Below the pieces are notes generated by a model. That model saw only the letters and a program-made list of their open reading frames with translations, ran no database searches and was not told where the DNA came from. A program made the translations under genes and the position numbers. A stretch of DNA of 64,000 bases from Halpernia humi. GTDB taxonomy: Bacteria > Bacteroidota > Bacteroidia > Flavobacteriales > Weeksellaceae. Each line of letters starts with the position of its first letter. Positions within the stretch are counted from its first letter, which is position 1. Below are positions 1-64,000 of the stretch, piece after piece. The DNA lies in assembly GCF_900108025.1 (NCBI RefSeq), contig NZ_FNUS01000001.1, positions 806,001 to 870,000 on the forward strand. Direction: 5' to 3'.

Positions 1-806
1 AAAAAATGCAAGGCGAAAATCCAGATTTTGCACAAGAAGACTTAGTAAATGCTATCGAAAAAGGCGATTTCCCGAGATGGAAAATGTACATCCAAGTCAT
101 GACGGAAGAACAAGCCAAAGAGTTTCGCTGGAATCCTTTTGATGTTACAAAAGTTTGGTTTCAAGACGAATTTCCTTTGATAGAAGCAGGTGAAATGGAA
201 CTCAATGAAATACCAAATAATTATTTTGCACACGTGGAGCAAGCCGCTTTTGCGCCAAGTAACTTAATTAATGGCATCAGCTTTTCGCCAGATAAAATGC
301 TCCAAGGTCGATTATTTTCTTATGCAGACGCAGCGCGATATAGAATTGGTGTAAATGGGAATCAACTGGAAGTAAACCGCTGTCCTTTTGGTTTTAATAA
401 TTTTCAGCGTGATGGCTTTATGGCAAATTCTAGCCATTATAAAGATGCGCCCAACTATTTCCCAAACAGTTTTGGCGACGTAAAACCTGAAGAAAAATAC
501 AAGAATTTTGAATATGATTTAGATAGTCTTCATATCGCAAATTACAACCGAAATGCAAATGACGATGATCATTACACCCAGCCTGGATTGCTTTATAGAA
601 AAGCAATGAACGAAGAAGCAAGAAAAAATTTAATCCAAAATATTGTGTCTCACATGAGCGGTATAAAAGGCGAAAGAAAAGATGAAATCATCAACCGTCA
701 ATTGTGCCATTTTTTTCGTGCAAATATAGAACTGGGCATGAGAATCGCCTCACAATTGAATGTAAAAATTGATGGCGAAATGATGAGCCATTCTAAAGAC
801 CAATAA
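1..806 (+). CDS. katA: Catalase, C-terminal part (5' end outside window)
   Basis: Heme catalase degrading hydrogen peroxide to water and oxygen. The open frame runs in from the window edge, so the first ATG seen (position 6) is internal; the encoded part corresponds to roughly the C-terminal half of a clade-3, about 490-aa catalase. Visible are the segment WKMYIQVM, the block FPLIEAGEMELNEIPNNYF, and the proximal heme-ligand motif RLFSYADAARYRIG whose Tyr binds heme iron. The residue two after the motif Asp is Ala-Ala, where Gln, Glu or His is common in the family pattern. The C-terminus NVKIDGEMMS closes the gene. A 52-bp gap precedes the crotonase gene. Family assignment is firm; the exact subtype cannot be judged without the N-terminal half. 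Confidence 0.95.
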   Translation, partial: KMQGENPDFAQEDLVNAIEKGDFPRWKMYIQVMTEEQAKEFRWNPFDVTKVWFQDEFPLIEAGEMELNEIPNNYFAHVEQAAFAPSNLINGISFSPDKMLQGRLFSYADAARYRIGVNGNQLEVNRCPFGFNNFQRDGFMANSSHYKDAPNYFPNSFGDVKPEEKYKNFEYDLDSLHIANYNRNANDDDHYTQPGLLYRKAMNEEARKNLIQNIVSHMSGIKGERKDEIINRQLCHFFRANIELGMRIASQLNVKIDGEMMSHSKDQ

Positions 807-858
807 TAGTTTTAATTTCAAATTTCATAAATTGCATCTCATCTTTTAATTTAACAAA

Positions 859-1626
859 ATGAACTATCAATTTCTCAACATATCAAAGAAAAACTTTGTA
901 AGCAGCATCACCATCAACAAACCTGAAAGTTTAAACGCTTTAAACAAAACCATAATTGAAGAACTGTCTAACGCATTTTCTGCAATTAATGAAGATAAAA
1001 CTTGTCGCGCCGTCATTTTAACGGGCGCTGGTGAAAAATCTTTTGTGGCAGGTGCAGACATAAAAGAATTTAGCGATTTCGGATCCGAAAAAGCAGAAGA
1101 TTTAGCCAGAAATGGGCAAAATAAATTATTTAATAAAATTGAAAATTTAAGCAAACCGGTTATCGCAGCAGTCAATGGTTTTGCGTTAGGCGGCGGTTTA
1201 GAATTAGCAATGTCTTGCCACATTAGATATGCGTCCGAAAACGCAAGATTGGGTTTGCCAGAAGTGACTTTAGGCTTAATTCCGGGATATGGCGGCACGC
1301 AAAGATTGCCGAAATTAGTCGGAAAAGGAATGGCAAATGAAATGATTTTTTCGGCAAAAATGATTTCTGCTCAAAAAGCGAAAGAAATTGGTTTGGTAAA
1401 TGAAGTTTTTTCTAGCGAAGAACTTTTAGATAAATGTATGGAATTAGCCAACATAATCTCCAGAAATTCCCCGCTCGCAATTGAAAAAGCCATCAAAGCG
1501 GTTAACTTATCTGACACCGCAGAAGGCTTTGAAACTGAAATAAAATCCTTCGGAGAAGTCTTTGATTTAGCAGACAAAACTGAAGGCGTCACTGCATTTT
1601 TAGAAAAAAGAAAACCCAATTTTTAA
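859..1626 (+). CDS. Enoyl-CoA hydratase/isomerase (crotonase family)
   Basis: Crotonase-fold enzyme of 255 aa, the usual length for a monofunctional enoyl-CoA hydratase, which hydrates trans-2-enoyl-CoA in fatty-acid breakdown in the cytoplasm. The oxyanion-hole segments AGADIKEF and GFALGGGLELAMS are present. Glu115 (in GGGLELAMS) and Glu135 (in LPEVTLGLIPGYGGTQ) occupy the positions of the two catalytic glutamates of rat mitochondrial enoyl-CoA hydratase, which supports hydratase activity over a dehalogenase- or synthase-type relative. Substrate chain length cannot be read from sequence. Its stop overlaps the next start as TAATG, so it is probably translationally coupled to the deaminase gene. 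Confidence 0.9.
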   Translation: MNYQFLNISKKNFVSSITINKPESLNALNKTIIEELSNAFSAINEDKTCRAVILTGAGEKSFVAGADIKEFSDFGSEKAEDLARNGQNKLFNKIENLSKPVIAAVNGFALGGGLELAMSCHIRYASENARLGLPEVTLGLIPGYGGTQRLPKLVGKGMANEMIFSAKMISAQKAKEIGLVNEVFSSEELLDKCMELANIISRNSPLAIEKAIKAVNLSDTAEGFETEIKSFGEVFDLADKTEGVTAFLEKRKPNF

Positions 1627-2060
1627 TGGCAGAAACAACAAAATTTGATATCGCCTACTTAAAAATGGCGATAGAATGGGGAAAATTGTCTTATTGCAAA
1701 CGAAAAAAAGTGGGCGCATTAATCGTGAAAGACAGAATGATAATTTCTGACGGTTACAACGGTACGCCATCTGGATTTGAAAATTGCTGCGAAGATAAAG
1801 ACGGAAATACACATTGGTATGTGCTGCATGCAGAAGCAAATGCAATTTTAAAATTGGCTTCATCCACGCAATCTGCAAAAGATAGCACGCTTTACATCAC
1901 ACTTTCACCGTGCAAACAATGCAGTAAATTAATTTTGCAAGCGGGTATTAAAAAATTAGTTTACATGGAGGATTATTCAGATTTTGATGGGATTTCATTT
2001 TTAAAAGAACACAAAATAGAAATTTTAAAAATTGATAAAAAGCAACTTATTGAGGCTTAA
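1626..2060 (+). CDS. dCMP deaminase (ComEB-like)
   Basis: Zinc-dependent deoxycytidylate deaminase of 144 aa, converting dCMP to dUMP for thymidylate synthesis in the cytoplasm. The zinc site is complete: His68-Ala-Glu70 (HAEANAI) supplies one ligand and the proton-shuttling Glu, and Cys96/Cys99 (SPCKQC) the other two ligands. The NGTPSGFENC stretch is typical of the dCMP rather than the cytidine deaminase branch. The ATG overlaps the crotonase stop by one base. Only 12 bases separate it from xerD, so the three genes probably form one transcript. Confidence 0.9.
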   Translation: MAETTKFDIAYLKMAIEWGKLSYCKRKKVGALIVKDRMIISDGYNGTPSGFENCCEDKDGNTHWYVLHAEANAILKLASSTQSAKDSTLYITLSPCKQCSKLILQAGIKKLVYMEDYSDFDGISFLKEHKIEILKIDKKQLIEA

Positions 2061-2072
2061 ATAGAACGTAAA

Positions 2073-2990
2073 ATGAACTGGAATGAAAGGATTAAAGAAT
2101 TTGAAGACTACTTGCGTTTAGAAAAAAATTTCTCTAAAAATACTTTAGATGCTTATTTGCGGGACATTAATAAGGTGAAAAAATATGTTTCAGAAAATCT
2201 CCCAGAAGCCACGCCAGAAAATATTTCTTATGTGCAAATCCAAGAATATTTGTTTCAAAATTCTAAAACCAAATCTAGCGAACGCTCGCAAGCCAGATGG
2301 TTGTCTTCCATAAAATCTTTTTTTAAATATTTGGTAGCAGAAGAGATCCGCGAAGACAATCCGACTTCGCTTTTAGAAGCGCCAAAACTTGGGCTTTATT
2401 TGCCAGATACACTTTCGGAAAAAAATATTACAAAATTGATAAATGCCGTAGATCGCAGTTCTGATCTTGGCGAAAGAAATTATTGTATTATAGAAGTGCT
2501 TTACGGCTGCGGTTTGCGCGTGTCTGAATTAATAGATTTAAAAATTTCTAATATTAATTTTAAAGAAAATTACGTGAGCGTTTATGGAAAAGGCGACAAA
2601 ATGCGCTTCGTACCTCTCGCAGATTTTACGGCAAAAATTATTTTAAATTATATAAAAAAAATCAGAATTAATTTTAAAATTAATAAAAAATCTGAAGACA
2701 TTTTATTTTTGAATAGACGCGGCAATGCGATGACTCGCGTTATGGTTTTTATTATCATCAAAGATTTGGCCCTAAAAGCCAACATTAAAAAGAAAATCTC
2801 ACCGCACACTTTTCGGCATTCATTTGCGACACATTTGCTTCAAAATGGCGCAGATTTGCGATATATTCAAGAAATGCTTGGGCATTCGAGCATTACAACT
2901 ACAGAAATTTACACGCATTTACAAACGGAAGAATTGCGGGATGTGATTCTAAATTATCACCCGAGAAATAAATTTACCACAAAAGCCTAA
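2073..2990 (+). CDS. xerD: Tyrosine recombinase XerD
   Basis: Site-specific tyrosine recombinase of 305 aa that acts with XerC-type partners to resolve chromosome dimers. An N-terminal SAM-like core-binding domain (about residues 1-90) is followed by the catalytic domain with the full active-site set: Arg149 (GLRVSE), Lys173 (GKGDK), His245 and Arg248 (HTFRHS), His271 (LGHSS) and nucleophile Tyr280 (EIYTH). Length and spacing match chromosomal XerC/XerD rather than phage integrases, and nothing nearby suggests an integrated element. Many Flavobacteriia annotate this as XerD; the choice between XerC and XerD is by general resemblance only. Confidence 0.92.
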   Translation: MNWNERIKEFEDYLRLEKNFSKNTLDAYLRDINKVKKYVSENLPEATPENISYVQIQEYLFQNSKTKSSERSQARWLSSIKSFFKYLVAEEIREDNPTSLLEAPKLGLYLPDTLSEKNITKLINAVDRSSDLGERNYCIIEVLYGCGLRVSELIDLKISNINFKENYVSVYGKGDKMRFVPLADFTAKIILNYIKKIRINFKINKKSEDILFLNRRGNAMTRVMVFIIIKDLALKANIKKKISPHTFRHSFATHLLQNGADLRYIQEMLGHSSITTTEIYTHLQTEELRDVILNYHPRNKFTTKA

Positions 2991-3138
2991 AAAGAAATAT
3001 TATACATAACGTTTTTTAAAGGAAAAAAGTTGAACAGCAAATTTTGCTTTTGCCATCTTATAATTTGCTTGTTATTACGAGATGATCTTTTGCTTTTAAA
3101 ATTTTAAAAACTCTTATGCTAATCAAAATTATATTAAA

Positions 3139-3654
3139 ATGGAAGAACTCAAAGTTTGCCCAAAATGCGGCCACGAAACTTTAATTTGGAACAATGTTTC
3201 AAAATTAACTTGCAGCAACTGCGATTTTGTAATGTACCAAAATGTTGCGGCAGCAGTTGCGGTTTTAATTAAATTTGAGGAAAAATATCTTTTTACGAGA
3301 CGAAATAAAAATCCACAAAAAGGCTTTTTGGATCTGGCCGGCGGTTTCACAGACCCAAAAGAATCTGGGGAAGAAACTTGTGTAAGAGAGCTAAAAGAAG
3401 AGTTAAATCTTGATATTACAGCAGAAAATCTAAAATATATTGGCAGTTTACCAAATATATATCTTTATAAAAACATTAAATACAACACTTTAGATTTATT
3501 TTACTTGTATGAAATGGCTGCTGGAAGCGATTTTAATCTTCAGATAGAAGAAATTTCTGAAACGCTTTGGCTTGAAAAAGAAAATATTAAATTAGAGGAC
3601 ATCGCTTTCGATTCCCAGCGAAAATTTTTGAAAAAATATTTTAATATTTCTTAG
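3139..3654 (+). CDS. Nudix hydrolase with N-terminal zinc ribbon
   Basis: Hydrolase of nucleoside diphosphates linked to another moiety, 171 aa. Residues 1-30 form a zinc ribbon (Cys7, Cys10, Cys25, Cys28 in CPKC and CSNC). The Nudix box starts at Gly69: GFTDPKE, then REL and EE, with Glu84, Glu87 and Glu88 as probable metal ligands; Asn replaces the usual final Gly of the box (EELNLD). The zinc ribbon plus Nudix layout recalls NudC-type NADH pyrophosphatases, but the SQPWPFPxS signature of NudC is absent, so the substrate is open. Its last 14 bases overlap the convergent heme-binding gene. The 148-bp upstream gap is AT-rich with no clear promoter box. Confidence 0.85.
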   Translation: MEELKVCPKCGHETLIWNNVSKLTCSNCDFVMYQNVAAAVAVLIKFEEKYLFTRRNKNPQKGFLDLAGGFTDPKESGEETCVRELKEELNLDITAENLKYIGSLPNIYLYKNIKYNTLDLFYLYEMAAGSDFNLQIEEISETLWLEKENIKLEDIAFDSQRKFLKKYFNIS

Positions 3655-4099
3655 ATTTTAGCAATTTTTCAAAATAAGAAGTTAAAACTTTTCTTTGCGC
3701 GTTGCTAAGATTGGCTTTCGGATGATAGGGAATATAAGCTGTCATCGGCATAGATTTACCATCCAATTCTTCGATGGAATTTGTGAGCATACTTTCCTTT
3801 AAATCCGAATTAAAAGTAGCCCATTCAGAAAAATTTAGGTGTTCTCTCCCCTCGTTGATGTGGTGTTTTATAGACCAAGAAATCGGCGCAATAAAGGCGT
3901 AATCTGGATAAATGGTTTCGTTGGAATGGCAGTCGTAACAGGCATTTTTTAAAAACGCGCGTATTTTTGGCGGCGCGTTCACAACATCTACGAAATTTTC
4001 TGATTTTTTTACAGGTTTATTAGTTCTATCAATTGGTATGAACTGGATCGCTGCAATTACCACCAAAAACCAGTATAAAATAGTTTTAAACGTTTTCAT
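3641..4099 (-). CDS. Membrane-anchored heme-binding domain protein
   Basis: Protein of 152 aa with one N-terminal membrane segment (residues 5-21) and a periplasmic domain carrying one c-type heme motif, Cys54-Tyr-Asp-Cys57-His58, within NACYDCHSNET. This matches the small Haem_bd family common in Flavobacteriia; a later Met-rich stretch (SMPMTAYIP) could supply the distal Met ligand. The family is presumed to carry electrons or sense redox state, with no proven role. The gene lies downstream of the Ig-like lipoprotein on the same strand (85-base gap) and its 3' end overlaps the convergent Nudix gene by 14 bases. Confidence 0.82.
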   Translation of the reverse strand: MKTFKTILYWFLVVIAAIQFIPIDRTNKPVKKSENFVDVVNAPPKIRAFLKNACYDCHSNETIYPDYAFIAPISWSIKHHINEGREHLNFSEWATFNSDLKESMLTNSIEELDGKSMPMTAYIPYHPKANLSNAQRKVLTSYFEKLLKSKKY

Positions 4100-4184
4100 T
4101 TGTAGATATTTATTTTTTTATAGCTCGTATTCAATCGCTCAACATCGCTGGCGTTTTTTTACAAACTTTTTTATAGCGATTTCA

Positions 4185-5957
4185 TTATTGTCTATCAAGG
4201 CTATCATCTCGGCCGGTTTTCAACTCAAATTTTTTATTTGCATCGCCATTTGTTTTATCCTCCGATTTTTTGTCTGCTTGGTTTGGAAGACTAGTTTGCA
4301 CAGGTTCATCTTGCAAATCTTCGCCATCATCGGCTGGCAATTGATTTTTCAAATCCCAAGATTCCACAATTTCCCACAATGGTTTTACGCGCAATTTTTT
4401 ATTAAAATTATAGACATCTTCCGCATAAGTTTGCGTTGTAAAATCCGCAGTATCCCAAACGCCATTTTCATTGTTATCCACTAAAATTCTGACGCTGTAA
4501 GTTCCCGGTTTTAGTTCTGTAAACTTATTTTCTGCCGTGGTAGATTTTTTTTGATATATAATTTTCTGGGTATTATCTAAAAGCTGAATCCAAAACGGAT
4601 GTTCTGGTTTATTAATTAAATTTAAAGTAAAACTGCCATAATTTTCGGCTTTATCAATCTCAAAATTCCATTGGTAAGATTTCGCAATACTTTCAAAATA
4701 AGAGGCTACAGATTCTTTTAAAACCGTTAATTGGTATTTTTTTCCTTCTTTAAAATCTGCTTTAATGTAAATTTCATGCGGATTTAATTTTGAAATTTCA
4801 GCCTTGAAATCCTGCTTTATACTATCTGAAAGCAATGAAAATTTTTCAGGTAAAATAGTTTCAATCGGAAGATTAGAATAAATTTTATAATCTCTGTTTG
4901 GCGGCAACACATTTCCTTCTCGGTTACTAAGTTCCATCACACTTTTCGGGTCGTATTTGTAGAAGAGTGAAATACTGTCTTTTTTTGAAGGTATTTCGTA
5001 AGAAAATTTTAGATTTTGTGAATTTTGCAAGCCAATATTTTCGCGCTGTGCATCAAAATAAATATTAACACTGTCTGATTTTGGCTCATGAAAAACTTTA
5101 TAATTCTTCAGTAAATTTCCTTTTGCTTCTACTTTCACTTCCTCTGGATGGCCTTCAAACAAAAGCAAAATCCCGCCTGTTTCTGGTTTCCATTCCACAT
5201 ATTTTTCGACTGGTTTTGATGGATAAATATCCAAATTTAAGCCTGAAATATTTTGTTTTAAATCTATTTCCTCTTTCAGAAAACCCACTTTTTCTTTCCC
5301 ATTATCAAACACAGAATTACCATTTTCATCTTCAAAGGCTATGATTTTGTATTTTCCTGGAGAAAGATAATTAAGTTCAAAATAACCGTCTGGATCTACT
5401 TTTGTGATGTAGTAAGGTTTTTGACGGTAATTCATAGAATCTTTCACTTGAAACAAGCCGACTACAATATTTTTTTCTTTGCCATCGCTAGTGCCCTTTT
5501 TAGTTGCAAAAGCATCTTTCACAACGCCACTTATATACAAATCATCAATTTTATCGCCCGTAGAAAATGCAAAATTAAAATAAGGCAAAATGTTTCCCTC
5601 ATTATTATCTTGGATAGAATTTCCAAAATTAAAACTGTAAGTAGTGTTTTTTTGCAAAGTATCTTTCCATTGTATCAAAACATATTTTGTGGATAAATTG
5701 GAAGGATAAATTTTAGAAATTTGCTGAATTGGTGGCGAAATAATAAGGTTTTTGGTGATGTCTTTTAATTTCACATATTCATCAAAATCCAAACGCAATT
5801 GTTTAATATCTCTCGGCACGTTGATGCGTGAAGAATCTATGTTGGAACCTAAAAATTTGGGCGCAATAGTGTCTTTTGCACCACCCACAGGCGAACCAAC
5901 GCGTGCGCAAGAAAATGCAAAAAAAGCAAAAATAAATAGATATAAGTAATTTTTCAT
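4185..5957 (-). CDS. Ig-like domain lipoprotein
   Basis: Large lipoprotein of 590 aa. The signal peptide ends in a lipobox with Cys17 (FAFSCARVG). The start of the mature protein (GGAKDTIAPKFLGS, then LDFDEYVKL) is characteristic of the Bacteroidota Big_5 Ig-like domain, in which the DE-Y-V-L block is typical. A prealbumin-like carboxypeptidase-regulatory segment follows (about residues 205-225, GKYKIIAFEDENGNSVFD), and a second similar calcium-loop-like segment lies near residues 490-510 (VDNNENGVWD). The C-terminal tail is Asp/Lys-rich and disordered. A surface or periplasmic structural role is inferred; no enzymatic motif is visible. Confidence 0.82.
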   Translation of the reverse strand: MKNYLYLFIFAFFAFSCARVGSPVGGAKDTIAPKFLGSNIDSSRINVPRDIKQLRLDFDEYVKLKDITKNLIISPPIQQISKIYPSNLSTKYVLIQWKDTLQKNTTYSFNFGNSIQDNNEGNILPYFNFAFSTGDKIDDLYISGVVKDAFATKKGTSDGKEKNIVVGLFQVKDSMNYRQKPYYITKVDPDGYFELNYLSPGKYKIIAFEDENGNSVFDNGKEKVGFLKEEIDLKQNISGLNLDIYPSKPVEKYVEWKPETGGILLLFEGHPEEVKVEAKGNLLKNYKVFHEPKSDSVNIYFDAQRENIGLQNSQNLKFSYEIPSKKDSISLFYKYDPKSVMELSNREGNVLPPNRDYKIYSNLPIETILPEKFSLLSDSIKQDFKAEISKLNPHEIYIKADFKEGKKYQLTVLKESVASYFESIAKSYQWNFEIDKAENYGSFTLNLINKPEHPFWIQLLDNTQKIIYQKKSTTAENKFTELKPGTYSVRILVDNNENGVWDTADFTTQTYAEDVYNFNKKLRVKPLWEIVESWDLKNQLPADDGEDLQDEPVQTSLPNQADKKSEDKTNGDANKKFELKTGRDDSLDRQ

Positions 5958-6005
5958 TGAAGGTAAAATTCGGCGGAAAGTTACGGAATTTATAGACTTT
6001 ATTTT

Positions 6006-7241
6006 CTATTCTGAACTATCATCTGTCTTCAAACTATCTTTTTCGGTTACTTTTAATAATTTTTCTGTCTCATAAGGGAAATCTTCGAATAAACCAGAAA
6101 GCGACAAGGCAGAATAAAGGCGCTGCGAATATTTATTTCCAATCGCCACAATGGTGACTTTTGATTTTAAAAGATGGGCAAAAACGGCATTGCTTCCGTG
6201 CCACCAACCGTTATGATAAGTGAGTTTTTCACCATTATTAAATATTTTCATTCTAAAACCAATGCCATAATTATTTACGCCCGCGTTTTCATTGCTGTGC
6301 GGTTCAAAAACCAATTTCATTAGATCAGGACGAAGAAAATTTTTGGCAAAAAGTGCTTTAGAAAAATTAAATAAATCGCGCGGCGTGGTGTACACATTTT
6401 TGTCACCATAAATAAGATCTAATCGGTCTAAAGGATACAATTTATTTCCTGTATTATAAAAGGATTGCGCGGCTGAAAGTGAATCTTTTTCCTGATAAAT
6501 ATAAGTATCTTTCATTTCCAAAGGCTTAAAAACAATTTCTTGCATCGCCTTTGGAAAGGGCATTTTCGTTACTTTTTCTACAATTAAAGCCAACAATGCG
6601 AAATTGGTATTGCAATACATAAAGCCCGAATTTGTAGCTTTTGCAAGTTCTGGTTTGTATGTTTCTAAAAGATTCAAAACATCTTGGTTTGAAAGAAATT
6701 TTTTAGATAAGACGGGCGCTTTTGGATCTATTTTTTCAATAACATATTCATATTTTGGCAGGCCACTTCTCTGCGTGAGAAGGTTAAAAACCGTTACATC
6801 TGGATAAGGAAATTTTGGGAAAAATTTTGTGACATGATCGTCTAATTTCAGTAAACCGCCTTCCACTAATTTCATCGTTGCCATCGCCGTCATTGTTTTA
6901 GAAACAGATGCAACGTGCAGCGGTGTATCCTTATTAATGGGCATTTGCTCATTTTCCCGGCCAAAACCTCGGTAATCTTCAAAAAGAATTTTATCGCCTT
7001 TTGCCACTAGAAGTCCGCCACTTAAATTGCCATCTTCCCAAACTGTTTTATAGTAATTGGCAAGAACTTTTTTTACAGAATCTTCATTTTTAAGACTTAA
7101 ATTATCGTCTTTAAAAACAGTTTTTAAATCTACATTTCCAAAATTAGGGAGTTTAGATTCGTTCGCAATTTTATTTGATTTTTTTTTACAAGAAGTTAGG
7201 CAGAAAGCCAGAAATAAAAGGAAAAAAGTTCGGTTCAGCAT
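6006..7241 (-). CDS. Serine hydrolase, class C beta-lactamase-like lipoprotein
   Basis: Lipoprotein of 411 aa with lipobox Cys18 (LTSCKKK). The beta-lactamase/penicillin-binding fold is shown by the SxxK nucleophile motif Ser112-Val-Ser-Lys115 (HVASVSKTMTA), a YxN-type motif (MYCNTNFALL) and a late H-N-G motif (YHNGWWHGS) in place of KTG. Such proteins include D-aminopeptidases, esterases and peptidoglycan-modifying enzymes as well as class C beta-lactamases; membership does not imply drug resistance. It stands alone, 48 bases from the Ig-like lipoprotein start and 76 bases from the dehydrogenase stop. Confidence 0.87.
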   Translation of the reverse strand: MLNRTFFLLFLAFCLTSCKKKSNKIANESKLPNFGNVDLKTVFKDDNLSLKNEDSVKKVLANYYKTVWEDGNLSGGLLVAKGDKILFEDYRGFGRENEQMPINKDTPLHVASVSKTMTAMATMKLVEGGLLKLDDHVTKFFPKFPYPDVTVFNLLTQRSGLPKYEYVIEKIDPKAPVLSKKFLSNQDVLNLLETYKPELAKATNSGFMYCNTNFALLALIVEKVTKMPFPKAMQEIVFKPLEMKDTYIYQEKDSLSAAQSFYNTGNKLYPLDRLDLIYGDKNVYTTPRDLFNFSKALFAKNFLRPDLMKLVFEPHSNENAGVNNYGIGFRMKIFNNGEKLTYHNGWWHGSNAVFAHLLKSKVTIVAIGNKYSQRLYSALSLSGLFEDFPYETEKLLKVTEKDSLKTDDSSE

Positions 7242-7317
7242 TTTTTATCAGCGGGGATTTTTTAAAAAAAAACGAATTTAGGAATAATATGCTGAAAAAG
7301 CCTTTGGCGTAAAAAGA

Positions 7318-8247
7318 TTAAGAATATTTTAACAGAATTTTATCTACAATCACCTGGGCCAATTTTTCTTTACTTTCCACCGTCCAGCCAGCAATATGTG
7401 GTGTGATAATTACTTTTTCAGAATTTAAAAGAAATTCTAAGTTATCGTTTTTCACTTCGATATTTTCGAAAGATGCTTTTTCGAATTCTAAAACATCTAA
7501 AGCGGCGCCTTTTATTTTCCCAGATTTTAAGGCTTTTACAAGCGCTGACGTTTCTACATTTTTCCCACGTGCGGTATTAATTAAATAAAAATTATTCTTC
7601 ATTTTAGAAATAAAATCTTCATTAATTATATAATGTGTGCTTTCATTTATCGGTAAATGCAAACTAATGAAATCGGCACTTTGTTGCAATTCTTCTAAAG
7701 AAACTTGGCTTGCAAATTCATCTTGCAAATTGGGTAAAATATCATGGAAAATAATTTTCGCACCGAAACCTTGCAATCTTTTTGCAACGGCTTTTCCCAT
7801 ATTTCCGTAACCAATAATGCCAAAGGTTTTTCCTAAAATTTCTTCGCCACGGTTTTCTTCGCGTTTCCAAATGCCTTTTTTTACTTCTTCTGAAGAAATA
7901 ATTAATCTATTCATCAGCAACAAAAGCATGCCTAAAACCTGTTCTGCAACAGCATCTCTATTTCCTTCTGGCGAATTAATGAGCGTAATTCCTAATTCTT
8001 CGGCAACTTTTACATTAATGTTTTCCATTCCCGCGCCCACTCTTGCAATGAATTTTAAATGTTTGGCGTGGCGTAAAAAATTTTCATCTAAAGGAATTCT
8101 ACTGCGGATAATAACAGCATCAAAATTTGAAATTTTTTCTAAAACCTCATCGTAAGTGGATGTGAAATCTTCCTCAAAAGTGAAACCTTTTGCAGAAAGT
8201 TGCTTTTCAATTAATGGGTGATTTTTATCTAAAAGTAGGATTTTCAT
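7318..8247 (-). CDS. D-2-hydroxyacid dehydrogenase (SerA-like)
   Basis: NAD-dependent D-isomer-specific 2-hydroxyacid dehydrogenase, 309 aa from the ATG at 8247; an in-frame ATG 57 bases upstream (8304) would add a basic, non-homologous 19-residue tail, so the MKILLLD start is preferred. The Rossmann motif GIIGYGNMG is followed by an acidic residue binding the ribose of NAD (FHD). The catalytic triad is visible as Arg (ARVGAGMENI), Glu (DVLEFE) and His (ITPHIAG). It resembles phosphoglycerate dehydrogenases without the ACT domain, so 3-phosphoglycerate is plausible but not proven. It lies downstream of the thioesterase gene on the same strand, probably as the last gene of that operon. Confidence 0.88.
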   Translation of the reverse strand: MKILLLDKNHPLIEKQLSAKGFTFEEDFTSTYDEVLEKISNFDAVIIRSRIPLDENFLRHAKHLKFIARVGAGMENINVKVAEELGITLINSPEGNRDAVAEQVLGMLLLLMNRLIISSEEVKKGIWKREENRGEEILGKTFGIIGYGNMGKAVAKRLQGFGAKIIFHDILPNLQDEFASQVSLEELQQSADFISLHLPINESTHYIINEDFISKMKNNFYLINTARGKNVETSALVKALKSGKIKGAALDVLEFEKASFENIEVKNDNLEFLLNSEKVIITPHIAGWTVESKEKLAQVIVDKILLKYS

Positions 8248-8325
8248 TTTGCTTTTTTTCTTGGAATATTTTAACACAAAAGCACTAAAAAATTTTTGTG
8301 GCATTTGTATTTAACTGAAGTCGTT

Positions 8326-8850
8326 TTATTCTGCGGAAAAAAGTTTTTTTAGTTCCACGCTGTCTTTCGCCTTCATTCTTCCGCCTAAAATAAGTGATAA
8401 TTCTTTTCTGCGCAAAGCAGCATTCCAACGCTCAATTTCTAATTCTGTTTCGGGCGTTGCTTCTGGTATTGGAACCGGATTATTGTATTCATCAACCGCA
8501 ACGAAGGTGTAAATACCGTTATTGGTGTGTATTTTTGTTTGTTTAATAGGATCATCTAACCAAACATCTACATAAATTTCCATGGAAGTGGAAAAGGCGC
8601 GCGAAACTTTGGATTCTAAAACCACAATGCCTCCTTCTGGAATGGGATGATCGAACGAAACGTGATTTACGGAAGCGGTTACAACTCTTCTGGCGCAATG
8701 TCTGGCGGCAGAAATCGCAGCACAACGATCCATTTTTGCGAGCAACTCACCACCGAATAAATTCCTTAAAGAGTTGGTTTCGTTTGGTAAAACGATGTTC
8801 GTCATTACCGTAAGCGATTCGCTTACCGTTTTCTTATTTTTTGGAGGCAT
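8326..8850 (-). CDS. Acyl-CoA thioesterase, hotdog fold (YciA-like)
   Basis: Hotdog-fold acyl-CoA thioesterase of 174 aa that releases free acid and CoA in the cytoplasm. Residues 15-130 carry the 4HBT pattern: VLPNETNSLRNLFGGELLAKMD with the conserved N-x-x-G-G and a catalytic Asp41, then ASVNHVSFDHPI and a YTFVAVDE strand. The C-terminal 40 residues are charged and helical. Its start codon abuts the stop of the HU-like gene with no gap, so the two are very likely co-transcribed and coupled. Confidence 0.88.
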   Translation of the reverse strand: MPPKNKKTVSESLTVMTNIVLPNETNSLRNLFGGELLAKMDRCAAISAARHCARRVVTASVNHVSFDHPIPEGGIVVLESKVSRAFSTSMEIYVDVWLDDPIKQTKIHTNNGIYTFVAVDEYNNPVPIPEATPETELEIERWNAALRRKELSLILGGRMKAKDSVELKKLFSAE

Positions 8851-9531
8851 CTATTTTAATTTTGGGGTAGGAATTTTGGATTTAGTAGAATCTATTTTCG
8901 TTGAATCTTTCAAAAGATTTCTCGATTTTACAACAGAATCAGTTTTAGTTTTTTTTAGATTTTTAAACGATTTTTTACCAAATATAAGTTCAGGGTTTTG
9001 TGTTCCTAAATAAATAATTGCCGTTACAGGAATTATTAAAAGTAGCCACCAAAACGGATTTCGACTGGTTTTATATTCATTTTCAAGACTTTTACCAAGA
9101 GCAGATTTTCTATTTTTCAGTTCACTTAAATTCAATTCTTCCAATCCGAAATTTTCTGGGCTTTCTGTAGAAAAATGTTTGCCTTTAAAAATAAAATTTC
9201 CCTCATCATTAAAATAAAAAGTACCGAGATCAGGAATTTCTAAAACTATTTTATTCTGTAACGTGAATTTCCAATAATTGACTAATTCTGCTATTTCGGC
9301 ATAACTTTCATTAATATCTATATTTTTTTCTTTTGCAACAAATTGTATGAAATTTTCGTCTTTTAAATTAAAATCTTCAGTAAAGAAAAACTCTTTTGCA
9401 GGCGGCAAAAGCGCGGCTAATCTTTCGTCATAAAAAGCAGGTACATTTTTTTGCTGAAAAATTCCAAAACCTGGAATTTTTACTTCTGTTTTTATTGATA
9501 AATACTTTAAGATTAAATCCGTCATCTTCAT
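8851..9531 (-). CDS. HU-CCDC81-like domain protein with membrane anchor
   Basis: Protein of 226 aa resembling the bacterial HU-CCDC81 family: two short HU/IHF-like domains (about residues 1-75 and 76-120, with the repeated pattern VKIPGFGIF and LEIPDLGTFYF), a charged linker, one membrane segment (about 160-177, WWLLLIIPVTAIIYLG) and a Ser/Lys/Thr-rich tail. Family relatives often end in a SPOR domain, which is missing here. Because the HU-like part precedes a single anchor it is predicted cytoplasmic. Whether it binds DNA is unknown. It is first in a three-gene run with the thioesterase and dehydrogenase; an alternative start at Met3 (9525) cannot be excluded. Confidence 0.75.
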   Translation of the reverse strand: MKMTDLILKYLSIKTEVKIPGFGIFQQKNVPAFYDERLAALLPPAKEFFFTEDFNLKDENFIQFVAKEKNIDINESYAEIAELVNYWKFTLQNKIVLEIPDLGTFYFNDEGNFIFKGKHFSTESPENFGLEELNLSELKNRKSALGKSLENEYKTSRNPFWWLLLIIPVTAIIYLGTQNPELIFGKKSFKNLKKTKTDSVVKSRNLLKDSTKIDSTKSKIPTPKLK

Positions 9532-9539
9532 AGTTTCAG

Positions 9540-9547
9540 CAAATTTA
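9540..9547 (-). promoter_or_regulatory. Bacteroidetes -7 promoter box
   Basis: Minus-strand TAAATTTG matches the TAnnTTTG -7 element used by the Bacteroidota primary sigma factor. It ends 8 bases before the ATG of the HU-like gene, implying a very short leader. Confidence 0.5.
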
Positions 9548-9561
9548 AGGTAATTTTAAAC

Positions 9562-9590
9562 AAAAAAAAAGACTGCGCGATGCAGTCTTA
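9562..9590 (-). terminator. Rho-independent terminator of the T9SS protein gene
   Basis: Minus-strand hairpin AAGACTGC / GCAGTCTT (8-bp perfect stem, 5-base loop at 9577-9581) followed by a run of nine T on that strand. It sits 22 bases past the stop of the 226-aa secreted protein gene. Confidence 0.85.
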
Positions 9591-9611
9591 AGTATTTCTA
9601 AAAGAAAAATC

Positions 9612-10292
9612 TTATTTTATAAATTTCACTACTTCGGTTTGGCTACCGTTAGAAATTTTTACCATATAAGTTCCTCTTTGTTTTACATTAAGGTCTATAG
9701 ACGAATCTGAAGATTTCACTTGTGATTTATTTACCACTTTTCCAGACATATCATAAACCGTAATATCTAAATTACCCGCTTGCTTAGTGTAAAGTTTCCC
9801 ACCTGCAACAAAGGATTTATTTTTAGCAGAAACCAAATCACTCACACCTAAAGTAGAAATGGTAACTGGGCTCCATCCAGTTGCATGCGCGCCATCTGTT
9901 GTAGCGAAACCTCCAGATGTAGGGTTTTGATAATAGCCGCCAGTACCATTAGAAGTATTGTAAATAAAATTAATATTATTTACAGTAGTTCCTGTAGAAA
10001 AAATTGTAGCTAAATCTACTGATACAGAAAAATTACCACTACCATCATCTACCATCGCCGTGCCTGGCCAACCACCCAAAACATTTGTGCTAGAAGAACC
10101 GTTTGGTGTTGTGTCTGCAACATCTGTATACGCATATAAGTTTACTGGTGAAGAAGTCCAATCTGTACCTCCTGAACCATCTACTCTACAAGTAAATGTA
10201 ACAGTATTCCCAGAAACCGACACATTCATTTGCTGTGCAAACATCAAAATGCTACTTGTAAGCATTAAGAAAGAAAATAAAAGTTTTTTCAT
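9612..10292 (-). CDS. Secreted T9SS cargo with CBM26-like module
   Basis: Secreted protein of 226 aa. A Sec signal peptide (residues 1-19, ending MFAQQ) precedes an approximately 110-residue beta-rich module with aromatic and loop features of starch-binding modules (VNLYAYTD, GGWPGTAMVDDG, INFIYNTSNGTGGYY). A type A T9SS C-terminal domain follows from about residue 150: GKLYTKQAGNLDITVYDMSG, GTYMVKI and the ending VVKFIK. It should cross the outer membrane by type IX secretion and be anchored or released. No catalytic domain is present, so it is a carbohydrate-binding candidate with no attached enzyme. The glycan specificity is inferred from resemblance only. Confidence 0.8.
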   Translation of the reverse strand: MKKLLFSFLMLTSSILMFAQQMNVSVSGNTVTFTCRVDGSGGTDWTSSPVNLYAYTDVADTTPNGSSSTNVLGGWPGTAMVDDGSGNFSVSVDLATIFSTGTTVNNINFIYNTSNGTGGYYQNPTSGGFATTDGAHATGWSPVTISTLGVSDLVSAKNKSFVAGGKLYTKQAGNLDITVYDMSGKVVNKSQVKSSDSSIDLNVKQRGTYMVKISNGSQTEVVKFIK

Positions 10293-10320
10293 CGTAATAA
10301 ATTTTAGTTAAGATTAATTA

Positions 10321-10328
10321 CAAATATA
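10321..10328 (-). promoter_or_regulatory. Bacteroidetes -7 promoter box
   Basis: Minus-strand TATATTTG fits TAnnTTTG, 28 bases upstream of the ATG of the T9SS cargo gene. Confidence 0.5.
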
Positions 10329-10354
10329 TTAATTTTTCATTACGAAAATGTAAA

Positions 10355-12466
10355 TTATTTAAAAAATTTCCACGAAACACCGATGGATACTATTGTCCCA
10401 GATTGAGAAAAATAATAAGGGCCGTCATAAACAAAGCCATTATTCACATATTTTTTATTAAATAAATTATTAACTAAAAGTTTAAATGTAAAATCATTTC
10501 TATTAATTTTTAATTGATAATTTGCTAAAAAATCTGCAACAACATAATCCTTTAATTGATACAATTTATTCTCCGTATTATCCAAATATTGCTTCCCGAC
10601 ATATTGACTCTGAATTTTTAAATTAAAATTTTGTATCGGCGAATACTGCAAACTTAAATTAGAAATTATATCTGGCGATAGAGAAATAGAAGTGGTTCCG
10701 AGGTTTTGTAAATTATTTTCGGAAATAAAATTTTTATTTTTATTTTGGCTAAAAGTGGCATTTCCGGCCAACAGAAACTTTCTAGATAAAGGAATTATTG
10801 TTGCAATTTCGATTCCCGCACGATAACTTTTGCCAGAATTCACGCGGATAAATTCGCCAACGTTATTTATTTGCCCGTTATATACCAACTGATTTTCGTA
10901 ATTCATAAAATATACATTGGCCGTAAGAGAAGCATTTCCTAATTTTTTTTCTAAACCCGCTTCAAAATCATGGAGTTTTTCGGCTTGCGTTTCTGGGTTC
11001 GAAAATAAATCATCGCGGTTGGGTTCGCGGTGTGCATGGGCATAAGAAAAGAATAATTTTCCGCCAATTATTTTATAATTAATACCAAATTTGGGGTTAA
11101 AGAACAGCCAGTTTTTATCTAAATTCACACCTTCATCGTCGCCTTGTTGAATAATTTTTGTAGAATAACCAATATTTCTGACTTGTAAATCGCCAAAAAA
11201 TTCAAAATTATTGACTTTAACTAAAGCTTTTGCGAAACCTGAAATTTCATTTTTTAAAGACGTATTTCTATAATATTCAAACGCATTAATTTCAGGAAAC
11301 TGAACGCCAGAAACATTTCCAAAATGCCGCCCAAAATATTGATTGGCAACCACACCAAAATTTACATCTAGATTATTAAATTTACCATACAACGTAGAAA
11401 CTGCGCCATAAAAATCGTTATTCAACCATTTTTTTCGCGTGAAATCTGTGTTTGCAACTTCTGTATTATTAACGAAAATATTGGGCAAATTATAGGTAGA
11501 AAATTTTGCATCTTGCTTATAATTGTCGTAGTAACCTTGTCCTTTTGTATAATGAAACGTAGTTTCAAGATTCCAATTTTTATTTAAAATTTGTTCCCAC
11601 AATAATTGATAGTGGTTTTGTTTATAATTATCGGTTTCATTATTATAAAAGCCAATAATTTTAGAAAAAGTGGGATCATAAATAGCGCCAGAAATATTAA
11701 ATTTCGGGTTTGTCAGCCAGGTTTCACGATCAATTCCGTTCCAAGCTTGGTAAGTTTTTTCTTTTCCGCCAAAAGTTAGAAAACGTAATTTTGTTTTTTT
11801 GGCTTCATACAGAGCGGTAAATTGGTAAGAATCTAAATCTGAAAAAGCACGATCGACGTAGCCGTCGGAATGGATTTTGGAGTAGCGCGCAAAAAGCGAT
11901 AGTTTATTATTTAAGAACTTTCCAGAACCGATTTCAGCGGCATATTTTTGGGTATTAAAAGAGCCGAAACTCGCATCAGATTTCAAATAAAATTTTTCTG
12001 AAGGATCTTTCGTAAGAACATTCACACTCGCTCCGAAAGCTGAAACGCCGTTACTAGAAGTTCCCACGCCGCGTTGAATAATAATATTGGAAGCAGAACT
12101 CGCCAAATCTGGCACATCTACAAAATAAGTTCCTTGGCTTTCAGAATCGTTATAAGGAACGCCGTTTAGCATTACATTTATAGAACTTCCACCAACGCCT
12201 CGAATTCTAAAACCTGTGTATCCAACGCCATTTCCTGCATCTGAAGTAGATAAAACCGAGGTTTGATTTTTAAGTAAAATCGGCAAATCTTGCCCGAGAT
12301 TTCTATCGCCCAAATCTTTCTCAACATTGATGATGTCTTTTGAAACAGGCAATCTTCTGGTAAAATTTACGGACTCAATCTCTTTCACATTCAGAGAATC
12401 TTGTGGCTTTTTTTGTGCAAAAATAATGGGACCTGCACAAAGTCCTAAAATAAAAAATCCTTTCAT
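10355..12466 (-). CDS. TonB-dependent receptor, probable thiamine or precursor uptake
   Basis: Outer-membrane TonB-dependent receptor of 703 aa. After a signal peptide (to about residue 17, ending IFAQKK) comes a TonB-box-like segment (KEIESVNFTR), a plug domain (about 45-150: LPILLKNQTSVLSTSDAGN, FRIRGVGGSSINVMLNGVP) and a 22-strand barrel ending in the aromatic residue of VSWKFFK. The carboxypeptidase-regulatory extension and SusD partner of glycan systems are absent, which favours a small-molecule receptor. Its long leader contains a TPP aptamer, so the probable ligand is thiamine, thiamine phosphate or a precursor. This is inference from regulation; no thiamine inner-membrane transporter gene is in the window. 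Confidence 0.88.
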   Translation of the reverse strand: MKGFFILGLCAGPIIFAQKKPQDSLNVKEIESVNFTRRLPVSKDIINVEKDLGDRNLGQDLPILLKNQTSVLSTSDAGNGVGYTGFRIRGVGGSSINVMLNGVPYNDSESQGTYFVDVPDLASSASNIIIQRGVGTSSNGVSAFGASVNVLTKDPSEKFYLKSDASFGSFNTQKYAAEIGSGKFLNNKLSLFARYSKIHSDGYVDRAFSDLDSYQFTALYEAKKTKLRFLTFGGKEKTYQAWNGIDRETWLTNPKFNISGAIYDPTFSKIIGFYNNETDNYKQNHYQLLWEQILNKNWNLETTFHYTKGQGYYDNYKQDAKFSTYNLPNIFVNNTEVANTDFTRKKWLNNDFYGAVSTLYGKFNNLDVNFGVVANQYFGRHFGNVSGVQFPEINAFEYYRNTSLKNEISGFAKALVKVNNFEFFGDLQVRNIGYSTKIIQQGDDEGVNLDKNWLFFNPKFGINYKIIGGKLFFSYAHAHREPNRDDLFSNPETQAEKLHDFEAGLEKKLGNASLTANVYFMNYENQLVYNGQINNVGEFIRVNSGKSYRAGIEIATIIPLSRKFLLAGNATFSQNKNKNFISENNLQNLGTTSISLSPDIISNLSLQYSPIQNFNLKIQSQYVGKQYLDNTENKLYQLKDYVVADFLANYQLKINRNDFTFKLLVNNLFNKKYVNNGFVYDGPYYFSQSGTIVSIGVSWKFFK

Positions 12467-12544
12467 TCTTTTAATTTTTTTAAAATAAATTATTAGAATA
12501 AAAGGGGAAATAATAAGATACGGTCACCAAAATAGTTTGGTGTT

Positions 12545-12613
12545 TTTCCCTAAACAGCATTACCTGTTCTAGGTTCTTTGGGTATCATCTCAGCCTTTCA
12601 CAGCACCCCTTTT
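12545..12613 (-). promoter_or_regulatory. TPP (THI-box) riboswitch
   Basis: Reading the minus strand from 12613, the aptamer core is recognisable: GGGGT (12605-12609) pairs with ACCC (12580-12583) as P2, with CTGAGAT (12587-12593) between them. CCTA (12570-12573) pairs with TAGG (12549-12552) as P4, and AACAG (12564-12568) with CTGTT (12553-12557) as P5, around the conserved GTAATG loop (12558-12563). The closing stem P1 is not evident. It precedes only the TonB-dependent receptor, with about 80 bases to the ATG. A second hairpin CACCAAA/TTTGGTG (12525-12542) follows and may belong to the expression platform. High TPP should lower expression. Confidence 0.9.
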
Positions 12614-12622
12614 TTCTTGATG

Positions 12623-12630
12623 CAAAGATA
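12623..12630 (-). promoter_or_regulatory. Bacteroidetes -7 promoter box of the TPP-regulated receptor
   Basis: Minus-strand TATCTTTG matches TAnnTTTG. A start point a few bases downstream would place the 5' end of the RNA right at the beginning of the aptamer. Confidence 0.6.
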
Positions 12631-12670
12631 AAAAAATATTGAATATTAAGTTTAAAATCTTGATTTTTTT

Positions 12671-12757
12671 TTGGGCGCCAAATTTCCTCGTTCCGTTCCC
12701 AATCTTTTTTGCTTCACTTCGTTCAGCAAAAAAGGATTTCCACTCAACTCGGGGCGC
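12671..12757. repeat. Structured intergenic repeat, copy A
   Basis: An 87-bp element bounded by GGGCGCC (12673-12679) and GGGGCGC (12751-12757). In its centre is a hairpin AATCTTTTTTGCT (12701-12713) / AGCAAAAAAGGATT (12725-12738), perfect except for one extra G. Flanks read GTTCCCAATC on the left and GGATTTCCACTCAACTCGG on the right. A second element with the same order of blocks lies at 63169-63302. It occupies the gap between the receptor leader and the small membrane protein gene. Confidence 0.6.
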
Positions 12758-12764
12758 AAATTAT

Positions 12765-13061
12765 TTAGAAAAAGAAAATTTTAAAAAAATCTGAAAAGAA
12801 GATGCAGTAGAAATAAATTAATACAATTAAAAAAATTGCAGTTACTTTTATGAGTTTAGAAGATTTAAAAAAGTACGAAAATAATAATACATGAATTAGC
12901 GCTAATGAATAATAAATATAATTTGGGAGATTTCCATACTTTTCATTAAACCCATCTAATCCGGCTCCTGAACCAGTAATTCCAATAACAATGGTGAAAG
13001 ATTCAAAAAAATACAACAAATAAGCAAACAGTAAATTGAGTAAAATAATTAAAATTTTCAC
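12765..13061 (-). CDS. Small hypothetical membrane protein
   Basis: Unrecognised protein of 98 aa with three predicted membrane segments (about residues 3-28, 48-65 and 70-95), separated by a short Gly/Asn-rich loop (GITGSGAGLDGFNEKYGNLP). It starts 19 bases after the stop of the WG-repeat gene and is probably the last gene of the DUF2752 operon. Supported by membrane periodicity and operon spacing rather than by homology; no function can be proposed. Its stop is only 7 bases from repeat copy A. Confidence 0.6.
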   Translation of the reverse strand: MKILIILLNLLFAYLLYFFESFTIVIGITGSGAGLDGFNEKYGNLPNYIYYSLALIHVLLFSYFFKSSKLIKVTAIFLIVLIYFYCIFFSDFFKIFFF

Positions 13062-13080
13062 AATTTTATTTAATTAAAAT

Positions 13081-13788
13081 TTAATAAGCCACATTATTCT
13101 CATCCACATAAAAATAATTTTTGCCGTCTAAACTTACTTCAAACATTTTACCAAGTTTCCAGGAGTAGTTCATTTTAATGTCGGCATAAATAAATGGTAT
13201 AACCACTTTTCCAGTTTTGGTAATCACGCCAAATTTATTATTGTAAACCGCTACAATCATCGGGTTATCAATATCATCGCCTTCCATCACGTGCAATCTC
13301 TGATATTGCGGATAAATTACAAAATCGCGATAATCTGCCTCATTGATGATGTCTTTATCTACCAAACCATAAAAGCCTTTCATCACATAGGCTTGGTATT
13401 TTTGCGCTTTGTACGGTGTAGTACATTTTGCTAAATCTTTTTTATCATATTTATAAACTATTTTTCCGCTTTTATTGATGCGATAGGCAATTTCGTTTAA
13501 CTCAACTGTGGCAAAATCTTTAGTTCCATATTTTTTCGCATTTGGGTTTGAAGAATTTAGCAGATTGCAATCAGGATTAAAAAACATAGCTATATGAAAC
13601 TTTGGCGCAATCACAAAATCACGGTTGTGATTCACGTAGCCTACTTTGCCATTAATTTTTTGCGGAATTAAATCGGGGATTTTATTTACCAAAACAGAAT
13701 CTGACGTTGAATTGGTCATCTGCGCAGAATAAAATAGCGCAGAAAAAAGGGAAAAGATTAATAAAAATCTATTTATAAACGTTTTCAT
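13081..13788 (-). CDS. WG-repeat-containing secreted protein
   Basis: Protein of 235 aa with a Sec signal peptide (residues 1-22, ending FYSAQ). Repeats of the WG type are visible: GKVGYVNHNRDFVIAPKF near residue 45 and KFGVITKTGKVVIPFIYADI near residue 185, with a degenerate copy between them (GFYGLVDKDI). WG repeats form small beta units of unknown binding function. It lies between the DUF2752 gene (19-base gap) and the 98-aa membrane protein gene (19-base gap), so the three are probably one transcript. Confidence 0.75.
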   Translation of the reverse strand: MKTFINRFLLIFSLFSALFYSAQMTNSTSDSVLVNKIPDLIPQKINGKVGYVNHNRDFVIAPKFHIAMFFNPDCNLLNSSNPNAKKYGTKDFATVELNEIAYRINKSGKIVYKYDKKDLAKCTTPYKAQKYQAYVMKGFYGLVDKDIINEADYRDFVIYPQYQRLHVMEGDDIDNPMIVAVYNNKFGVITKTGKVVIPFIYADIKMNYSWKLGKMFEVSLDGKNYFYVDENNVAY

Positions 13789-13807
13789 AACAAATCAAAA
13801 ATAAGCA

Positions 13808-14185
13808 TTATAAATTTCGTAAAATAAAAAACAAAATAATGATTGCCACAACCATATAAATGGCAGTTTTGCCAAAAAGTAATTTTCGGGTTTTAGGATA
13901 TCTGTTTTTTAAACCAAACCATTCAAATAAAATTCCCACAAAAACGTAAGGAATTGCTAGCACAAACAAGAGATTGTAGGAAAAAGCCCTATAAATATCG
14001 CCGTGCAAAAGCGCATGCAAAGCACGCTGACTGCCGCAACCAGGGCAATCTAAACCGCTTAATGTTTTAAATGGGCATTTTATGAAATAAGAATTTGAGA
14101 GTGGATTTGCAAAATAATAAAAGCCTAAACCACCCAAAATAAAAACGAAAAACAAAATGGAATTAATATTTTTCTTAAACCACAT
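13808..14185 (-). CDS. DUF2752 membrane protein
   Basis: Protein of 125 aa with three or four membrane segments and the DUF2752 signature: CPFKTLSGLDCPGCGSQRA, then HALLHGDIYRAFSYN. The family's cysteine pair in CPGCG is retained. No biochemical role is established for the family. First gene of a minus-strand trio with the WG-repeat protein and the 98-aa membrane protein. The 188-bp upstream gap, shared with the divergent 102-aa gene, shows no clear minus-strand -7 box. Confidence 0.85.
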   Translation of the reverse strand: MWFKKNINSILFFVFILGGLGFYYFANPLSNSYFIKCPFKTLSGLDCPGCGSQRALHALLHGDIYRAFSYNLLFVLAIPYVFVGILFEWFGLKNRYPKTRKLLFGKTAIYMVVAIIILFFILRNL

Positions 14186-14349
14186 TTCAATTAATAATTA
14201 CTTTTTTGAGTAAATATATCATTTTTATACCAAAAAGGTAAATTTTCAACTTTGTCTATAGATTGTTTTTAAAATAAATTAATGGTTTTTAAAAATTGTA
14301 ATTTTTTGATTTGAAATTTTACTAGTTAAAAAAAATTGAGGATATTTAA

Positions 14350-14357
14350 TAATTTTG
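14350..14357 (+). promoter_or_regulatory. Bacteroidetes -7 promoter box
   Basis: TAATTTTG fits TAnnTTTG and lies 16 bases upstream of the ATG of the 102-aa gene. Confidence 0.5.
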
Positions 14358-14373
14358 TATAAATCTTTGAAGC

Positions 14374-14682
14374 ATGAAATCTACACGAGAACTTTTTAAA
14401 AATAAGCCATCACTCCTTGAAGAGCCAGAAGTGATCGACCTTTTGGAATATTGTGAGGAATTAGAAAGTGAAATTGTAGAATTTAAATTTCAAAAAAAAA
14501 ATAATAAGGAACTTGTAATGCTGGATATGCTTCAGGAAGTGATAAAAGGCTGCAATGCCTTAGAAAAAGAGCAAATGGAACACGAGCGCTTTGGCTACGA
14601 AGCTCCGCAATATCAAGAATCAATTTTAAATCTTAAGCGATATATTTTGGATCGTTGTAGAGATGAAAAAATTTATCTTTGA
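14374..14682 (+). CDS. Conserved hypothetical protein, 102 aa
   Basis: Small soluble, highly charged protein without signal peptide or membrane segment, predicted largely alpha-helical (LLEYCEELESEIVEF, then EVIKGCNALEKEQMEHER). I do not recognise a named family. A -7 box immediately upstream, good coding composition and a clean single-gene position support it as real. It is monocistronic, between the divergent DUF2752 operon and aconitase. Confidence 0.65.
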   Translation: MKSTRELFKNKPSLLEEPEVIDLLEYCEELESEIVEFKFQKKNNKELVMLDMLQEVIKGCNALEKEQMEHERFGYEAPQYQESILNLKRYILDRCRDEKIYL

Positions 14683-15052
14683 AGGGTTTTTTTAAATTTA
14701 AGTTCAATCTACAGGTTTATTTGTGTGCAATATTCAATTTAATAGGCGATTTTTATAATTGGATTATGCTTCACAATAAAATTTACAGAATTTGCAATAA
14801 AACAAAGTTTAATTGCTTTTTTGTGCAACTCTAGTGTTTTATTAATCATAGATTTTTTTTAATCATTTTGCATTTATCTAAAATTTATTTGTTAGGAATA
14901 TGTTTATTTTGATTTTCTACAACATTTTAATTCAGATGAATTTTTTATTAATCGAAATTTAGAACAATGTACTTTAAGTAAAATATAGATAAAAATAATT
15001 AACAAAATCATTAATCTAAATAAATTTATAATGATATCAATTTATAATTCCT
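14683..15052. other. AT-rich gap upstream of aconitase
   Basis: About 370 bases without an open frame worth calling. I see no tRNA, riboswitch core or strong hairpin, only oligo-A/T tracts and the aconitase promoter at its right end. Confidence 0.5.
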
Positions 15053-15060
15053 TAAATTTG
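15053..15060 (+). promoter_or_regulatory. Bacteroidetes -7 promoter box of aconitase
   Basis: TAAATTTG fits TAnnTTTG and lies 32 bases upstream of the aconitase ATG. Confidence 0.55.
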
Positions 15061-15092
15061 ACTCTTATAAATTTAAGATTAAAAAACAAGGT

Positions 15093-17369
15093 ATGACTTT
15101 CGACATTGACATGATTAAAAAAGTGTATGAGCGTTATCCAGAGCGTATTGCAGCCGCAAGAAACGCCGTAGGAAAACCATTAACACTTGCAGAAAAAATT
15201 CTTTATTCTCACCTTTGGGACGGAGCCGCAACGGAAAGTTTCGCTCGTGGAAATTCTTATGTAGATTTTGCACCAGACAGAGTTGCCATGCAAGATGCAA
15301 CAGCACAAATGGCTTTATTGCAATTTATGCAAGCTGGAAAAGCAAAAGTAGCAGTTCCTTCCACCGCTCACGCCGATCACTTGATACAAGCAAAAGTAGG
15401 CGCCGAAAAAGATTTACAAGAATCATTAAATAAGAACTCGGAAGTTTTTAATTTTTTAAGTTCAGTTTGTGATAAATACGGCATCGGTTTTTGGAAACCG
15501 GGCGCAGGAATTATCCACCAAGTAGTTTTAGAAAACTATGCATTTCCAGGCGGAATGATGATTGGAACTGACTCTCACACAGTAAATGCAGGTGGTTTGG
15601 GAATGGTTGCCATCGGTGTTGGTGGCGCGGATGCAGTTGATGTAATGGCTGGAATGCCTTGGGAATTAAAAATGCCTAAACTAATCGGAATAAAATTAAC
15701 AGGAAGACTAAATGGTTGGACTTCCGCTAAAGATATTATCTTAAAAGTAGCCGGAATTCTTACTGTAAAAGGCGGAACTGGGTGCATCGTAGAATATTTT
15801 GGTGAAGGTGCAATTTCACTTTCTGCAACTGGAAAAGGAACCATTTGTAATATGGGCGCAGAAATTGGCGCAACCACATCAACTTTTGGTTATGATGATT
15901 CTATGCGAAGATATCTTTCTGCAACAGGAAGACAAGATGTTGTAGATGCAGCAGATAAAATTGCAGAACATTTAACAGGTGATGCAGAAGTTTATGCCAA
16001 TCCAGAACAATATTTTGATGAAGTAATTGAAATTAATTTAGATGAATTAACACCTCATCTTAACGGTCCTTTTACACCAGATTTAGCGACACCAGTTGCA
16101 GAATTTAGAGAAAAAGCCTTGGCAAATGATTGGCCTATAAATATAGAATGGGCTTTAATTGGTTCTTGTACAAACTCTTCTTATGAAGATTTATCAAGAG
16201 CGGCTTCTGTAGTTGAAGACGCTGTTGCAAAAGGCGTAAAACCAAAAGCAATTTTAGGAATTAATCCTGGTTCTGAGCAAGTAAGATTTACAGCAGAAAG
16301 GGATGGATTTTTAGATTCTTTTAGAAAATTTGAAAACGCTAGAATTTTTACCAACGCTTGTGGACCTTGTATCGGACAATGGGACAGAGAAGGCGCAGAA
16401 AAAGGCGAGAAAAACTCGATTATTCACTCATTTAATAGAAATTTTGCTAAAAGAGCAGATGGAAATCCAAACACTAATGCTTTTGTAGCCTCACCAGAAA
16501 TGGTTGCAGCCATCGCAATTGCAGGAAGACTAGATTTTAACCCAATCACTGATACTTTAACCGCAGAAAATGGTGAACAAATAAAATTAAACGAACCATC
16601 AGGAAGCGAACTGCCGAGCAAAGGTTTCGCAGTTGGAGATAACGGTTTTCAAAAACCTTCCGAAGACGGATCTGGCGTGAAAATTATTGTAAATCCAGAT
16701 TCTGACCGTTTACAATTATTAACCCCTTTCGAACCTTGGGATGGAAAAAACATTACCAACGCTAAAGTTTTAATAAAAGCTTTTGGAAAATGTACAACAG
16801 ACCATATTTCTATGGCTGGACCTTGGTTAAAATACCGTGGACATTTAGATAATATTTCCAATAATATGTTGATTGGTGCCATAAACGCTTACAACATGGA
16901 AACCAATAAAGTTAAAAATGAATTAACCGGCGAATATGGCGAAGTGCCTGCAGTAGCAAGAGCGTACAAAGCAGCGGGCGTTCCAACAATTGTAGTTGGT
17001 GATCATAATTACGGCGAAGGTTCTTCCAGAGAACACGCCGCAATGGAACCTAGACATTTAGGAGTAAAAGCCGTTTTGGTTAAATCTTTTGCGAGAATTC
17101 ACGAAACGAATTTGAAAAAACAAGGAATGCTTGCTTTAACATTCGCGAACGAAGAAGATTATAACAAAATTCAAGAAGATGATGTTGTGAACTTTTTAGA
17201 TTTAGACCAATTTGCTCCAGGAAAAACTTTAAGTATTGAGTTTAAACATAAAGACGGAAGTTCTGATGTAGTTTTAACCAACCACACTTACAACGATGCA
17301 CAAATCGATTGGTACAAAGCAGGTTCTGCATTAAATTTAATTGCAGCGGAAGCGGCAAAAAACGCTTAA
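15093..17369 (+). CDS. acn: Aconitate hydratase
   Basis: TCA-cycle aconitase of 758 aa, the length of the mitochondrial-type enzyme common in Bacteroidota, interconverting citrate and isocitrate in the cytoplasm. The 4Fe-4S ligands are in [12 protein letters not shown] and [11 protein letters not shown] (one plus two Cys). The substrate-binding signatures [14 protein letters not shown] and [17 protein letters not shown] (swivel domain, with the catalytic Ser-Arg pair) are intact. It is preceded by a -7 box and followed by a strong terminator, so it is probably monocistronic. Confidence 0.97.
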
Positions 17370-17387
17370 TTTCCTCACCCTAAATTC

Positions 17388-17402
17388 CTCTCCAAAGGAG
17401 AG
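17388..17402. repeat. Short perfect palindrome CTCTCC-AAA-GGAGAG
   Basis: Six-base arms around AAA, 18 bases after the aconitase stop and 8 bases before the terminator hairpin. Closely related to the palindrome at 58924-58940. Confidence 0.6.
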
Positions 17403-17410
17403 CGGCTTTA

Positions 17411-17441
17411 AAAATCCCTTTCGAAAGAGAGGGATTTTTTT
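17411..17441 (+). terminator. Rho-independent terminator of aconitase
   Basis: Hairpin AAATCCCT / AGGGATTT, extended inward by a G-T pair and a C-G pair around GAAA, followed directly by a T tract. The 240 bases that follow hold no gene. Confidence 0.85.
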
Positions 17442-17685
17442 ATTTTCGATTACTCTCAAACGGGCTATACCGTTTTCAGAATAAATTGTAGTTTTTGCTT
17501 TTTTTGAAATTTATATCATCTACAATAGCAAAACTTATTATATATTAAACAATATGTATTATGATAATAAATTTTAAGCTTACGAAAGGTGCTCTAAAAA
17601 AAACTAAAATTTCCTTTTTATTTAATAATTCATCAATCCATCATAATTACCTAATAAAACCCCAAAAATCTTGAAAAATTATCAT

Positions 17686-17693
17686 TACATTTG
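17686..17693 (+). promoter_or_regulatory. Bacteroidetes -7 promoter box
   Basis: TACATTTG fits TAnnTTTG, 25 bases upstream of the ATG of the GH1 gene. Confidence 0.5.
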
Positions 17694-17700
17694 AGAATAA

Positions 17701-19218
<1,518 letters not shown>

Positions 19219-19480
19219 TAAATTTTAATCTAGGAAAAAAAAATAAAATTAATTTTTCAAAAACTTGCGTAGAACTCAATCTTTCAGGAAAATTTATGAA
19301 TATTCGTAATATGGTCAAAAATACTTGGTCTTTTGCGGAAAATCTTTTTAGATTAAGACAAAAAAGAAGATGGTGGATTGATTCGTGGGAAATAAAAATA
19401 AGGTGATTTTAGATTAAATTTATCTACTAAAATGCTTTTTTATTCTTCATACAATCGAAAATTTCTTTTAAAAGTGTTAT
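19219..19480. other. Gap with a possible 36-codon frame
   Basis: A short plus-strand frame at 19296-19406 (starting MNIRNMVKNTW, Arg/Trp-rich, ending WEIKIR) is open but has no recognisable family, no -7 box and A/T-rich flanks. It could be chance or a gene remnant; I do not call it as a gene. Confidence 0.25.
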
Positions 19481-20233
19481 CTAAAACTGGTTTATAAGTG
19501 CAATATTCAAAGAAGCATCCGATAAATTTGCGACGGCACCAGCGGAATAAATATACAGTCTCAATACATCACCTTTATTAAAAAAAGCAATTCTGGTATA
19601 TAACATTGTCCATCTATTTCCAGAATTCGTTTGCCAAATACCATCAGGTATATCTGCATTTGAAACACCAACCGCTTGAAATATGTTTCTTGCCGAACTT
19701 CCGTCCACCAATCTAATACTAGATTTTATAATATAAGTTCCGCTCTTTGCGACAGTGTAAGTATAATTTGGCGCACCATTCCAAACGCCACCACCTACGT
19801 TGCTAACAACCGTAGGCAATGGAACAGTATTAAATCCATTTGCTGCAATCGTAGCATTTGTAGTTCCACCGGCACCACTGCCTAAAGATGCCGTAAAAAC
19901 TGGCGAACTATTTTGCTGATTTAAAGGTTGCCAAATTACGCCATCAAAATAATAATATCCAACACTTAAAACCCTCGCAGTTGCAGCAACAGTTGCGCCT
20001 GTAATATCACTTACATAAACTATTGAACCCGTTTGTGCAGCGCCATAGTTTGTTTTTGCATTGAGTTGTGCAAGTGTAAGTCTCGGTGCAATGATGCCAT
20101 CAGAAACTGCAGCATCAGTTGGTTTTCCAACTACATCAAGAGTAGCTTTCGGCAGATCTGTATTGATACCTACATACTGCGCCTTACCAAGTCCGAAAAT
20201 TAGTAAAATTATATAAAAGATTATTTTCTTCAT
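19481..20233 (-). CDS. Secreted hypothetical protein, possibly C1q-like jelly roll
   Basis: Protein of 250 aa with a Sec signal peptide (residues 1-18, ending GLGKAQ). The mature start YVGINTDLPKATLDVVGKP is typical of many Flavobacteriia secreted structural proteins. The C-terminal 120 residues are beta-rich with alternating hydrophobics (YTYTVAKSGTYIIKSSIRL, then FNKGDVLRLYIYSAG), consistent with a C1q/TNF-like jelly roll, although this is inferred from pattern. No T9SS C-terminal signal is present. It is monocistronic and preceded by a -7 box. Confidence 0.7.
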   Translation of the reverse strand: MKKIIFYIILLIFGLGKAQYVGINTDLPKATLDVVGKPTDAAVSDGIIAPRLTLAQLNAKTNYGAAQTGSIVYVSDITGATVAATARVLSVGYYYFDGVIWQPLNQQNSSPVFTASLGSGAGGTTNATIAANGFNTVPLPTVVSNVGGGVWNGAPNYTYTVAKSGTYIIKSSIRLVDGSSARNIFQAVGVSNADIPDGIWQTNSGNRWTMLYTRIAFFNKGDVLRLYIYSAGAVANLSDASLNIALINQF

Positions 20234-20254
20234 TTTTTAAAATTTAAACTTTAT

Positions 20255-20262
20255 CAAAAATA
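20255..20262 (-). promoter_or_regulatory. Bacteroidetes -7 promoter box
   Basis: Minus-strand TATTTTTG fits TAnnTTTG, 21 bases upstream of the ATG of the secreted hypothetical gene. Confidence 0.5.
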
Positions 20263-20669
20263 CAAAATATAGAAAGGTATTTACTAATAAAAGAAAATTC
20301 AAAAGTTTTCAACAAATTATAAAAATTTCAACACCAATTATTATTATAATTAAATTACGGTAGTTTTTTATTTTATCTTCTATATTTGAAATTGTCAATC
20401 AAAAATACTAGAATTAATTTTATATTTCAAAGAAATTTGTAATAACCTGAGTTCGATTATTAATTAATTTTAAAAACTCAATGTAAACTGGATACAGCCC
20501 AAGGCCAATAATTAACTTACAATCCATTCATAACCATAATATTAAAACTAATATAACAATCGAAATCAAGTTAAAACTTAAAAGCCAACTGATAATGTAT
20601 ATTCATAAAAAATAGTTGAACTATATTTTTACTATTTCCCAAAACAAATAAACTTTGAAGTCTGAAAAA
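20263..20669. other. AT-rich gap without a recognised feature
   Basis: About 400 bases between the secreted protein gene's promoter and the end of the RluA-like gene. No supported open frame, strong hairpin or RNA gene is seen. Confidence 0.5.
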
Positions 20670-21347
20670 CTACGCATCACAAGCCTTCCAAACCGCATCA
20701 TTCTCCGGAACTGGCGCAGTAACAGCAATTTTATGTTGCGTGACAGGATGTAGAAATTCTAATTTTCTGGCATGCAAATGAATGCCTCCATCAGCATTTG
20801 AGCGTGCTGAACCATATTTTAAATCACCCTTTATTGGAACACCAATTTTTGCTAATTGTGCCCGAATTTGATGATGTCTTCCAGTTTCTAAATCTACTTC
20901 CAACAACTGAAAATTATCTAAAACTTTTAAAATTTTATAATTTAAAATGGCTTCTTTTGCGCCTTCTGTTGGTTTCGGGAAAACGGTAGATTTATTGTTT
21001 TTCTCGTTCTTTTTTAAATAATGAACAAGTTTTTGCGCTTCTGGAATTTCGGTTTTAGGAACCACCGCCCAATAGGTTTTTTTTATTTCGCGGTTTTTTA
21101 CCATTACTGTTAGCCTCGATAACGCTTTTGAAGATTTAGCATAAATTACGCAGCCAGAAGTGGGTCTATCAATTCTATGAACCAAACCGAGAAAAACATT
21201 TCCTGGTTTTTTTTCTTTTATTTTAATGTAATTTTTTAAGGAATCTAAAAGCGATTCATCGCCCGTTTTATCGCCTTGCACCAGTTGTCCCGCTTTTTTA
21301 TTGATGATTAAAACGTGGTTATCTTCGAATAAAATTTGTTCTTGCAT
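20670..21347 (-). CDS. RluA-family pseudouridine synthase
   Basis: RNA pseudouridine synthase of 225 aa. The catalytic motif is HRIDRPTSGCVIYAKS, with the invariant Asp that attacks uridine. The second family signature is LETGRHHQIRAQLAKIG, and a KYG block (GDLKYGSA) follows. The length and the absence of an N-terminal S4 domain fit the RluA/TruC-size subgroup. The target RNA (tRNA or rRNA) cannot be assigned from sequence. Last gene of an operon with the 108-aa membrane protein and panB; the upstream stop directly abuts its ATG. Confidence 0.9.
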   Translation of the reverse strand: MQEQILFEDNHVLIINKKAGQLVQGDKTGDESLLDSLKNYIKIKEKKPGNVFLGLVHRIDRPTSGCVIYAKSSKALSRLTVMVKNREIKKTYWAVVPKTEIPEAQKLVHYLKKNEKNNKSTVFPKPTEGAKEAILNYKILKVLDNFQLLEVDLETGRHHQIRAQLAKIGVPIKGDLKYGSARSNADGGIHLHARKLEFLHPVTQHKIAVTAPVPENDAVWKACDA

Positions 21348-21674
21348 TTATGGTCGTTGGATTTTTGGTCTTGCAACCAATGAAATGATGACACCAGCCA
21401 AAAACCCGATTGTTTTAAGGAAACTTACACCCAAACTTGCTGGGATAAAAGCACCGATAATGCACAATGCAGCAGCGCCATACATTGGGTAAATCAACTT
21501 TGGATTAGATAATGTGGGTGCCTGGAAAAAGAAACTCCCAGCTATTAAAATATAAAATAATTGGTTGTAAATAAAATAGTTGATTTCTTGTGAAAAAGGT
21601 TGGATCCACCCGATAATCAAACATGCTAATGCGGCGAATGATAAAATTGCTTGTGTACTAAACTGATTGTTCAT
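21348..21674 (-). CDS. Small four-helix membrane protein
   Basis: Hydrophobic protein of 108 aa with four predicted membrane segments and a basic C-terminus (ARPKIQRP). I do not recognise a characterised family. Its ATG overlaps the panB stop as TAATG and its stop abuts the RluA-like gene's ATG, so it is coupled at both ends, which strongly supports it as a real gene. Confidence 0.72.
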   Translation of the reverse strand: MNNQFSTQAILSFAALACLIIGWIQPFSQEINYFIYNQLFYILIAGSFFFQAPTLSNPKLIYPMYGAAALCIIGAFIPASLGVSFLKTIGFLAGVIISLVARPKIQRP

Positions 21675-22489
21675 TAATAACTTTCTTTTTCGTTAGGGAA
21701 TTCTTGGTCTTTCACATCTTTCACGTATTGCGAAACTGCACCAGTAATTTCTGTATATAAATCTAAATAACGCCGCAAAAATTTTGGCGAAAAATCCTTA
21801 TTCATTCCCACCATATCGTGGTAAACCAAAACCTGGCCGTCACAAAATTGTCCTGCGCCAATTCCAATTGTAGGAATTGAAATACTTTCTGATACTTTTT
21901 GGGCTAAATGGGCCGGAATTTTCTCTAAAACCACAGCAAAACAGCCCAATTCTTCTAAAAGTTTTGCATCAGAAATTAATTTTTCAGCCTCTGCATCTTC
22001 TTTCGCGCGCACTTTATAAGTCCCAAATTGATAGATACTTTGCGGCGTTAACCCCAAATGCCCCATCACCGGAATACCTGCATTTACAATTTTTTTTATC
22101 GATTTTTCAACTTCAATGCCGCCTTCTAGTTTTATAGCGTGTGCGCCAGATTCCTTCATAATTCTTACGGCAGAATCCAAAGCTTTTTGCGAGTCACTTT
22201 GGTAAGATCCAAAAGGTAAATCTACTACAACCAAAGCTCGAGAAACACCTCTCACAACACTTTGCGCGTGGTAAATCATTTGGTCCAAAGTAATCGGCAA
22301 AGTGGTTTCGTGGCCTGCCATCACATTTGAAGCAGAATCTCCCACCAATATTGCATCTACTCCACCAGCATCTACCATTTTTGCAGTTGTAAAATCATAC
22401 GCCGTGAGCATCGTGATTTTTTCTTTATCGAACTTCATCTTTCGCAAAGTCTCGGTGGTAATTCTCTTTATTTCTGAATGTACGGACAT
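21674..22489 (-). CDS. panB: 3-methyl-2-oxobutanoate hydroxymethyltransferase
   Basis: Ketopantoate hydroxymethyltransferase of 271 aa, transferring a hydroxymethyl group from 5,10-methylenetetrahydrofolate to 2-oxoisovalerate, the first committed step to pantothenate and CoA. Family blocks are [33 protein letters not shown] (metal-binding Asp), [13 protein letters not shown] and [10 protein letters not shown]. Length is normal for the family. First gene of the panB/membrane/RluA operon. No panC or panD is nearby. Confidence 0.96.
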
Positions 22490-22555
22490 TTTTTTATATT
22501 AAATATTTAAAAATTATTTGAAAATAATTTACTTTTAATTTTACTTTCATTTTTT

Positions 22556-22577
22556 GAACGTGCCATGTGGCAAGTTC
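22556..22577. repeat. Imperfect 22-bp inverted repeat
   Basis: GAACGTGCCA / TGGCAAGTTC with a 2-base centre and one mismatch, between the VOC gene stop and panB. There is no U tract downstream on either strand, so it is not a clear terminator and could be an operator. Confidence 0.4.
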
Positions 22578-22583
22578 CAACTA

Positions 22584-22964
22584 TTACTTTTTTTTCATTT
22601 TTATTTGAAATACATTTCCTTCCAAATCTTCGCCATCGCAAAGCCAAAAATCATAATTTTGGAAAGTTTTTATTTCTCGCATTGCGACTTTTTTTTCAAT
22701 TAATAATTGTCTTACTTCATTGATGTCTTCATCGATTTCAAAAATTAATTTCGCGTTATTATCAAATTTATAGCCTTCTTTTAATTCTTTTAAATATTGT
22801 GCACCAATTTTATGAAGTCCTAATTTACAATTTCCAGTTTCTAAAAGTGCCCATTCTGAATGGTATTCTTCTATTATTTTAAAATTAAAAACATCTTCAT
22901 AAAAAAATTTTAATCTATCTACATTTTGTACATAGAAAATAATGCTGTTTAAATTAAATTTCAT
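22584..22964 (-). CDS. VOC-family (glyoxalase/bleomycin-resistance fold) protein
   Basis: Protein of 126 aa with the paired beta-alpha-beta-beta-beta modules of the vicinal oxygen chelate fold: NSIIFYVQNVDRLKFFYED and later INEVRQLLIEKKVAM, then DLEGNVFQI. It most resembles the glyoxalase-like VOC group with unassigned substrates; clear metal-ligand sets of glyoxalase I are not evident, so no reaction is proposed. It is monocistronic. Confidence 0.75.
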   Translation of the reverse strand: MKFNLNSIIFYVQNVDRLKFFYEDVFNFKIIEEYHSEWALLETGNCKLGLHKIGAQYLKELKEGYKFDNNAKLIFEIDEDINEVRQLLIEKKVAMREIKTFQNYDFWLCDGEDLEGNVFQIKMKKK

Positions 22965-23016
22965 TGCAAAATTTTTTAGTTCTTCAAAATATTTTTTTAA
23001 TTAAACTTATGAAGAG

Positions 23017-23069
23017 TTTTGTCAGCCCGTAGTAATTTTAGCGGCCTAGATTCCTACGGAATGACAAAA
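23017..23069. repeat. Long hairpin repeat (REP/MITE-like)
   Basis: A 53-bp inverted repeat: outer arms TTTTGTCA (23017-23024) and TGACAAAA (23062-23069), then a 2x2 internal loop, then inner arms CCGTAG (23027-23032) and CTACGG (23054-23059). The loop contains TAGCGGCCTA. From memory, similar GTCATTCCG-bounded palindromes are common between Bacteroidota genes. It sits between the Crp/Fnr gene's 3' end and the VOC gene's 5' end. Confidence 0.6.
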
Positions 23070-23101
23070 GCAAGCAAAAAAGTCTTCTTTAAGGCATTTC
23101 C

Positions 23102-23824
23102 TTAATTCACGTGTCCCACTTTTCGCAGTTTCTCGTGGTTGATAATTTTTATATTTCTACCTTCTGCTTCAATTAAATGGTCATTCTTAAATTCAGAAAT
23201 TAATCGGATTGCGCTCTCTGTAGCCGTGCCAATAATATTTGCAATTTCCTCTCTGGTCAATGAAATATTGATAAAACCTTCAGGATTGGTCCCTAATTTT
23301 TGCTCCAGCAAAAGTAAGATTTCTGCCAATCTTTCGCGTACTGTTTTTTGGGCTAAAAATGTGATTGTATTAGAAGATTCGCCCAATTCGAAAGCAATTT
23401 TTTGCAACATTACGAAACACAATTTAGTATCAACCTCCAAAAGATGCATAAAAATATCTGCGGGTAAAAAAGTGACTTCAATTTCAGACATTGCTTCTGC
23501 ACTTGCCTGGAAATCTTCGCCGCAAAGCAGTGAACGATAGCCAATTAAGTCGCCTTCCTTTATAAAACGCAAAATTTGTTCTTTGCCATAAACGCCAGAT
23601 TTTGAAAGTTTTAAAGTTCCTTTTTTTATAAAATGTACGCCTTTTGGCTTTTTACCGTCTTCAAAAAGAAGATGTCCTTTTTTAAAACTTAATTCCTGTT
23701 TTTCAGCCAAGTACTTTTCAAAATCTGCTTCTGAAAGATTTTTTTTAAAAGATTCTTCATTAAAAACTTTTTGGAAATTCTCGGAAACTGCTTGTTGTTG
23801 TTCTAAAGACATAACTAATGACAT
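23102..23824 (-). CDS. Crp/Fnr-family transcriptional regulator
   Basis: Regulator of 240 aa with an N-terminal cyclic-nucleotide-binding-type beta barrel (about 35-140: FKKGHLLFEDGKKPKGVHFI, GDLIGYRSLL) and a C-terminal winged helix with the recognition region LTREEIANIIGTATESAIRL (about 188-207). It lacks the N-terminal cysteine cluster of oxygen-sensing FNR; only two Cys are seen (LLCGED and KLCFVM), so it is probably not an Fe-S sensor. It is divergent from the cbb3 oxidase gene ccoI across 74 bases and is a natural candidate regulator of that operon, by position only. Confidence 0.88.
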   Translation of the reverse strand: MSLVMSLEQQQAVSENFQKVFNEESFKKNLSEADFEKYLAEKQELSFKKGHLLFEDGKKPKGVHFIKKGTLKLSKSGVYGKEQILRFIKEGDLIGYRSLLCGEDFQASAEAMSEIEVTFLPADIFMHLLEVDTKLCFVMLQKIAFELGESSNTITFLAQKTVRERLAEILLLLEQKLGTNPEGFINISLTREEIANIIGTATESAIRLISEFKNDHLIEAEGRNIKIINHEKLRKVGHVN

Positions 23825-23831
23825 TTATCAA

Positions 23832-23839
23832 CAAAAATA
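23832..23839 (-). promoter_or_regulatory. Bacteroidetes -7 promoter box of the Crp/Fnr gene
   Basis: Minus-strand TATTTTTG fits TAnnTTTG and ends only 7 bases before the ATG, suggesting a near-leaderless mRNA. Confidence 0.45.
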
Positions 23840-23874
23840 GAGATTTTAAAGCCGTGATACAACATTAAATATTA

Positions 23875-23882
23875 TAATTTTG
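23875..23882 (+). promoter_or_regulatory. Bacteroidetes -7 promoter box of ccoI
   Basis: TAATTTTG fits TAnnTTTG, 16 bases before the ccoI ATG. Together with the opposing box at 23832-23839 it defines a compact divergent promoter region of about 50 bases. Confidence 0.5.
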
Positions 23883-23898
23883 CAAATCATTAAGATAG

Positions 23899-26274
23899 AT
23901 GGTTCAAAATAATTGTTTTCACTGCGGGCAAGAATTTGAGAAGGAACGCATTTCCTTTGACGGTAAAGAATTTTGCTGTAATGGTTGCAAATCGGTATAT
24001 GAAATACTGAATATGAACGACTTAGGGAATTTTTATGAACTTAATAGAAATTCCGGAATCCGCCCGAATTCTGAAAATAACGACCAATTTGATTATCTTG
24101 ATACACCCGAAGTTTTTGATAAAGTAGTCGATTTTTCTGAAGGAAAAACCACTTTGGTCACTTTTAAAATCCCTGTAATACATTGTTCTTCTTGCATTTG
24201 GCTTTTAGAAAGTTTGCAAACCTTAGAACAAAATATTCAATATTCCCAAGTAAATTTTACGCGAAAAACGGTGCAAATTTCTTTTAACAATGAAGAATTG
24301 CCACTAAGTAAGTTAGCAAAATTGCTGACCGATCTAGGCTACAAACCCGTTGTAAGCATGGAAACAGCGGACAAGAAAGAAGAATTTTTAGATAAAACTT
24401 TAATTATAAAAATTGCAATTGCTGGTTTTGCATTTGGAAACGGCATGTTTTTCAGTTGGCCAGAATATGTAGGTGGAAACGATTTTTATTTTCATCAATA
24501 TAAAAATTTATTTCGTTTACTGATGTTTCTTTTGGCATTCCCCGTTGTATTTTATTCTGCTTCCGACTATTATAAATCTGCTTGGTATGGCTTAAAAAAT
24601 AAAATAATCAACATAGATGTTCCAATTGTAATTGGGATTTTTGTGCTTTTCGGAAGAAGCCTTTATGAAGTTTTGACGGATTATGGACAAGGCTATTTTG
24701 ATACTTTATGCGGCTTGATTTTCTTTATGCTTTTAGGTAAATATTTCCAGAAAAGAACTTACAGTGCGCTGTCTTATGATAGAGATTACAAATCGTTTTA
24801 CCCAATTGCCGTCACGAAAGTTGATTTTAACGGCGCTCAACAAAATATTTTATTGTCAGAATTGAAAGTGGGCGATAGAATTATGGTAAGAAATCAGGAA
24901 ATAATTCCTGTGGATGCTATTTTAATAAAAGGTGAAGCGAATATCGACAATAGTTTTATCACCGGAGAATCTGCTTCAATTCCGAAAAAAGCGGGCGATA
25001 AAATTTTCGCAGGTGGAAAACAGGTTGGCGCTATTTTAGAATTGGAAGTCATTAAAAACGTTAATCAAAGTTATCTCACGCAACTTTGGAACAAGGAAAC
25101 TTTTAAAAAAATAGAATCTGGTTTGGATACGATGACGAACCAATTGAGTAAATATTTTACTTTTATAATCCTCAGCATCAGTTTATTAGCCGGCATTTAT
25201 TGGATAAGAACAGATTTTGAAAAAATGTTTCAGGTGGTTTCTGCGATTTTAATTGTGGCTTGCCCTTGCGCTTTGGCACTTTCTGCGCCTTTCACTTTTG
25301 GGCATATCATGCGGATTTTAGGACGGAATAAATTTTATGTAAAAGATGCTTTAACGATAGAAAAAATTGCAAAAATCAACACTTTGGTTTTTGATAAAAC
25401 GGGGACAATTACGCACAATAAAAAGTCGGATATCAAATATTTAGGAGCAGAAATTTCTGATTTTGATTTGGAAAACATTAAAACTTTAATTAAAAATTCT
25501 ACGCATCCGCTTTCGAAATTGTTGTACGATTTTATTGATGTTGAAGACCCTTATTTTGAGATTGAACATTATATAGAAATTGCTGGAAAAGGCTACAGCG
25601 GAAAAGTAAGAAGCCACGTTTACAAAATAGGTTCGGCTAATTTTGTTGGAGAAAATTCTAAGGATTTAGAAACAGCGGTTTACATTAAAAAAGACGACCA
25701 ATTTTTGGGTAAATTCATCTTTAAAAATGAATATAGAAAATCATTAAAGGAGATGTTTTTTTCACTTAAAGATTTTAAAATCAATATTTTAAGTGGCGAT
25801 AATGAATCGGAAAAATCTGTTTTAGAAAAATTAATTAATAATGCAGACGAATTAAAATTCAACCAAACGCCAGAAGATAAACTGACATACATCCAAAATT
25901 TGCAAAATTCTGGGGAAAAAGTGGCCATGTTTGGCGATGGACTGAATGATGCAGGTGCTTTGAAGCAAAGTAATGTAGGCGTTGCGATTGCTGATGATAG
26001 CAATTCTTTCACACCGTCTTCCGACGTGATTATGGATGGCAGCAAAATCACAAGAATTAAAGATTATTTTGATCTTTGCAAAGATGCCGTGAGCATTGTG
26101 AAAATCACTTTTGTAATTAGTTTAATGTATAATATCGTCGGTTTAAGTTTTGCTATTACTGGACATTTATCGCCATTAAAAGCGGCAATTTTAATGCCGA
26201 TAAGCTCTATTTCTGTGGTGGCTTTCACTTCTGTTGCAACTTGGTGGCGAAGTAGAAAATATTTTGAAATTTAA
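23899..26274 (+). CDS. ccoI: Copper-translocating P1B-type ATPase CcoI/FixI
   Basis: Copper-exporting P-type ATPase of 791 aa that loads copper for cbb3 oxidase assembly. Its N-terminal Cys-rich domain (NCFHCGQEF, FCCNGC) precedes an HMA-like site with Cys96 and Cys99 (HCSSCIW). The membrane CPC motif is at 455-457 (ACPCALALSAP), the phosphorylated Asp499 in DKTGTITHNK, the HP motif in NSTHPLSK and the hinge GDGLNDAGALKQS. The Cys-rich leader plus CPC pattern is typical of CcoI/FixI rather than CopA. It precedes the cco genes but a convergent M13 peptidase gene and a bidirectional terminator separate it from ccoS. Confidence 0.93.
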   Translation: MVQNNCFHCGQEFEKERISFDGKEFCCNGCKSVYEILNMNDLGNFYELNRNSGIRPNSENNDQFDYLDTPEVFDKVVDFSEGKTTLVTFKIPVIHCSSCIWLLESLQTLEQNIQYSQVNFTRKTVQISFNNEELPLSKLAKLLTDLGYKPVVSMETADKKEEFLDKTLIIKIAIAGFAFGNGMFFSWPEYVGGNDFYFHQYKNLFRLLMFLLAFPVVFYSASDYYKSAWYGLKNKIINIDVPIVIGIFVLFGRSLYEVLTDYGQGYFDTLCGLIFFMLLGKYFQKRTYSALSYDRDYKSFYPIAVTKVDFNGAQQNILLSELKVGDRIMVRNQEIIPVDAILIKGEANIDNSFITGESASIPKKAGDKIFAGGKQVGAILELEVIKNVNQSYLTQLWNKETFKKIESGLDTMTNQLSKYFTFIILSISLLAGIYWIRTDFEKMFQVVSAILIVACPCALALSAPFTFGHIMRILGRNKFYVKDALTIEKIAKINTLVFDKTGTITHNKKSDIKYLGAEISDFDLENIKTLIKNSTHPLSKLLYDFIDVEDPYFEIEHYIEIAGKGYSGKVRSHVYKIGSANFVGENSKDLETAVYIKKDDQFLGKFIFKNEYRKSLKEMFFSLKDFKINILSGDNESEKSVLEKLINNADELKFNQTPEDKLTYIQNLQNSGEKVAMFGDGLNDAGALKQSNVGVAIADDSNSFTPSSDVIMDGSKITRIKDYFDLCKDAVSIVKITFVISLMYNIVGLSFAITGHLSPLKAAILMPISSISVVAFTSVATWWRSRKYFEI

Positions 26275-26339
26275 TTTTTTACTATTATTCTTTTTTGGCT
26301 TAAAACAAAAACTGAAGAATAGAAATTCAATTAAAAATA

Positions 26340-26368
26340 AAAAGCAGCGAAAAATTTTCGCTGCTTTT
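26340..26368. terminator. Bidirectional terminator between ccoI and the M13 peptidase
   Basis: Palindrome AAAAGCAGCGAAAA / TTTTCGCTGCTTTT. Stem GCAGCGAAAA/TTTTCGCTGC has T tracts on both strands, so it can end both convergent transcripts. Confidence 0.85.
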
Positions 26369-26391
26369 CTTAGAATTTAATTTAAAATATT

Positions 26392-28425
26392 CTACCAAAT
26401 TTTTACTCGTAAAGAATCTGGAATATACATTTTATCACCTTTTTTAATATTAAAGGTTTTGTAGAAGGCTTCAACATTCGGGAAAGGTCCATTCACACGG
26501 TATTTTGCGGGCGAATGAACATCTGTCAATAATCTTTGAGCCAAAGATTCTTTTCTGATATTATAAAGCCAACCCAAAGAATAACCCAAGAAAAAGCGTT
26601 CCGCAGGTGTTTGCCCGTGAAGTTTTTTACCTTCTTTATATTGTTTGGTTTTTGTAAACGCATCCCAACCTAAAAGCACGCCACCTAAATCTGCAATATT
26701 TTCGCCCAAAGTTGCTTTTCCATTGATGTGAATGCCTTTAATTGGCTCAAATTGATTAAATTCATTAACCATCACATCTGCTCTTTTGTTAAATTTCGCC
26801 ACATCTTCTGGCGTCCACCAATTTTTAAGATTTCCTTGCGCATCGAACTGTCTGCCTTCATCATCAAAACCGTGCGTGATCTCGTGGCCGATTGTTGAAG
26901 CAGCGGCGTAACCATAAACCAAAGCATCATCTAAATCCGCATCTTTTGTGCCCGGAACAATGAAAATTCCGGCTGGTAAAACGATTTCGTTATTTGACGG
27001 ATTGTAATAGGCGTTGTACGTTTGTGGCGTCATTTCCCATTCGTCGCGATTTACTGGTTTTCCTAATTTATTTAAATCATAATTATTTTGCCATTTATTG
27101 GCTGCAATTACGTTTAACACATAAGGTTGGTCTTTAATTTCCATGGCAGAAAAATCTTTCCACTTATCTGGATAGCCCACTTTTTTCTTCATTTTGGCCA
27201 ATTTATCTAAAGCCTTTACTTTGGTTTCTGGGCTCATCCAATCTAGTTTTTGGATGCGTTCTTTTAAAGCGCCACGGATTTCTTCCACAATATTTTCATA
27301 TCTTTTTTTAGCAGTCGCATCAAAGTTTTCTTTTACGAATAACTGACCTAAAGCCTCGCCGATTGCATTTTCTTCAGTTCCTAAAACTCTTTTCCAGCGA
27401 ACTTCCTGTTTTTTGGTACCGTTTAAAGTTTTACCATAAAAATCAAAATTTTCCTGATCAAAATTTTTGCTTAAATATGAAGCAAATTCTGACACTAAAT
27501 GGTACTTCATGTAGTTTTTCCAAACGTCAATTGGTGTTGATTTTAATAAACCACTTAGAGATTTCAAATATTCTGGCTGCCCAATAATTACGCTATCCAC
27601 TTTCTTTACATCGGCTTGATTTAACCAAGAGACCCAATCAATATTTGGTGTTAATTTTGGTTGAATATCTGCAATCTTGTATTTGTTGTAGTTTTTATAA
27701 GGATCACGCAAACCTTCTAATTTTCTGCTGGATTTTGCCATTTGAGTTTCTAAATTGAAAGTATTTTCGGCTGATTTTTTTGCAGTTGCAGAATCTTGGC
27801 CAATCATCGCAAGTATTCTCTGAATATGTTTTGGATAAAGGTTTCTCACTTTCGTGGTTTGCGCATCGGTATTAAAATAATAATCTCGATTTGGCAAGCC
27901 AAGACCGCCCTGGTCAATATTATAAGCCATCACAGAACTTTTTTTGGAATCTTGCGCCACACCAGCATTAAAAAGCGTAGAAACACCAATTTTCTGTAAA
28001 TCTGCAGCGGTTGTTAAAAGTGAACTTTCATCATTGATGGCGTCAATTTCGGCTAAATAATTTTTTAAAGGTTCAAAACCACTTTTATCGATATTTAAAG
28101 TATCTAAACCACTTTTCCAGAAATTGGCAATTTTTTTAGAAATATCATCTTTCGGATTTTTTACGGCTTCTTCGTTGATGGTTTTTAATCTTTTTTGTAA
28201 ATCGTCAATCACCAATCTGCCAATTCCGTTGCTGCTGTATTGATCTGGAATTGGGTGTTTTTTAATCCAACCACCATTGGCGTAATCAAAAAAATCATCG
28301 TTTGGCCTTACAGTTGAATCTATGTCTGTAGATAGAAAATCTACGGGTGGAATTTCTTTTTTCTTGCAAGCACCTAAAAAAAAGAGACTTAAAATTAAAA
28401 TTAGAAAATGGTTTTGGGGTTTCAT
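26392..28425 (-). CDS. M13-family (neprilysin/PepO-like) metallopeptidase lipoprotein
   Basis: Zinc endopeptidase of 677 aa, full length for family M13. A lipobox (LGACKKKE) indicates membrane attachment in the periplasm or at the outer membrane. Peptidase_M13_N covers the first 400 residues (TVRPNDDFFDYANGGWIKKH is the typical start). The catalytic domain has the zinc motif HEITH within IGHEITHGFDDEGRQFD, the third ligand in ENIADLGG, and the substrate-binding stretch NAYYNPSNNEIVLPAGI. It lies between ccoI and ccoS on the opposite strand, so it interrupts the oxidase cluster and is transcribed independently. Confidence 0.94.
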   Translation of the reverse strand: MKPQNHFLILILSLFFLGACKKKEIPPVDFLSTDIDSTVRPNDDFFDYANGGWIKKHPIPDQYSSNGIGRLVIDDLQKRLKTINEEAVKNPKDDISKKIANFWKSGLDTLNIDKSGFEPLKNYLAEIDAINDESSLLTTAADLQKIGVSTLFNAGVAQDSKKSSVMAYNIDQGGLGLPNRDYYFNTDAQTTKVRNLYPKHIQRILAMIGQDSATAKKSAENTFNLETQMAKSSRKLEGLRDPYKNYNKYKIADIQPKLTPNIDWVSWLNQADVKKVDSVIIGQPEYLKSLSGLLKSTPIDVWKNYMKYHLVSEFASYLSKNFDQENFDFYGKTLNGTKKQEVRWKRVLGTEENAIGEALGQLFVKENFDATAKKRYENIVEEIRGALKERIQKLDWMSPETKVKALDKLAKMKKKVGYPDKWKDFSAMEIKDQPYVLNVIAANKWQNNYDLNKLGKPVNRDEWEMTPQTYNAYYNPSNNEIVLPAGIFIVPGTKDADLDDALVYGYAAASTIGHEITHGFDDEGRQFDAQGNLKNWWTPEDVAKFNKRADVMVNEFNQFEPIKGIHINGKATLGENIADLGGVLLGWDAFTKTKQYKEGKKLHGQTPAERFFLGYSLGWLYNIRKESLAQRLLTDVHSPAKYRVNGPFPNVEAFYKTFNIKKGDKMYIPDSLRVKIW

Positions 28426-28582
28426 AATAGTCGTTTATTTAAAATTTTTCTAAATTACAAAACGTTTGCGAAAGCGAATTGATTTTTAAGTAAATTTGCT
28501 GGATGAATAATTACTTTTAACAATAATTAACGTTTGCTGACGAAAGTCATTTAAAAATTATATTTTTAAAAATAATTCTTCC

Positions 28583-28590
28583 TACTTTTG
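28583..28590 (+). promoter_or_regulatory. Bacteroidetes -7 promoter box of the ccoS operon
   Basis: TACTTTTG fits TAnnTTTG, 9 bases before the ccoS ATG. I found no FNR-type TTGAT-N4-ATCAA site upstream. Confidence 0.55.
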
Positions 28591-28599
28591 TAAGCAATT

Positions 28600-28806
28600 A
28601 TGGATATACTATACTTAATGATAATTTGCAGCGTTTCTATTGCTGTTGTATTCTTGGTTATATTTATAATTGGTGCAAAAAACGGACAGTTTGAAGATGA
28701 TGAATCTCCCGCAGTTCGAATTTTAATGGAAAACGAGATATTAAAAGATGAGCCTAAAATTGATGAAAACACCGAATCAGTTTTAGAAAACAAAAAAAAT
28801 AAGTGA
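28600..28806 (+). CDS. ccoS: cbb3 oxidase assembly protein CcoS
   Basis: Small assembly factor of 68 aa required in other bacteria for cofactor insertion into cbb3 oxidase. One membrane segment (residues 3-24) is followed by the conserved motif GAKNGQFEDDESPAVRIL, which is diagnostic for CcoS. The tail is acidic and Lys/Asn-rich. First gene of the oxidase operon; its stop lies 9 bases before the ccoNO ATG. Confidence 0.92.
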   Translation: MDILYLMIICSVSIAVVFLVIFIIGAKNGQFEDDESPAVRILMENEILKDEPKIDENTESVLENKKNK

Positions 28807-28815
28807 TTGATATTT

Positions 28816-31098
28816 ATGGAAACACAAAAATTTAGTTATGACAATGGCATTGTACGCGCTTTTCTATATGCGACAGTAGTTTTCGGACTTTTGGGTATGT
28901 TAATTGGCCTTACGGTTGCCTTGCTACTTTTTTACCCAGAATTGCCAGAATTTTTATTCGGGACTGATGATTTAACCATTAAAAGTTTATTTTCTGGAAA
29001 TCATCTGCAAGGACTTATCGCTACCCAAGGGAAATTTGGTTATGGTAGGTTGAGAATGATGCATACTAACACGGTGATTTTTGCTTTCGTAATGAATGGA
29101 TTTTTTGCTGGTGGCTATTATTCTCTTCAAAGATTATTGAAAACCAGAATGTGGAGTGACACATTATCATGGGTTCATTTCTGGGGGTGGCAATTGATGA
29201 TTGTTTCATCTTTAGTAACATTTATGTATGGCATCAATACTTCAAAAGAATATGCAGAACACGAGTGGCCAATTGATATTTTAATTTTAATCGTTTGGCT
29301 TATTTTCGGAATAAATATGTTCGCGACCATTGCCAAAAGGCGAGTTCGACATTTGTATGTAGCAATCTGGTTCTACATTGGGACTTGGGTTGCGATTGCA
29401 ATGCTTCACGTTTTCAATAATTTAGAAGTGCCTTTAACTTTTGGTGGCTGGAAATCTTACTCTGCCTACGCTGGTGTGAAAGATGCTTTGGTACAGTGGT
29501 GGTATGGACATAATGCAGTGGCATTTGTTTTAACGACGCCTATTTTAGGTTTGATGTATTATTTTTTACCAAAAGCCGCAGACCGTCCAGTTTTTTCATA
29601 TAAATTATCTATCATTCACTTTTGGTCTTTAATTTTCGTTTATATTTGGGCTGGTCCTCACCATTTGCAATACACTGCAATTCCAGCATGGGCACAAGCT
29701 TTAGCAACAGGTTTTTCAATTATGTTGATAGCACCATCTTGGGGTGGAATGCTAAATGGACTTTTAACTTTAAGAGGCGCTTGGGATAAAGTTCGAGAAA
29801 ATCCGGTGTTAAAATTCTTTGTTGTGGCATTAACTTGTTACGGTATGGCGACTTTCGAAGGTCCATTATTAGCTACAAAAACTTTGAATAAAATTGGGCA
29901 TTTTACCGATTGGGTAATTGGTCACGTTCACGTTGGAGCACTTGGATGGAATGGTTTTATGACTTTTGGTATGATATATTATCTTTTACCAATTATGTGG
30001 AGAACCAAATTGTGGTCAACCAAGTTAGCAAACTGGCACTTCTGGTTGGGAACTATGGGTATTATTTTTTATGTAGTGCCGATGTATATTTCTGGTTTCA
30101 CACAAGGATTGATGTGGAAACAATTTAACCCAGATGGAACACTTTTATATAAAAACTGGTTAGACACTGTTTCTGCTGTTATCCCATATTATGAGATGAG
30201 ATTTGTAGGTGGTTTATTCTATATTTCGGGTGTAGTTTTAATGTGTGTGAATGTTGTTGCAACTGTAAGACAAGGTTCTTTTCAGAAAAATGTACCTGCT
30301 GAAGCACCTGCTTTGGCTAGAATTTCAAACTCAAGAAAAGAGGGCGAAGGCATCCATTTATGGATAGAAAGAATACCAGTTTTATTGACAGTGCTATCTT
30401 TGTTTGCCGTATCAATTGGTGGTTTCTTTGAAATTGTTCCTACTTTAACAATCAAATCCAATGTTCCAACAATTTCCGCTGTGAAACCATATAGTCCGTT
30501 AGAATTAGAAGGAAGAGATATTTATATCCGTGAAGGTTGTAACGCTTGTCACTCGCAAATGATTCGCCCATTCAGAGATGAAGTAGTACGTTTTAATGGT
30601 AAAAACGGGCAATATTCAAAGGCAGGAGAATTTATCTATGATAGACCATTCCTTTGGGGTTCCAAAAGAACAGGTCCAGATTTGCAAAGAGAAGGTGGTG
30701 TAAGACCTAGTTCATGGCATTTTAAGCATATGCTAAATCCAAGGGTTACTTCAGCTGGCTCTATTATGCCAAGGTTTCCGTGGTTAATTGCTAATACTTT
30801 AGATAGAAGCCAATTGGTAGATAAAATAGTGTTCATGAAAGATGTTTATGACGTGCCTTATACTAAAGCAGAAATTGATACTGCTAATGCTTGGGCAGAC
30901 CATCAATCAGACCATATAGTAAAACAAATTTACAGTGAAGCAGCAGATGTGAAAGAAGAATTTGCAAAAAGAAAAGCGGAAGAAGGAAGTAAATTTGTAC
31001 CTTTAGAAAAAAGAGAAATTGTTGCAGTTATCGCCTATTTACAAAGATTAGGAACAGATATTAAAACAACGGAAGTTAAAACAGCTAGTATAAAATAA
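28816..31098 (+). CDS. ccoNO: Fused cbb3 cytochrome c oxidase subunits I and II (CcoN-CcoO)
   Basis: Catalytic core of cbb3 oxidase, 760 aa from the ATG at 28816 (an in-frame TTG at 28807 is less likely). Residues 1 to about 470 are the 12-helix CcoN heme-copper domain with His-rich helices (GRLRMMHTNT, WWYGHNAV, GPHHLQYT, GHVHVGALGWNG) binding hemes b, b3 and CuB. A linker leads to CcoO, with heme c motif Cys575-Asn-Ala-Cys-His579 and a distal Met candidate in GSIMPRFPW. The N-O fusion is typical of Bacteroidota. It reduces oxygen at high affinity in the inner membrane. Confidence 0.97.
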   Translation: METQKFSYDNGIVRAFLYATVVFGLLGMLIGLTVALLLFYPELPEFLFGTDDLTIKSLFSGNHLQGLIATQGKFGYGRLRMMHTNTVIFAFVMNGFFAGGYYSLQRLLKTRMWSDTLSWVHFWGWQLMIVSSLVTFMYGINTSKEYAEHEWPIDILILIVWLIFGINMFATIAKRRVRHLYVAIWFYIGTWVAIAMLHVFNNLEVPLTFGGWKSYSAYAGVKDALVQWWYGHNAVAFVLTTPILGLMYYFLPKAADRPVFSYKLSIIHFWSLIFVYIWAGPHHLQYTAIPAWAQALATGFSIMLIAPSWGGMLNGLLTLRGAWDKVRENPVLKFFVVALTCYGMATFEGPLLATKTLNKIGHFTDWVIGHVHVGALGWNGFMTFGMIYYLLPIMWRTKLWSTKLANWHFWLGTMGIIFYVVPMYISGFTQGLMWKQFNPDGTLLYKNWLDTVSAVIPYYEMRFVGGLFYISGVVLMCVNVVATVRQGSFQKNVPAEAPALARISNSRKEGEGIHLWIERIPVLLTVLSLFAVSIGGFFEIVPTLTIKSNVPTISAVKPYSPLELEGRDIYIREGCNACHSQMIRPFRDEVVRFNGKNGQYSKAGEFIYDRPFLWGSKRTGPDLQREGGVRPSSWHFKHMLNPRVTSAGSIMPRFPWLIANTLDRSQLVDKIVFMKDVYDVPYTKAEIDTANAWADHQSDHIVKQIYSEAADVKEEFAKRKAEEGSKFVPLEKREIVAVIAYLQRLGTDIKTTEVKTASIK

Positions 31099-31119
31099 AC
31101 TTTCAGGAAGAAAGAACTT

Positions 31120-31326
31120 ATGGTACCACAAAATTTTAAAGATATATTATCAAACGGTGAGCATGTTGGTTTGTACCAAACTATTGCAATGTTTATTTTT
31201 CTTGCCTGTTTTGTTGGGTTGTTAGTTTATGTTTTCTCTAGATCTAAAAAACACTATGAGGAAGAAGCCAACGCTCCACTACAAGATGATATTGAAGAAA
31301 ATGACCCATTTTTTAAAAAAAATTAA
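31120..31326 (+). CDS. ccoQ: cbb3 oxidase subunit CcoQ
   Basis: Small subunit of 68 aa with one membrane helix (about 20-40, TIAMFIFLACFVGLLVYVFS) and an acidic C-terminus, matching the CcoQ/FixQ family that stabilises the oxidase. Located between ccoNO (21-base gap) and ccoP (6-base gap), the canonical place for ccoQ. Confidence 0.88.
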   Translation: MVPQNFKDILSNGEHVGLYQTIAMFIFLACFVGLLVYVFSRSKKHYEEEANAPLQDDIEENDPFFKKN

Positions 31327-31332
31327 GCCATT

Positions 31333-32211
31333 ATGAAAAAAAGAAATCCGGTATCAATTACCATTTTAGCAGTATTGCTAATTATTATAGTCGCATATTA
31401 TTTATTCGTTCAAAATTTCACCTATTTAACTTCTCCACTCTTTTGGGGCACAGTTTTTATTTGTGTCATTATAGTCATGATTCAAAACTCAATCGGCGAT
31501 TTAGTTGAAAATCAAAAATTTTTGAAATTATCTGAAGCTGAAAAAAGTGCATATTTAGAAGAAAAATCTAAACCGTACTTTAAAGCATTATATGAAAGTG
31601 CTTTCAAAAAACAATCGGTTTCCGAAGAAAAAGATATTTTAATAGATCATGGCTTCGATGGTATTATGGAACTCGACAATCAACTACCGAAATGGTGGCT
31701 AGGTCTATTTTATTTTGGTTGTGCTTTTTGCGCCATCTACATGGCTTCGTTTTGGTTGACAGATTTTGCGCACCCAGTAAAGGAATATGATGACGAATAC
31801 AAAATGCAAACTGCTGCTGTTGCAGAATATATGAAAAATGTCCCACAAGCCACATTAGAAACTGCTGTATTCTCTGAAGATAATGTTGAAGCTGGAAAAG
31901 AAGTTTTCCAAACTAACTGCGTTACCTGCCATGGCGAAGGTGGAAGAGGTGGTATTGGCCCTAATTTAACAGATAAATATTGGATCAACCAACCCGAAAA
32001 AACCCTATTTAAAAACGTTTTCTGGATGGTGGAAAATGGTTCACCAAACAATCCTACAATGCAAGCATGGGGCAAAAATGGTGTAGTTTCTGGTAACGAT
32101 ATCCAAAATGTGGCTGCGTATGTGTATCACATCAACCAAGAGCAACCACCAATCACAGTTGCTGAAGGCGGCGCTGCTCCACAAGGAACAGAAGCCCATT
32201 GGGAAAAATAA
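31333..32211 (+). CDS. ccoP: cbb3 oxidase subunit III (CcoP), mono-heme
   Basis: Membrane-bound cytochrome c subunit of 292 aa. Two N-terminal hydrophobic helices precede the CcoP N-terminal signature DNQLPKWWLGLFYFGCAF, then a membrane helix and one cytochrome c domain with CVTCH (CxxCH) and GIGPNLTDKYW. A later Met (NPTMQAWG) is the probable axial ligand. Proteobacterial CcoP usually has two c-type hemes, here one domain is seen. It delivers electrons to CcoNO. Confidence 0.94.
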   Translation: MKKRNPVSITILAVLLIIIVAYYLFVQNFTYLTSPLFWGTVFICVIIVMIQNSIGDLVENQKFLKLSEAEKSAYLEEKSKPYFKALYESAFKKQSVSEEKDILIDHGFDGIMELDNQLPKWWLGLFYFGCAFCAIYMASFWLTDFAHPVKEYDDEYKMQTAAVAEYMKNVPQATLETAVFSEDNVEAGKEVFQTNCVTCHGEGGRGGIGPNLTDKYWINQPEKTLFKNVFWMVENGSPNNPTMQAWGKNGVVSGNDIQNVAAYVYHINQEQPPITVAEGGAAPQGTEAHWEK

Positions 32212-32264
32212 CAATAAAAACTAAAACCGAATTTATTATTAATAATAATTAATACGGTACATTT

Positions 32265-33716
32265 ATGACCGATCCAGAAAAAGAATACAAAGGCGGACAA
32301 GGGCAAGTTATAGAAGCCGAAACTTTCCGCGATTCCGTAGGTACTATGGAAGTCTCGGGTAAAAGAAAGTGGGTTTTCCCCCGTAAACCTTCAGGCAAAT
32401 TCACCAACTATAGAAATATTGTTGCCTATTTTTTGCTAATTGTTTTTTTTGCCATGCCTTTTGTTACGATTAATGGTAATCCATTCTTTTTATTTAATAT
32501 TTTAGATCGACAATTTTTCATAATTGGCCAGCCTTTTTATGTGCAAGATTTCTTTATACTTGCTTTAGGTTCAATTACTGCAATCGTCTTTGTCATTCTA
32601 TTCACAGTAGTTTTTGGAAGAATTTTTTGTGGCTGGGTTTGCCCACAAACCATTTTTATGGAAATGGTCTTTCGGAAAATAGAATACCTTATTGAAGGCG
32701 ACAGAAACAAACAAATAAAACTAGATAAACAAGAATGGAACTCTGAAAAAATACTCAAACGAGGCCTGAAATGGGGTATTTATGTTCTTATTTCTTTAGT
32801 CATTTCTCATTTAATGTTCATGTATATTGTGGGTTACAAAGAAGTATTCCGCATTATGAAAGAAGGCCCAATCCAAAATCCAACCAATTTCTTGGTCATG
32901 ATTTTATTTACAGCAGCCTTCTATTTCGTTTTTGCCTGGTTTAGAGAGCAAGTTTGTACCTTGGTTTGTCCTTATGGAAGACTGCAAGGTGTTTTGATTG
33001 ATAAGCAAACTATCAACGTATATTACGACTTCAAAAGAGGCGAAAACCGTTCATCTTGGCGAAAAAATGAAGATAGAAAAGCAGAGGGAAAAGGAGATTG
33101 TATAGATTGTAACCAATGTGTAGTCGTTTGCCCCACAGGAATAGATATTAGAGATGGGCAACAATTAGAATGTATTAATTGCACAGCATGTATTGATGCT
33201 TGCGATGATGTAATGGCAAAAGTAGGACTTCCATTAGGATTAATTCGCTATGCTACAGAAGAAGAAATTGAAGAGGGTAAACCTTTCACATTTTCTAACA
33301 GAATGAAAGCTTACACCGCTGTATTACTCTTGCTTATCGGATTTTTAGGATTTTTACTATCTAGCCGAGGTGATATGGAAGCCAAATTTATAAAACCCGC
33401 AGGATCTAGTTATTTCATTCGTGATGGGCAGATTAGCAATACCTATAATTACACTTTTTTAAACAAAGCCAATAAAGATCAAATTGTAACCATCAAAATT
33501 ATTGCACCAAAAAACGGCGTTGTTAGTTTTGGCAATACCGAAAATATTCTATTAAAAAAAGACAAAATATCTAAAGGTTCTATTAATGTAGGTTTCCCAG
33601 AAAAAGAAATTACAGCATCTAAACAAAATATTACTATTGGCGTATACGATAAAGATGGTAAACTTTTAGACAGCTTCAAAACTTATTTTGAAGGACCATT
33701 TAAAATGCAATTTTAA
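32265..33716 (+). CDS. ccoG: Cytochrome c oxidase accessory protein CcoG
   Basis: Membrane 4Fe-4S protein of 483 aa involved in copper reduction and cbb3 oxidase maturation. Five or six membrane segments flank the signature GRIFCGWVCPQTIFMEM; the ferredoxin-like cluster region has CIDCNQCVVVCP and CINCTACIDACDD. A C-terminal Ig-like FixG_C domain (residues about 370-480) faces the periplasm. It is 53 bases downstream of ccoP and 5 bases from ccoH. Confidence 0.95.
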   Translation: MTDPEKEYKGGQGQVIEAETFRDSVGTMEVSGKRKWVFPRKPSGKFTNYRNIVAYFLLIVFFAMPFVTINGNPFFLFNILDRQFFIIGQPFYVQDFFILALGSITAIVFVILFTVVFGRIFCGWVCPQTIFMEMVFRKIEYLIEGDRNKQIKLDKQEWNSEKILKRGLKWGIYVLISLVISHLMFMYIVGYKEVFRIMKEGPIQNPTNFLVMILFTAAFYFVFAWFREQVCTLVCPYGRLQGVLIDKQTINVYYDFKRGENRSSWRKNEDRKAEGKGDCIDCNQCVVVCPTGIDIRDGQQLECINCTACIDACDDVMAKVGLPLGLIRYATEEEIEEGKPFTFSNRMKAYTAVLLLLIGFLGFLLSSRGDMEAKFIKPAGSSYFIRDGQISNTYNYTFLNKANKDQIVTIKIIAPKNGVVSFGNTENILLKKDKISKGSINVGFPEKEITASKQNITIGVYDKDGKLLDSFKTYFEGPFKMQF

Positions 33717-33721
33717 AAATT

Positions 33722-34177
33722 ATGTTTAAAAAATTCAACTGGGGACATGGTGTAATTTTAGCTTTGGCATCCTTTATTATTTTCATAATGTTTATGATTC
33801 TAGTATTCACACGTGGTCAGCAAAATGCAGAAGTGGTTTCAGATCATTATTATGAAGATGAATTGGTTTACCAAGATGTCATCAACGCAAAAAATAACGC
33901 AGATAAATTGCCCGCAAAACCTGCTTTTGAGCAAAACATTCATGGTATAACACTCACGTTTCCCGCAGACATTAAACCCAACGATGGCAAAGTTCATTTT
34001 ATACTTTTCCGAACAAATGATGCCAACCTCGATGTAAAAAAGGATGTAGAACTTTCGAACAACCATTCATTTACTATACCTGCAAAAATATTAATAGCAG
34101 GATCTTACACTTTAAAAGTAAAATGGATTGTGGATAAGAAAAATTACCAAGTAGATTACGACGTATTATGGAAATAG
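33722..34177 (+). CDS. ccoH: FixH/CcoH-family protein
   Basis: Assembly protein of 151 aa with one membrane helix (about 9-30, GVILALASFIIFIMFMILVF) and a periplasmic Ig-like domain, as in FixH/CcoH, which is needed for stable cbb3 oxidase. The conserved region LVYQDVINAKNNADKL follows the helix. It overlaps the following gene by 10 bases, so translation is probably coupled. Confidence 0.85.
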   Translation: MFKKFNWGHGVILALASFIIFIMFMILVFTRGQQNAEVVSDHYYEDELVYQDVINAKNNADKLPAKPAFEQNIHGITLTFPADIKPNDGKVHFILFRTNDANLDVKKDVELSNNHSFTIPAKILIAGSYTLKVKWIVDKKNYQVDYDVLWK

Positions 34178-34905
34178 CACTAATTTTTTCTGCATTGGCC
34201 TTAGGTTTCGCATCAGGATTTCATTGTATCGGAATGTGCGGCCCTATTGCACTCTCAATGGGTTTAACCAAAAAACAAGCCACTAATTATTATCTCCAAA
34301 ATCTAACTTATCAATTGGGTAGAGTTACCACCTACTCCTTTATGGGTGCTGTTTTAGGAATTGTGGGGCAAAGTTTTAAATTTGCAGGCTTCCAATCTTA
34401 CCTTACCATTTTAGTAGGAATTCTATTAATCATAATGGCCTTATTTTCTTTTGGTGGAAAAGATTTCGCAGCAAAAATTCCTTTTTTATCGAAATTTTTG
34501 TTTAGAGTAAAAATGAATTTGGGCAAATTATTGCAAAAAGCAGATTACAAATCAAGATATTTAACGGGCATTCTAAACGGATTTCTCCCTTGCGGAATGG
34601 TTTATATGGCATTAACGGCATCATTAGCCGCGGGTGGAATTATGCAAAGCGCAATCTTTATGGCACTTTTCGGCTTAGGAACCATACCATTTATGTTTGC
34701 TGTTGTATTATTAGGAAACTTAATGACGACTGCATTTAGAATCAAAGTTTTAAAACTAATCCCAATTGTGATGATTATTTTAGGTGGCTTGTTCATTCTT
34801 AGAGGTTTAGAATTAGGAATTCCCTTTCTTTCACCGCCTGCAAATTCACTACAAATACACAATTCTCCCATGAAAATGGATATGGATCATTCTAGTTGTC
34901 ATTAA
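34168..34905 (+). CDS. Sulfite exporter TauE/SafE-like membrane protein with His/Met tail
   Basis: Six-segment membrane protein of 245 aa with the DsbD-like signature GFASGFHCIGMCGPIALSMG, often found at the end of cbb3 operons. The C-terminus is rich in His, Met and Asp (HNSPMKMDMDHSSCH), plausibly a copper site, so a role in copper delivery to the oxidase is inferred; sulfite export is not implied by this context. It overlaps ccoH by 10 bases and is the last gene of the oxidase operon. Confidence 0.85.
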   Translation: MEIALIFSALALGFASGFHCIGMCGPIALSMGLTKKQATNYYLQNLTYQLGRVTTYSFMGAVLGIVGQSFKFAGFQSYLTILVGILLIIMALFSFGGKDFAAKIPFLSKFLFRVKMNLGKLLQKADYKSRYLTGILNGFLPCGMVYMALTASLAAGGIMQSAIFMALFGLGTIPFMFAVVLLGNLMTTAFRIKVLKLIPIVMIILGGLFILRGLELGIPFLSPPANSLQIHNSPMKMDMDHSSCH

Positions 34906-34947
34906 ATTTCATTTGAATATCCAAAATTAAAGATTGCTGCTTATAAA

Positions 34948-34980
34948 TTTTTTATTAATTTTATATAAATTAATAAAAAA
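34948..34980. repeat. 33-bp AT-only palindrome ending on a start codon
   Basis: Perfect 14-base arms TTTTTTATTAATTT (34948-34961) and AAATTAATAAAAAA (34967-34980) around TATAT. The last A of the right arm is the first base of the ATG of the 250-aa lipoprotein. In RNA it would pair right up to the start codon; it could also help terminate the cco transcript or be an operator. Confidence 0.65.
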
Positions 34981-35732
34981 TGAAAATAAAATATTTACTT
35001 CCTTTCGCAATCACACTACTTACTCTGCTACAATCCTGCTCCATCACAGCAGAAAACACGTATCATAAAGACGCAACGTCTAGCATGTTAATGACGATGA
35101 ACATGAAAGAAGCCCTAGATATGCTAAAAAACATGGGTGACTCTTCAACCACCAAAAGCCCAATCGATTTTTCTAAATATCCAAAAACTTGGGAAAGCCT
35201 ATACACTGTTGAAAAAAATGCAGCAGAAAAAAAAGGGCAACAATATGACGCAGTTGGCGACTCTGCCGAAGTTATGAAGAAAGTTTTCACCAAACAAAAC
35301 CTAGATGAAAACGGCGAAATGAATGGTTTTTCTCTTAAATATGATCATCTTGCAAACGAAGAACTAAAAATATTATCTAAACTCAATTCTAAAAATAAAG
35401 ACCCATTTTCTTCGGTAGATTTCATGGAATGGGATGGAAAAAAATTGGTTATAATTTTAGATCAATTAAACCCTGAAAACTTGATGAAAGATTCAAAATC
35501 AGAAGGAAAAGAAGAAATGGCGCAAATGAAATCTATGCTGCAAATGTTTAAAATGAACTATACAAACACCATCAGATTTGACCAAAAAATAGCAAAAATA
35601 GAAGGAAAACACGATTGGATTTCGCAAAAAGATGATCATACTATACTTTTGAACATAGATCTTTCTAAAATAATAGATCCAGACTCCAAATTAAAAAATA
35701 GTGATCCGAAAATTATAATTACAACTAAATAA
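34980..35732 (+). CDS. Hypothetical lipoprotein, tandem paralog 1
   Basis: Lipoprotein of 250 aa with lipobox Cys20 (LLQSCSITAENTYHKD). No named family is recognised. It shares its layout with the next gene: THKD-type segment after the lipobox, a middle block AEVMKKVFTK and GFSLKYDHLANEELK, a late block FDQKIAKIEGKHDWISQKDD and the ending IIITTK. These blocks suggest an alpha/beta exported domain with unknown ligand. The gene follows the cbb3 operon by 74 bases and starts inside a palindrome. Two bases separate its stop from the paralog. Confidence 0.75.
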   Translation: MKIKYLLPFAITLLTLLQSCSITAENTYHKDATSSMLMTMNMKEALDMLKNMGDSSTTKSPIDFSKYPKTWESLYTVEKNAAEKKGQQYDAVGDSAEVMKKVFTKQNLDENGEMNGFSLKYDHLANEELKILSKLNSKNKDPFSSVDFMEWDGKKLVIILDQLNPENLMKDSKSEGKEEMAQMKSMLQMFKMNYTNTIRFDQKIAKIEGKHDWISQKDDHTILLNIDLSKIIDPDSKLKNSDPKIIITTK

Positions 35733-35734
35733 TA

Positions 35735-36514
35735 ATGAGAAATTTTTGTAAGTACATAGTTTTACTTTCGCTATCCACATTACTTTTTTCATGTACTACC
35801 AACTCTACTACTTCTTTTCATAAAGATGAAACGCAAAGTAGTACCACAGATTTGGACTTTACTCAATTTCTAGCTTTATCCAAAGCATTTGCTCCAAATT
35901 CTGAGGCTGCCTTTGCCGATACAGTAGAAAAATTAAAAAAAATACCAACAGACTGGATAAGTTTTGATGTGGCAGCAACCAAAATGTTTGGTGAAGACAA
36001 AGTCGACTTCTCCACGCCAAGTGATACGCTTGATTTAATGAAGAAAATATTTATAAAAACAAACTATTTGGAAAAGGATCTAAGTGGAATTTCTTTAAAA
36101 TACCAGAACTTAAATGCTAAAGAAATGGAACTGCTGAAATATTTTTTTTCTACTCAAAACTTTGGATTCAGTTATCCAAACGCACAGTTAACAAAATTTA
36201 ATGGCAACCAATTAACAATTGATACAAACAAATTAGTCTCCGAAGAAATTACAAAATTTTTCGATGACACTTTTGCTAAATCAGATGTAAAAACAAATGA
36301 AGTACAAATTAGAGCGATATCAAAAATTTTTGAAATTAATTACACGAACATTCTAAAATTTGATAAAAAGATAAAATCCATAAAAGGAAATCATCCGTGG
36401 ATCAGCAAAAAAGATGATTACACTGTTCTTATAAATTATAAATTATCCGATTTTTACAGCGAAAAATATCAAAATGCGAATCACGATAAGGAAGTAATTA
36501 TTACGACGGAATAA
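35735..36514 (+). CDS. Hypothetical lipoprotein, tandem paralog 2
   Basis: Lipoprotein of 259 aa with lipobox Cys20 (LLFSCTTNSTTSFHKD). It matches the preceding gene block by block: LDLMKKIFIK, GISLKYQNLNAKEMELL, FDKKIKSIKGNHPWISKKDD, and the ending VIITTE, so the two are a tandem duplication that has diverged strongly elsewhere. The two genes are 2 bases apart and surely co-transcribed. No function can be assigned; its end is 5 bases from the convergent serS stop. Confidence 0.75.
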   Translation: MRNFCKYIVLLSLSTLLFSCTTNSTTSFHKDETQSSTTDLDFTQFLALSKAFAPNSEAAFADTVEKLKKIPTDWISFDVAATKMFGEDKVDFSTPSDTLDLMKKIFIKTNYLEKDLSGISLKYQNLNAKEMELLKYFFSTQNFGFSYPNAQLTKFNGNQLTIDTNKLVSEEITKFFDDTFAKSDVKTNEVQIRAISKIFEINYTNILKFDKKIKSIKGNHPWISKKDDYTVLINYKLSDFYSEKYQNANHDKEVIITTE

Positions 36515-36519
36515 AAATA

Positions 36520-37788
36520 TTAATCCAAAAACTCAAACTTCGTATAAGCTGCAATTTTTGGAGGTATTCTAATGCCTTTTTCTGTTTGATTATTCTCTAA
36601 CAAAGCCGCCATTATTCTCGGTAAAGCCATTGCAGAACCATTTAATGTATGCACCAATTGCGTTTTTCCATCACTTTTAAAACGGCATTTTAGACGATTC
36701 GCCTGGAAGGTTTCAAAATTTGAAACCGAAGAAACTTCTAACCATTTTTCTTGTGCGGCACTCCAAACTTCAAAATCATACGTCATTGCTGCCGCAAAAC
36801 CTGTATCGCCGCCACAAAGACGAAGAATTCTATATGGCAATTCTAAATCTTCCAAAATACTTTGCACGTGTTTCACCATTCCTTCTAATGCTGCGTAAGA
36901 ATTTTCAGGTTTTTCTAAACGCACAATTTCTACCTTTTCAAATTGATGCAAGCGGTTCAAACCTCGAACATGTGCGCCATAACTTCCCGCTTCTCTTCGG
37001 TAACATTGGGAAAAAGCTGTCATTTTTATAGGCAAATCCTTTTCATCAACAATCATATCGCGGTAAATATTCGTCACCGGAACTTCTGCTGTGGGAATTA
37101 AATATAAATTATCTTCATTTATAAAATACATTTGCCCTTCTTTATCCGGCAATTGACCCGTTCCGTAGCCAGACGCTTCATTTACCACGTGCGGCGGATT
37201 TACTTCTAAATAGCCTGCTTCCGTATTTTTATCTAAAAAATATTGCACCAAACTACGTTGTAATCTCGCGCCCTTTCCCAAATAAACGGGAAAACCGGCT
37301 CCCGCAATTTTTACACCGAGTTCGAAATCTATAATATTAAATTGTTTTGCCAATTCCCAATGCGGAATTGCGCCTTCTCCTAAAGCTTTCACTTCTTGAG
37401 ATTGGAAAATAATTTCGTTATCCGTCTCAGAACTTCCAGCCTTCACTTTTTCAAAAGGAATATTTGGTATCTGGTATAAAACATCTAATAATTTTTGCTC
37501 AATATCTTTTAATTTTTGCTGATAGATACCTATTTTTTCTTTGAAATCGGCTGTTTTTATTTTTGCATTTTCTGCTTCATCTTTCTTACCATTTTTCATT
37601 AAAATCCCAATTTCTTTGGAAATTTTATTCATTTCCGCAAGATTTCCATCTAACTCGGATTGGGTAGATTTTCTTTCTGAATCTAAATTAATGGCATCAT
37701 CAACCAAGTTTAAATCTTTGAAATTTCTCTTTTTTAAACCTTCTAAAACTTTTTCTTTTTGCTCTTTTAAAAAACTAACCTGTAACAT
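36520..37788 (-). CDS. serS: Serine--tRNA ligase
   Basis: Class II aminoacyl-tRNA synthetase of 422 aa charging tRNA-Ser. The N-terminal 100 residues form the long antiparallel coiled coil that grips the tRNA variable arm (ANAKIKTADFKEKIG-type heptads). Class II motifs are motif 1 (NPPHVVNEAS), motif 2 (MTAFSQCYRREAGSYG) and motif 3 (LNGSAMALPRIMAALLENNQ). Length is normal. It is monocistronic. Confidence 0.97.
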   Translation of the reverse strand: MLQVSFLKEQKEKVLEGLKKRNFKDLNLVDDAINLDSERKSTQSELDGNLAEMNKISKEIGILMKNGKKDEAENAKIKTADFKEKIGIYQQKLKDIEQKLLDVLYQIPNIPFEKVKAGSSETDNEIIFQSQEVKALGEGAIPHWELAKQFNIIDFELGVKIAGAGFPVYLGKGARLQRSLVQYFLDKNTEAGYLEVNPPHVVNEASGYGTGQLPDKEGQMYFINEDNLYLIPTAEVPVTNIYRDMIVDEKDLPIKMTAFSQCYRREAGSYGAHVRGLNRLHQFEKVEIVRLEKPENSYAALEGMVKHVQSILEDLELPYRILRLCGGDTGFAAAMTYDFEVWSAAQEKWLEVSSVSNFETFQANRLKCRFKSDGKTQLVHTLNGSAMALPRIMAALLENNQTEKGIRIPPKIAAYTKFEFLD

Positions 37789-37841
37789 AAATGGTAATAT
37801 TTGTGTTGAATTTAATTAAAATTAAATCCCTTTTTTTAAAT

Positions 37842-38348
37842 TTATTTAATAATTGTAACTACGTTTGGCTCGCCTGCCACTTTTGTAAATTTCAACTTTC
37901 CATTGTAATACAATTTTGAAATCTGAAATAACGTCGGCGACCACGAATATTCTATTTTAACTGTGTCTGTATCTAGTGTAGAATTTACCGAATCTATCTT
38001 TTTCGTTAAATTAATATAAAAATCAGACTCGTAAGTCTTATTTGTGGCACTCACAGAATCCGTCAAAATACGAACTGCTCCTGCAGCATAATCTATATAA
38101 TTTACGGTATCTGCATCTTTCAGAAGTGAAAAAGAACTGATCGGGACATTGTCTCTCTCGGCGTTTAAATCTACTAACGCCACACTAAAAAACGATCCAG
38201 TAAGTTTAGAGTTCAATAAATCTTTACCTGTAGCATCTTTAATATAGAGATTCACCACCTGATCGATATTCTGCACATCTTCTTCATTTCCGCGGCAAGA
38301 AAAAGCAGCGAAACCAATAATCATCAAAATAAAAAATACATTTTTCAT
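37842..38348 (-). CDS. Hypothetical lipoprotein, 168 aa
   Basis: Lipoprotein with lipobox Cys18 (FAAFSCRGNEED). The mature protein appears beta-rich (VNLYIKDATGKDLLNS, TDTVKIEYSWSP, KLKFTKVAGEPNVVTI) without a family I recognise. A -7 box ends 5 bases before its ATG, so the mRNA may be leaderless. It stands alone between serS and the flippase gene. Confidence 0.72.
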   Translation of the reverse strand: MKNVFFILMIIGFAAFSCRGNEEDVQNIDQVVNLYIKDATGKDLLNSKLTGSFFSVALVDLNAERDNVPISSFSLLKDADTVNYIDYAAGAVRILTDSVSATNKTYESDFYINLTKKIDSVNSTLDTDTVKIEYSWSPTLFQISKLYYNGKLKFTKVAGEPNVVTIIK

Positions 38349-38353
38349 TGGTG

Positions 38354-38361
38354 CAAAGATA
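38354..38361 (-). promoter_or_regulatory. Bacteroidetes -7 promoter box, possible leaderless mRNA
   Basis: Minus-strand TATCTTTG fits TAnnTTTG and ends 5 bases before the ATG of the 168-aa lipoprotein. Confidence 0.45.
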
Positions 38362-38441
38362 ATTTTATTTTGAAAGGAAATAAAATTGAATTCAGAATTG
38401 TTTTATAAAAATTATTATAAAAAATAAAACCAATTTTAAAA

Positions 38442-39689
38442 CTAACGCAATTTTTTTAAATAATTAAAAAAGAAAATCATAGACGCCAATCCTGTAAACA
38501 AAAGTGTAATCCCCAGGCTAAAACCCATTCCCAAAATACCATATTTCGGTACCAAAATAAAACCACAAATCGTGACTAAAACTAAGGCAGAAAATGACAC
38601 AACAGTGTTAATTTTCATTTTTCCTACGGCAGAAAGCAGATTCCCAAAAAGATTTCTAAACAGCATATTGCAACAAAACACAAACAAAAAAACAGAAAAA
38701 AGCACTGCATTATCCGCATATTCTTTTCCGAAAAAAGAATTTAAAATAAAATCTCTAAATAAAAACCCAACCGTAAATATTAAAATACAAATCGGAATAA
38801 AAATTTTATAATAATTACGAATATAATCGCTCAAAAATGTTTTGTTAGAATAATTTTTTGCCAATACAGGAAAATCACTTTGCATAAAAGTAACGGCCAA
38901 AAACGTGATATTTGCAGGAATTAAGAGCGCTACTTTGTAATGCGCAACGGCATCGCCATTCATCATAAAACCTAAAAGTAAAATATCTGCAGAAAAAAGC
39001 GCATCGCTCATCAAAGCAGTACCAGACGCATGAAAACCATAACTCCAAATTTCTTTTTTGTTTAAAATTTCAGAAATACCTTTAAATTTAAAAGCACTTT
39101 TTTGATACCAAAACAAGGCGATAAACGGCGAAATGGCGACTGCAACTAAATAGCCTTTTAATCCTAAAAAATAAGTAAAAAACAAAATAAAAAACAAACC
39201 AGAAATATTCACGACATTATTTACTAAAGCAAAACTGCGGTTTTTGCCATTAATGCGAAGTTCAGATTGTATATGACTTAAAAAATAAAAACCAATAAGC
39301 CTAATCCCAAAAAAAATAAAAATTAAAATAATATCTTCATATTTCGAAACAAAAAAAATGGCTGTTCCCAAAAATATAACAGTGAGTAACAGTTGATAAT
39401 AGAAACCAGATTTAAACAAATATTTCGTTAATTTTTCTCTAGAAACCTTATCAGATTCCATAGAACCGAAACGCAGCAAACTTTGCTGGCTGCCCATCCC
39501 ATTGAACGCAGCAAAAATGCTAAAAACCGAAATTACCAAACTTAAAGTTCCAAATTCTGCCATCGGAAGCAAACGAATTGTAAAAATAGAACCTGCAAAA
39601 GCACAAACTTTCGCAATAAAAAGAGAAAAAAAAACGTATTGCCCTTGGTTGCTGATGAAATTTCGAAGAAATGCCTGTAGATTTTTCAT
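38442..39689 (-). CDS. Oligosaccharide flippase (Wzx/MATE-like)
   Basis: Polysaccharide biosynthesis membrane protein of 415 aa with 10-12 predicted membrane segments. N-terminal features typical of the family are VCAFAGSIFTIRLLPMAEFG (amphipathic entry helix) and GMGSQQSLLRFGS. It is expected to flip lipid-linked glycan units across the inner membrane. It begins 2 bases after the asparagine-synthetase-like gene stop, and GT4 lies upstream, so the three form a glycan operon. Confidence 0.87.
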   Translation of the reverse strand: MKNLQAFLRNFISNQGQYVFFSLFIAKVCAFAGSIFTIRLLPMAEFGTLSLVISVFSIFAAFNGMGSQQSLLRFGSMESDKVSREKLTKYLFKSGFYYQLLLTVIFLGTAIFFVSKYEDIILIFIFFGIRLIGFYFLSHIQSELRINGKNRSFALVNNVVNISGLFFILFFTYFLGLKGYLVAVAISPFIALFWYQKSAFKFKGISEILNKKEIWSYGFHASGTALMSDALFSADILLLGFMMNGDAVAHYKVALLIPANITFLAVTFMQSDFPVLAKNYSNKTFLSDYIRNYYKIFIPICILIFTVGFLFRDFILNSFFGKEYADNAVLFSVFLFVFCCNMLFRNLFGNLLSAVGKMKINTVVSFSALVLVTICGFILVPKYGILGMGFSLGITLLFTGLASMIFFFNYLKKLR

Positions 39690-39691
39690 CT

Positions 39692-41329
39692 TTAAAAATA
39701 GAGTTTGAAAATAGACAAAATATTTACAGCTTGCGCTTTTGCATAAAAGTCTTCTTTTAAAAACAAGGTTTGCACATCTTTTTGCAACTCTGGGAACGCA
39801 TTTAAACGCTCCAGATTTTCAGAAAAATAAGTTTCATAACTATTTTTTAAAACTTTACTATTATCATAATAAAATTGATACGGACACATTTTAATCTCAC
39901 CTTCTCTCCCCAGAATTTTACCTTTAATAATATCGTATTTTATTTTTTTATAATAATCTCCAAACTTTGTTTTCCACGCTGCATTGGGCTTTAGCAACGT
40001 TCTTTCCCAAATATATTCCGTAGATTTGGGGCAATATTCAGCAATCCATTTCAAATAAAATTTTTGATTAATTTTCCAATTTTCGGGTAAACTGACCGCC
40101 AATTTTATAAAATCTTTTGTCATAAAAGGCGAAGTTTGATAGGCTTTTTTCTGAAAAACCTGCGCGCCCAAAACCGTTCTGTTAGAAGCAATATTTCTAA
40201 AATAAAACATTTCTTCTCGTTCATAATTTCTTAAAATATTCTGAAGATGGGCTTCAATTTTTGGCAAAAATTCAGCATTGTAAACTATCTTTTTGAGATC
40301 TCCCTTATATTTGTACGGTTTTGTATTAAATCCGCCTAAAATTCCATCACCAATTTGCCCACTGTGGAAAATTTTGAAATCATTCTTTTGTTGCTTTTCT
40401 ATGGCGTAATTCGCATGAATACCGCCTGTAAAAAGACAAGTTCCTTCCGAAATTGCGGTAAGTTCATCAATATTTTTTAAAAAAATTCCACCATTTAAAG
40501 GCACAAATTCATAGGGAATTTCAAAATCTTTGGCTATTTTTTTTGAAATTGTTTCATCCAAATAGCCTGATTGCGAAAAACAGAACGCAGAGGTTTTATA
40601 ATTGTTTTTTAAAGCATAAAGTAGCGCTACTCTACTGTCTAAACCGCCGCTCAGAAGGGAAAGCGAAATAGAACCATATTCTAAATCTTTTTCATATTCC
40701 ATTTTTATGGCTTCAGTAAAAATTCGATCGGTTTCAAATAGCGCATCTTTCTCTGAACCTTTGAAATAAGCGGTGTTTTTTAAATTGAAATAATCTGATT
40801 TTTCAAGAGTATTAGTTTCAATATTAATTTTTAGAAAATGACCATCTTCTAATTTATAAACCTCTTTTAGCGGCGTAGAATCTTCCAACATATTAATACA
40901 AACTAAAATTTGATAAAGCGCATCAATATTTGGTTCAGAGAAAATATTTTGTGATTTTAAGGTTTTATCTAAACGGAGCAAAGAAGAATCTATAAAAATT
41001 TGATCATCTTTTTTTGTATAAAACAAGCGTTGAGTGGACGTTGGATTGGTGAAAACTAAAATTTCTTTCGCCCTTTTATTCCAAATAAATCCTCGAAATT
41101 CACCCTCTAAAACTTCAATTGCTTTTACGTTTTTAGTTTTAATGAGTTCTAAAAAAAATCTATGAAAATCTATGGATTTTGAATTAAGAAGTTGCGTTTT
41201 ATTTAATATTAAACCTTCGATACCAATTTTAAAATCTTCATTATCAATTAAAAAACTATCATTTCCCACGGGAAAATTTGTGGAAATTGAAACTTCATTT
41301 TTAAATAAATGTATAGAAAAGCCTGTCAT
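39692..41329 (-). CDS. Asparagine-synthetase-like enzyme lacking the glutaminase Cys
   Basis: Protein of 545 aa with the AsnB layout. Residues 1-125 resemble a class II glutamine amidotransferase fold (LEGEFRGFIWNKRAKEI, then TNPTSTQRLFY), but the N-terminus reads MTGFS; the nucleophilic Cys2 of AsnB (MCG) is absent. The synthetase domain is intact with the ATP PP-loop SLLSGGLDSRVALL (about residue 225) and a later GQIGDGILGGF. It may use free ammonia or another amine, for instance to amidate a sugar acid, as AsnB-like enzymes in glycan clusters are thought to do. Its start overlaps the GT4 stop as TAATG. Confidence 0.82.
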   Translation of the reverse strand: MTGFSIHLFKNEVSISTNFPVGNDSFLIDNEDFKIGIEGLILNKTQLLNSKSIDFHRFFLELIKTKNVKAIEVLEGEFRGFIWNKRAKEILVFTNPTSTQRLFYTKKDDQIFIDSSLLRLDKTLKSQNIFSEPNIDALYQILVCINMLEDSTPLKEVYKLEDGHFLKINIETNTLEKSDYFNLKNTAYFKGSEKDALFETDRIFTEAIKMEYEKDLEYGSISLSLLSGGLDSRVALLYALKNNYKTSAFCFSQSGYLDETISKKIAKDFEIPYEFVPLNGGIFLKNIDELTAISEGTCLFTGGIHANYAIEKQQKNDFKIFHSGQIGDGILGGFNTKPYKYKGDLKKIVYNAEFLPKIEAHLQNILRNYEREEMFYFRNIASNRTVLGAQVFQKKAYQTSPFMTKDFIKLAVSLPENWKINQKFYLKWIAEYCPKSTEYIWERTLLKPNAAWKTKFGDYYKKIKYDIIKGKILGREGEIKMCPYQFYYDNSKVLKNSYETYFSENLERLNAFPELQKDVQTLFLKEDFYAKAQAVNILSIFKLYF

Positions 41330-42453
41330 TACTTTAAAACCTGTTCATAAATTTCTGAAAATTCTCTTGCTATTGTTTCGATTGAAAAAGTAAATTTAGC
41401 ATATTCTTGCATTTTATTTTGAAATTCATTTTTAGGCTGCTTAAGTATCTCTATCATCGCCGCTTCAAGTCCAGATTCATCGCTATTCTGCAAAAGTATG
41501 CCAAAATCTTCAGGAAAAAATTCAGATATCCCACCCACATTTGTAGAAATTACTTTTATGCCACTAGCAAACGCTTCAGCAATAACACAGGGTTGATTCT
41601 CATCTTCACTAAATAAAATAAAACAGTCTGCATTTTTCATCTTGTCTGCAACTTGGGGTAAAGTTTGCGTGCCAAATACTTCTATTTTATCCTTAAATTC
41701 AGACTTTTCTACTGTTTCTAGTAATTTAGAATAGTCACCGTCTCCACCAATTTTTAATTTTACTTTGTATCCTAATTTTAATATATTTAAAGTAGAATTT
41801 AATATTTTATCGGCGTTTTTTCTAGGAATTAAGTTTGAAATATGAATAAAAGTAAATTCTGGATTTTCGTTTTTTTTAGGAAAAAAAAGACTTGTATCTA
41901 CTAGGTTTGGTATGACTTTCAATTTGGTTTTTATGCCCAAATTTTCTAAACCTTTAAGTAAATCTTGGCTAACTGGTAAAATATAATCTGCACAGTTGCC
42001 AATTATTTGCGCAGTTTTTTTTATTTTAAATGGTGTTTTATTTTGATTAATTTCTCTGAGCGCCGTCCAATGCTCGGTAATTACAAACGGAATTTTATAT
42101 TTTTTTTTAAGATAAACTGCGAAAAACATGGAATTGTGCAACACATTCGCGTGCACTAAATCTGGTTTCTGCATTTTAACAAAACCCTTTTTATATGCCA
42201 ACATCCGGCGCGGAAAATTACGCAAAGGATTGCGAGAATTTTTATAGTAAACGATAAGCGTGCGCAGTCCGTTCACAATTTTATCATCAAATAAAAATTT
42301 TTCTTTTTGGTTAAAGTCGCCAATGGCATGCAGAATTTCCACGTCATTATAAAGCGCAGCGGCTTCAGCGTGGCGTTGCACAAAATTGCCGTTTGTAGGT
42401 TCCAACTTATTCGGAAACCAAGATGAAATGAAGAGTATTTTTTTTCTTTTCAA
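41329..42453 (-). CDS. GT4-family glycosyltransferase
   Basis: Retaining GT-B glycosyltransferase of 374 aa. The N-terminal half carries SSWFPNKLEPTNGNFVQRHA and DLVHANVLHNSMF; the C-terminal donor-binding half has FIHISNLIPRKN and the E-x7-E-type segment CVIAEAFASGIKVISTNVGG. It transfers a sugar to a glycan in the cytoplasm; sugar and acceptor are unknown. First gene of the minus-strand glycan operon; divergent from the methyltransferase gene. Confidence 0.9.
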   Translation of the reverse strand: MKRKKILFISSWFPNKLEPTNGNFVQRHAEAAALYNDVEILHAIGDFNQKEKFLFDDKIVNGLRTLIVYYKNSRNPLRNFPRRMLAYKKGFVKMQKPDLVHANVLHNSMFFAVYLKKKYKIPFVITEHWTALREINQNKTPFKIKKTAQIIGNCADYILPVSQDLLKGLENLGIKTKLKVIPNLVDTSLFFPKKNENPEFTFIHISNLIPRKNADKILNSTLNILKLGYKVKLKIGGDGDYSKLLETVEKSEFKDKIEVFGTQTLPQVADKMKNADCFILFSEDENQPCVIAEAFASGIKVISTNVGGISEFFPEDFGILLQNSDESGLEAAMIEILKQPKNEFQNKMQEYAKFTFSIETIAREFSEIYEQVLK

Positions 42454-42470
42454 TATTTTTATATATGTAC

Positions 42471-42478
42471 TATCTTTG
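42471..42478 (+). promoter_or_regulatory. Bacteroidetes -7 promoter box of the methyltransferase gene
   Basis: TATCTTTG fits TAnnTTTG, 31 bases before the methyltransferase ATG in the divergent glycan-cluster gap. Confidence 0.5.
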
Positions 42479-42509
42479 GCAACTCACTTATTTATGAAAA
42501 TTTAAAATA

Positions 42510-43319
42510 ATGATTGTTAAATTTAAAAAAATTCTGTCTTTTATTAAAATATTAATTAAAGAACCAAGCTTAATCAACATCACACTCACAAATAATGCAA
42601 TACAACAAGAAAAATTCATACAAAAGTACGGCAATTTTGTCGCTTTACCGCAAATTGAAATAAAAGACTTGCAGCAAAAAAGTGCGCCGCCAATTGAAAG
42701 TTTCCTAAATGATGGTAGTTCACTAATAATGGATTTACATTTGCTAAAGGCGCTCGCCGGGAGAGAAAATGTGAATTCATATTTCGAAATTGGTACTTGG
42801 AGGGGAGAAAGTGTGTATAATGTTTCAAAAGAAATTGATGATTGCACCACGATGAATTTATCCGAACAAGAAATGAAAGCTTTGGGTTGGAGAGCAAAAT
42901 ATGCTGAACAGCACGGAATACTTTCAAAAAAGAATGACAAAATTCTTCATCTGGATGGCAATAGCAAAGATTTTAATTTCGCAGGACTCGACAAGAAATA
43001 TGATTTAATTTTCATTGATGGCGATCATTCTTATGAGATGGTTTTAAATGACACCAAAAAAGTTTTTCAGCATCTAACTCACGAAAATACGATTGTGGTT
43101 TGGCATGATTACGCCTATAATCCACAGAAAATAAGGTTTGAAGTCTTCAGGGCAATTTTAGATGGCGTGGGAATAGAAAATCGAAAATGGCTTTACCATC
43201 CGAAAAATACCTTATGTGCGGTTTTTATTAAAGAAAAAATTCAAAGTTCAACGTTTGACGAAATGGAAATCCCGAAAAGTTTATTTGAAGTCCGCTTCAA
43301 TGAAAAAGATTTTAAATAA
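42510..43319 (+). CDS. Class I SAM-dependent methyltransferase
   Basis: Methyltransferase-24-like protein of 269 aa. The SAM-binding motif I is SYFEIGTWRGESVYN (about residue 90) and the post-II region is YDLIFIDGDHSYEMVLNDT, with WHDYAYNP at the active-site end. Such enzymes are frequent in surface-glycan and cephalosporin-hydroxylase-like loci; the substrate is not evident. Divergent from the GT4/asparagine-synthetase-like/flippase operon, which suggests the same pathway. Confidence 0.83.
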   Translation: MIVKFKKILSFIKILIKEPSLINITLTNNAIQQEKFIQKYGNFVALPQIEIKDLQQKSAPPIESFLNDGSSLIMDLHLLKALAGRENVNSYFEIGTWRGESVYNVSKEIDDCTTMNLSEQEMKALGWRAKYAEQHGILSKKNDKILHLDGNSKDFNFAGLDKKYDLIFIDGDHSYEMVLNDTKKVFQHLTHENTIVVWHDYAYNPQKIRFEVFRAILDGVGIENRKWLYHPKNTLCAVFIKEKIQSSTFDEMEIPKSLFEVRFNEKDFK

Positions 43320-43323
43320 AATT

Positions 43324-43815
43324 TTAATCTAGATAAATTTTAGCCCAACTTTCCTTCAAAGGCAGCAGAAATTCATTTAAAAAATTAAGATAAGAGTCTT
43401 TAGAAAAATCAAAAACTTCGATATCATCTGATAATTCTCTACTTTTTATTTTGGCGCGAAAATCTTGTAATTTTAAGGTTTTTACTTCCCCATTTTCTAT
43501 GAAACTGGCTTTCATTCGGTCAAAAAATCCTAATTGAAATTCGCCATCAAGATTTCTCATAATTCCGCTTAAAGCATCGATAGAACAGCCGGAAGCCAAT
43601 TCTTTATCTTCATCCACGCAAACCACAACAAACTGGTTTTTTTCAATTTTAAACGAAGCGGAAAGCGGTTTTCCGTGCGCAGCCCAAGTGGGCAAAAAAT
43701 CATATAAATATTCTGTAATTTTCTTGGCTTCAAGCGCTGTGAAAGGGCGCGAAGCGGGAAAGACAATCACTCTATAATCATTTACTTCAACAGAAGTAGC
43801 GTCTTCAATTTTCAT
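43324..43815 (-). CDS. Conserved hypothetical protein (often labelled ABC transporter ATPase)
   Basis: Protein of 163 aa of a Flavobacteriia-conserved family, with RVIVFPASRPFTALEAKKI, FVVVCVDEDKELASGCSID and FFDRMKASF blocks. Relatives are often named ABC transporter ATPase in databases, but no Walker A, Walker B or ABC signature is present, so that label is unsupported. A fold with alternating strands and helices is likely; function unknown. Last gene of the MCE/Fe-S operon; its ATG lies inside the 3' end of the 57-aa gene (11-base overlap). Confidence 0.8.
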   Translation of the reverse strand: MKIEDATSVEVNDYRVIVFPASRPFTALEAKKITEYLYDFLPTWAAHGKPLSASFKIEKNQFVVVCVDEDKELASGCSIDALSGIMRNLDGEFQLGFFDRMKASFIENGEVKTLKLQDFRAKIKSRELSDDIEVFDFSKDSYLNFLNEFLLPLKESWAKIYLD

Positions 43816-43978
43816 TTTTTTTCTTTTTTAATTCTACAAAGCCCAAAAGCACGATTAAGACACTTGAAGCGGTGCTAAAATAATTTAATTTTGACGTTTC
43901 AAAATTAGCCGACCAAAGGTTTCCGGCAAATAATAAAACGCCAGAAACCATAAAAAAATATGGTATTTTGCTTTTCAT
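43805..43978 (-). CDS. 57-aa two-helix membrane protein
   Basis: Small gene found by reading the minus strand between its neighbours: ATG at 43978, TGA at 43805-43807. The product starts MKSKIPYFFMVSGVLLF, has two hydrophobic helices (about 5-22 and 34-50) joined by a short polar loop, and ends in a Lys-rich tail (VELKKKKNEN). The ATG overlaps the stop of the CCG-domain Fe-S gene as TAATG and its end overlaps the next gene by 11 bases, so it is coupled on both sides, the best evidence that it is real. Function unknown. Confidence 0.68.
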   Translation of the reverse strand: MKSKIPYFFMVSGVLLFAGNLWSANFETSKLNYFSTASSVLIVLLGFVELKKKKNEN

Positions 43979-44763
43979 TATAAATCTTCCGCCTCAGCCA
44001 AAAGTTCTACAATATCACGAACTTCAACTTCCGTGTTTTTATTAAAATGTTTTACGCCGTCCGTCATCATTGTGTTACAAAATGGGCAACCTGTGGCGAT
44101 AATTTTAGGATTTTCTGCTAGTGCTTCCTCGGTGCGTTCGATGTTGATGTCTTTATCTCCTGGTTCTGGTTCTTTAAACATCTGCGCGCCACCTGCTCCA
44201 CAGCAAAGGCCGTTGCTTTTGCAGCGTTTCATTTCTACCAATTCTGCGTCTAGTTTTTGCAAAAGCATTCTTGGTGCTTCATATTCTCCGTTTGCTCTTC
44301 CTAAATAACAAGGATCGTGAAAGGTGATTTTTCTTCCTTTAAAAGTTCCGCCTTCAATTTTTAAGCGGCCTTCTTCCATCATTTTTTTTAGAAATTGCGT
44401 GTGGTGCAATACTTCATATTTACCGCCTAATTCTGGATATTCGTTCTTTAAAATATTAAAACAATGTGGGCAAGCGGTTACAATTTTTTTTATGCCATAA
44501 CCGTTCATTATTTCGATGTTGGTAAACGCCATCATTTGGAAAACAAATTCGTTACCAGCGCGTTTTGCAGGATCGCCATTGCAGGATTCTTCCTGTCCTA
44601 AAACGGCAAATTCTACGCCTATTTTATTTAAAATTTTGCAGAACGCTTTGGTAATTTTCTTAGCACGATCATCAAAACTACCCATACAGCCTACAAAAAA
44701 TAGAATTTCTGGTGATTTTCCTTCGGCGGCATATTCTGCCATTGTTTTTATGTTGAAATCCAT
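43978..44763 (-). CDS. CCG-domain Fe-S protein (HdrB/LldE-like)
   Basis: Fe-S protein of 261 aa with cysteine-rich CCG domains like heterodisulfide reductase subunit B and LldE/GlpC. Cysteines are in FFVGCMGSF, ESCNGD, TACPHCFN, HDPCYLG, LCCGAGGAQMF and TGCPFCN, giving two CCG-type motifs. It is soluble and presumably works with the membrane Fe-S protein encoded two genes upstream. The electron donor and acceptor are unknown. Confidence 0.87.
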   Translation of the reverse strand: MDFNIKTMAEYAAEGKSPEILFFVGCMGSFDDRAKKITKAFCKILNKIGVEFAVLGQEESCNGDPAKRAGNEFVFQMMAFTNIEIMNGYGIKKIVTACPHCFNILKNEYPELGGKYEVLHHTQFLKKMMEEGRLKIEGGTFKGRKITFHDPCYLGRANGEYEAPRMLLQKLDAELVEMKRCKSNGLCCGAGGAQMFKEPEPGDKDINIERTEEALAENPKIIATGCPFCNTMMTDGVKHFNKNTEVEVRDIVELLAEAEDL

Positions 44764-44794
44764 TTCTTTTTAAATTATAAATTTTGGATTAATC

Positions 44795-45250
44795 TTAAAT
44801 CTTTTTAATCATTTTAATATTACATCTTGCATACTCAGATTTTTCTACGGGAATTTCGTCAAATCCGAATTTTCGATATAAATTAATTGCGGGCTCTAAT
44901 TTTGTATTTGAATATAAAAATAGATTTTCGCATTTCATTTTTTTTGCTTCGTCTATGCAATGTTGCATTAACAAATTTCCATAGCCTTTTCCTTGTGCAG
45001 TTTCATCAACGGCCATTTTTGTAAATTCTAATTCGCCATATTCATTATACATTAAAGCAAAAGTTCCGATTGCTTTTCCGTTTTCTACAGCAAAATAAAT
45101 GTTTCCACCTTTTTCTAAAATATACTTTTGGGGATTTGAAAGTACTTCTTCGTCATAAGGTTCAACAACGAAATATTTTTCTAACCAAGCGGTATTTAAA
45201 GTTTTAAAATCATTGGCATATTTTGCTTGGAAAGACATTATTTCTGGCAT
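44795..45250 (-). CDS. GNAT-family N-acetyltransferase
   Basis: GNAT acetyltransferase of 151 aa with the acetyl-CoA loop ETAQGKGYGNLLMQHCIDEA (Q/R-x-x-G-x-G/A form QGKGYG) and a C-terminal YRKFGFDEI strand typical of the fold. Its acceptor is unknown. It lies between the two Fe-S protein genes, 40 and 31 bases from its neighbours, so it is part of the operon although it is not obviously related in function. Confidence 0.86.
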   Translation of the reverse strand: MPEIMSFQAKYANDFKTLNTAWLEKYFVVEPYDEEVLSNPQKYILEKGGNIYFAVENGKAIGTFALMYNEYGELEFTKMAVDETAQGKGYGNLLMQHCIDEAKKMKCENLFLYSNTKLEPAINLYRKFGFDEIPVEKSEYARCNIKMIKKI

Positions 45251-45290
45251 TTTTAAAATAAAATTAAAACTGAAAATTTTCTAATAAAAC

Positions 45291-46619
45291 TTACTCTTTC
45301 GCCCAATTTAAACGATCTGCTTGGTTGAATTGCCAAGGCGCGGCATTATTTTCTACGTTGGTCATCATAAGATTTAGTTCGCTTGGCGCGGAAGATTGTT
45401 CCATCACCAAAAACCGCCGCATTTCTACGATAATAGAAAGTGGATCTATGAGAATCGGGCAGGCTTCTACGCAGGCGTTGCAAGTTGTGCAAGCCCAAAT
45501 TTCTTCTGGTAAAATATGATCATTAATTAATTTTTTACCGTCATCAATAAATTTTCCATTTTTATTGATGTTTTTGCCAACTTCTTCTATTCTGTCTCGC
45601 GTATCCATCATTATTTTTCGCGGCGAGAGTTTTTTTCCTGTAATATTTGCGGGGCAAACAGATGTGCATCGTCCACATTCTGTGCAAGAATAAGCGTTTA
45701 ATAATTGTACTTGGTTTAAATCAAAAATATCATTGGCACCAAATTTCTCTGGAATTGCATTTGGATCTGCTTCTGGCGGGGCGGCATAAGGATCGGCATT
45801 TGGATCCATCATGAGTTTTATTTCTTTGGTAACAGAATCTAGATTATCCAACTCGCCTTTCGGTTTTAATTTAGAATACCACGTATTTGGAAAGGCTAAA
45901 ATAATATGTAAATGTTTAGAATAATAAAGGTAATTCATAAAAAATAAAATGCCCAGAATATGAAACCACCAAGCGGAACGCTCAAAAATTTCTAAAGTAT
46001 TTACACTAAAATTTTGAAAAAATGGCGCTAAAACATTTGAACTAAATGGAAAACTACCGTGAACCGCTAATGCCCCTTTTTGCTGCAAAACCAAATCGGA
46101 GGTGTTCATTGTAAGAAAAGCAATCATCAAAGCAAATTCTATTACCAAAATCCAGTTTGCATCGTCTTTTGGCCACCCAAAAAGTTCTTTCATTTGAAAT
46201 CTTTTGATGCCATAAAAGTTTCTTCTGATGAAAAATAAAACGACTGCAACGATCACGAGAACTGCTAAGATTTCTAAAGTTGCGGTGAATAATGCATAAA
46301 TATTTTGGCCAAAAATCCCGGCTAAAAACCGGTGTGTTCCAAATAAACCATCAATGAGAATTTCTAAAAGTTCGAAATTAATAATGATAAAACCGACATA
46401 AACAATGATGTGTAAAATGCCTGCTATAGGTCTTTTTACCATTTTTGTTTGGCCTAAAGCAATTTTCGCCATGGTCGCCCATCGTTCTGAAGGTCTATCA
46501 TTTCTATCAATCTTTTTACCCAATTTGATATTGCGATAAATTTCGCGCAAACTTTTTGCAAAAAGACCGAAACCAACTGCTATTGCAATAAAGAAAATAA
46601 TATTTGAAATATAGGCCAT
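45291..46619 (-). CDS. Membrane-bound (Fe-S) protein, HdrD/GlcF-like
   Basis: Protein of 442 aa with five membrane segments in the first 240 residues (NarI-like, with His-containing helices such as ILHIIVYVGFIIIN) and a C-terminal ferredoxin-like dicluster domain: CTECGRCTSVCPANITG and CTTCNACVEACPILIDP, two CxxCxxCxxxCP sets. It is probably a membrane quinone- or heme-linked electron-transfer subunit paired with the CCG-domain protein. It follows the MCE gene by 13 bases. Confidence 0.88.
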   Translation of the reverse strand: MAYISNIIFFIAIAVGFGLFAKSLREIYRNIKLGKKIDRNDRPSERWATMAKIALGQTKMVKRPIAGILHIIVYVGFIIINFELLEILIDGLFGTHRFLAGIFGQNIYALFTATLEILAVLVIVAVVLFFIRRNFYGIKRFQMKELFGWPKDDANWILVIEFALMIAFLTMNTSDLVLQQKGALAVHGSFPFSSNVLAPFFQNFSVNTLEIFERSAWWFHILGILFFMNYLYYSKHLHIILAFPNTWYSKLKPKGELDNLDSVTKEIKLMMDPNADPYAAPPEADPNAIPEKFGANDIFDLNQVQLLNAYSCTECGRCTSVCPANITGKKLSPRKIMMDTRDRIEEVGKNINKNGKFIDDGKKLINDHILPEEIWACTTCNACVEACPILIDPLSIIVEMRRFLVMEQSSAPSELNLMMTNVENNAAPWQFNQADRLNWAKE

Positions 46620-46632
46620 ATCAAAAAAGGTT

Positions 46633-47583
46633 TTAATCTTTAGTATTTTTGCCGAAAACTGAAAAATTAATGTAGCGTTTCGGGTTTGCTTTCAAATCTT
46701 CTATTAAACTATTTAAGTTTGCCGAAGTTTTGTTCAAGTTGTCGTAAAGTTGATCATCTTGCATAAGTTTCCCTAAAGAACCTTTGCCATTTTGAATTCC
46801 AGAAATCACACCATTTAATTTGTCTGCGGTGATGCTTAGTTTATCAATCGTATTATTCAATTTTTTTACATCTAACTCATCTGCTTTAGTTCCGAACTTA
46901 TCTATTGTGCTTTTTGCACTTAAAGTTAGTAAATTGGCGTTATCTAATACTTTTTCTACGCGAGGATTTGTGCTTGCTAGCAGCGCATTGGTTTCTTTTG
47001 ACGTATTTTCAAAAGATAATACAGTTCTATTTAGATTAGTTAATAATGTGCTAATTTCTCGCCGATTTTTCTCATTTAATAATTGATTGGTATTTGCCGC
47101 AAGAGAATCCACTTGTTTTAGCACGCTTTGTACTTGGTCTTTTACTGGGGCTAATTGTGATGAGATAGAGTTCATCATAGAAAGCTGGAAATCTCCTGCC
47201 AAAGTATCGCCATCTTTGGCTTGTGGTTGTCCATAAGCCAATTGTATCCGCATTTCTTTTCCAGACATTAGGCCAGGTTCGAAAATCTGAACAGTGGATT
47301 TTTTTGAAAATACAAAACCATCATCGATGGTTATTTTTACTACGAAATATATTTTACCATTTGGCAAAGTAACTGGTTCTATTGCGCCTACTTGCCCTAC
47401 TTTTAGCCCATTAATGGAAACGGGATTTGAAACCGCTAAACCTTCAACATTATCATATTTTACATAATAAACGTTATCTGTAGTAAAGAGATTTTTACCC
47501 TTCATAAACTGAAATAGTATAATGAAACCCACGATTGCAAGTAATGCAATGAGGCCTGCTTTAAGTTCTTTTGAAAATTTCAT
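46633..47583 (-). CDS. MlaD-family MCE-domain protein
   Basis: MCE/MlaD protein of 316 aa. A single N-terminal membrane anchor (AGLIALLAIVGFIILFQF) precedes the MCE beta-barrel domain (about 35-115, YYVKYDNVEGLAVSNPVSI, GLKVGQVG). A long alpha-helical or coiled-coil tail follows with repeated Asn/Leu heptads and ends KRYINFSVFG. It forms a periplasmic lipid-transfer pore in other bacteria. No permease or ATPase subunits adjoin, and the next four or five genes concern electron transfer, which is an odd pairing. Confidence 0.9.
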   Translation of the reverse strand: MKFSKELKAGLIALLAIVGFIILFQFMKGKNLFTTDNVYYVKYDNVEGLAVSNPVSINGLKVGQVGAIEPVTLPNGKIYFVVKITIDDGFVFSKKSTVQIFEPGLMSGKEMRIQLAYGQPQAKDGDTLAGDFQLSMMNSISSQLAPVKDQVQSVLKQVDSLAANTNQLLNEKNRREISTLLTNLNRTVLSFENTSKETNALLASTNPRVEKVLDNANLLTLSAKSTIDKFGTKADELDVKKLNNTIDKLSITADKLNGVISGIQNGKGSLGKLMQDDQLYDNLNKTSANLNSLIEDLKANPKRYINFSVFGKNTKD

Positions 47584-47601
47584 TTATTTTTTTTGAATTA
47601 A

Positions 47602-47609
47602 CAAATATA
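47602..47609 (-). promoter_or_regulatory. Bacteroidetes -7 promoter box of the MCE/Fe-S operon
   Basis: Minus-strand TATATTTG fits TAnnTTTG, 18 bases upstream of the MCE gene ATG. Confidence 0.5.
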
Positions 47610-47652
47610 GTATTTTTTACTTTAAAATTAAAAATTCTGGTGCTGATGTAAG

Positions 47653-47684
47653 ATATAAAAAAAACGGCGTATAGCCGTTTTTAA
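47653..47684 (-). terminator. Terminator after the PpiD-like gene
   Basis: Stem AAAACGGC / GCCGTTTT with a GTATA loop and an A run to its left, giving a U tract on the minus transcript; also works on the plus strand. It separates the PpiD-like gene from the MCE operon. Confidence 0.82.
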
Positions 47685-47702
47685 AAGAAATATTAATAAA
47701 AT

Positions 47703-49856
47703 TTATTGTTGTGTTTGTGTTTTTCCCATCACTTCAATTCTATAATCTTTAATATCGGCATTGTCTTCTAAACTCTTAAGAAATGCTTGTACAAATTGTT
47801 GAGAATTTTGTTTCGAAATACTTTCTGTCATTTGCTTTTCATCTCCAGGTTGTTTGTTTGTTTCCACAGATTTTCTTTGAACAACATAAACTCCCGTCAT
47901 TCCTTCAACTGGTTTAGAAATTTTATTGTTTCCTACACCAAATGCAGCACCTGCCACTTTCGGCTCCATCGCACCGGCAATTAGAGGGTTAAGAACGTTT
48001 ACTGTTGCTGTACTTTTCGCAACACCAAACATTTTAGCAACTTGGTCTAAAGAAGTTGGTTTGGCAGCATTTATTTTTTCAGCAATTTTTTTACCGAGCA
48101 ATTCATTCATTACCAAAGGTTCTATTTGATCGCGAACACTTTCTGGATCGGCTGTTCCGGCCTCTTGCAAGCCATTAACATACGCTACAATTTTGTCACC
48201 AGTTCCTTCTACAGTAAAAATATTAGTATCTCCTTTTTTGCGATCTTTATCAAAGGCCCAAACGATAACATCACTATCTTGATCGGTCCCAATACCTTGC
48301 AGTTTTCCGTCAAACCTTTTTACTTGTTTCGGATTAGAAAATTTGTAATTGTTTTTCTTGGCGATATTTGCAAAATCATTAAAAGATTTCCCTTGAACTT
48401 GCTGGATAAACTTGGTTGCATTTCTATAAACTATATTTTCAGTTTTATCGGAAGATTTTATTTCTTTCACCAAATTGGCCAATTTATAAGTCATTGCACC
48501 AGATTTTTTATCTTCAATATTGATGATATGATAACCGTAAGGTGATTCTACAACGCCTGTTGCGCCTTTTCCGTGGCTAGCAAGAAAATCTAAATATGGT
48601 TTTACGAATGGTGTTGCAGGTGTCGTCCAGCCCACACTTCCACCTTGTGCAGCAGAATTTGGATCTGCGGAATATTTTAAAAACTCAGTGAATTTTGAAG
48701 GATCTGCTTTTACAACTGCATCGATAGAATCTGCTAATTTTTTCGCCTCTTCTTTTGTTCTTGTTGCAGTTCCGGCTGCTTGATTGCCTTTGTAAGAAAT
48801 TAAAATATGACGAGAAAGCGTGGAATCTGAAGGTTTTTTATCCAACAATTTCGTTACCACATATAAGTTCTGCTCTTTGTATGGACCAAAAAATTGGCCA
48901 ACACTTGCACCTGCAATTTTATCTTTTACACCCAATGGCAATTGGTTTAGCGCAAAATATTGCGGCGTATATTGCAAATCAGAATTAAGGGAAACAAACA
49001 TAGAATCGTTTTTCGTATTCTGAAAATTTTCTGTTCCGTTGCTTGCATCTGTACCACCAGTATATAATTTTGTAATTTCTTTCAAGGTTTCAGCATCATC
49101 TTCTGCACTCGGCGAAGCGGGGAAATAAACAAGTCCTAAATTTCTAGACGCATCTGTTTTAAATAAAATAGGATGCTTTTTGATATAGGCAGCCAAATCT
49201 TCAGTTGTAACTTTTATCGGATTTTTTTGCATGTAAGTATTATAATCTACTTTTACAAAATCAATCACAGCATTTTCATCCCGCATTTTCACCATTTGTC
49301 CTACTTCTTTTTTGCTAGTTGTAACACCGTTAGAAACATTTGCAAAAAGTTGACGCGCCATCATTCTATATTCGATGGCTTTTTTCACTTTTTTCCAATT
49401 ATTAAGACCTTCTATATTTCCACTTTTTTCCAAATCATCAATTTGGCCTTTTATTTCTTGTGTTTTAAAGTTACCTTTTTCATCAAAATTTTCTTTATTT
49501 TTTGCAAACATTGGGTCAAATTGCAGTTGACTCCAAAACATATCATCTGTTAATTGAAGTCCCATTTTTTTGAACTGCTGCTCAATCAATTTACTTTGTA
49601 CCATCATTTGCCAAGCTTGTTCCTCCAAACCTGTATCTGGTTGCCCCTGTTGTTTTGCTTGATTTTGAAGCACAAAAAGTTGATCATTATACGCTTCTCT
49701 CGTAATGGCATCACCATTTACCTTTCCCAAAACATCGGGGTTTTTCCCAAAAACTTTATTTAAACTTTGTGGGTTTACTAAAAACGCCAAAAGCGCCACT
49801 GCAATTGCACCCATCAAAAGCCAAGGTCTTTTTCTAATCTCTCCTAAAACTGCCAT
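47703..49856 (-). CDS. PpiD-like peptidylprolyl isomerase
   Basis: Periplasmic folding factor of 717 aa. An N-terminal membrane anchor (LLMGAIAVALLAFLVNP) precedes a SurA-N-like chaperone domain (GKVNGDAITREAYNDQLF) and a parvulin rotamase domain (about 345-445: LSRHILISYKG, SADPNSAAQGGSVGW, ESPYGYHII). The C-terminal 250 residues are another chaperone-like segment. It resembles PpiD in layout and is expected to help outer-membrane and secreted proteins fold. Monocistronic. Confidence 0.92.
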   Translation of the reverse strand: MAVLGEIRKRPWLLMGAIAVALLAFLVNPQSLNKVFGKNPDVLGKVNGDAITREAYNDQLFVLQNQAKQQGQPDTGLEEQAWQMMVQSKLIEQQFKKMGLQLTDDMFWSQLQFDPMFAKNKENFDEKGNFKTQEIKGQIDDLEKSGNIEGLNNWKKVKKAIEYRMMARQLFANVSNGVTTSKKEVGQMVKMRDENAVIDFVKVDYNTYMQKNPIKVTTEDLAAYIKKHPILFKTDASRNLGLVYFPASPSAEDDAETLKEITKLYTGGTDASNGTENFQNTKNDSMFVSLNSDLQYTPQYFALNQLPLGVKDKIAGASVGQFFGPYKEQNLYVVTKLLDKKPSDSTLSRHILISYKGNQAAGTATRTKEEAKKLADSIDAVVKADPSKFTEFLKYSADPNSAAQGGSVGWTTPATPFVKPYLDFLASHGKGATGVVESPYGYHIINIEDKKSGAMTYKLANLVKEIKSSDKTENIVYRNATKFIQQVQGKSFNDFANIAKKNNYKFSNPKQVKRFDGKLQGIGTDQDSDVIVWAFDKDRKKGDTNIFTVEGTGDKIVAYVNGLQEAGTADPESVRDQIEPLVMNELLGKKIAEKINAAKPTSLDQVAKMFGVAKSTATVNVLNPLIAGAMEPKVAGAAFGVGNNKISKPVEGMTGVYVVQRKSVETNKQPGDEKQMTESISKQNSQQFVQAFLKSLEDNADIKDYRIEVMGKTQTQQ

Positions 49857-50181
49857 TTCTGTTTATTATTTAGTTATAATCAATCCGCGAAAATACACAT
49901 TTTTAAAATATTATAAAACTTTTAGAATTTTTTATTGGTATTTTTTTAGAAAAAGCCCTCGCAAGCGTCCATTAAATATACTTTAGTAAATCTTTAAATA
50001 GCGAGACGCACGTTCTTTAAAAGCAGACTATTTCGGGTTTTCTATTATTTTAAACTGGAAATATTGACGCAATAATATTCATTATTTTCATTGGCATAAG
50101 AATTGGCTACATTGCAAAAGAATTGATTGCGCAACATCTAAAACCCTATTTTTAGATTTGACTTAAATAAAATTTTTAAAA
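49857..50181. other. AT-rich gap upstream of lon
   Basis: About 325 bases between the divergent PpiD-like and lon genes. I see no open frame worth calling and no RNA gene, only a weak GCGTC/GACGC pairing near 49965-50012 and the palindrome listed at 50182-50198. Confidence 0.5.
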
Positions 50182-50198
50182 AATGACATTTTGTCATT
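50182..50198. promoter_or_regulatory. Perfect palindrome at the lon promoter
   Basis: AATGACA-TTT-TGTCATT, seven-base arms, 9 bases upstream of the lon ATG. No exact -7 box is present here, but ACATTTTG inside the palindrome resembles one, so the palindrome may be an operator overlapping the core promoter. Confidence 0.5.
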
Positions 50199-50207
50199 AC
50201 ACAGACT

Positions 50208-52607
50208 ATGAAAGAATTTGAAGATTTAGACTTTAGCGATATTTTAGACGATGGTTTCAGCATTGTAGCTGAAGAAATTGACGAGCGCGAATTGCCGCCA
50301 AATGATGAAAACCAAACCATTTTTCCCATTTTGCCCGTGCGAAACATGGTTATGTTTCCAAAGGTTGTGATCCCCATTACTGCTGGCCGACAAATTTCTA
50401 AAAATTTATTAGAAACCGCCCAAAGCAATAATGAATTGATTGGAATCATTAGCCAAAAAAATAGCGATATTGACAATCCTGTGCAAAAGGACCTGTACAC
50501 AGTCGGAACAATTGCAAAAATTATTAAAATCATCAAACTTCCAGAAGGCAATATTACTGCTATCACTCGTGGAATTGGAAGATTTAAAATAAAAAATTAT
50601 ACGGCAACAAAACCCTATTTTCAGGCGCAAATTACTAATTTAAAAGACACTAATTCTCGCAACAAAGAAGAATTTGAAGCTTTGATTGATAACATTAAAG
50701 ATTTAGCTTTAAAAATAATTGAAATAGATCCCAATATTCCAAATGCGGCGACTTTTGCAATTAGAAATATGAATCATAATGAGGATTTGCTGAATTTTAT
50801 TTGCACCAATGCCAATTTTGCTTCTTCTGTAAAGCAAGGTTTATTAGAAGAAAAAAATCTTTTGCAACGCGCGCACAAGTGTTATGAATTAATGCACGAA
50901 GATTTCCGAAAATTGGAACTCAAAAATGCAATCCATCAAAAAACAAGTAAAGATTTAGACAAACAGCAAAAAGAATATTTTCTAAATCAGCAAATTCGAA
51001 CGATTCAAGAAGAATTGGGCGGTGGGCCAGAATCTGACGTAGAAGAATTGTTGCTAAAAACCAAAAATACAAAATGGAGCGATGAAGTTGAAAATCATTT
51101 TCAAAAAGAGCTAAACCGTTTACAGCGCCAAAATCCCAATTCGCCAGACTATAATGTACAAAGAAATTATCTTGATTTTTTCACAGATTTACCTTGGGAA
51201 AATTACACTAAAGATGTTTTCGATATTATAAAAGCAGAAAAAGTTTTAGAAAAAGACCATTTCGGTTTAGAAGATATTAAGAAAAGAATTTTAGAACACA
51301 TGGCGGTTCTAAAATTAAAAAATAATATGAAATCGCCAATTTTATGTCTTGTAGGCCCTCCCGGAGTTGGTAAAACATCTCTTGGAAAGTCGATTGCCGA
51401 TGCTTTAGGTAGAAAATACATTCGTCTTTCTTTAGGCGGTTTACACGATGAGAGCGAAATTCGTGGACACCGAAAAACTTACATTGGTGCAATGGCAGGA
51501 AGAATTTTGCAATCTATTAAAAAAGCAGGAACTTCAAATCCGGTTATTGTTTTAGACGAAATAGATAAAATTGGAACTGGTGCGCACGGCGATCCAAGTT
51601 CTGCATTACTAGAAGTTTTAGATCCTGAACAAAACAATAATTTTTATGATAATTTCCTGGAAATGGGTTACGATTTATCTAAAGTAATGTTTATTGCCAC
51701 AGCAAATTCGCTTTCGACGATACAAACGCCGCTTTTAGATAGAATGGAAATCATACAAATTGCGGGTTATACTTTAGAAGAAAAAATTGAAATCGCTAAA
51801 CAGCATTTAATTAAAAAACAACTAAAAGAAAACGGACTGACCGCAAAATCTCTAAAACTTGGAGTTGCAGAATTAAAACACATTATTGATGCACACACAT
51901 CTGAAAGCGGTGTGAGAAGTTTAGAGAAAAAATTAGCCGCTATTTGTCGTTGGGTTGCCTTGCAAACAGCCATGGAAAAGGATTATAATGCAAAAATAAC
52001 AGTTGAAAAAGTAGATGAAATTCTCGGCATTCCTCGTCCTAAAAATTTATCAGAAATTACCGATGTTCCGGGTGTGGTAACAGGCTTAGCATGGACGAGC
52101 GTTGGTGGCGATATCTTATTTATTGAAAGTATTTTGAGCGAAGGCAAAGGAAACTTAACAATGACCGGAAACCTCGGAAATGTAATGAAAGAATCTGCTA
52201 CAATTGCTTTAGAATATATCAAAGCGAAACATGATGAATTGGGAATTTCTTCAGAACAAATACAGAAAAATAACATCCACATTCACGTGCCAGAAGGTGC
52301 CACACCAAAAGACGGTCCTTCGGCAGGAATTGCGATGCTCACGTCAATAGTGTCGAGTCTTAAAAATAAAAAAATAAAATCTCATTTGGCAATGACCGGT
52401 GAAATTACTTTAAGAGGAAAAGTATTGCCAGTTGGCGGTATCAAAGAAAAATTATTAGCAGCAAATCGCGCCGGCATAACAGAAGTAATTCTCTGCGAAG
52501 CCAACCGAAAAGATGTAGAAGAAATTAAAAAAGATTATTTAAAAAATCTAAAAATTAATTACATCGAAAGAATGAGTGAAGTAATAGAGTTAGCCTTAGA
52601 AAAGTAA
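50208..52607 (+). CDS. lon: ATP-dependent protease Lon
   Basis: Cytoplasmic AAA+ serine protease of 799 aa, normal for LonA. The N-terminal LON substrate domain (about 40-235) begins at FPILPVRNMVMFPKVVIPI. Walker A is GPPGVGKT (residues 383-390), Walker B VIVLDEIDKIG. The proteolytic Ser705 in PKDGPSAGIAML and Lys746 in GGIKEKLL form the Ser-Lys dyad. It removes damaged and regulatory proteins. It is monocistronic and followed by a terminator; a palindrome covers its promoter region. Confidence 0.98.
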   Translation: MKEFEDLDFSDILDDGFSIVAEEIDERELPPNDENQTIFPILPVRNMVMFPKVVIPITAGRQISKNLLETAQSNNELIGIISQKNSDIDNPVQKDLYTVGTIAKIIKIIKLPEGNITAITRGIGRFKIKNYTATKPYFQAQITNLKDTNSRNKEEFEALIDNIKDLALKIIEIDPNIPNAATFAIRNMNHNEDLLNFICTNANFASSVKQGLLEEKNLLQRAHKCYELMHEDFRKLELKNAIHQKTSKDLDKQQKEYFLNQQIRTIQEELGGGPESDVEELLLKTKNTKWSDEVENHFQKELNRLQRQNPNSPDYNVQRNYLDFFTDLPWENYTKDVFDIIKAEKVLEKDHFGLEDIKKRILEHMAVLKLKNNMKSPILCLVGPPGVGKTSLGKSIADALGRKYIRLSLGGLHDESEIRGHRKTYIGAMAGRILQSIKKAGTSNPVIVLDEIDKIGTGAHGDPSSALLEVLDPEQNNNFYDNFLEMGYDLSKVMFIATANSLSTIQTPLLDRMEIIQIAGYTLEEKIEIAKQHLIKKQLKENGLTAKSLKLGVAELKHIIDAHTSESGVRSLEKKLAAICRWVALQTAMEKDYNAKITVEKVDEILGIPRPKNLSEITDVPGVVTGLAWTSVGGDILFIESILSEGKGNLTMTGNLGNVMKESATIALEYIKAKHDELGISSEQIQKNNIHIHVPEGATPKDGPSAGIAMLTSIVSSLKNKKIKSHLAMTGEITLRGKVLPVGGIKEKLLAANRAGITEVILCEANRKDVEEIKKDYLKNLKINYIERMSEVIELALEK

Positions 52608-52630
52608 ATTTTTCTTAAAAATTAAATTGA

Positions 52631-52669
52631 AAACCACCGAAAAAAATAATTTTTTGGTGGTTTATTTTT
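52631..52669 (+). terminator. Terminator of lon
   Basis: AAACCACC (52631-52638) pairs with GGTGGTTT (52656-52663), followed by ATTTTT. The A/T-rich inner loop can pair further. Confidence 0.8.
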
Positions 52670-52682
52670 GAAATAAAAAATG

Positions 52683-52690
52683 TACTTTTG
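52683..52690 (+). promoter_or_regulatory. Bacteroidetes -7 promoter box of the thr operon
   Basis: TACTTTTG fits TAnnTTTG and lies 10 bases before the leader peptide ATG, 196 bases before thrA. Confidence 0.6.
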
Positions 52691-52700
52691 ACTTTTAAAA

Positions 52701-52796
52701 ATGGCAGTAAAACAAAACATACGCGAAATTCAAATTACAATTTACTTGGGAATTACTATTTCCACAGAGTGTACTGCTACATTTATTACCCCTTAA
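52701..52796 (+). CDS. Threonine-operon leader peptide
   Basis: A 31-codon frame, MAVKQNIREIQITIYLGIT at its start, that is strongly biased to the end products of the pathway: six Thr (13, 19, 22, 25, 27, 30) and seven Ile (7, 10, 12, 14, 18, 20, 29). It is placed between a -7 box and thrA, exactly as ribosome-mediated attenuators are, and it resembles in principle the enterobacterial thrL leader although it is not homologous. It is followed by a GC-rich hairpin. Starvation for charged Thr- or Ile-tRNA would stall the ribosome on it. Confidence 0.78.
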   Translation: MAVKQNIREIQITIYLGITISTECTATFITP

Positions 52797-52810
52797 GGGG
52801 TTTCATTTTA
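52788..52810 (+). terminator. Putative attenuator hairpin of the thr leader
   Basis: ACCCC-TTAA-GGGGT (52788-52801) followed by TTCATTTT. The stem is short (5 bp) and the leader-peptide stop codon lies in its loop (52794-52796), so a ribosome at the stop would cover it. Confidence 0.55.
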
Positions 52811-52886
52811 AATATAATCCATTCCATTTTTTACTTTTTTTTAAAGTAAAGCACAATTTTATGACTTCATAACTAAAACAATCACG

Positions 52887-55337
52887 ATGAAAACTTTAAA
52901 ATTTGGCGGCACGTCGGTCGCCAATGCAGAAAACATTAAGCGCGTAGTAGATATAATTAAAAATCAAGCAAAGGACGAAAAAACAGTAATAGTAGTTTCT
53001 GCTTTTAGTAAAGTAACAGATTTATTGTCTCTCGCGGCCAAAAAAGCCGCAGTTGCAGACGAAAGTTACAAAGATTTACTAGAAACAATTGAAGCAAAAC
53101 ATTTAGATGCTTTAAAAGAATTACTTCCTGTAGGCGCACAAAGCAGTCCACTAAGCGAAGTTAAAAGACTTATTAATCATCTTGAAACACTATTAGATGG
53201 CTGTTTTCTCTTAAGAGAATTAACACAAAGAACCTCTGATACTATTTTAGGGTTTGGCGAATTATTATCTTCATTTATTATTTCCGAAGCGATAAAACAA
53301 GACAACAAAAACAGCATTTATAAGGACAGTAGAGATTTAATTAAAACAAATAATCAGCACGGAAAAGCAATCGTGAATTTTGAAAAAACCAATAAATTGA
53401 TCACAGATTTTTTTGCCGAAAATAATTATCAGATCACTGTTTTGCCAGGTTTTATTGCGAGATCCGAAGATGGAATAAATACCACTTTAGGACGTGGTGG
53501 TTCAGATTACTCTGCGGCCATTTTTGCAGCTGCTTTAGATGCAGATCAATTAGAAATTTGGACGGACGTAAATGGCATGTTTACAGCGAACCCAAAAATA
53601 GTGAAGCAAGCGCAAGCCATCGAAACATTGTCTTACCAAGAAGCGATGGAACTTTCACATTTTGGGGCAAAAGTTTTGTATCCTCCTACAATTCAGCCAG
53701 TTTTGCAGAAAGGCATTCCAATTATTATCAAAAATACTTTTGAGCCAGAAAATAATGGCTCTTTCATTTCAGATAAAACAAGTAGTAAGCCAAATCCTGT
53801 GAAAGGCATCAGCCACATAGATCATATTACTTTGATTACGCTGGAAGGCTCTGGTATGATTGGGGTTTCTGGTTCTTCTAAAAGATTATTTGAGGTGCTT
53901 TCTCAAGAAAAAGTGAATGTGATTTTTATTACCCAGGCCTCGTCCGAACATTCCATCTGTATCGGTATTCTAAATGAAGATTCAGAAATTGCAGAAAAAG
54001 CGATTAATGATGCTTTTCAGATAGAAATAGCGCAACACAAAATCGAACCTTGCATTGTAGAAAAAGATTTGTGCATTATTGCATTGGTGGGTGAAAACAT
54101 GAAAAACCACCAAGGTTTAAGCGGTAGAATGTTCAGCACTTTAGGGAAAAATAATGTCAACATTAGAGCAATTGCACAAGGCGCGTCTGAGAGAAATATT
54201 TCTGCTGTAATTAAAGAAAAAGATGTGAAAAAAGCACTTAATTCTTTGCACGAAAACTTTTTTGAGGAAGACACCAAACAATTAAACCTTTTTGTAATGG
54301 GCGTTGGCAACGTGGGCAAAATCTTTATCTCACAAATAGCACAGCAAAAAAAATATTTAAAAGAAAATTTTAAAATAAATGTTCGTCTAATTGCAGTTTC
54401 AAATTCCAGAAAAATGTACTTTGACGAAGATGGAATTGACCTAAAAAAATGGAATGATCTTCTAGATGAAAAGGGAGAAAAAGCAGATCATCAAGATTTT
54501 ATTTTAAAAGTTAAAACCTATAATTTACGCAACAGTATTTTTGTGGACATTACTGCCAGTGAAAGTGTTTCTAAATTGTATGAAAGTTTTCTATACCAAA
54601 GTGTGGGCGTTGTAACATGCAATAAAATTGCTTGTGCATCTGAGTATAGCAATTATATAAATTTAAAAAATATTTCGCGTCAGTATAACGCTCCATTTCT
54701 TTATGAAACCAATGTAGGCGCTGGATTGCCAATCATTGATACATTAAAAAATCTAGTTGCTTCGGGTGACAAAGTCAATAAAATACAAGCCGTTTTATCT
54801 GGAAGTTTAAATTTTATCTTCAATAATTTTAATGAAAAAAACTCTTTTCACGACGTAGTAAAAGAAGCCGGAGTTCAAGGTTTTACAGAACCAGATCCCA
54901 AGATTGATTTAAGCGGAATTGATGTAGCTAGAAAAATTTTAATTTTAATTAGAGAAAGTGGCCATAAAATGGATATCGAAGAAATTTCTAACGAATCCTT
55001 TTTGCCAGAAGCCTGTTTAAAAACGGAAGACAATGACAATTTTTTCGCCTCATTAATTGAACATTCAGCACATTTTGAAGCACTTTATAATAATGCTTTG
55101 AGCAAAGATTCTCGCTTAAAATATGTCGCTCAATATGAAAATGGAAAAGCCAGCGTGGGCTTGCAACTTATCCCGAAAGACCATCCTTTCTATAATTTAG
55201 AAGGAAAAGATAATATTGTTTTATTTTTTACAGATCGCTATGTTGATCAGCCTTTGCTTATAAAAGGTGCGGGCGCAGGTGCTTCAGTAACTGCTTCGGG
55301 GATTTTTGCAGACGTAATTAGAATGGGAAATATTTAA
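52887..55337 (+). CDS. thrA: Bifunctional aspartokinase/homoserine dehydrogenase
   Basis: Two-domain enzyme of 816 aa catalysing the first and third steps from aspartate to threonine. The kinase (about 1-300) opens with LKFGGTSVANAENI and has GRGGSDYSAA. Two ACT repeats follow (about 310-460, LEGSGMIGVSGSSKRL), which mediate threonine feedback in other bacteria. The dehydrogenase (about 465-816) starts FVMGVGNVGKIFI and has the catalytic region KIACASEYSNYIN with Lys. It is the first structural gene of thrABC. Confidence 0.97.
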   Translation: MKTLKFGGTSVANAENIKRVVDIIKNQAKDEKTVIVVSAFSKVTDLLSLAAKKAAVADESYKDLLETIEAKHLDALKELLPVGAQSSPLSEVKRLINHLETLLDGCFLLRELTQRTSDTILGFGELLSSFIISEAIKQDNKNSIYKDSRDLIKTNNQHGKAIVNFEKTNKLITDFFAENNYQITVLPGFIARSEDGINTTLGRGGSDYSAAIFAAALDADQLEIWTDVNGMFTANPKIVKQAQAIETLSYQEAMELSHFGAKVLYPPTIQPVLQKGIPIIIKNTFEPENNGSFISDKTSSKPNPVKGISHIDHITLITLEGSGMIGVSGSSKRLFEVLSQEKVNVIFITQASSEHSICIGILNEDSEIAEKAINDAFQIEIAQHKIEPCIVEKDLCIIALVGENMKNHQGLSGRMFSTLGKNNVNIRAIAQGASERNISAVIKEKDVKKALNSLHENFFEEDTKQLNLFVMGVGNVGKIFISQIAQQKKYLKENFKINVRLIAVSNSRKMYFDEDGIDLKKWNDLLDEKGEKADHQDFILKVKTYNLRNSIFVDITASESVSKLYESFLYQSVGVVTCNKIACASEYSNYINLKNISRQYNAPFLYETNVGAGLPIIDTLKNLVASGDKVNKIQAVLSGSLNFIFNNFNEKNSFHDVVKEAGVQGFTEPDPKIDLSGIDVARKILILIRESGHKMDIEEISNESFLPEACLKTEDNDNFFASLIEHSAHFEALYNNALSKDSRLKYVAQYENGKASVGLQLIPKDHPFYNLEGKDNIVLFFTDRYVDQPLLIKGAGAGASVTASGIFADVIRMGNI

Positions 55338-55401
55338 TTTAAGTCATTGATTTTAAGTTAATAATTTATTTAAAAATAAATGATCGATAATAAAAACACT
55401 T

Positions 55402-56334
55402 ATGAACGAAATAAAAATATTTTGCCCCGCCACAATTGCCAATCTTTCTTGTGGATTTGATGTTTTAGGTTTATGTCTAGACACCGCAGGAGATGAAATG
55501 ATTATAAAAAAATCTAACACAAAAGGCGTTCGCATCAATAAAATTGTAGGCGCAGACTTACCTTTAGAAACGGAAAATAATGTGGCCGGCGTTTCCTTAT
55601 TGGCAATGCTAGAGGAAGTAGAAGCGGATTTTGGTTTCGAAATCGAAATTTATAAAAACATTAAAGCCGGAAGCGGCATTGGCAGCAGCGCAGCAAGTTC
55701 TGCAGGCGCCGTTTTCGGGGCTAATGAATTACTGGGGAAACCATTTACAAGAAAAGAACTTATAAAATTTGCCATGCAAGGTGAAAAACTTGCAAGCGGA
55801 AATGCACACGCAGATAATGTCGCGCCGGCTCTTTTAGGCGGTTTCACTTTGGTTAGAAGTTCCAACCCTTTAGATGTTATCCGAATAGAAAGCCCTGAAG
55901 AATTATTTGCAACGGTGATTCATCCCCAAATAGAATTAAAAACTTCCGATGCGCGTTCCGTCTTAAAAAAAACCGTTTCTTTAAAAAGTGCAATTACACA
56001 ATGGGGAAATGTCGGCGGTTTAGTCGCAGGTTTATACACAAAAGATTATGATTTAATCGGACGTTCGCTCCATGATGAAATTATAGAACCAATTAGAAGT
56101 TTACTAATTCCAGGTTTTAATTTAATTAAAAATTCTGCTTTAGAAAACGGTGCTTTAGGCGCAGGAATTTCTGGCTCCGGACCATCTATTTTTTCATTAT
56201 GCCGAGGAAATGAAATCGCACAAAAGATTGCCGCGGGAATGGGGAAAATTTATGATGACTTAGACGTTCCTTATGAAATTCACGTTTCAAAAATAAATCC
56301 AGACGGCATCAAAATCATTAGCACCAATCCATAA
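55402..56334 (+). CDS. thrB: Homoserine kinase
   Basis: GHMP-family kinase of 310 aa phosphorylating homoserine. The ATP loop is AGSGIGSSAASSAGAVFGAN, and the C-terminal GHMP motif GAGISGSGPSIFSL is intact. The start PATIANLSCGFDVLGL is a family hallmark. Located between thrA and thrC with gaps of 64 and 35 bases, consistent with one operon. Confidence 0.96.
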   Translation: MNEIKIFCPATIANLSCGFDVLGLCLDTAGDEMIIKKSNTKGVRINKIVGADLPLETENNVAGVSLLAMLEEVEADFGFEIEIYKNIKAGSGIGSSAASSAGAVFGANELLGKPFTRKELIKFAMQGEKLASGNAHADNVAPALLGGFTLVRSSNPLDVIRIESPEELFATVIHPQIELKTSDARSVLKKTVSLKSAITQWGNVGGLVAGLYTKDYDLIGRSLHDEIIEPIRSLLIPGFNLIKNSALENGALGAGISGSGPSIFSLCRGNEIAQKIAAGMGKIYDDLDVPYEIHVSKINPDGIKIISTNP

Positions 56335-56369
56335 ACTAAAAACGAAAACTTACTTTTTACATTAAATAA

Positions 56370-57662
56370 ATGAAATATTACAGTTTAAATCACAATGCAA
56401 AAAAAGTTAACTTCAAAGACGCTGTAACAGACGGTTTAGCGCCAGATAAAGGCTTGTATTTTCCCGAAGAAATCACAGCATTACCGAAAACTTTTTTTGA
56501 TAATATCGAAAATTTAGATCATAAAGAAATTGCCTTTCAAGTAATTCAGCAATTTGTGGGAGATGAGATTCCAGCGGAAATTTTAAAAGAAATTATCGCC
56601 GAAACCCTATCTTTTGATTTTCCTTTGGCAGAAGTAGAAGAAAATATTTACGCTTTGGAATTATTTCATGGCCCGACGATGGCATTTAAAGATGTCGGCG
56701 CTCGGTTTATGTCGCGTTGTTTGGGCTATTTTAACAAAGACAAAAAAGACAACGAGAACACCGTTTTGGTTGCAACTTCTGGTGATACTGGAGGCGCAGT
56801 TGCCAGCGGATTTTTGGACGTAGAAGGTGTAAAAGTGGTCATTTTATATCCTTCAGGAAAAGTAAGTGATATTCAGGAAAAGCAACTGACCACTTTAGGA
56901 AAAAATATCACGGCACTGGAAGTGGACGGTGTTTTTGATGATTGTCAGGACATGGTGAAGAAAGCCTTTTTAGATGAAGATTTAAACAGTAAAAATTTAA
57001 CTTCGGCCAATTCTATAAACATTGCGCGTTGGCTACCCCAAATGTTCTATTTCTTTTTTGCCTATAAAAATTTGAAAAAACAAAATAAACCGCTTGTGTT
57101 TTCTTGCCCGAGTGGAAATTTTGGAAACATTTGCGCCGGAATTTTAGCCAAAAAATTAGGATTACCAATTAAACATTTTGTGGCTTCTACAAATATTAAT
57201 GATACAGTTCCGCGTTTTTTGGTAAATGGTTTATATGAGCCAAAACCGTCAGAAAGCACGATTTCTAATGCAATGGACGTGGGAAATCCAAGTAATTTTT
57301 GCAGGATTCAAGAAATGTATGATAATGATTTAGAGCAATTAAAAAAAGATTTTTCTTCCTATAGTTTTTCTGATAAAGAAACTTTAGAAACGATGAAAAC
57401 GATTTACAAAGCAAATAACTACATCGCAGATCCGCATGGCGCAGTGGGTTTTTTAGGTTTAAAAAAAGAATTAGAAAACCATCCAAATGCGCTAGGAATT
57501 TTTTTAGAAACAGCGCATCCCATTAAATTTTTAGACATTGTAGAACCCGCTTTAAATATAAAATTACCTATTCCAAAGCAAATAGAAAGCGTTTTAGGAA
57601 AAGAAAAGAAAAGTGTAAAAATAAAAACTTATGCTGATCTAAAATCATATTTAACTTATTGA
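56370..57662 (+). CDS. thrC: Threonine synthase
   Basis: PLP enzyme of 430 aa making threonine from O-phosphohomoserine. The PLP-binding Lys is in FHGPTMAFKDVGARFM, and the phosphate-binding Ser/Gly loop in VATSGDTGGAVASGFL. The N-terminal threonine-synthase domain YYSLNHNAKKVNFKDAVTDG is present. Last gene of the thr operon; no clear terminator is visible in the 63 bases before the next promoter. Confidence 0.96.
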   Translation: MKYYSLNHNAKKVNFKDAVTDGLAPDKGLYFPEEITALPKTFFDNIENLDHKEIAFQVIQQFVGDEIPAEILKEIIAETLSFDFPLAEVEENIYALELFHGPTMAFKDVGARFMSRCLGYFNKDKKDNENTVLVATSGDTGGAVASGFLDVEGVKVVILYPSGKVSDIQEKQLTTLGKNITALEVDGVFDDCQDMVKKAFLDEDLNSKNLTSANSINIARWLPQMFYFFFAYKNLKKQNKPLVFSCPSGNFGNICAGILAKKLGLPIKHFVASTNINDTVPRFLVNGLYEPKPSESTISNAMDVGNPSNFCRIQEMYDNDLEQLKKDFSSYSFSDKETLETMKTIYKANNYIADPHGAVGFLGLKKELENHPNALGIFLETAHPIKFLDIVEPALNIKLPIPKQIESVLGKEKKSVKIKTYADLKSYLTY

Positions 57663-57725
57663 AAGTAAATCTTTTAAGTTAGATATAATTTTAAAAATTA
57701 TAGAATAATTTTCGCAATAAAAGTA

Positions 57726-57733
57726 TATTTTTG
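57726..57733 (+). promoter_or_regulatory. Bacteroidetes -7 promoter box of the AI-2E permease gene
   Basis: TATTTTTG fits TAnnTTTG. A TTG at 57731 lies inside it, so that codon is not the start; the ATG at 57746 is 12 bases downstream. Confidence 0.55.
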
Positions 57734-57745
57734 TACTATAAAAAA

Positions 57746-58861
57746 ATGTTAGAAAAAATAAAATTACCATTTCTACTCAGGCTTTCACTTGCTTTGGTGA
57801 GTATTCTTTGTTTGGGTTATTTAGCAGATATCGGCAAAACTATTTTGGCGCCACTTTTTTTTGCTTTTTTAGTTTCGCTATTATTTTTACCATTTGCCAA
57901 CTTTCTAGAACGAAAGTTAAAATTCAGAAGAAGTTTTTCTACTTTATTTTCAGTATTTATTTTAATATTTTTTCTGGCTGGTCTCATCTACTTTTTTGGA
58001 AATCAGTTTGGAAGATTGAGTGATGATTTACCTCTTTTACAAAAACAAATCAACGAATCTTTTACTGAATTTCAGGTTTGGGTTTCTAGAACTTTTCATA
58101 TCAATTTTAGCAAGCAATTAAAATATTTAAACGAGGCGGGCGATAAAATTTTATCTTCTAGCACCATAATTCTGGGTACTACTTTGGCTATTTTTTCTAG
58201 TAGTATGGCATTTGTAATCTTCAGTAGTATTTTTTTTATTTTTATTCTCAATTACCGACGTACTTTGTATAAATTTATAGTTCGTGTTTTTCACGAAGAA
58301 CATCAGCCAAAAGTGCAAGATATTACCAATGAAATTCGTAAAATTATTAAACAATATATCGCGGGGCTTTTTCTTCAGGTATTTATAGTTTCAACGCTCA
58401 CAAGTATAGTTTTAACGATTTTAGAAGTTAAATATGCTTTACTTTTAGGTGTGCTCACAGGTCTTTTAAACGTCATACCTTATGTGGGGATTTTTGTTTC
58501 TGCTATTTTTGCCAGTTTTATAAGTTTTGCAACGGGCGGAACATCCAAATTTTTATTTGTTTTGATTGGCTATTTTGGTGTTCATATTTTGGATGCCAAT
58601 GTTATTTTACCTTTCGTAGTTGGCTCTAAAGTGAAAATAAATGCGCTTTTTTCTTTTCTAATAATTTTAATAGGCGAAAGTTTGTGGGGCATATCTGGAA
58701 TGTTTTTAGGAATTCCTTTTTTGGCAATTTTAAAAATAATTTTAGACAGAATAGAGGGATTACAACCTTGGGGAGCGCTTCTAGGTGAAGAAGTAAAAGT
58801 GAAACGGCCAAAACGCAAACTAAAAATCAGTAAGAAAATTACTATTGAGGAGAAAGATTAA
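57746..58861 (+). CDS. AI-2E-family membrane transporter
   Basis: Membrane protein of 371 aa from the ATG at 57746. It has seven or eight membrane segments and the AI-2E family layout: paired helices at the start, a middle soluble region (KQLKYLNEAGDKILSSS), then GVLTGLLNVIPYVGIFVSAI and the closing GISGMFLGIPFLAILKIIL. Family members export AI-2 or small ions (Na+/H+ antiport) in some species; substrate here is unknown. The C-terminal tail is Lys-rich. Confidence 0.87.
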   Translation: MLEKIKLPFLLRLSLALVSILCLGYLADIGKTILAPLFFAFLVSLLFLPFANFLERKLKFRRSFSTLFSVFILIFFLAGLIYFFGNQFGRLSDDLPLLQKQINESFTEFQVWVSRTFHINFSKQLKYLNEAGDKILSSSTIILGTTLAIFSSSMAFVIFSSIFFIFILNYRRTLYKFIVRVFHEEHQPKVQDITNEIRKIIKQYIAGLFLQVFIVSTLTSIVLTILEVKYALLLGVLTGLLNVIPYVGIFVSAIFASFISFATGGTSKFLFVLIGYFGVHILDANVILPFVVGSKVKINALFSFLIILIGESLWGISGMFLGIPFLAILKIILDRIEGLQPWGALLGEEVKVKRPKRKLKISKKITIEEKD

Positions 58862-58923
58862 CATAATTTTTCTAAGTTTTTTTCCATTTAAACCACCCCG
58901 TCTTCTCCTTTCAGTCGAATCCA

Positions 58924-58940
58924 CCCCTCCAAAGGAGGGG
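58924..58940. repeat. Short perfect palindrome CCCCTCC-AAA-GGAGGGG
   Basis: Seven-base arms around AAA, between the AI-2E gene and the DUF4349 gene; the core CTCCAAAGGAG is shared with 17388-17402. No T tract follows. Confidence 0.6.
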
Positions 58941-58992
58941 AATTCTCATCTCGATTAATCGTCGACATTATAATTTTTTTAATATAATTTAT

Positions 58993-59076
58993 TTTACAAT
59001 AAATTTACAACTTATTCAATTACAATAATTTACAACACAATTGCTAGTTTACAAGTTTTAAACAAAGCATTTACAA
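58993..59076 (+). repeat. Array of TTTACAA boxes
   Basis: Six boxes in 84 bases upstream of the DUF4349 gene: TTTACAA at 58993, 59004, 59029, 59048 and 59070, plus ATTACAA at 59019. Steps are 11, 15, 10, 19 and 22 bases, some close to whole turns of the helix. Confidence 0.5.
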
Positions 59077-59131
59077 AGGCTTTATCGTGTGGGTTTCGAC
59101 CTTTACTTTTATAATTTTAAAACCAAATATT

Positions 59132-60049
59132 ATGAAAGTTTCCAACACAAAAATCGCGATCCTCTTAATGGGTATTTTTTTTCTAAATGCCTGCAAAAAA
59201 CAAGAAACTGCAAACACTTCCGGATTCGCCGCAGACAGCGCAATTGTATCTAGTGAAAATGTCTCCGATAGTATTTCTTATGCTGCAAAACAAAATATTG
59301 ACGGTAAAAAATTCATAAAATCGGCTGACTTGAATATGGAAGTGAAAGATGTTTACAAAACGACCATAGAAATAGAAAAATATTTAAAAAACAACGGCGG
59401 ATTTGTGACATTGAGTTCTTTAAACTCCGAAATAATTTCAGATGAAACCTATAATACTTCCGACGAAAATGCAATGCTCATAAGAAAATACCAAACCGAA
59501 AATAGTATGGAAGTTCGCATTCCTACAGAAAAATTGGGCGATTTTTTGCAATACATTAATGATGAAAAACTATTTCTAAAAGCACGAAATATTTATGCTG
59601 AAGACATTACCGCAAACATTCAATTAGCGAAACTAGAAAGTAACAGAATGCAAAAAAATGGGCAAGAAATTGCGAAATTAAAAACGACTGAAAAAAAAGT
59701 AAATCTCGCCAACGAAAATGAAAGCGAGAAAAATTATCAGCAAGTTCAAAATTTTATAACGCAAGACAATTTAAAATACAGCAGTGTAAAAATTTACATC
59801 AAAGAACCAAAAATCAGAATTGCTGAAATTGCGATTACCAATACCAAAAATATTGACAACAAGTACAAATTTAATTTTTTTTATGACGTGAAAAACGCTT
59901 TTGTAGAAGGCTTTTATCTTATTCAGAAAATTATTGTTGGCTTATTTAGCATTTGGCCTTTGCTTATAATTGGTGTAATAATTGTCCTTTTTTACCGCAA
60001 AAGAAATACGAAAAAAAATGATAAATTTCAGTATGAAATCAAAAAATAG
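59132..60049 (+). CDS. DUF4349 lipoprotein
   Basis: Protein of 305 aa from the ATG at 59132; a longer reading from 59087 would hide the signal peptide, so it is rejected. The lipobox is FFLNACKKQE. DUF4349 features follow: FIKSADLNMEVKDVYKTTI, the ME-VRIPTEKL strand and a coiled coil (about 170-215, then AKLKTTEKKVNLANE). A membrane segment near the C-terminus (IVGLFSIWPLLIIGVIIVLF) and a basic tail end the protein, so it may span between two membranes or be anchored twice. Function unknown. Confidence 0.85.
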   Translation: MKVSNTKIAILLMGIFFLNACKKQETANTSGFAADSAIVSSENVSDSISYAAKQNIDGKKFIKSADLNMEVKDVYKTTIEIEKYLKNNGGFVTLSSLNSEIISDETYNTSDENAMLIRKYQTENSMEVRIPTEKLGDFLQYINDEKLFLKARNIYAEDITANIQLAKLESNRMQKNGQEIAKLKTTEKKVNLANENESEKNYQQVQNFITQDNLKYSSVKIYIKEPKIRIAEIAITNTKNIDNKYKFNFFYDVKNAFVEGFYLIQKIIVGLFSIWPLLIIGVIIVLFYRKRNTKKNDKFQYEIKK

Positions 60050-60076
60050 TAATAAATTTATCTCAAAATAAAAAAT

Positions 60077-60508
60077 ATGAAAAAGTTGATTTTTTTAAGC
60101 GCTATTTTGACGACGGCTTTTGCCTTTTCACAAGTAAAAGTTACCCCTGAAAGTAAAGATTTAAACGAAGTTTATAAAGGTGGCGATAAGCAACTGGTGA
60201 AAGATGTTCAAAATAATTTCAGCACTTTTTCTTCAGAATATCAAGTAAATGGCAAATTTATTTTAAATTTTGATTTGGATAAAAATGGTAAAATTATTCA
60301 CCCGAAAGTGTTGCCAGAAGTAAATAATGATTTTGCTTATGCTGTTATTCGCTCTTTCAAAAGGGTAAAAAATAATTTTAATCCGAATATGCCTAAAAGT
60401 AATTTGGCCCTTGTATTAGATTTTAACCCCAGTTTTAAAAGTGATGATGGCCGCGAGCGATTTACAGAAACTGCCGCTTCAGATCGTTTTCAGATGAGAA
60501 ATAACTAA
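60077..60508 (+). CDS. Secreted TonB C-terminal-domain-like protein
   Basis: Protein of 143 aa with a Sec signal peptide (residues 1-19, ending AFAFSQ). The mature part resembles the TonB C-terminal fold: YKGGDKQLVKDVQNNF, NGKFILNFDLDKNGKI, then VIRSFKRVKNNFNPNM. It lacks the TonB anchor and proline linker, so it is not a full energy transducer. It lies 27 bases after the DUF4349 gene and is probably co-transcribed. Confidence 0.72.
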   Translation: MKKLIFLSAILTTAFAFSQVKVTPESKDLNEVYKGGDKQLVKDVQNNFSTFSSEYQVNGKFILNFDLDKNGKIIHPKVLPEVNNDFAYAVIRSFKRVKNNFNPNMPKSNLALVLDFNPSFKSDDGRERFTETAASDRFQMRNN

Positions 60509-60529
60509 AAACCTTACAATTAAATTACT

Positions 60530-60562
60530 AAACCTTCGGAAATTTTTCGGAGGTTTTATTTT
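60530..60562 (+). terminator. Terminator after the TonB-CTD-like gene
   Basis: AAACCTTC (60530-60537) pairs with GGAGGTTT (60549-60556) with one G-T pair, followed by TATTTTT. Confidence 0.75.
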
Positions 60563-60566
60563 TACC

Positions 60567-60574
60567 TAAATTTG
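60567..60574 (+). promoter_or_regulatory. Bacteroidetes -7 promoter box of pgi
   Basis: TAAATTTG fits TAnnTTTG, 59 bases before the pgi ATG and just past the preceding terminator. Confidence 0.5.
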
Positions 60575-60633
60575 TGGTTTTAAACAGCATTTTTAATGTA
60601 AAACGATAAAACTTCTAATTTAAAATTTAACTA

Positions 60634-62274
60634 ATGTTCCCAAAAATAAACCCTCTAGAAACTAAATCTTGGCAAAATTTGGAAGCGCATTTTACCCAAA
60701 ATGATTTCGAACTTCGCACTTTATTTCAATATAATCCAGAAAGATTTTCACAATTTTCTATTGAAAAAGAAAATTATTTATTTGATTATTCAAAAAATTT
60801 AATAGACGAGAAAACCTTAGAACTTCTCCTCAATCTTGCAGAAGAATGCAAATTAGAAGATGCAATAAAAGCAATGTTTTCCGGTGAAATCATCAATGAA
60901 ACCGAACACCGCGCTGTTCTTCATACCGCTTTGCGCGATTTTTCTCCGGAGCCAATTTTGGTAGATGGGGAAAATATTAAGCCTGAAATTAAAAAGGTTT
61001 TAGACCAAATGAAATCTTTTTCAGAAAAAATTATTTCTGGTGCGCACAAAGGATTTTCAGGAAAAGAAATTACAGATGTAGTCAACATCGGAATTGGCGG
61101 CTCAGATTTAGGTCCTGTGATGGTTTGTTCGGCTTTAAAACATTTTAAAACAAGACTAAATGTTCATTTTGTTTCTAATGTTGATGGAAATGATATTGCA
61201 GAAGTTTTAAAAAATCTCAATCCAGAAACCACACTTTTCATTATTGCATCTAAAACTTTTACCACGCAAGAAACAATGACCAATGCCAATTCTGCAAAAG
61301 ATTGGTTTTTAAAAAACGGAAAATTAGAAGATGTTGAAAAGCATTTTGTAGCACTTTCAACTAATATAGAAGCCGTAAAAAATTTCGGGATTGCAGAAGA
61401 AAATATTTTCCAATTTTGGGATTGGGTTGGCGGTAGATATTCTTTGTGGAGTGCCATTGGTTTAAGCATCGTTCTATTTATTGGTTATGATAATTTCGAG
61501 CAACTTTTAAAAGGCGCAGAAGACACAGATACACATTTCAAAACAGCGAAATTTTCTGAAAATATCCCAGTGATAATGGGACTTTTAGGAATTTGGTACC
61601 GCAATTTTTATGATGCAGAAACTTATGCTATTTTGCCATATTCTCAATATTTAAACCGTTTTCCGGCCTATTTTCAGCAAGGCGATATGGAAAGCAACGG
61701 AAAATCTATCGATAGAAACGGCGAATTTGTAGAATACGAAACTGGCCCTGTAATTTGGGGCGAGCCAGGCACCAACGGCCAACACGCGTTTTACCAACTT
61801 ATACATCAAGGAACAGAACTTATTCCAGCAGATTTTATTGCGTATGTGAAATCAGCCAATGTTGTTTCTGACCATCAAGTGAAATTATTGGCCAATTTCT
61901 TTGCTCAAACAGAAGCGCTCGCGTTCGGGAAAACTGAAAACGAAGTGATTGAAGAATTAAAAAAAGAAGGTAAAACAGACGAAGAAATTTCAAAACTCGC
62001 TCCATATAAAATCTTCACAGGAGATTCGCCAACGAACTCTATCTTTTTCCATGAATTAAATCCTTTTTCACTCGGACAACTCATTGCACTTTATGAGCAC
62101 AAAATTTTTGTTCAAGGCGTGATTTGGAATATTTTCAGTTTTGACCAATTTGGGGTTGAACTCGGTAAAGTTTTAGCCAAAAATATACTTCCAAAACTAA
62201 TTGATGACGAACATGTAAACTCTCATGACTCTTCTACAAATGCGCTAATCAATTACTATAAAAAAAATAAGTAA
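60634..62274 (+). CDS. pgi: Glucose-6-phosphate isomerase
   Basis: Glycolytic isomerase of 546 aa interconverting glucose-6-phosphate and fructose-6-phosphate. Sugar-phosphate-binding blocks are [18 protein letters not shown] and [15 protein letters not shown]. The late signatures [21 protein letters not shown] and [18 protein letters not shown] contain the catalytic His and Lys. It is full length and followed by folD after 6 bases, so the two are probably co-transcribed. Confidence 0.97.
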
Positions 62275-62280
62275 AAAAAT

Positions 62281-63165
62281 ATGGCAAAAATATTAGATGG
62301 CTTAAAAGTTTCAAAAGAAATAAAAAGCGAAATTAAAGCCGAAGTAGAAAAAATAATAAAAAGTAAAAAGCGAGCACCTCATCTCGTTGCAATATTGGTA
62401 GGCAATAATGGCGCAAGTAAAACTTATGTGAACAGTAAAGTAAAAGATTGCCAAGAAGTCGGCTTTACTTCTTCTTTATTAAAATTTCCGGCAACCGTAT
62501 CCGAAGCAGAACTTTTAGAAAAAATTAATGAACTGAATCACAGTAAAGCCGTAGATGGTTTTATTGTGCAACTACCTCTTCCCAAACAAATCGATCAAGA
62601 AAAAATAATTATGGCGATTGATCCGCGGAAAGATGTGGATGGTTTTCACCCAGAAAATTTCGGAAAAATGGCACTCGAAATGGACACATTTCTACCAGCC
62701 ACGCCCTTTGGAATCCTCACATTACTAGAACGCTACAACATTGAAACAAAAGGAAAACATTGTGTAATTATTGGCAGAAGTAGAATTGTAGGAAAACCAA
62801 TGAGTATTTTAATGGGCAGAAAAGATTTCCCAGGAAATTCTACAGTAACCCTCACGCACAGTTATACACCACACATTGAGAAATTTACACAAAGTGCAGA
62901 TATAGTAATCACCGCCTTGGGAGACCCCCACTTTTTGAAAAGTGAAATGATTAAAAAAGGCGCAATAATAGTAGATGTGGGAATTACGCGGGTTGATGAC
63001 GATTCCAAAAAAGGATATCATTTAACAGGAGATGTGGACTTCGAAAGTTGTGCAGAAAAAGCAGCGTGGATAACACCAGTTCCAGGAGGCGTAGGCCCAA
63101 TGACGAGAGCGATGCTCTTGAAAAACACACTTTTAGCTTACAAAACATCAGTGTACAACGATTAA
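62281..63165 (+). CDS. folD: Methylenetetrahydrofolate dehydrogenase/cyclohydrolase
   Basis: Bifunctional FolD of 294 aa interconverting 5,10-methylene- and 10-formyl-tetrahydrofolate. The active site region is GASKTYVNSKVKDCQEVGF (Tyr, Lys and the Gln/Asp set), DGFIVQLPLPKQID and VDGFHPENFGKMAL. The NADP-binding motif is IIGRSRIVGKPM. The C-terminal PVPGGVGPMTRAML is a family hallmark. It follows pgi and ends just before repeat copy B, which may also terminate the transcript. Confidence 0.97.
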   Translation: MAKILDGLKVSKEIKSEIKAEVEKIIKSKKRAPHLVAILVGNNGASKTYVNSKVKDCQEVGFTSSLLKFPATVSEAELLEKINELNHSKAVDGFIVQLPLPKQIDQEKIIMAIDPRKDVDGFHPENFGKMALEMDTFLPATPFGILTLLERYNIETKGKHCVIIGRSRIVGKPMSILMGRKDFPGNSTVTLTHSYTPHIEKFTQSADIVITALGDPHFLKSEMIKKGAIIVDVGITRVDDDSKKGYHLTGDVDFESCAEKAAWITPVPGGVGPMTRAMLLKNTLLAYKTSVYND

Positions 63166-63168
63166 TTT

Positions 63169-63302
63169 TTGGGCGTGCCTGCTTTTTTTAAAACAATTGT
63201 TGCGCATAAAAAAAAGCAGTCGGTATCCGGCTCCCACTTTTTTTCTAATTTTTTTTAACAAAAAAAAATTAGAAAAAAGAGTTCCGCCTACTCCCTCACG
63301 CA
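63169..63302. repeat. Structured intergenic repeat, copy B
   Basis: A 134-bp element bounded by GGGCGTGCC (63171-63179) and CTCACGC (63295-63301). Hairpin 1: CTGCTTTTTTT (63179-63189) / AAAAAAAGCAG (63209-63219). Hairpin 2: CTTTTTTTCTAATTTTTTTT (63237-63256) / AAAAAAAATTAGAAAAAAG (63261-63279) with an AACA loop. The order GGGCG, TCCCA, T-run hairpin, TTCC, CTC, CGC matches copy A at 12671-12757. It starts 4 bases after the folD stop, so it may also act as its terminator. Confidence 0.62.
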
Positions 63303-63339
63303 TATTCACTCAAGATAAGACGGTAGATTTTTAAAACAA

Positions 63340-63969
63340 ATGACAGATTCAGAAAAGATAGAACTAGAAAAAGGAATTTCACTTCCTGTGATGGAACATT
63401 TTTATACCATCCAAGGCGAAGGTGCACACACAGGAAAAGCTGCTTATTTTATAAGATTGGGCGGTTGCGATGTCGGCTGCCACTGGTGCGACGTGAAAGA
63501 AAGTTGGGATCCCAATCTTCACCCTTTAATGAAAACCGAAAAAATTGCAGAAATTGCCGCATCAAATTGCAAAACAATTGTGCTAACTGGCGGCGAACCC
63601 CTGATGTGGAACTTGGACCCTTTAACGAAAAAACTAAAAGATTTAGGATGCACCATCCATATTGAAACCTCTGGCGCATACAAAATGAGTGGCATTCTAG
63701 ATTGGATAACACTTTCGCCGAAAAAAACAGGTCTCCCAAAGCCAGAAATTTACAAAAAGGCGCAAGAATTAAAAGTAATTATTTTTAATAACAATGATTT
63801 CAAATTTGCAGAAGAACAGGCAGAAAAAGTAGAAGATGGCTGCAAACTCTATCTGCAAAGCGAATGGAGCAAACGTGCGGAAATGTACCCTAAAATGACG
63901 GATTTTGTGATGAAAAATCCAAAATGGCAAGTTTCTGTGCAAACGCATAAATATCTAAATATTCCGTAA
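63340..63969 (+). CDS. queE: 7-carboxy-7-deazaguanine synthase
   Basis: Radical SAM enzyme of 209 aa converting carboxy-tetrahydropterin to 7-carboxy-7-deazaguanine in queuosine precursor synthesis. The 4Fe-4S motif is CDVGCHWCD (Cx3Cx2C). The substrate entry EHFYTIQGEGAHTGKAAYFI and TGGEPLMWN are typical of QueE. The length is normal. The gene lies after repeat copy B; the last 31 bases of the window hold nothing recognisable. Confidence 0.94.
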   Translation: MTDSEKIELEKGISLPVMEHFYTIQGEGAHTGKAAYFIRLGGCDVGCHWCDVKESWDPNLHPLMKTEKIAEIAASNCKTIVLTGGEPLMWNLDPLTKKLKDLGCTIHIETSGAYKMSGILDWITLSPKKTGLPKPEIYKKAQELKVIIFNNNDFKFAEEQAEKVEDGCKLYLQSEWSKRAEMYPKMTDFVMKNPKWQVSVQTHKYLNIP

Positions 63970-64000
63970 ATTTATTTTTTTAATAAAACCTTTTAGATGC

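Follow-up and report, generated by a model that had tools for sequence, protein, structure and literature searches.

A candidate threonine-sensing leader-peptide element of Bacteroidota, lacking a canonical intrinsic terminator, in a thrABC cassette that appears to have been horizontally acquired

In a 64,000-nucleotide stretch of the Halpernia humi genome (hereafter the window), a short open reading frame (ORF) with many threonine and isoleucine codons precedes the threonine biosynthesis genes thrA, thrB, and thrC. The features that we assign to this locus are the following:

52671-57718, + strand: thr cassette, apparently acquired, approximate extent from the lon terminator to the promoter region of an AI-2E-type gene (edges set by short matches)
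52683-52690, + strand: -7 box TACTTTTG of a presumed promoter (sequence inspection)
52701-52796, + strand: leader peptide ORF, 31 codons with 6 Thr and 7 Ile, stop codon TAA at 52794-52796 (ORF reading)
52788-52801, + strand: hairpin P1, ACCCC-TTAA-GGGGT, covering the last Thr codon and the Pro codon (inspection; folding z -2.0)
52802-52828, + strand: spacer, unstructured and without G (folding z 0.1)
52810-52820, + strand: conserved block AAATATAATCC (pattern and alignment)
52829-52851, + strand: second hairpin, P3, which in the longest fold begins 28 nt past P1 (folding z -2.7)
52887-55337, + strand: thrA, fused aspartokinase-homoserine dehydrogenase (ORF, Pfam domains)
55402-56334, + strand: thrB, homoserine kinase of the GHMP type (ORF, Pfam domains)
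56370-57662, + strand: thrC, threonine synthase (ORF, Pfam domains)

A reading made from the sequence alone had described most of this arrangement and had proposed that the lineage controls threonine synthesis on the principle of the enterobacterial thrL attenuator. Its account of the box, for which we take TAnnTTTG to be the consensus, of the ATG 10 nt 3' of the box end at 52701, of the 31 codons (translated, MAVKQNIREIQITIYLGITISTECTATFITP), and of the 6 Thr and 7 Ile agrees with the sequence, and the Pfam domains agree with thrA, thrB, and thrC starting downstream at 52887, 55402, and 56370. The hairpin is also present, but rather than following the ORF it overlaps the last two codons, and the leader stop codon supplies three of the four loop bases of P1. 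The amino acid composition of the leader was compared with chance. Among 139 window ORFs of 25-40 codons that start with ATG, the leader is the only one to reach its combined Thr and Ile share, and the only one to reach its Thr share. Four shuffled windows (952 ORFs) gave no match to the combined share and two to the Thr share; 4000 shuffles of the intergenic region (1766 ORFs) gave none and 14.

We examined the regions upstream of thrA in three sets of relatives. A Flavobacterium-type set holds 80 ThrA loci from named genomes, the best 80 out of 339 retrieved by searching with window ThrA peptides; as best matches they lean to close relatives, and the label follows most record titles, with L060, L069, and L070 carrying other labels. 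A family set holds 29 loci of the window's own family, taken as the best matches and not as a random sample, with the window itself (L085) left out. An order-level set of 46 loci was chosen for diversity and comprises 32 from family f3 (a sister family), 3 from f16, and 11 more from the own family f1. As a rule for the leader module we required an ORF 12-60 codons long that stops at a hairpin of the CCC..GGG type, with at least four Thr plus Ile in the last 14 residues and at least two Thr. The module was found at 80 of 80 Flavobacterium-type, 27 of 29 family, and 23 of 46 order-level loci, the last comprising 22 of the 32 from f3, none of the 3 from f16, and 1 of the 11 further own-family loci; a sequence model (below) regains 5 of the 23 order-level loci that the rule leaves out. 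The sequence-only reading had looked to such upstream regions for a decision, and there the conserved frame and Thr cluster occur at 130 of 155 loci, compared with a single one of 1550 sequences made by dinucleotide shuffling of these regions (1/800 Flavobacterium-type, 0/290 family, 0/460 order-level).

The residue that is conserved is chiefly threonine. Flavobacterium-type peptides mostly end in TTTTTTP-stop or TTTPLG-stop, many family peptides in ATTTTTTP or similar, and others in TTTPLG, ITTLWG, IITPFGV, and alike. Over the ten residues just ahead of the P1-encoded ones, Thr accounts for 74, 57, and 42% and Ile for 8, 18, and 18% in the three sets, so that Ile is not the main residue of control; the prediction of a Thr-sensing leader peptide, with Ile secondary, is well supported by these comparisons. 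The promoter-type box is kept as well. Counted from its end to the leader ATG, the gap measures 6-11 nt at 79 of 80 Flavobacterium-type and 9-12 nt at 26 of 27 family loci; among order-level loci, 16 of 24 have a TAnnTTTG-type box 4-30 nt ahead of the ATG. Given how near the box is to the ATG in the Flavobacterium-type and family loci, the transcript probably starts only a few bases before the ATG.

The codon changes among relatives suggest that the leader is translated. Single-base codon differences between close relatives number 825, 750, and 1536 at positions 1, 2, and 3, and the synonymous share of codon differences is 41% versus 29% expected (50% versus 26% in the family set); the compared pairs are not independent, so these figures are descriptive. 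By this measure the short leader ORF is probably translated, and many of its codons specify the end product of the operon. The claim that it offers Thr codons ahead of thrABC stands, and the frame is kept in many relatives; the leader is present as well in two families outside the order.

A sequence-only model built from 23 sequences, the window among them, matched 17 of 37 loci outside the building set at E<0.01 in the expected place, and six of its matches (L086, L155, L161, L163, L168, L171) were missed by the rule. Outside the order, a looser frame-based test was positive at 6 of 30 loci, namely L262-L264, three of the four loci of family f18 from the same class, and L273-L275, three of the four loci of family f35 from another class. 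The model found the same six, five at E<0.001 and the sixth at 0.027; a further match below 0.001 lies off the expected place (in L274, E 6.7e-4). The L273-L275 family, in another class of the phylum, has the same leader design with ThrA proteins 51-54% identical. In the genomes of 40 relatives all five model matches below 1e-6 lie directly upstream of thrA; the many weaker matches are probably mostly due to chance. A pattern combining P1 and the conserved block gave 8 matches in 12 genomes, one each in 8 genomes and all adjoining thrA, while its reversed control gave one match in the 12; the pattern has no match in the window's own genome, whose block reads AAATAT. A pattern for a Thr run before the hairpin proved too strict, matching in 3 of 12 genomes, always at thrA places. 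At the gathering score, Rfam families (T-box included) have no match in the window and none in 9 relatives, and Rfam Thr_leader has no match in 52600-52950 even with E up to 10.

Across 23 aligned diverse sequences, two stretches downstream of the leader start are invariant, ACCC in P1 and ATA in the CATAT block, and all 80 Flavobacterium-type loci have one P1-type hairpin each. The block reads ACATATAATCC in most Flavobacterium-type loci, and a loose block pattern, applied without a chance control, is found at 80 of 80 Flavobacterium-type, 26 of 27 family, and 17 of 24 order-level loci. It lies at position 10-13 after P1 in all 80 Flavobacterium-type loci and at position 10 in 25 of 27 family loci. 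We compared the folding of each sequence with 100 shuffles of the same bases, using every fourth Flavobacterium-type locus (20 of 80). For P1 the mean z is -2.0 in the window, -1.6 in the Flavobacterium-type loci, -2.6 in the family (27), and -0.92 in the order-level loci (24), which are only weakly above shuffles, 5 of 24 ranking at or below 5 of 100. For the P3 region the corresponding values are -2.7, -2.3, -3.1, and -1.5. A hairpin follows P1 in 37 of 43 representatives, starting at position 29-33 in 24 of those, and its sequence differs between lineages; support for P3 comes from per-sequence folding and position rather than from covariation. RNAalifold on MAFFT alignments returned P1 alone in one run and no pair in another, a poor yield that is probably due to the varying length of the P1 loop.

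The spacer between the two hairpins has no fold beyond shuffles (mean z 0.1 to 0.5 over the window and the three sets). In the 28 nt after P1, G makes up 0, 5, 8, and 10% and C 18, 17, 25, and 20% in the window, Flavobacterium-type, family, and order-level loci, respectively, compared with 17% G and 17% C in the whole window. For a Rho-dependent leader switch one would expect RNA after the ORF that is C-rich, G-poor, and unstructured; this spacer is G-poor and unstructured, yet rich in A/T instead of C. The distance from P1 to thrA has medians of 80-104 nt by set and a maximum of 263 nt. It exceeds 130 nt in 31 of 80 Flavobacterium-type loci, where the added sequence sits after P3, which argues for a decision made upstream and against masking of the thrA start. 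Among L005-L084, several of the extra stretches between P3 and thrA carry a CAGTTTTCAGTTTCAGTTCACAGTT-like sequence resembling a dispersed repeat.

In the classical attenuation device, an intrinsic terminator is paired with a competing antiterminator. We searched for the terminator from 25 nt before P1 to thrA in 132 leaders (the window, 80 Flavobacterium-type, 27 family, and 24 order-level), requiring a hairpin more stable than -9 kcal/mol and, 3' of it, a stretch of 7 bases with 5 or more T. No leader passes this strict rule (0/1, 0/80, 0/27, 0/24), and with a lenient hairpin cut-off of -5 kcal/mol 8 of 132 pass (window 0, Flavobacterium-type 4, family 3, order-level 1). The T-rich tract that the sequence-only reading had placed after the hairpin is weak, with 6 T in its best 8-base stretch; a loose consensus scan calls the window P1 with its tail TTCATTTTAA terminator-like, and a stricter scan does not call it. 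Of the 80 Flavobacterium-type loci, 57 have 5 T and 8 have 6 T in the best 8-base tail, and P1 copies outside the order have few T after the hairpin.

Duplexfold of the ORF against the spacer or the second hairpin gave long interior loops without readable pairing and was set aside. In 32 representatives the contiguous helix between ORF and spacer has a mean of -9.9, versus -9.0 (sd 0.30) with ORFs swapped between species, and 0 of 500 such swaps are as low as the real helix, in a comparison where genome composition was not matched. Pairing of the ORF with the 5' arm of P3 is not above dinucleotide shuffles (mean z -0.43, with 5 of 37 ranking at or below 5 of 100). Because of the unmatched composition in the swap test and the negative result for the P3 arm, we claim no antiterminator, and the earlier suggestion that the element works mechanically by the thrL principle is not upheld. 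As the tail of a possible mini-hairpin ahead of P3 we considered a T tract that lies in P3's 5' arm; it is visible by eye in some loci and absent from the copies outside the order, and the idea was dropped.

Terminators of the textbook kind do occur in the family. Six thr leaders without P1 (L184-L187, L191, L192), from four other genera, pass the strict rule with hairpins of -16 to -21 kcal/mol; having been picked for their terminators, they demonstrate that the rule is able to detect terminators in this family and say nothing of frequency. They precede the same operon as the window type, but have a T-tailed hairpin between the ORF and thrA and, by the rule, no P1-type hairpin at the ORF end. 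Five of the six have a short Thr/Ile-rich ORF upstream of thrA, with none listed for L187. Two thr leader designs thus coexist in one family. Elsewhere, a Thr-rich ORF and a strong hairpin occur together at L179, and outside the order the rule calls a strong terminator at 6 of 30 loci (L266, L269, L271, L283-L285), two of which (L266 and L271) also have a Thr/Ile ORF. The short His-run ORFs of L254 and L235 (MKNLNLIHHHHHLI, MSIQLMHHHHHFHVQAGR) each precede a strong T-tailed hairpin and are presumably his-operon leaders; the other loci that were scanned for His-codon runs gave no short ORF under the rule.

The thr cassette itself appears to be a newcomer in this genome. In a sister species (G001), lon and the AI-2E-type transporter gene lie 102 bp apart with no thr cassette between them, and the -7 box, the leader, and thrABC all fall within the window's extra 5 kb. 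The sister genome has no ThrA match at 1e-100, and ThrC at 1e-20 has no match in the sister species or in 4 other genomes of the family. With Flavobacterium-type proteins, the window's ThrA shares up to 79% identity (70-79% for genus g35), and with those of its own family 44-54%. Lon, encoded next to the cassette, shows the opposite: it is 89% identical to that of the sister species and, among 23 other family genomes, 73-82% in 17 and 57-64% in 6. One g35 genome (G297) has a Lon of 59% and a ThrA of 77% identity to the window proteins. A tree built from 43 ThrA sequences places the window's protein beside 13 Flavobacterium-type rows (99/96), within a clade of 17 rows (100/100) and apart from all 13 own-family rows. 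G+C content gives no sign of a foreign origin of the cassette. From these comparisons, the window's whole thr unit seems to have come by horizontal transfer from a Flavobacterium-like donor, and given that the box, leader, and thrABC all lie in the extra segment, the element would have come with, or into, a foreign operon. The statement that this lineage controls threonine synthesis in this way hence needs a caveat: the leader is indeed present in relatives, but in this species the operon was apparently acquired horizontally. Two contigs labelled Klebsiella pneumoniae (L069) and Lentimicrobium (L060) carry a Flavobacterium-type ThrA and are probably mislabelled or contaminated bins.

The element shares with enterobacterial thrL, which we take to be represented by Rfam Thr_leader (RF00506), a short ORF with Thr and some Ile codons before a thrABC operon with a fused thrA, and it presumably reads charged tRNA-Thr through ribosome position as thrL does. 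It differs in having no Rfam match, no strong intrinsic terminator, Thr codons that abut a hairpin holding the stop codon, and a box 10 nt before the ATG, and we know of no description of a conserved block and second hairpin for thrL. In switches of the tnaC and mgtL type, a ribosome stalled on a short ORF decides the access of Rho to the transcript. These enterobacterial leader-peptide switches are Rho-dependent and need no intrinsic terminator; a role of Rho at the thr leader would be a hypothesis only. A comparative study of attenuators by Lopatovskaya et al. in 2010, cited in PMC4833913, may cover this phylum. Among the matches listed in our literature search, no title or abstract opening describes a Bacteroidota thr leader. 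A 2021 study of Flavobacterium psychrophilum gives strong clues for leader-peptide attenuation before amino-acid operons, with conserved 5' elements upstream of pheA and hisG, among others, and also reports elements that have no Rfam matches (PMC9723704); its main text does not mention thrA or threonine, and its supplementary list may include a thr locus. For Bacteroides thetaiotaomicron, of the same phylum, short ORFs in long 5' UTRs are reported with a hypothetical gene as the named example (PMC7366714), in a main text that likewise does not mention thrA or threonine. Leader-peptide attenuation in flavobacteria is thus already known, and the P1-type form is, as far as we could look, not described.

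We propose that the window carries a Thr-sensing leader-peptide control element of Bacteroidota that lacks a canonical intrinsic terminator and lies in a horizontally acquired thrABC cassette; on the basis of comparative sequence analysis, we put the probability of this reading at about two in three. Given the conserved Thr cluster abutting P1, sensing of threonine by ribosome position is the simplest interpretation, and we regard such sensing as highly probable for the element family as a whole and less so for the window copy. When charged tRNA-Thr is scarce, the ribosome would stall with a Thr codon in its A site next to P1, keeping P1 open and allowing thrABC to be expressed. When threonine is plentiful, the ribosome would reach the stop codon and release, P1 would fold, and transcription might then stop or pause at or beyond the conserved block, most likely with the help of Rho or a pausing factor, the least certain step. 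Since neither P1 nor P3 is terminator-like, we favor termination or pausing with a protein factor, with mRNA protection as the main alternative, and Rho would be the obvious candidate because the spacer is G-poor and unstructured. More tentatively, the element may represent an unnamed, widespread Bacteroidota threonine leader class in which the stalled ribosome itself holds open the stop-enclosing hairpin and no intrinsic terminator is used, with output through Rho or through a programmed RNA polymerase pause at the CATAT block, some 10 nt past that hairpin, and with P3 about one ribosome-to-polymerase length (roughly 29 nt) downstream. We think this specific version possible, at odds clearly below even.

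Several other interpretations deserve consideration. P1 or P3 could be a weak, phylum-adapted intrinsic terminator relieved by a stall at the Thr codons, as in a classical attenuator; the loose call of the window P1 with its 6-T tail and the 5 or 6 T in the tails of many Flavobacterium-type loci speak for this, but the scarcity of T after P1 in copies outside the order and the outcome of the terminator rules (0 of 132 strict, 8 lenient, all six conventional leaders chosen for it passing) speak against it. A genome with a P1-type thr leader (L091 in G055) also has, by eye, a strong T-tailed hairpin after the His-run ORF of L254, which is again at odds with a weak phylum-adapted form, and overall we judge it unlikely. 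Slightly less likely still is control of mRNA stability or translation, in which the stalled ribosome would protect the transcript or open the thrA start without premature termination. Ribosome-stall-dependent mRNA protection is known in other systems and would fit a leader with no terminator by the strict rule, but P1 lies far from thrA, with added sequence between them in many loci, and no conserved pairing with the thrA start was seen by eye in the folds that we looked at.

The leader might also be a decaying remnant of the donor's element whose regulation has been lost in this species. Although the window's ThrA is nested in the Flavobacterium clade, its leader has no two Thr in a row, versus Thr runs of 3-10 in the 80 Flavobacterium-type leaders, and 4 Thr among its last 12 residues versus 5-10; being Thr-poorer than each of the 80, the window copy could be decaying, and the end branch of the window's ThrA (0.33) is longer than those of its tree neighbors. 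Yet the window copy keeps an intact ORF, P1, block, and P3 as well as the box spacing, and two divergent leaders from the genus Flavobacterium (L149, L150) also end in a mixed Thr/Ile cluster, so that we hold decay to be improbable, on a par with the weak intrinsic terminator. That the ORF arose by chance beside a transcription or binding signal and has no regulatory translation is very improbable: short ORFs are expected in AT-rich DNA and Ile codons are common by composition, but the presence of the module at 130 loci against a single shuffle and the codon changes, which resemble those of a translated ORF, are hard to reconcile with chance.

Attenuation in response to amino acids is textbook biology built on enterobacteria. 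If our reading is true, the thr leader described here would represent a second route from ribosome position to gene control, one in which sensing is kept and the textbook terminator is missing. The leader type is common in Flavobacteriales and is also seen beyond that order, in two families of which one belongs to another class. The element is small, with one copy per genome where the P1 and block pattern matched, and in H. humi this candidate regulator sits inside an operon that seems to have moved by horizontal transfer.
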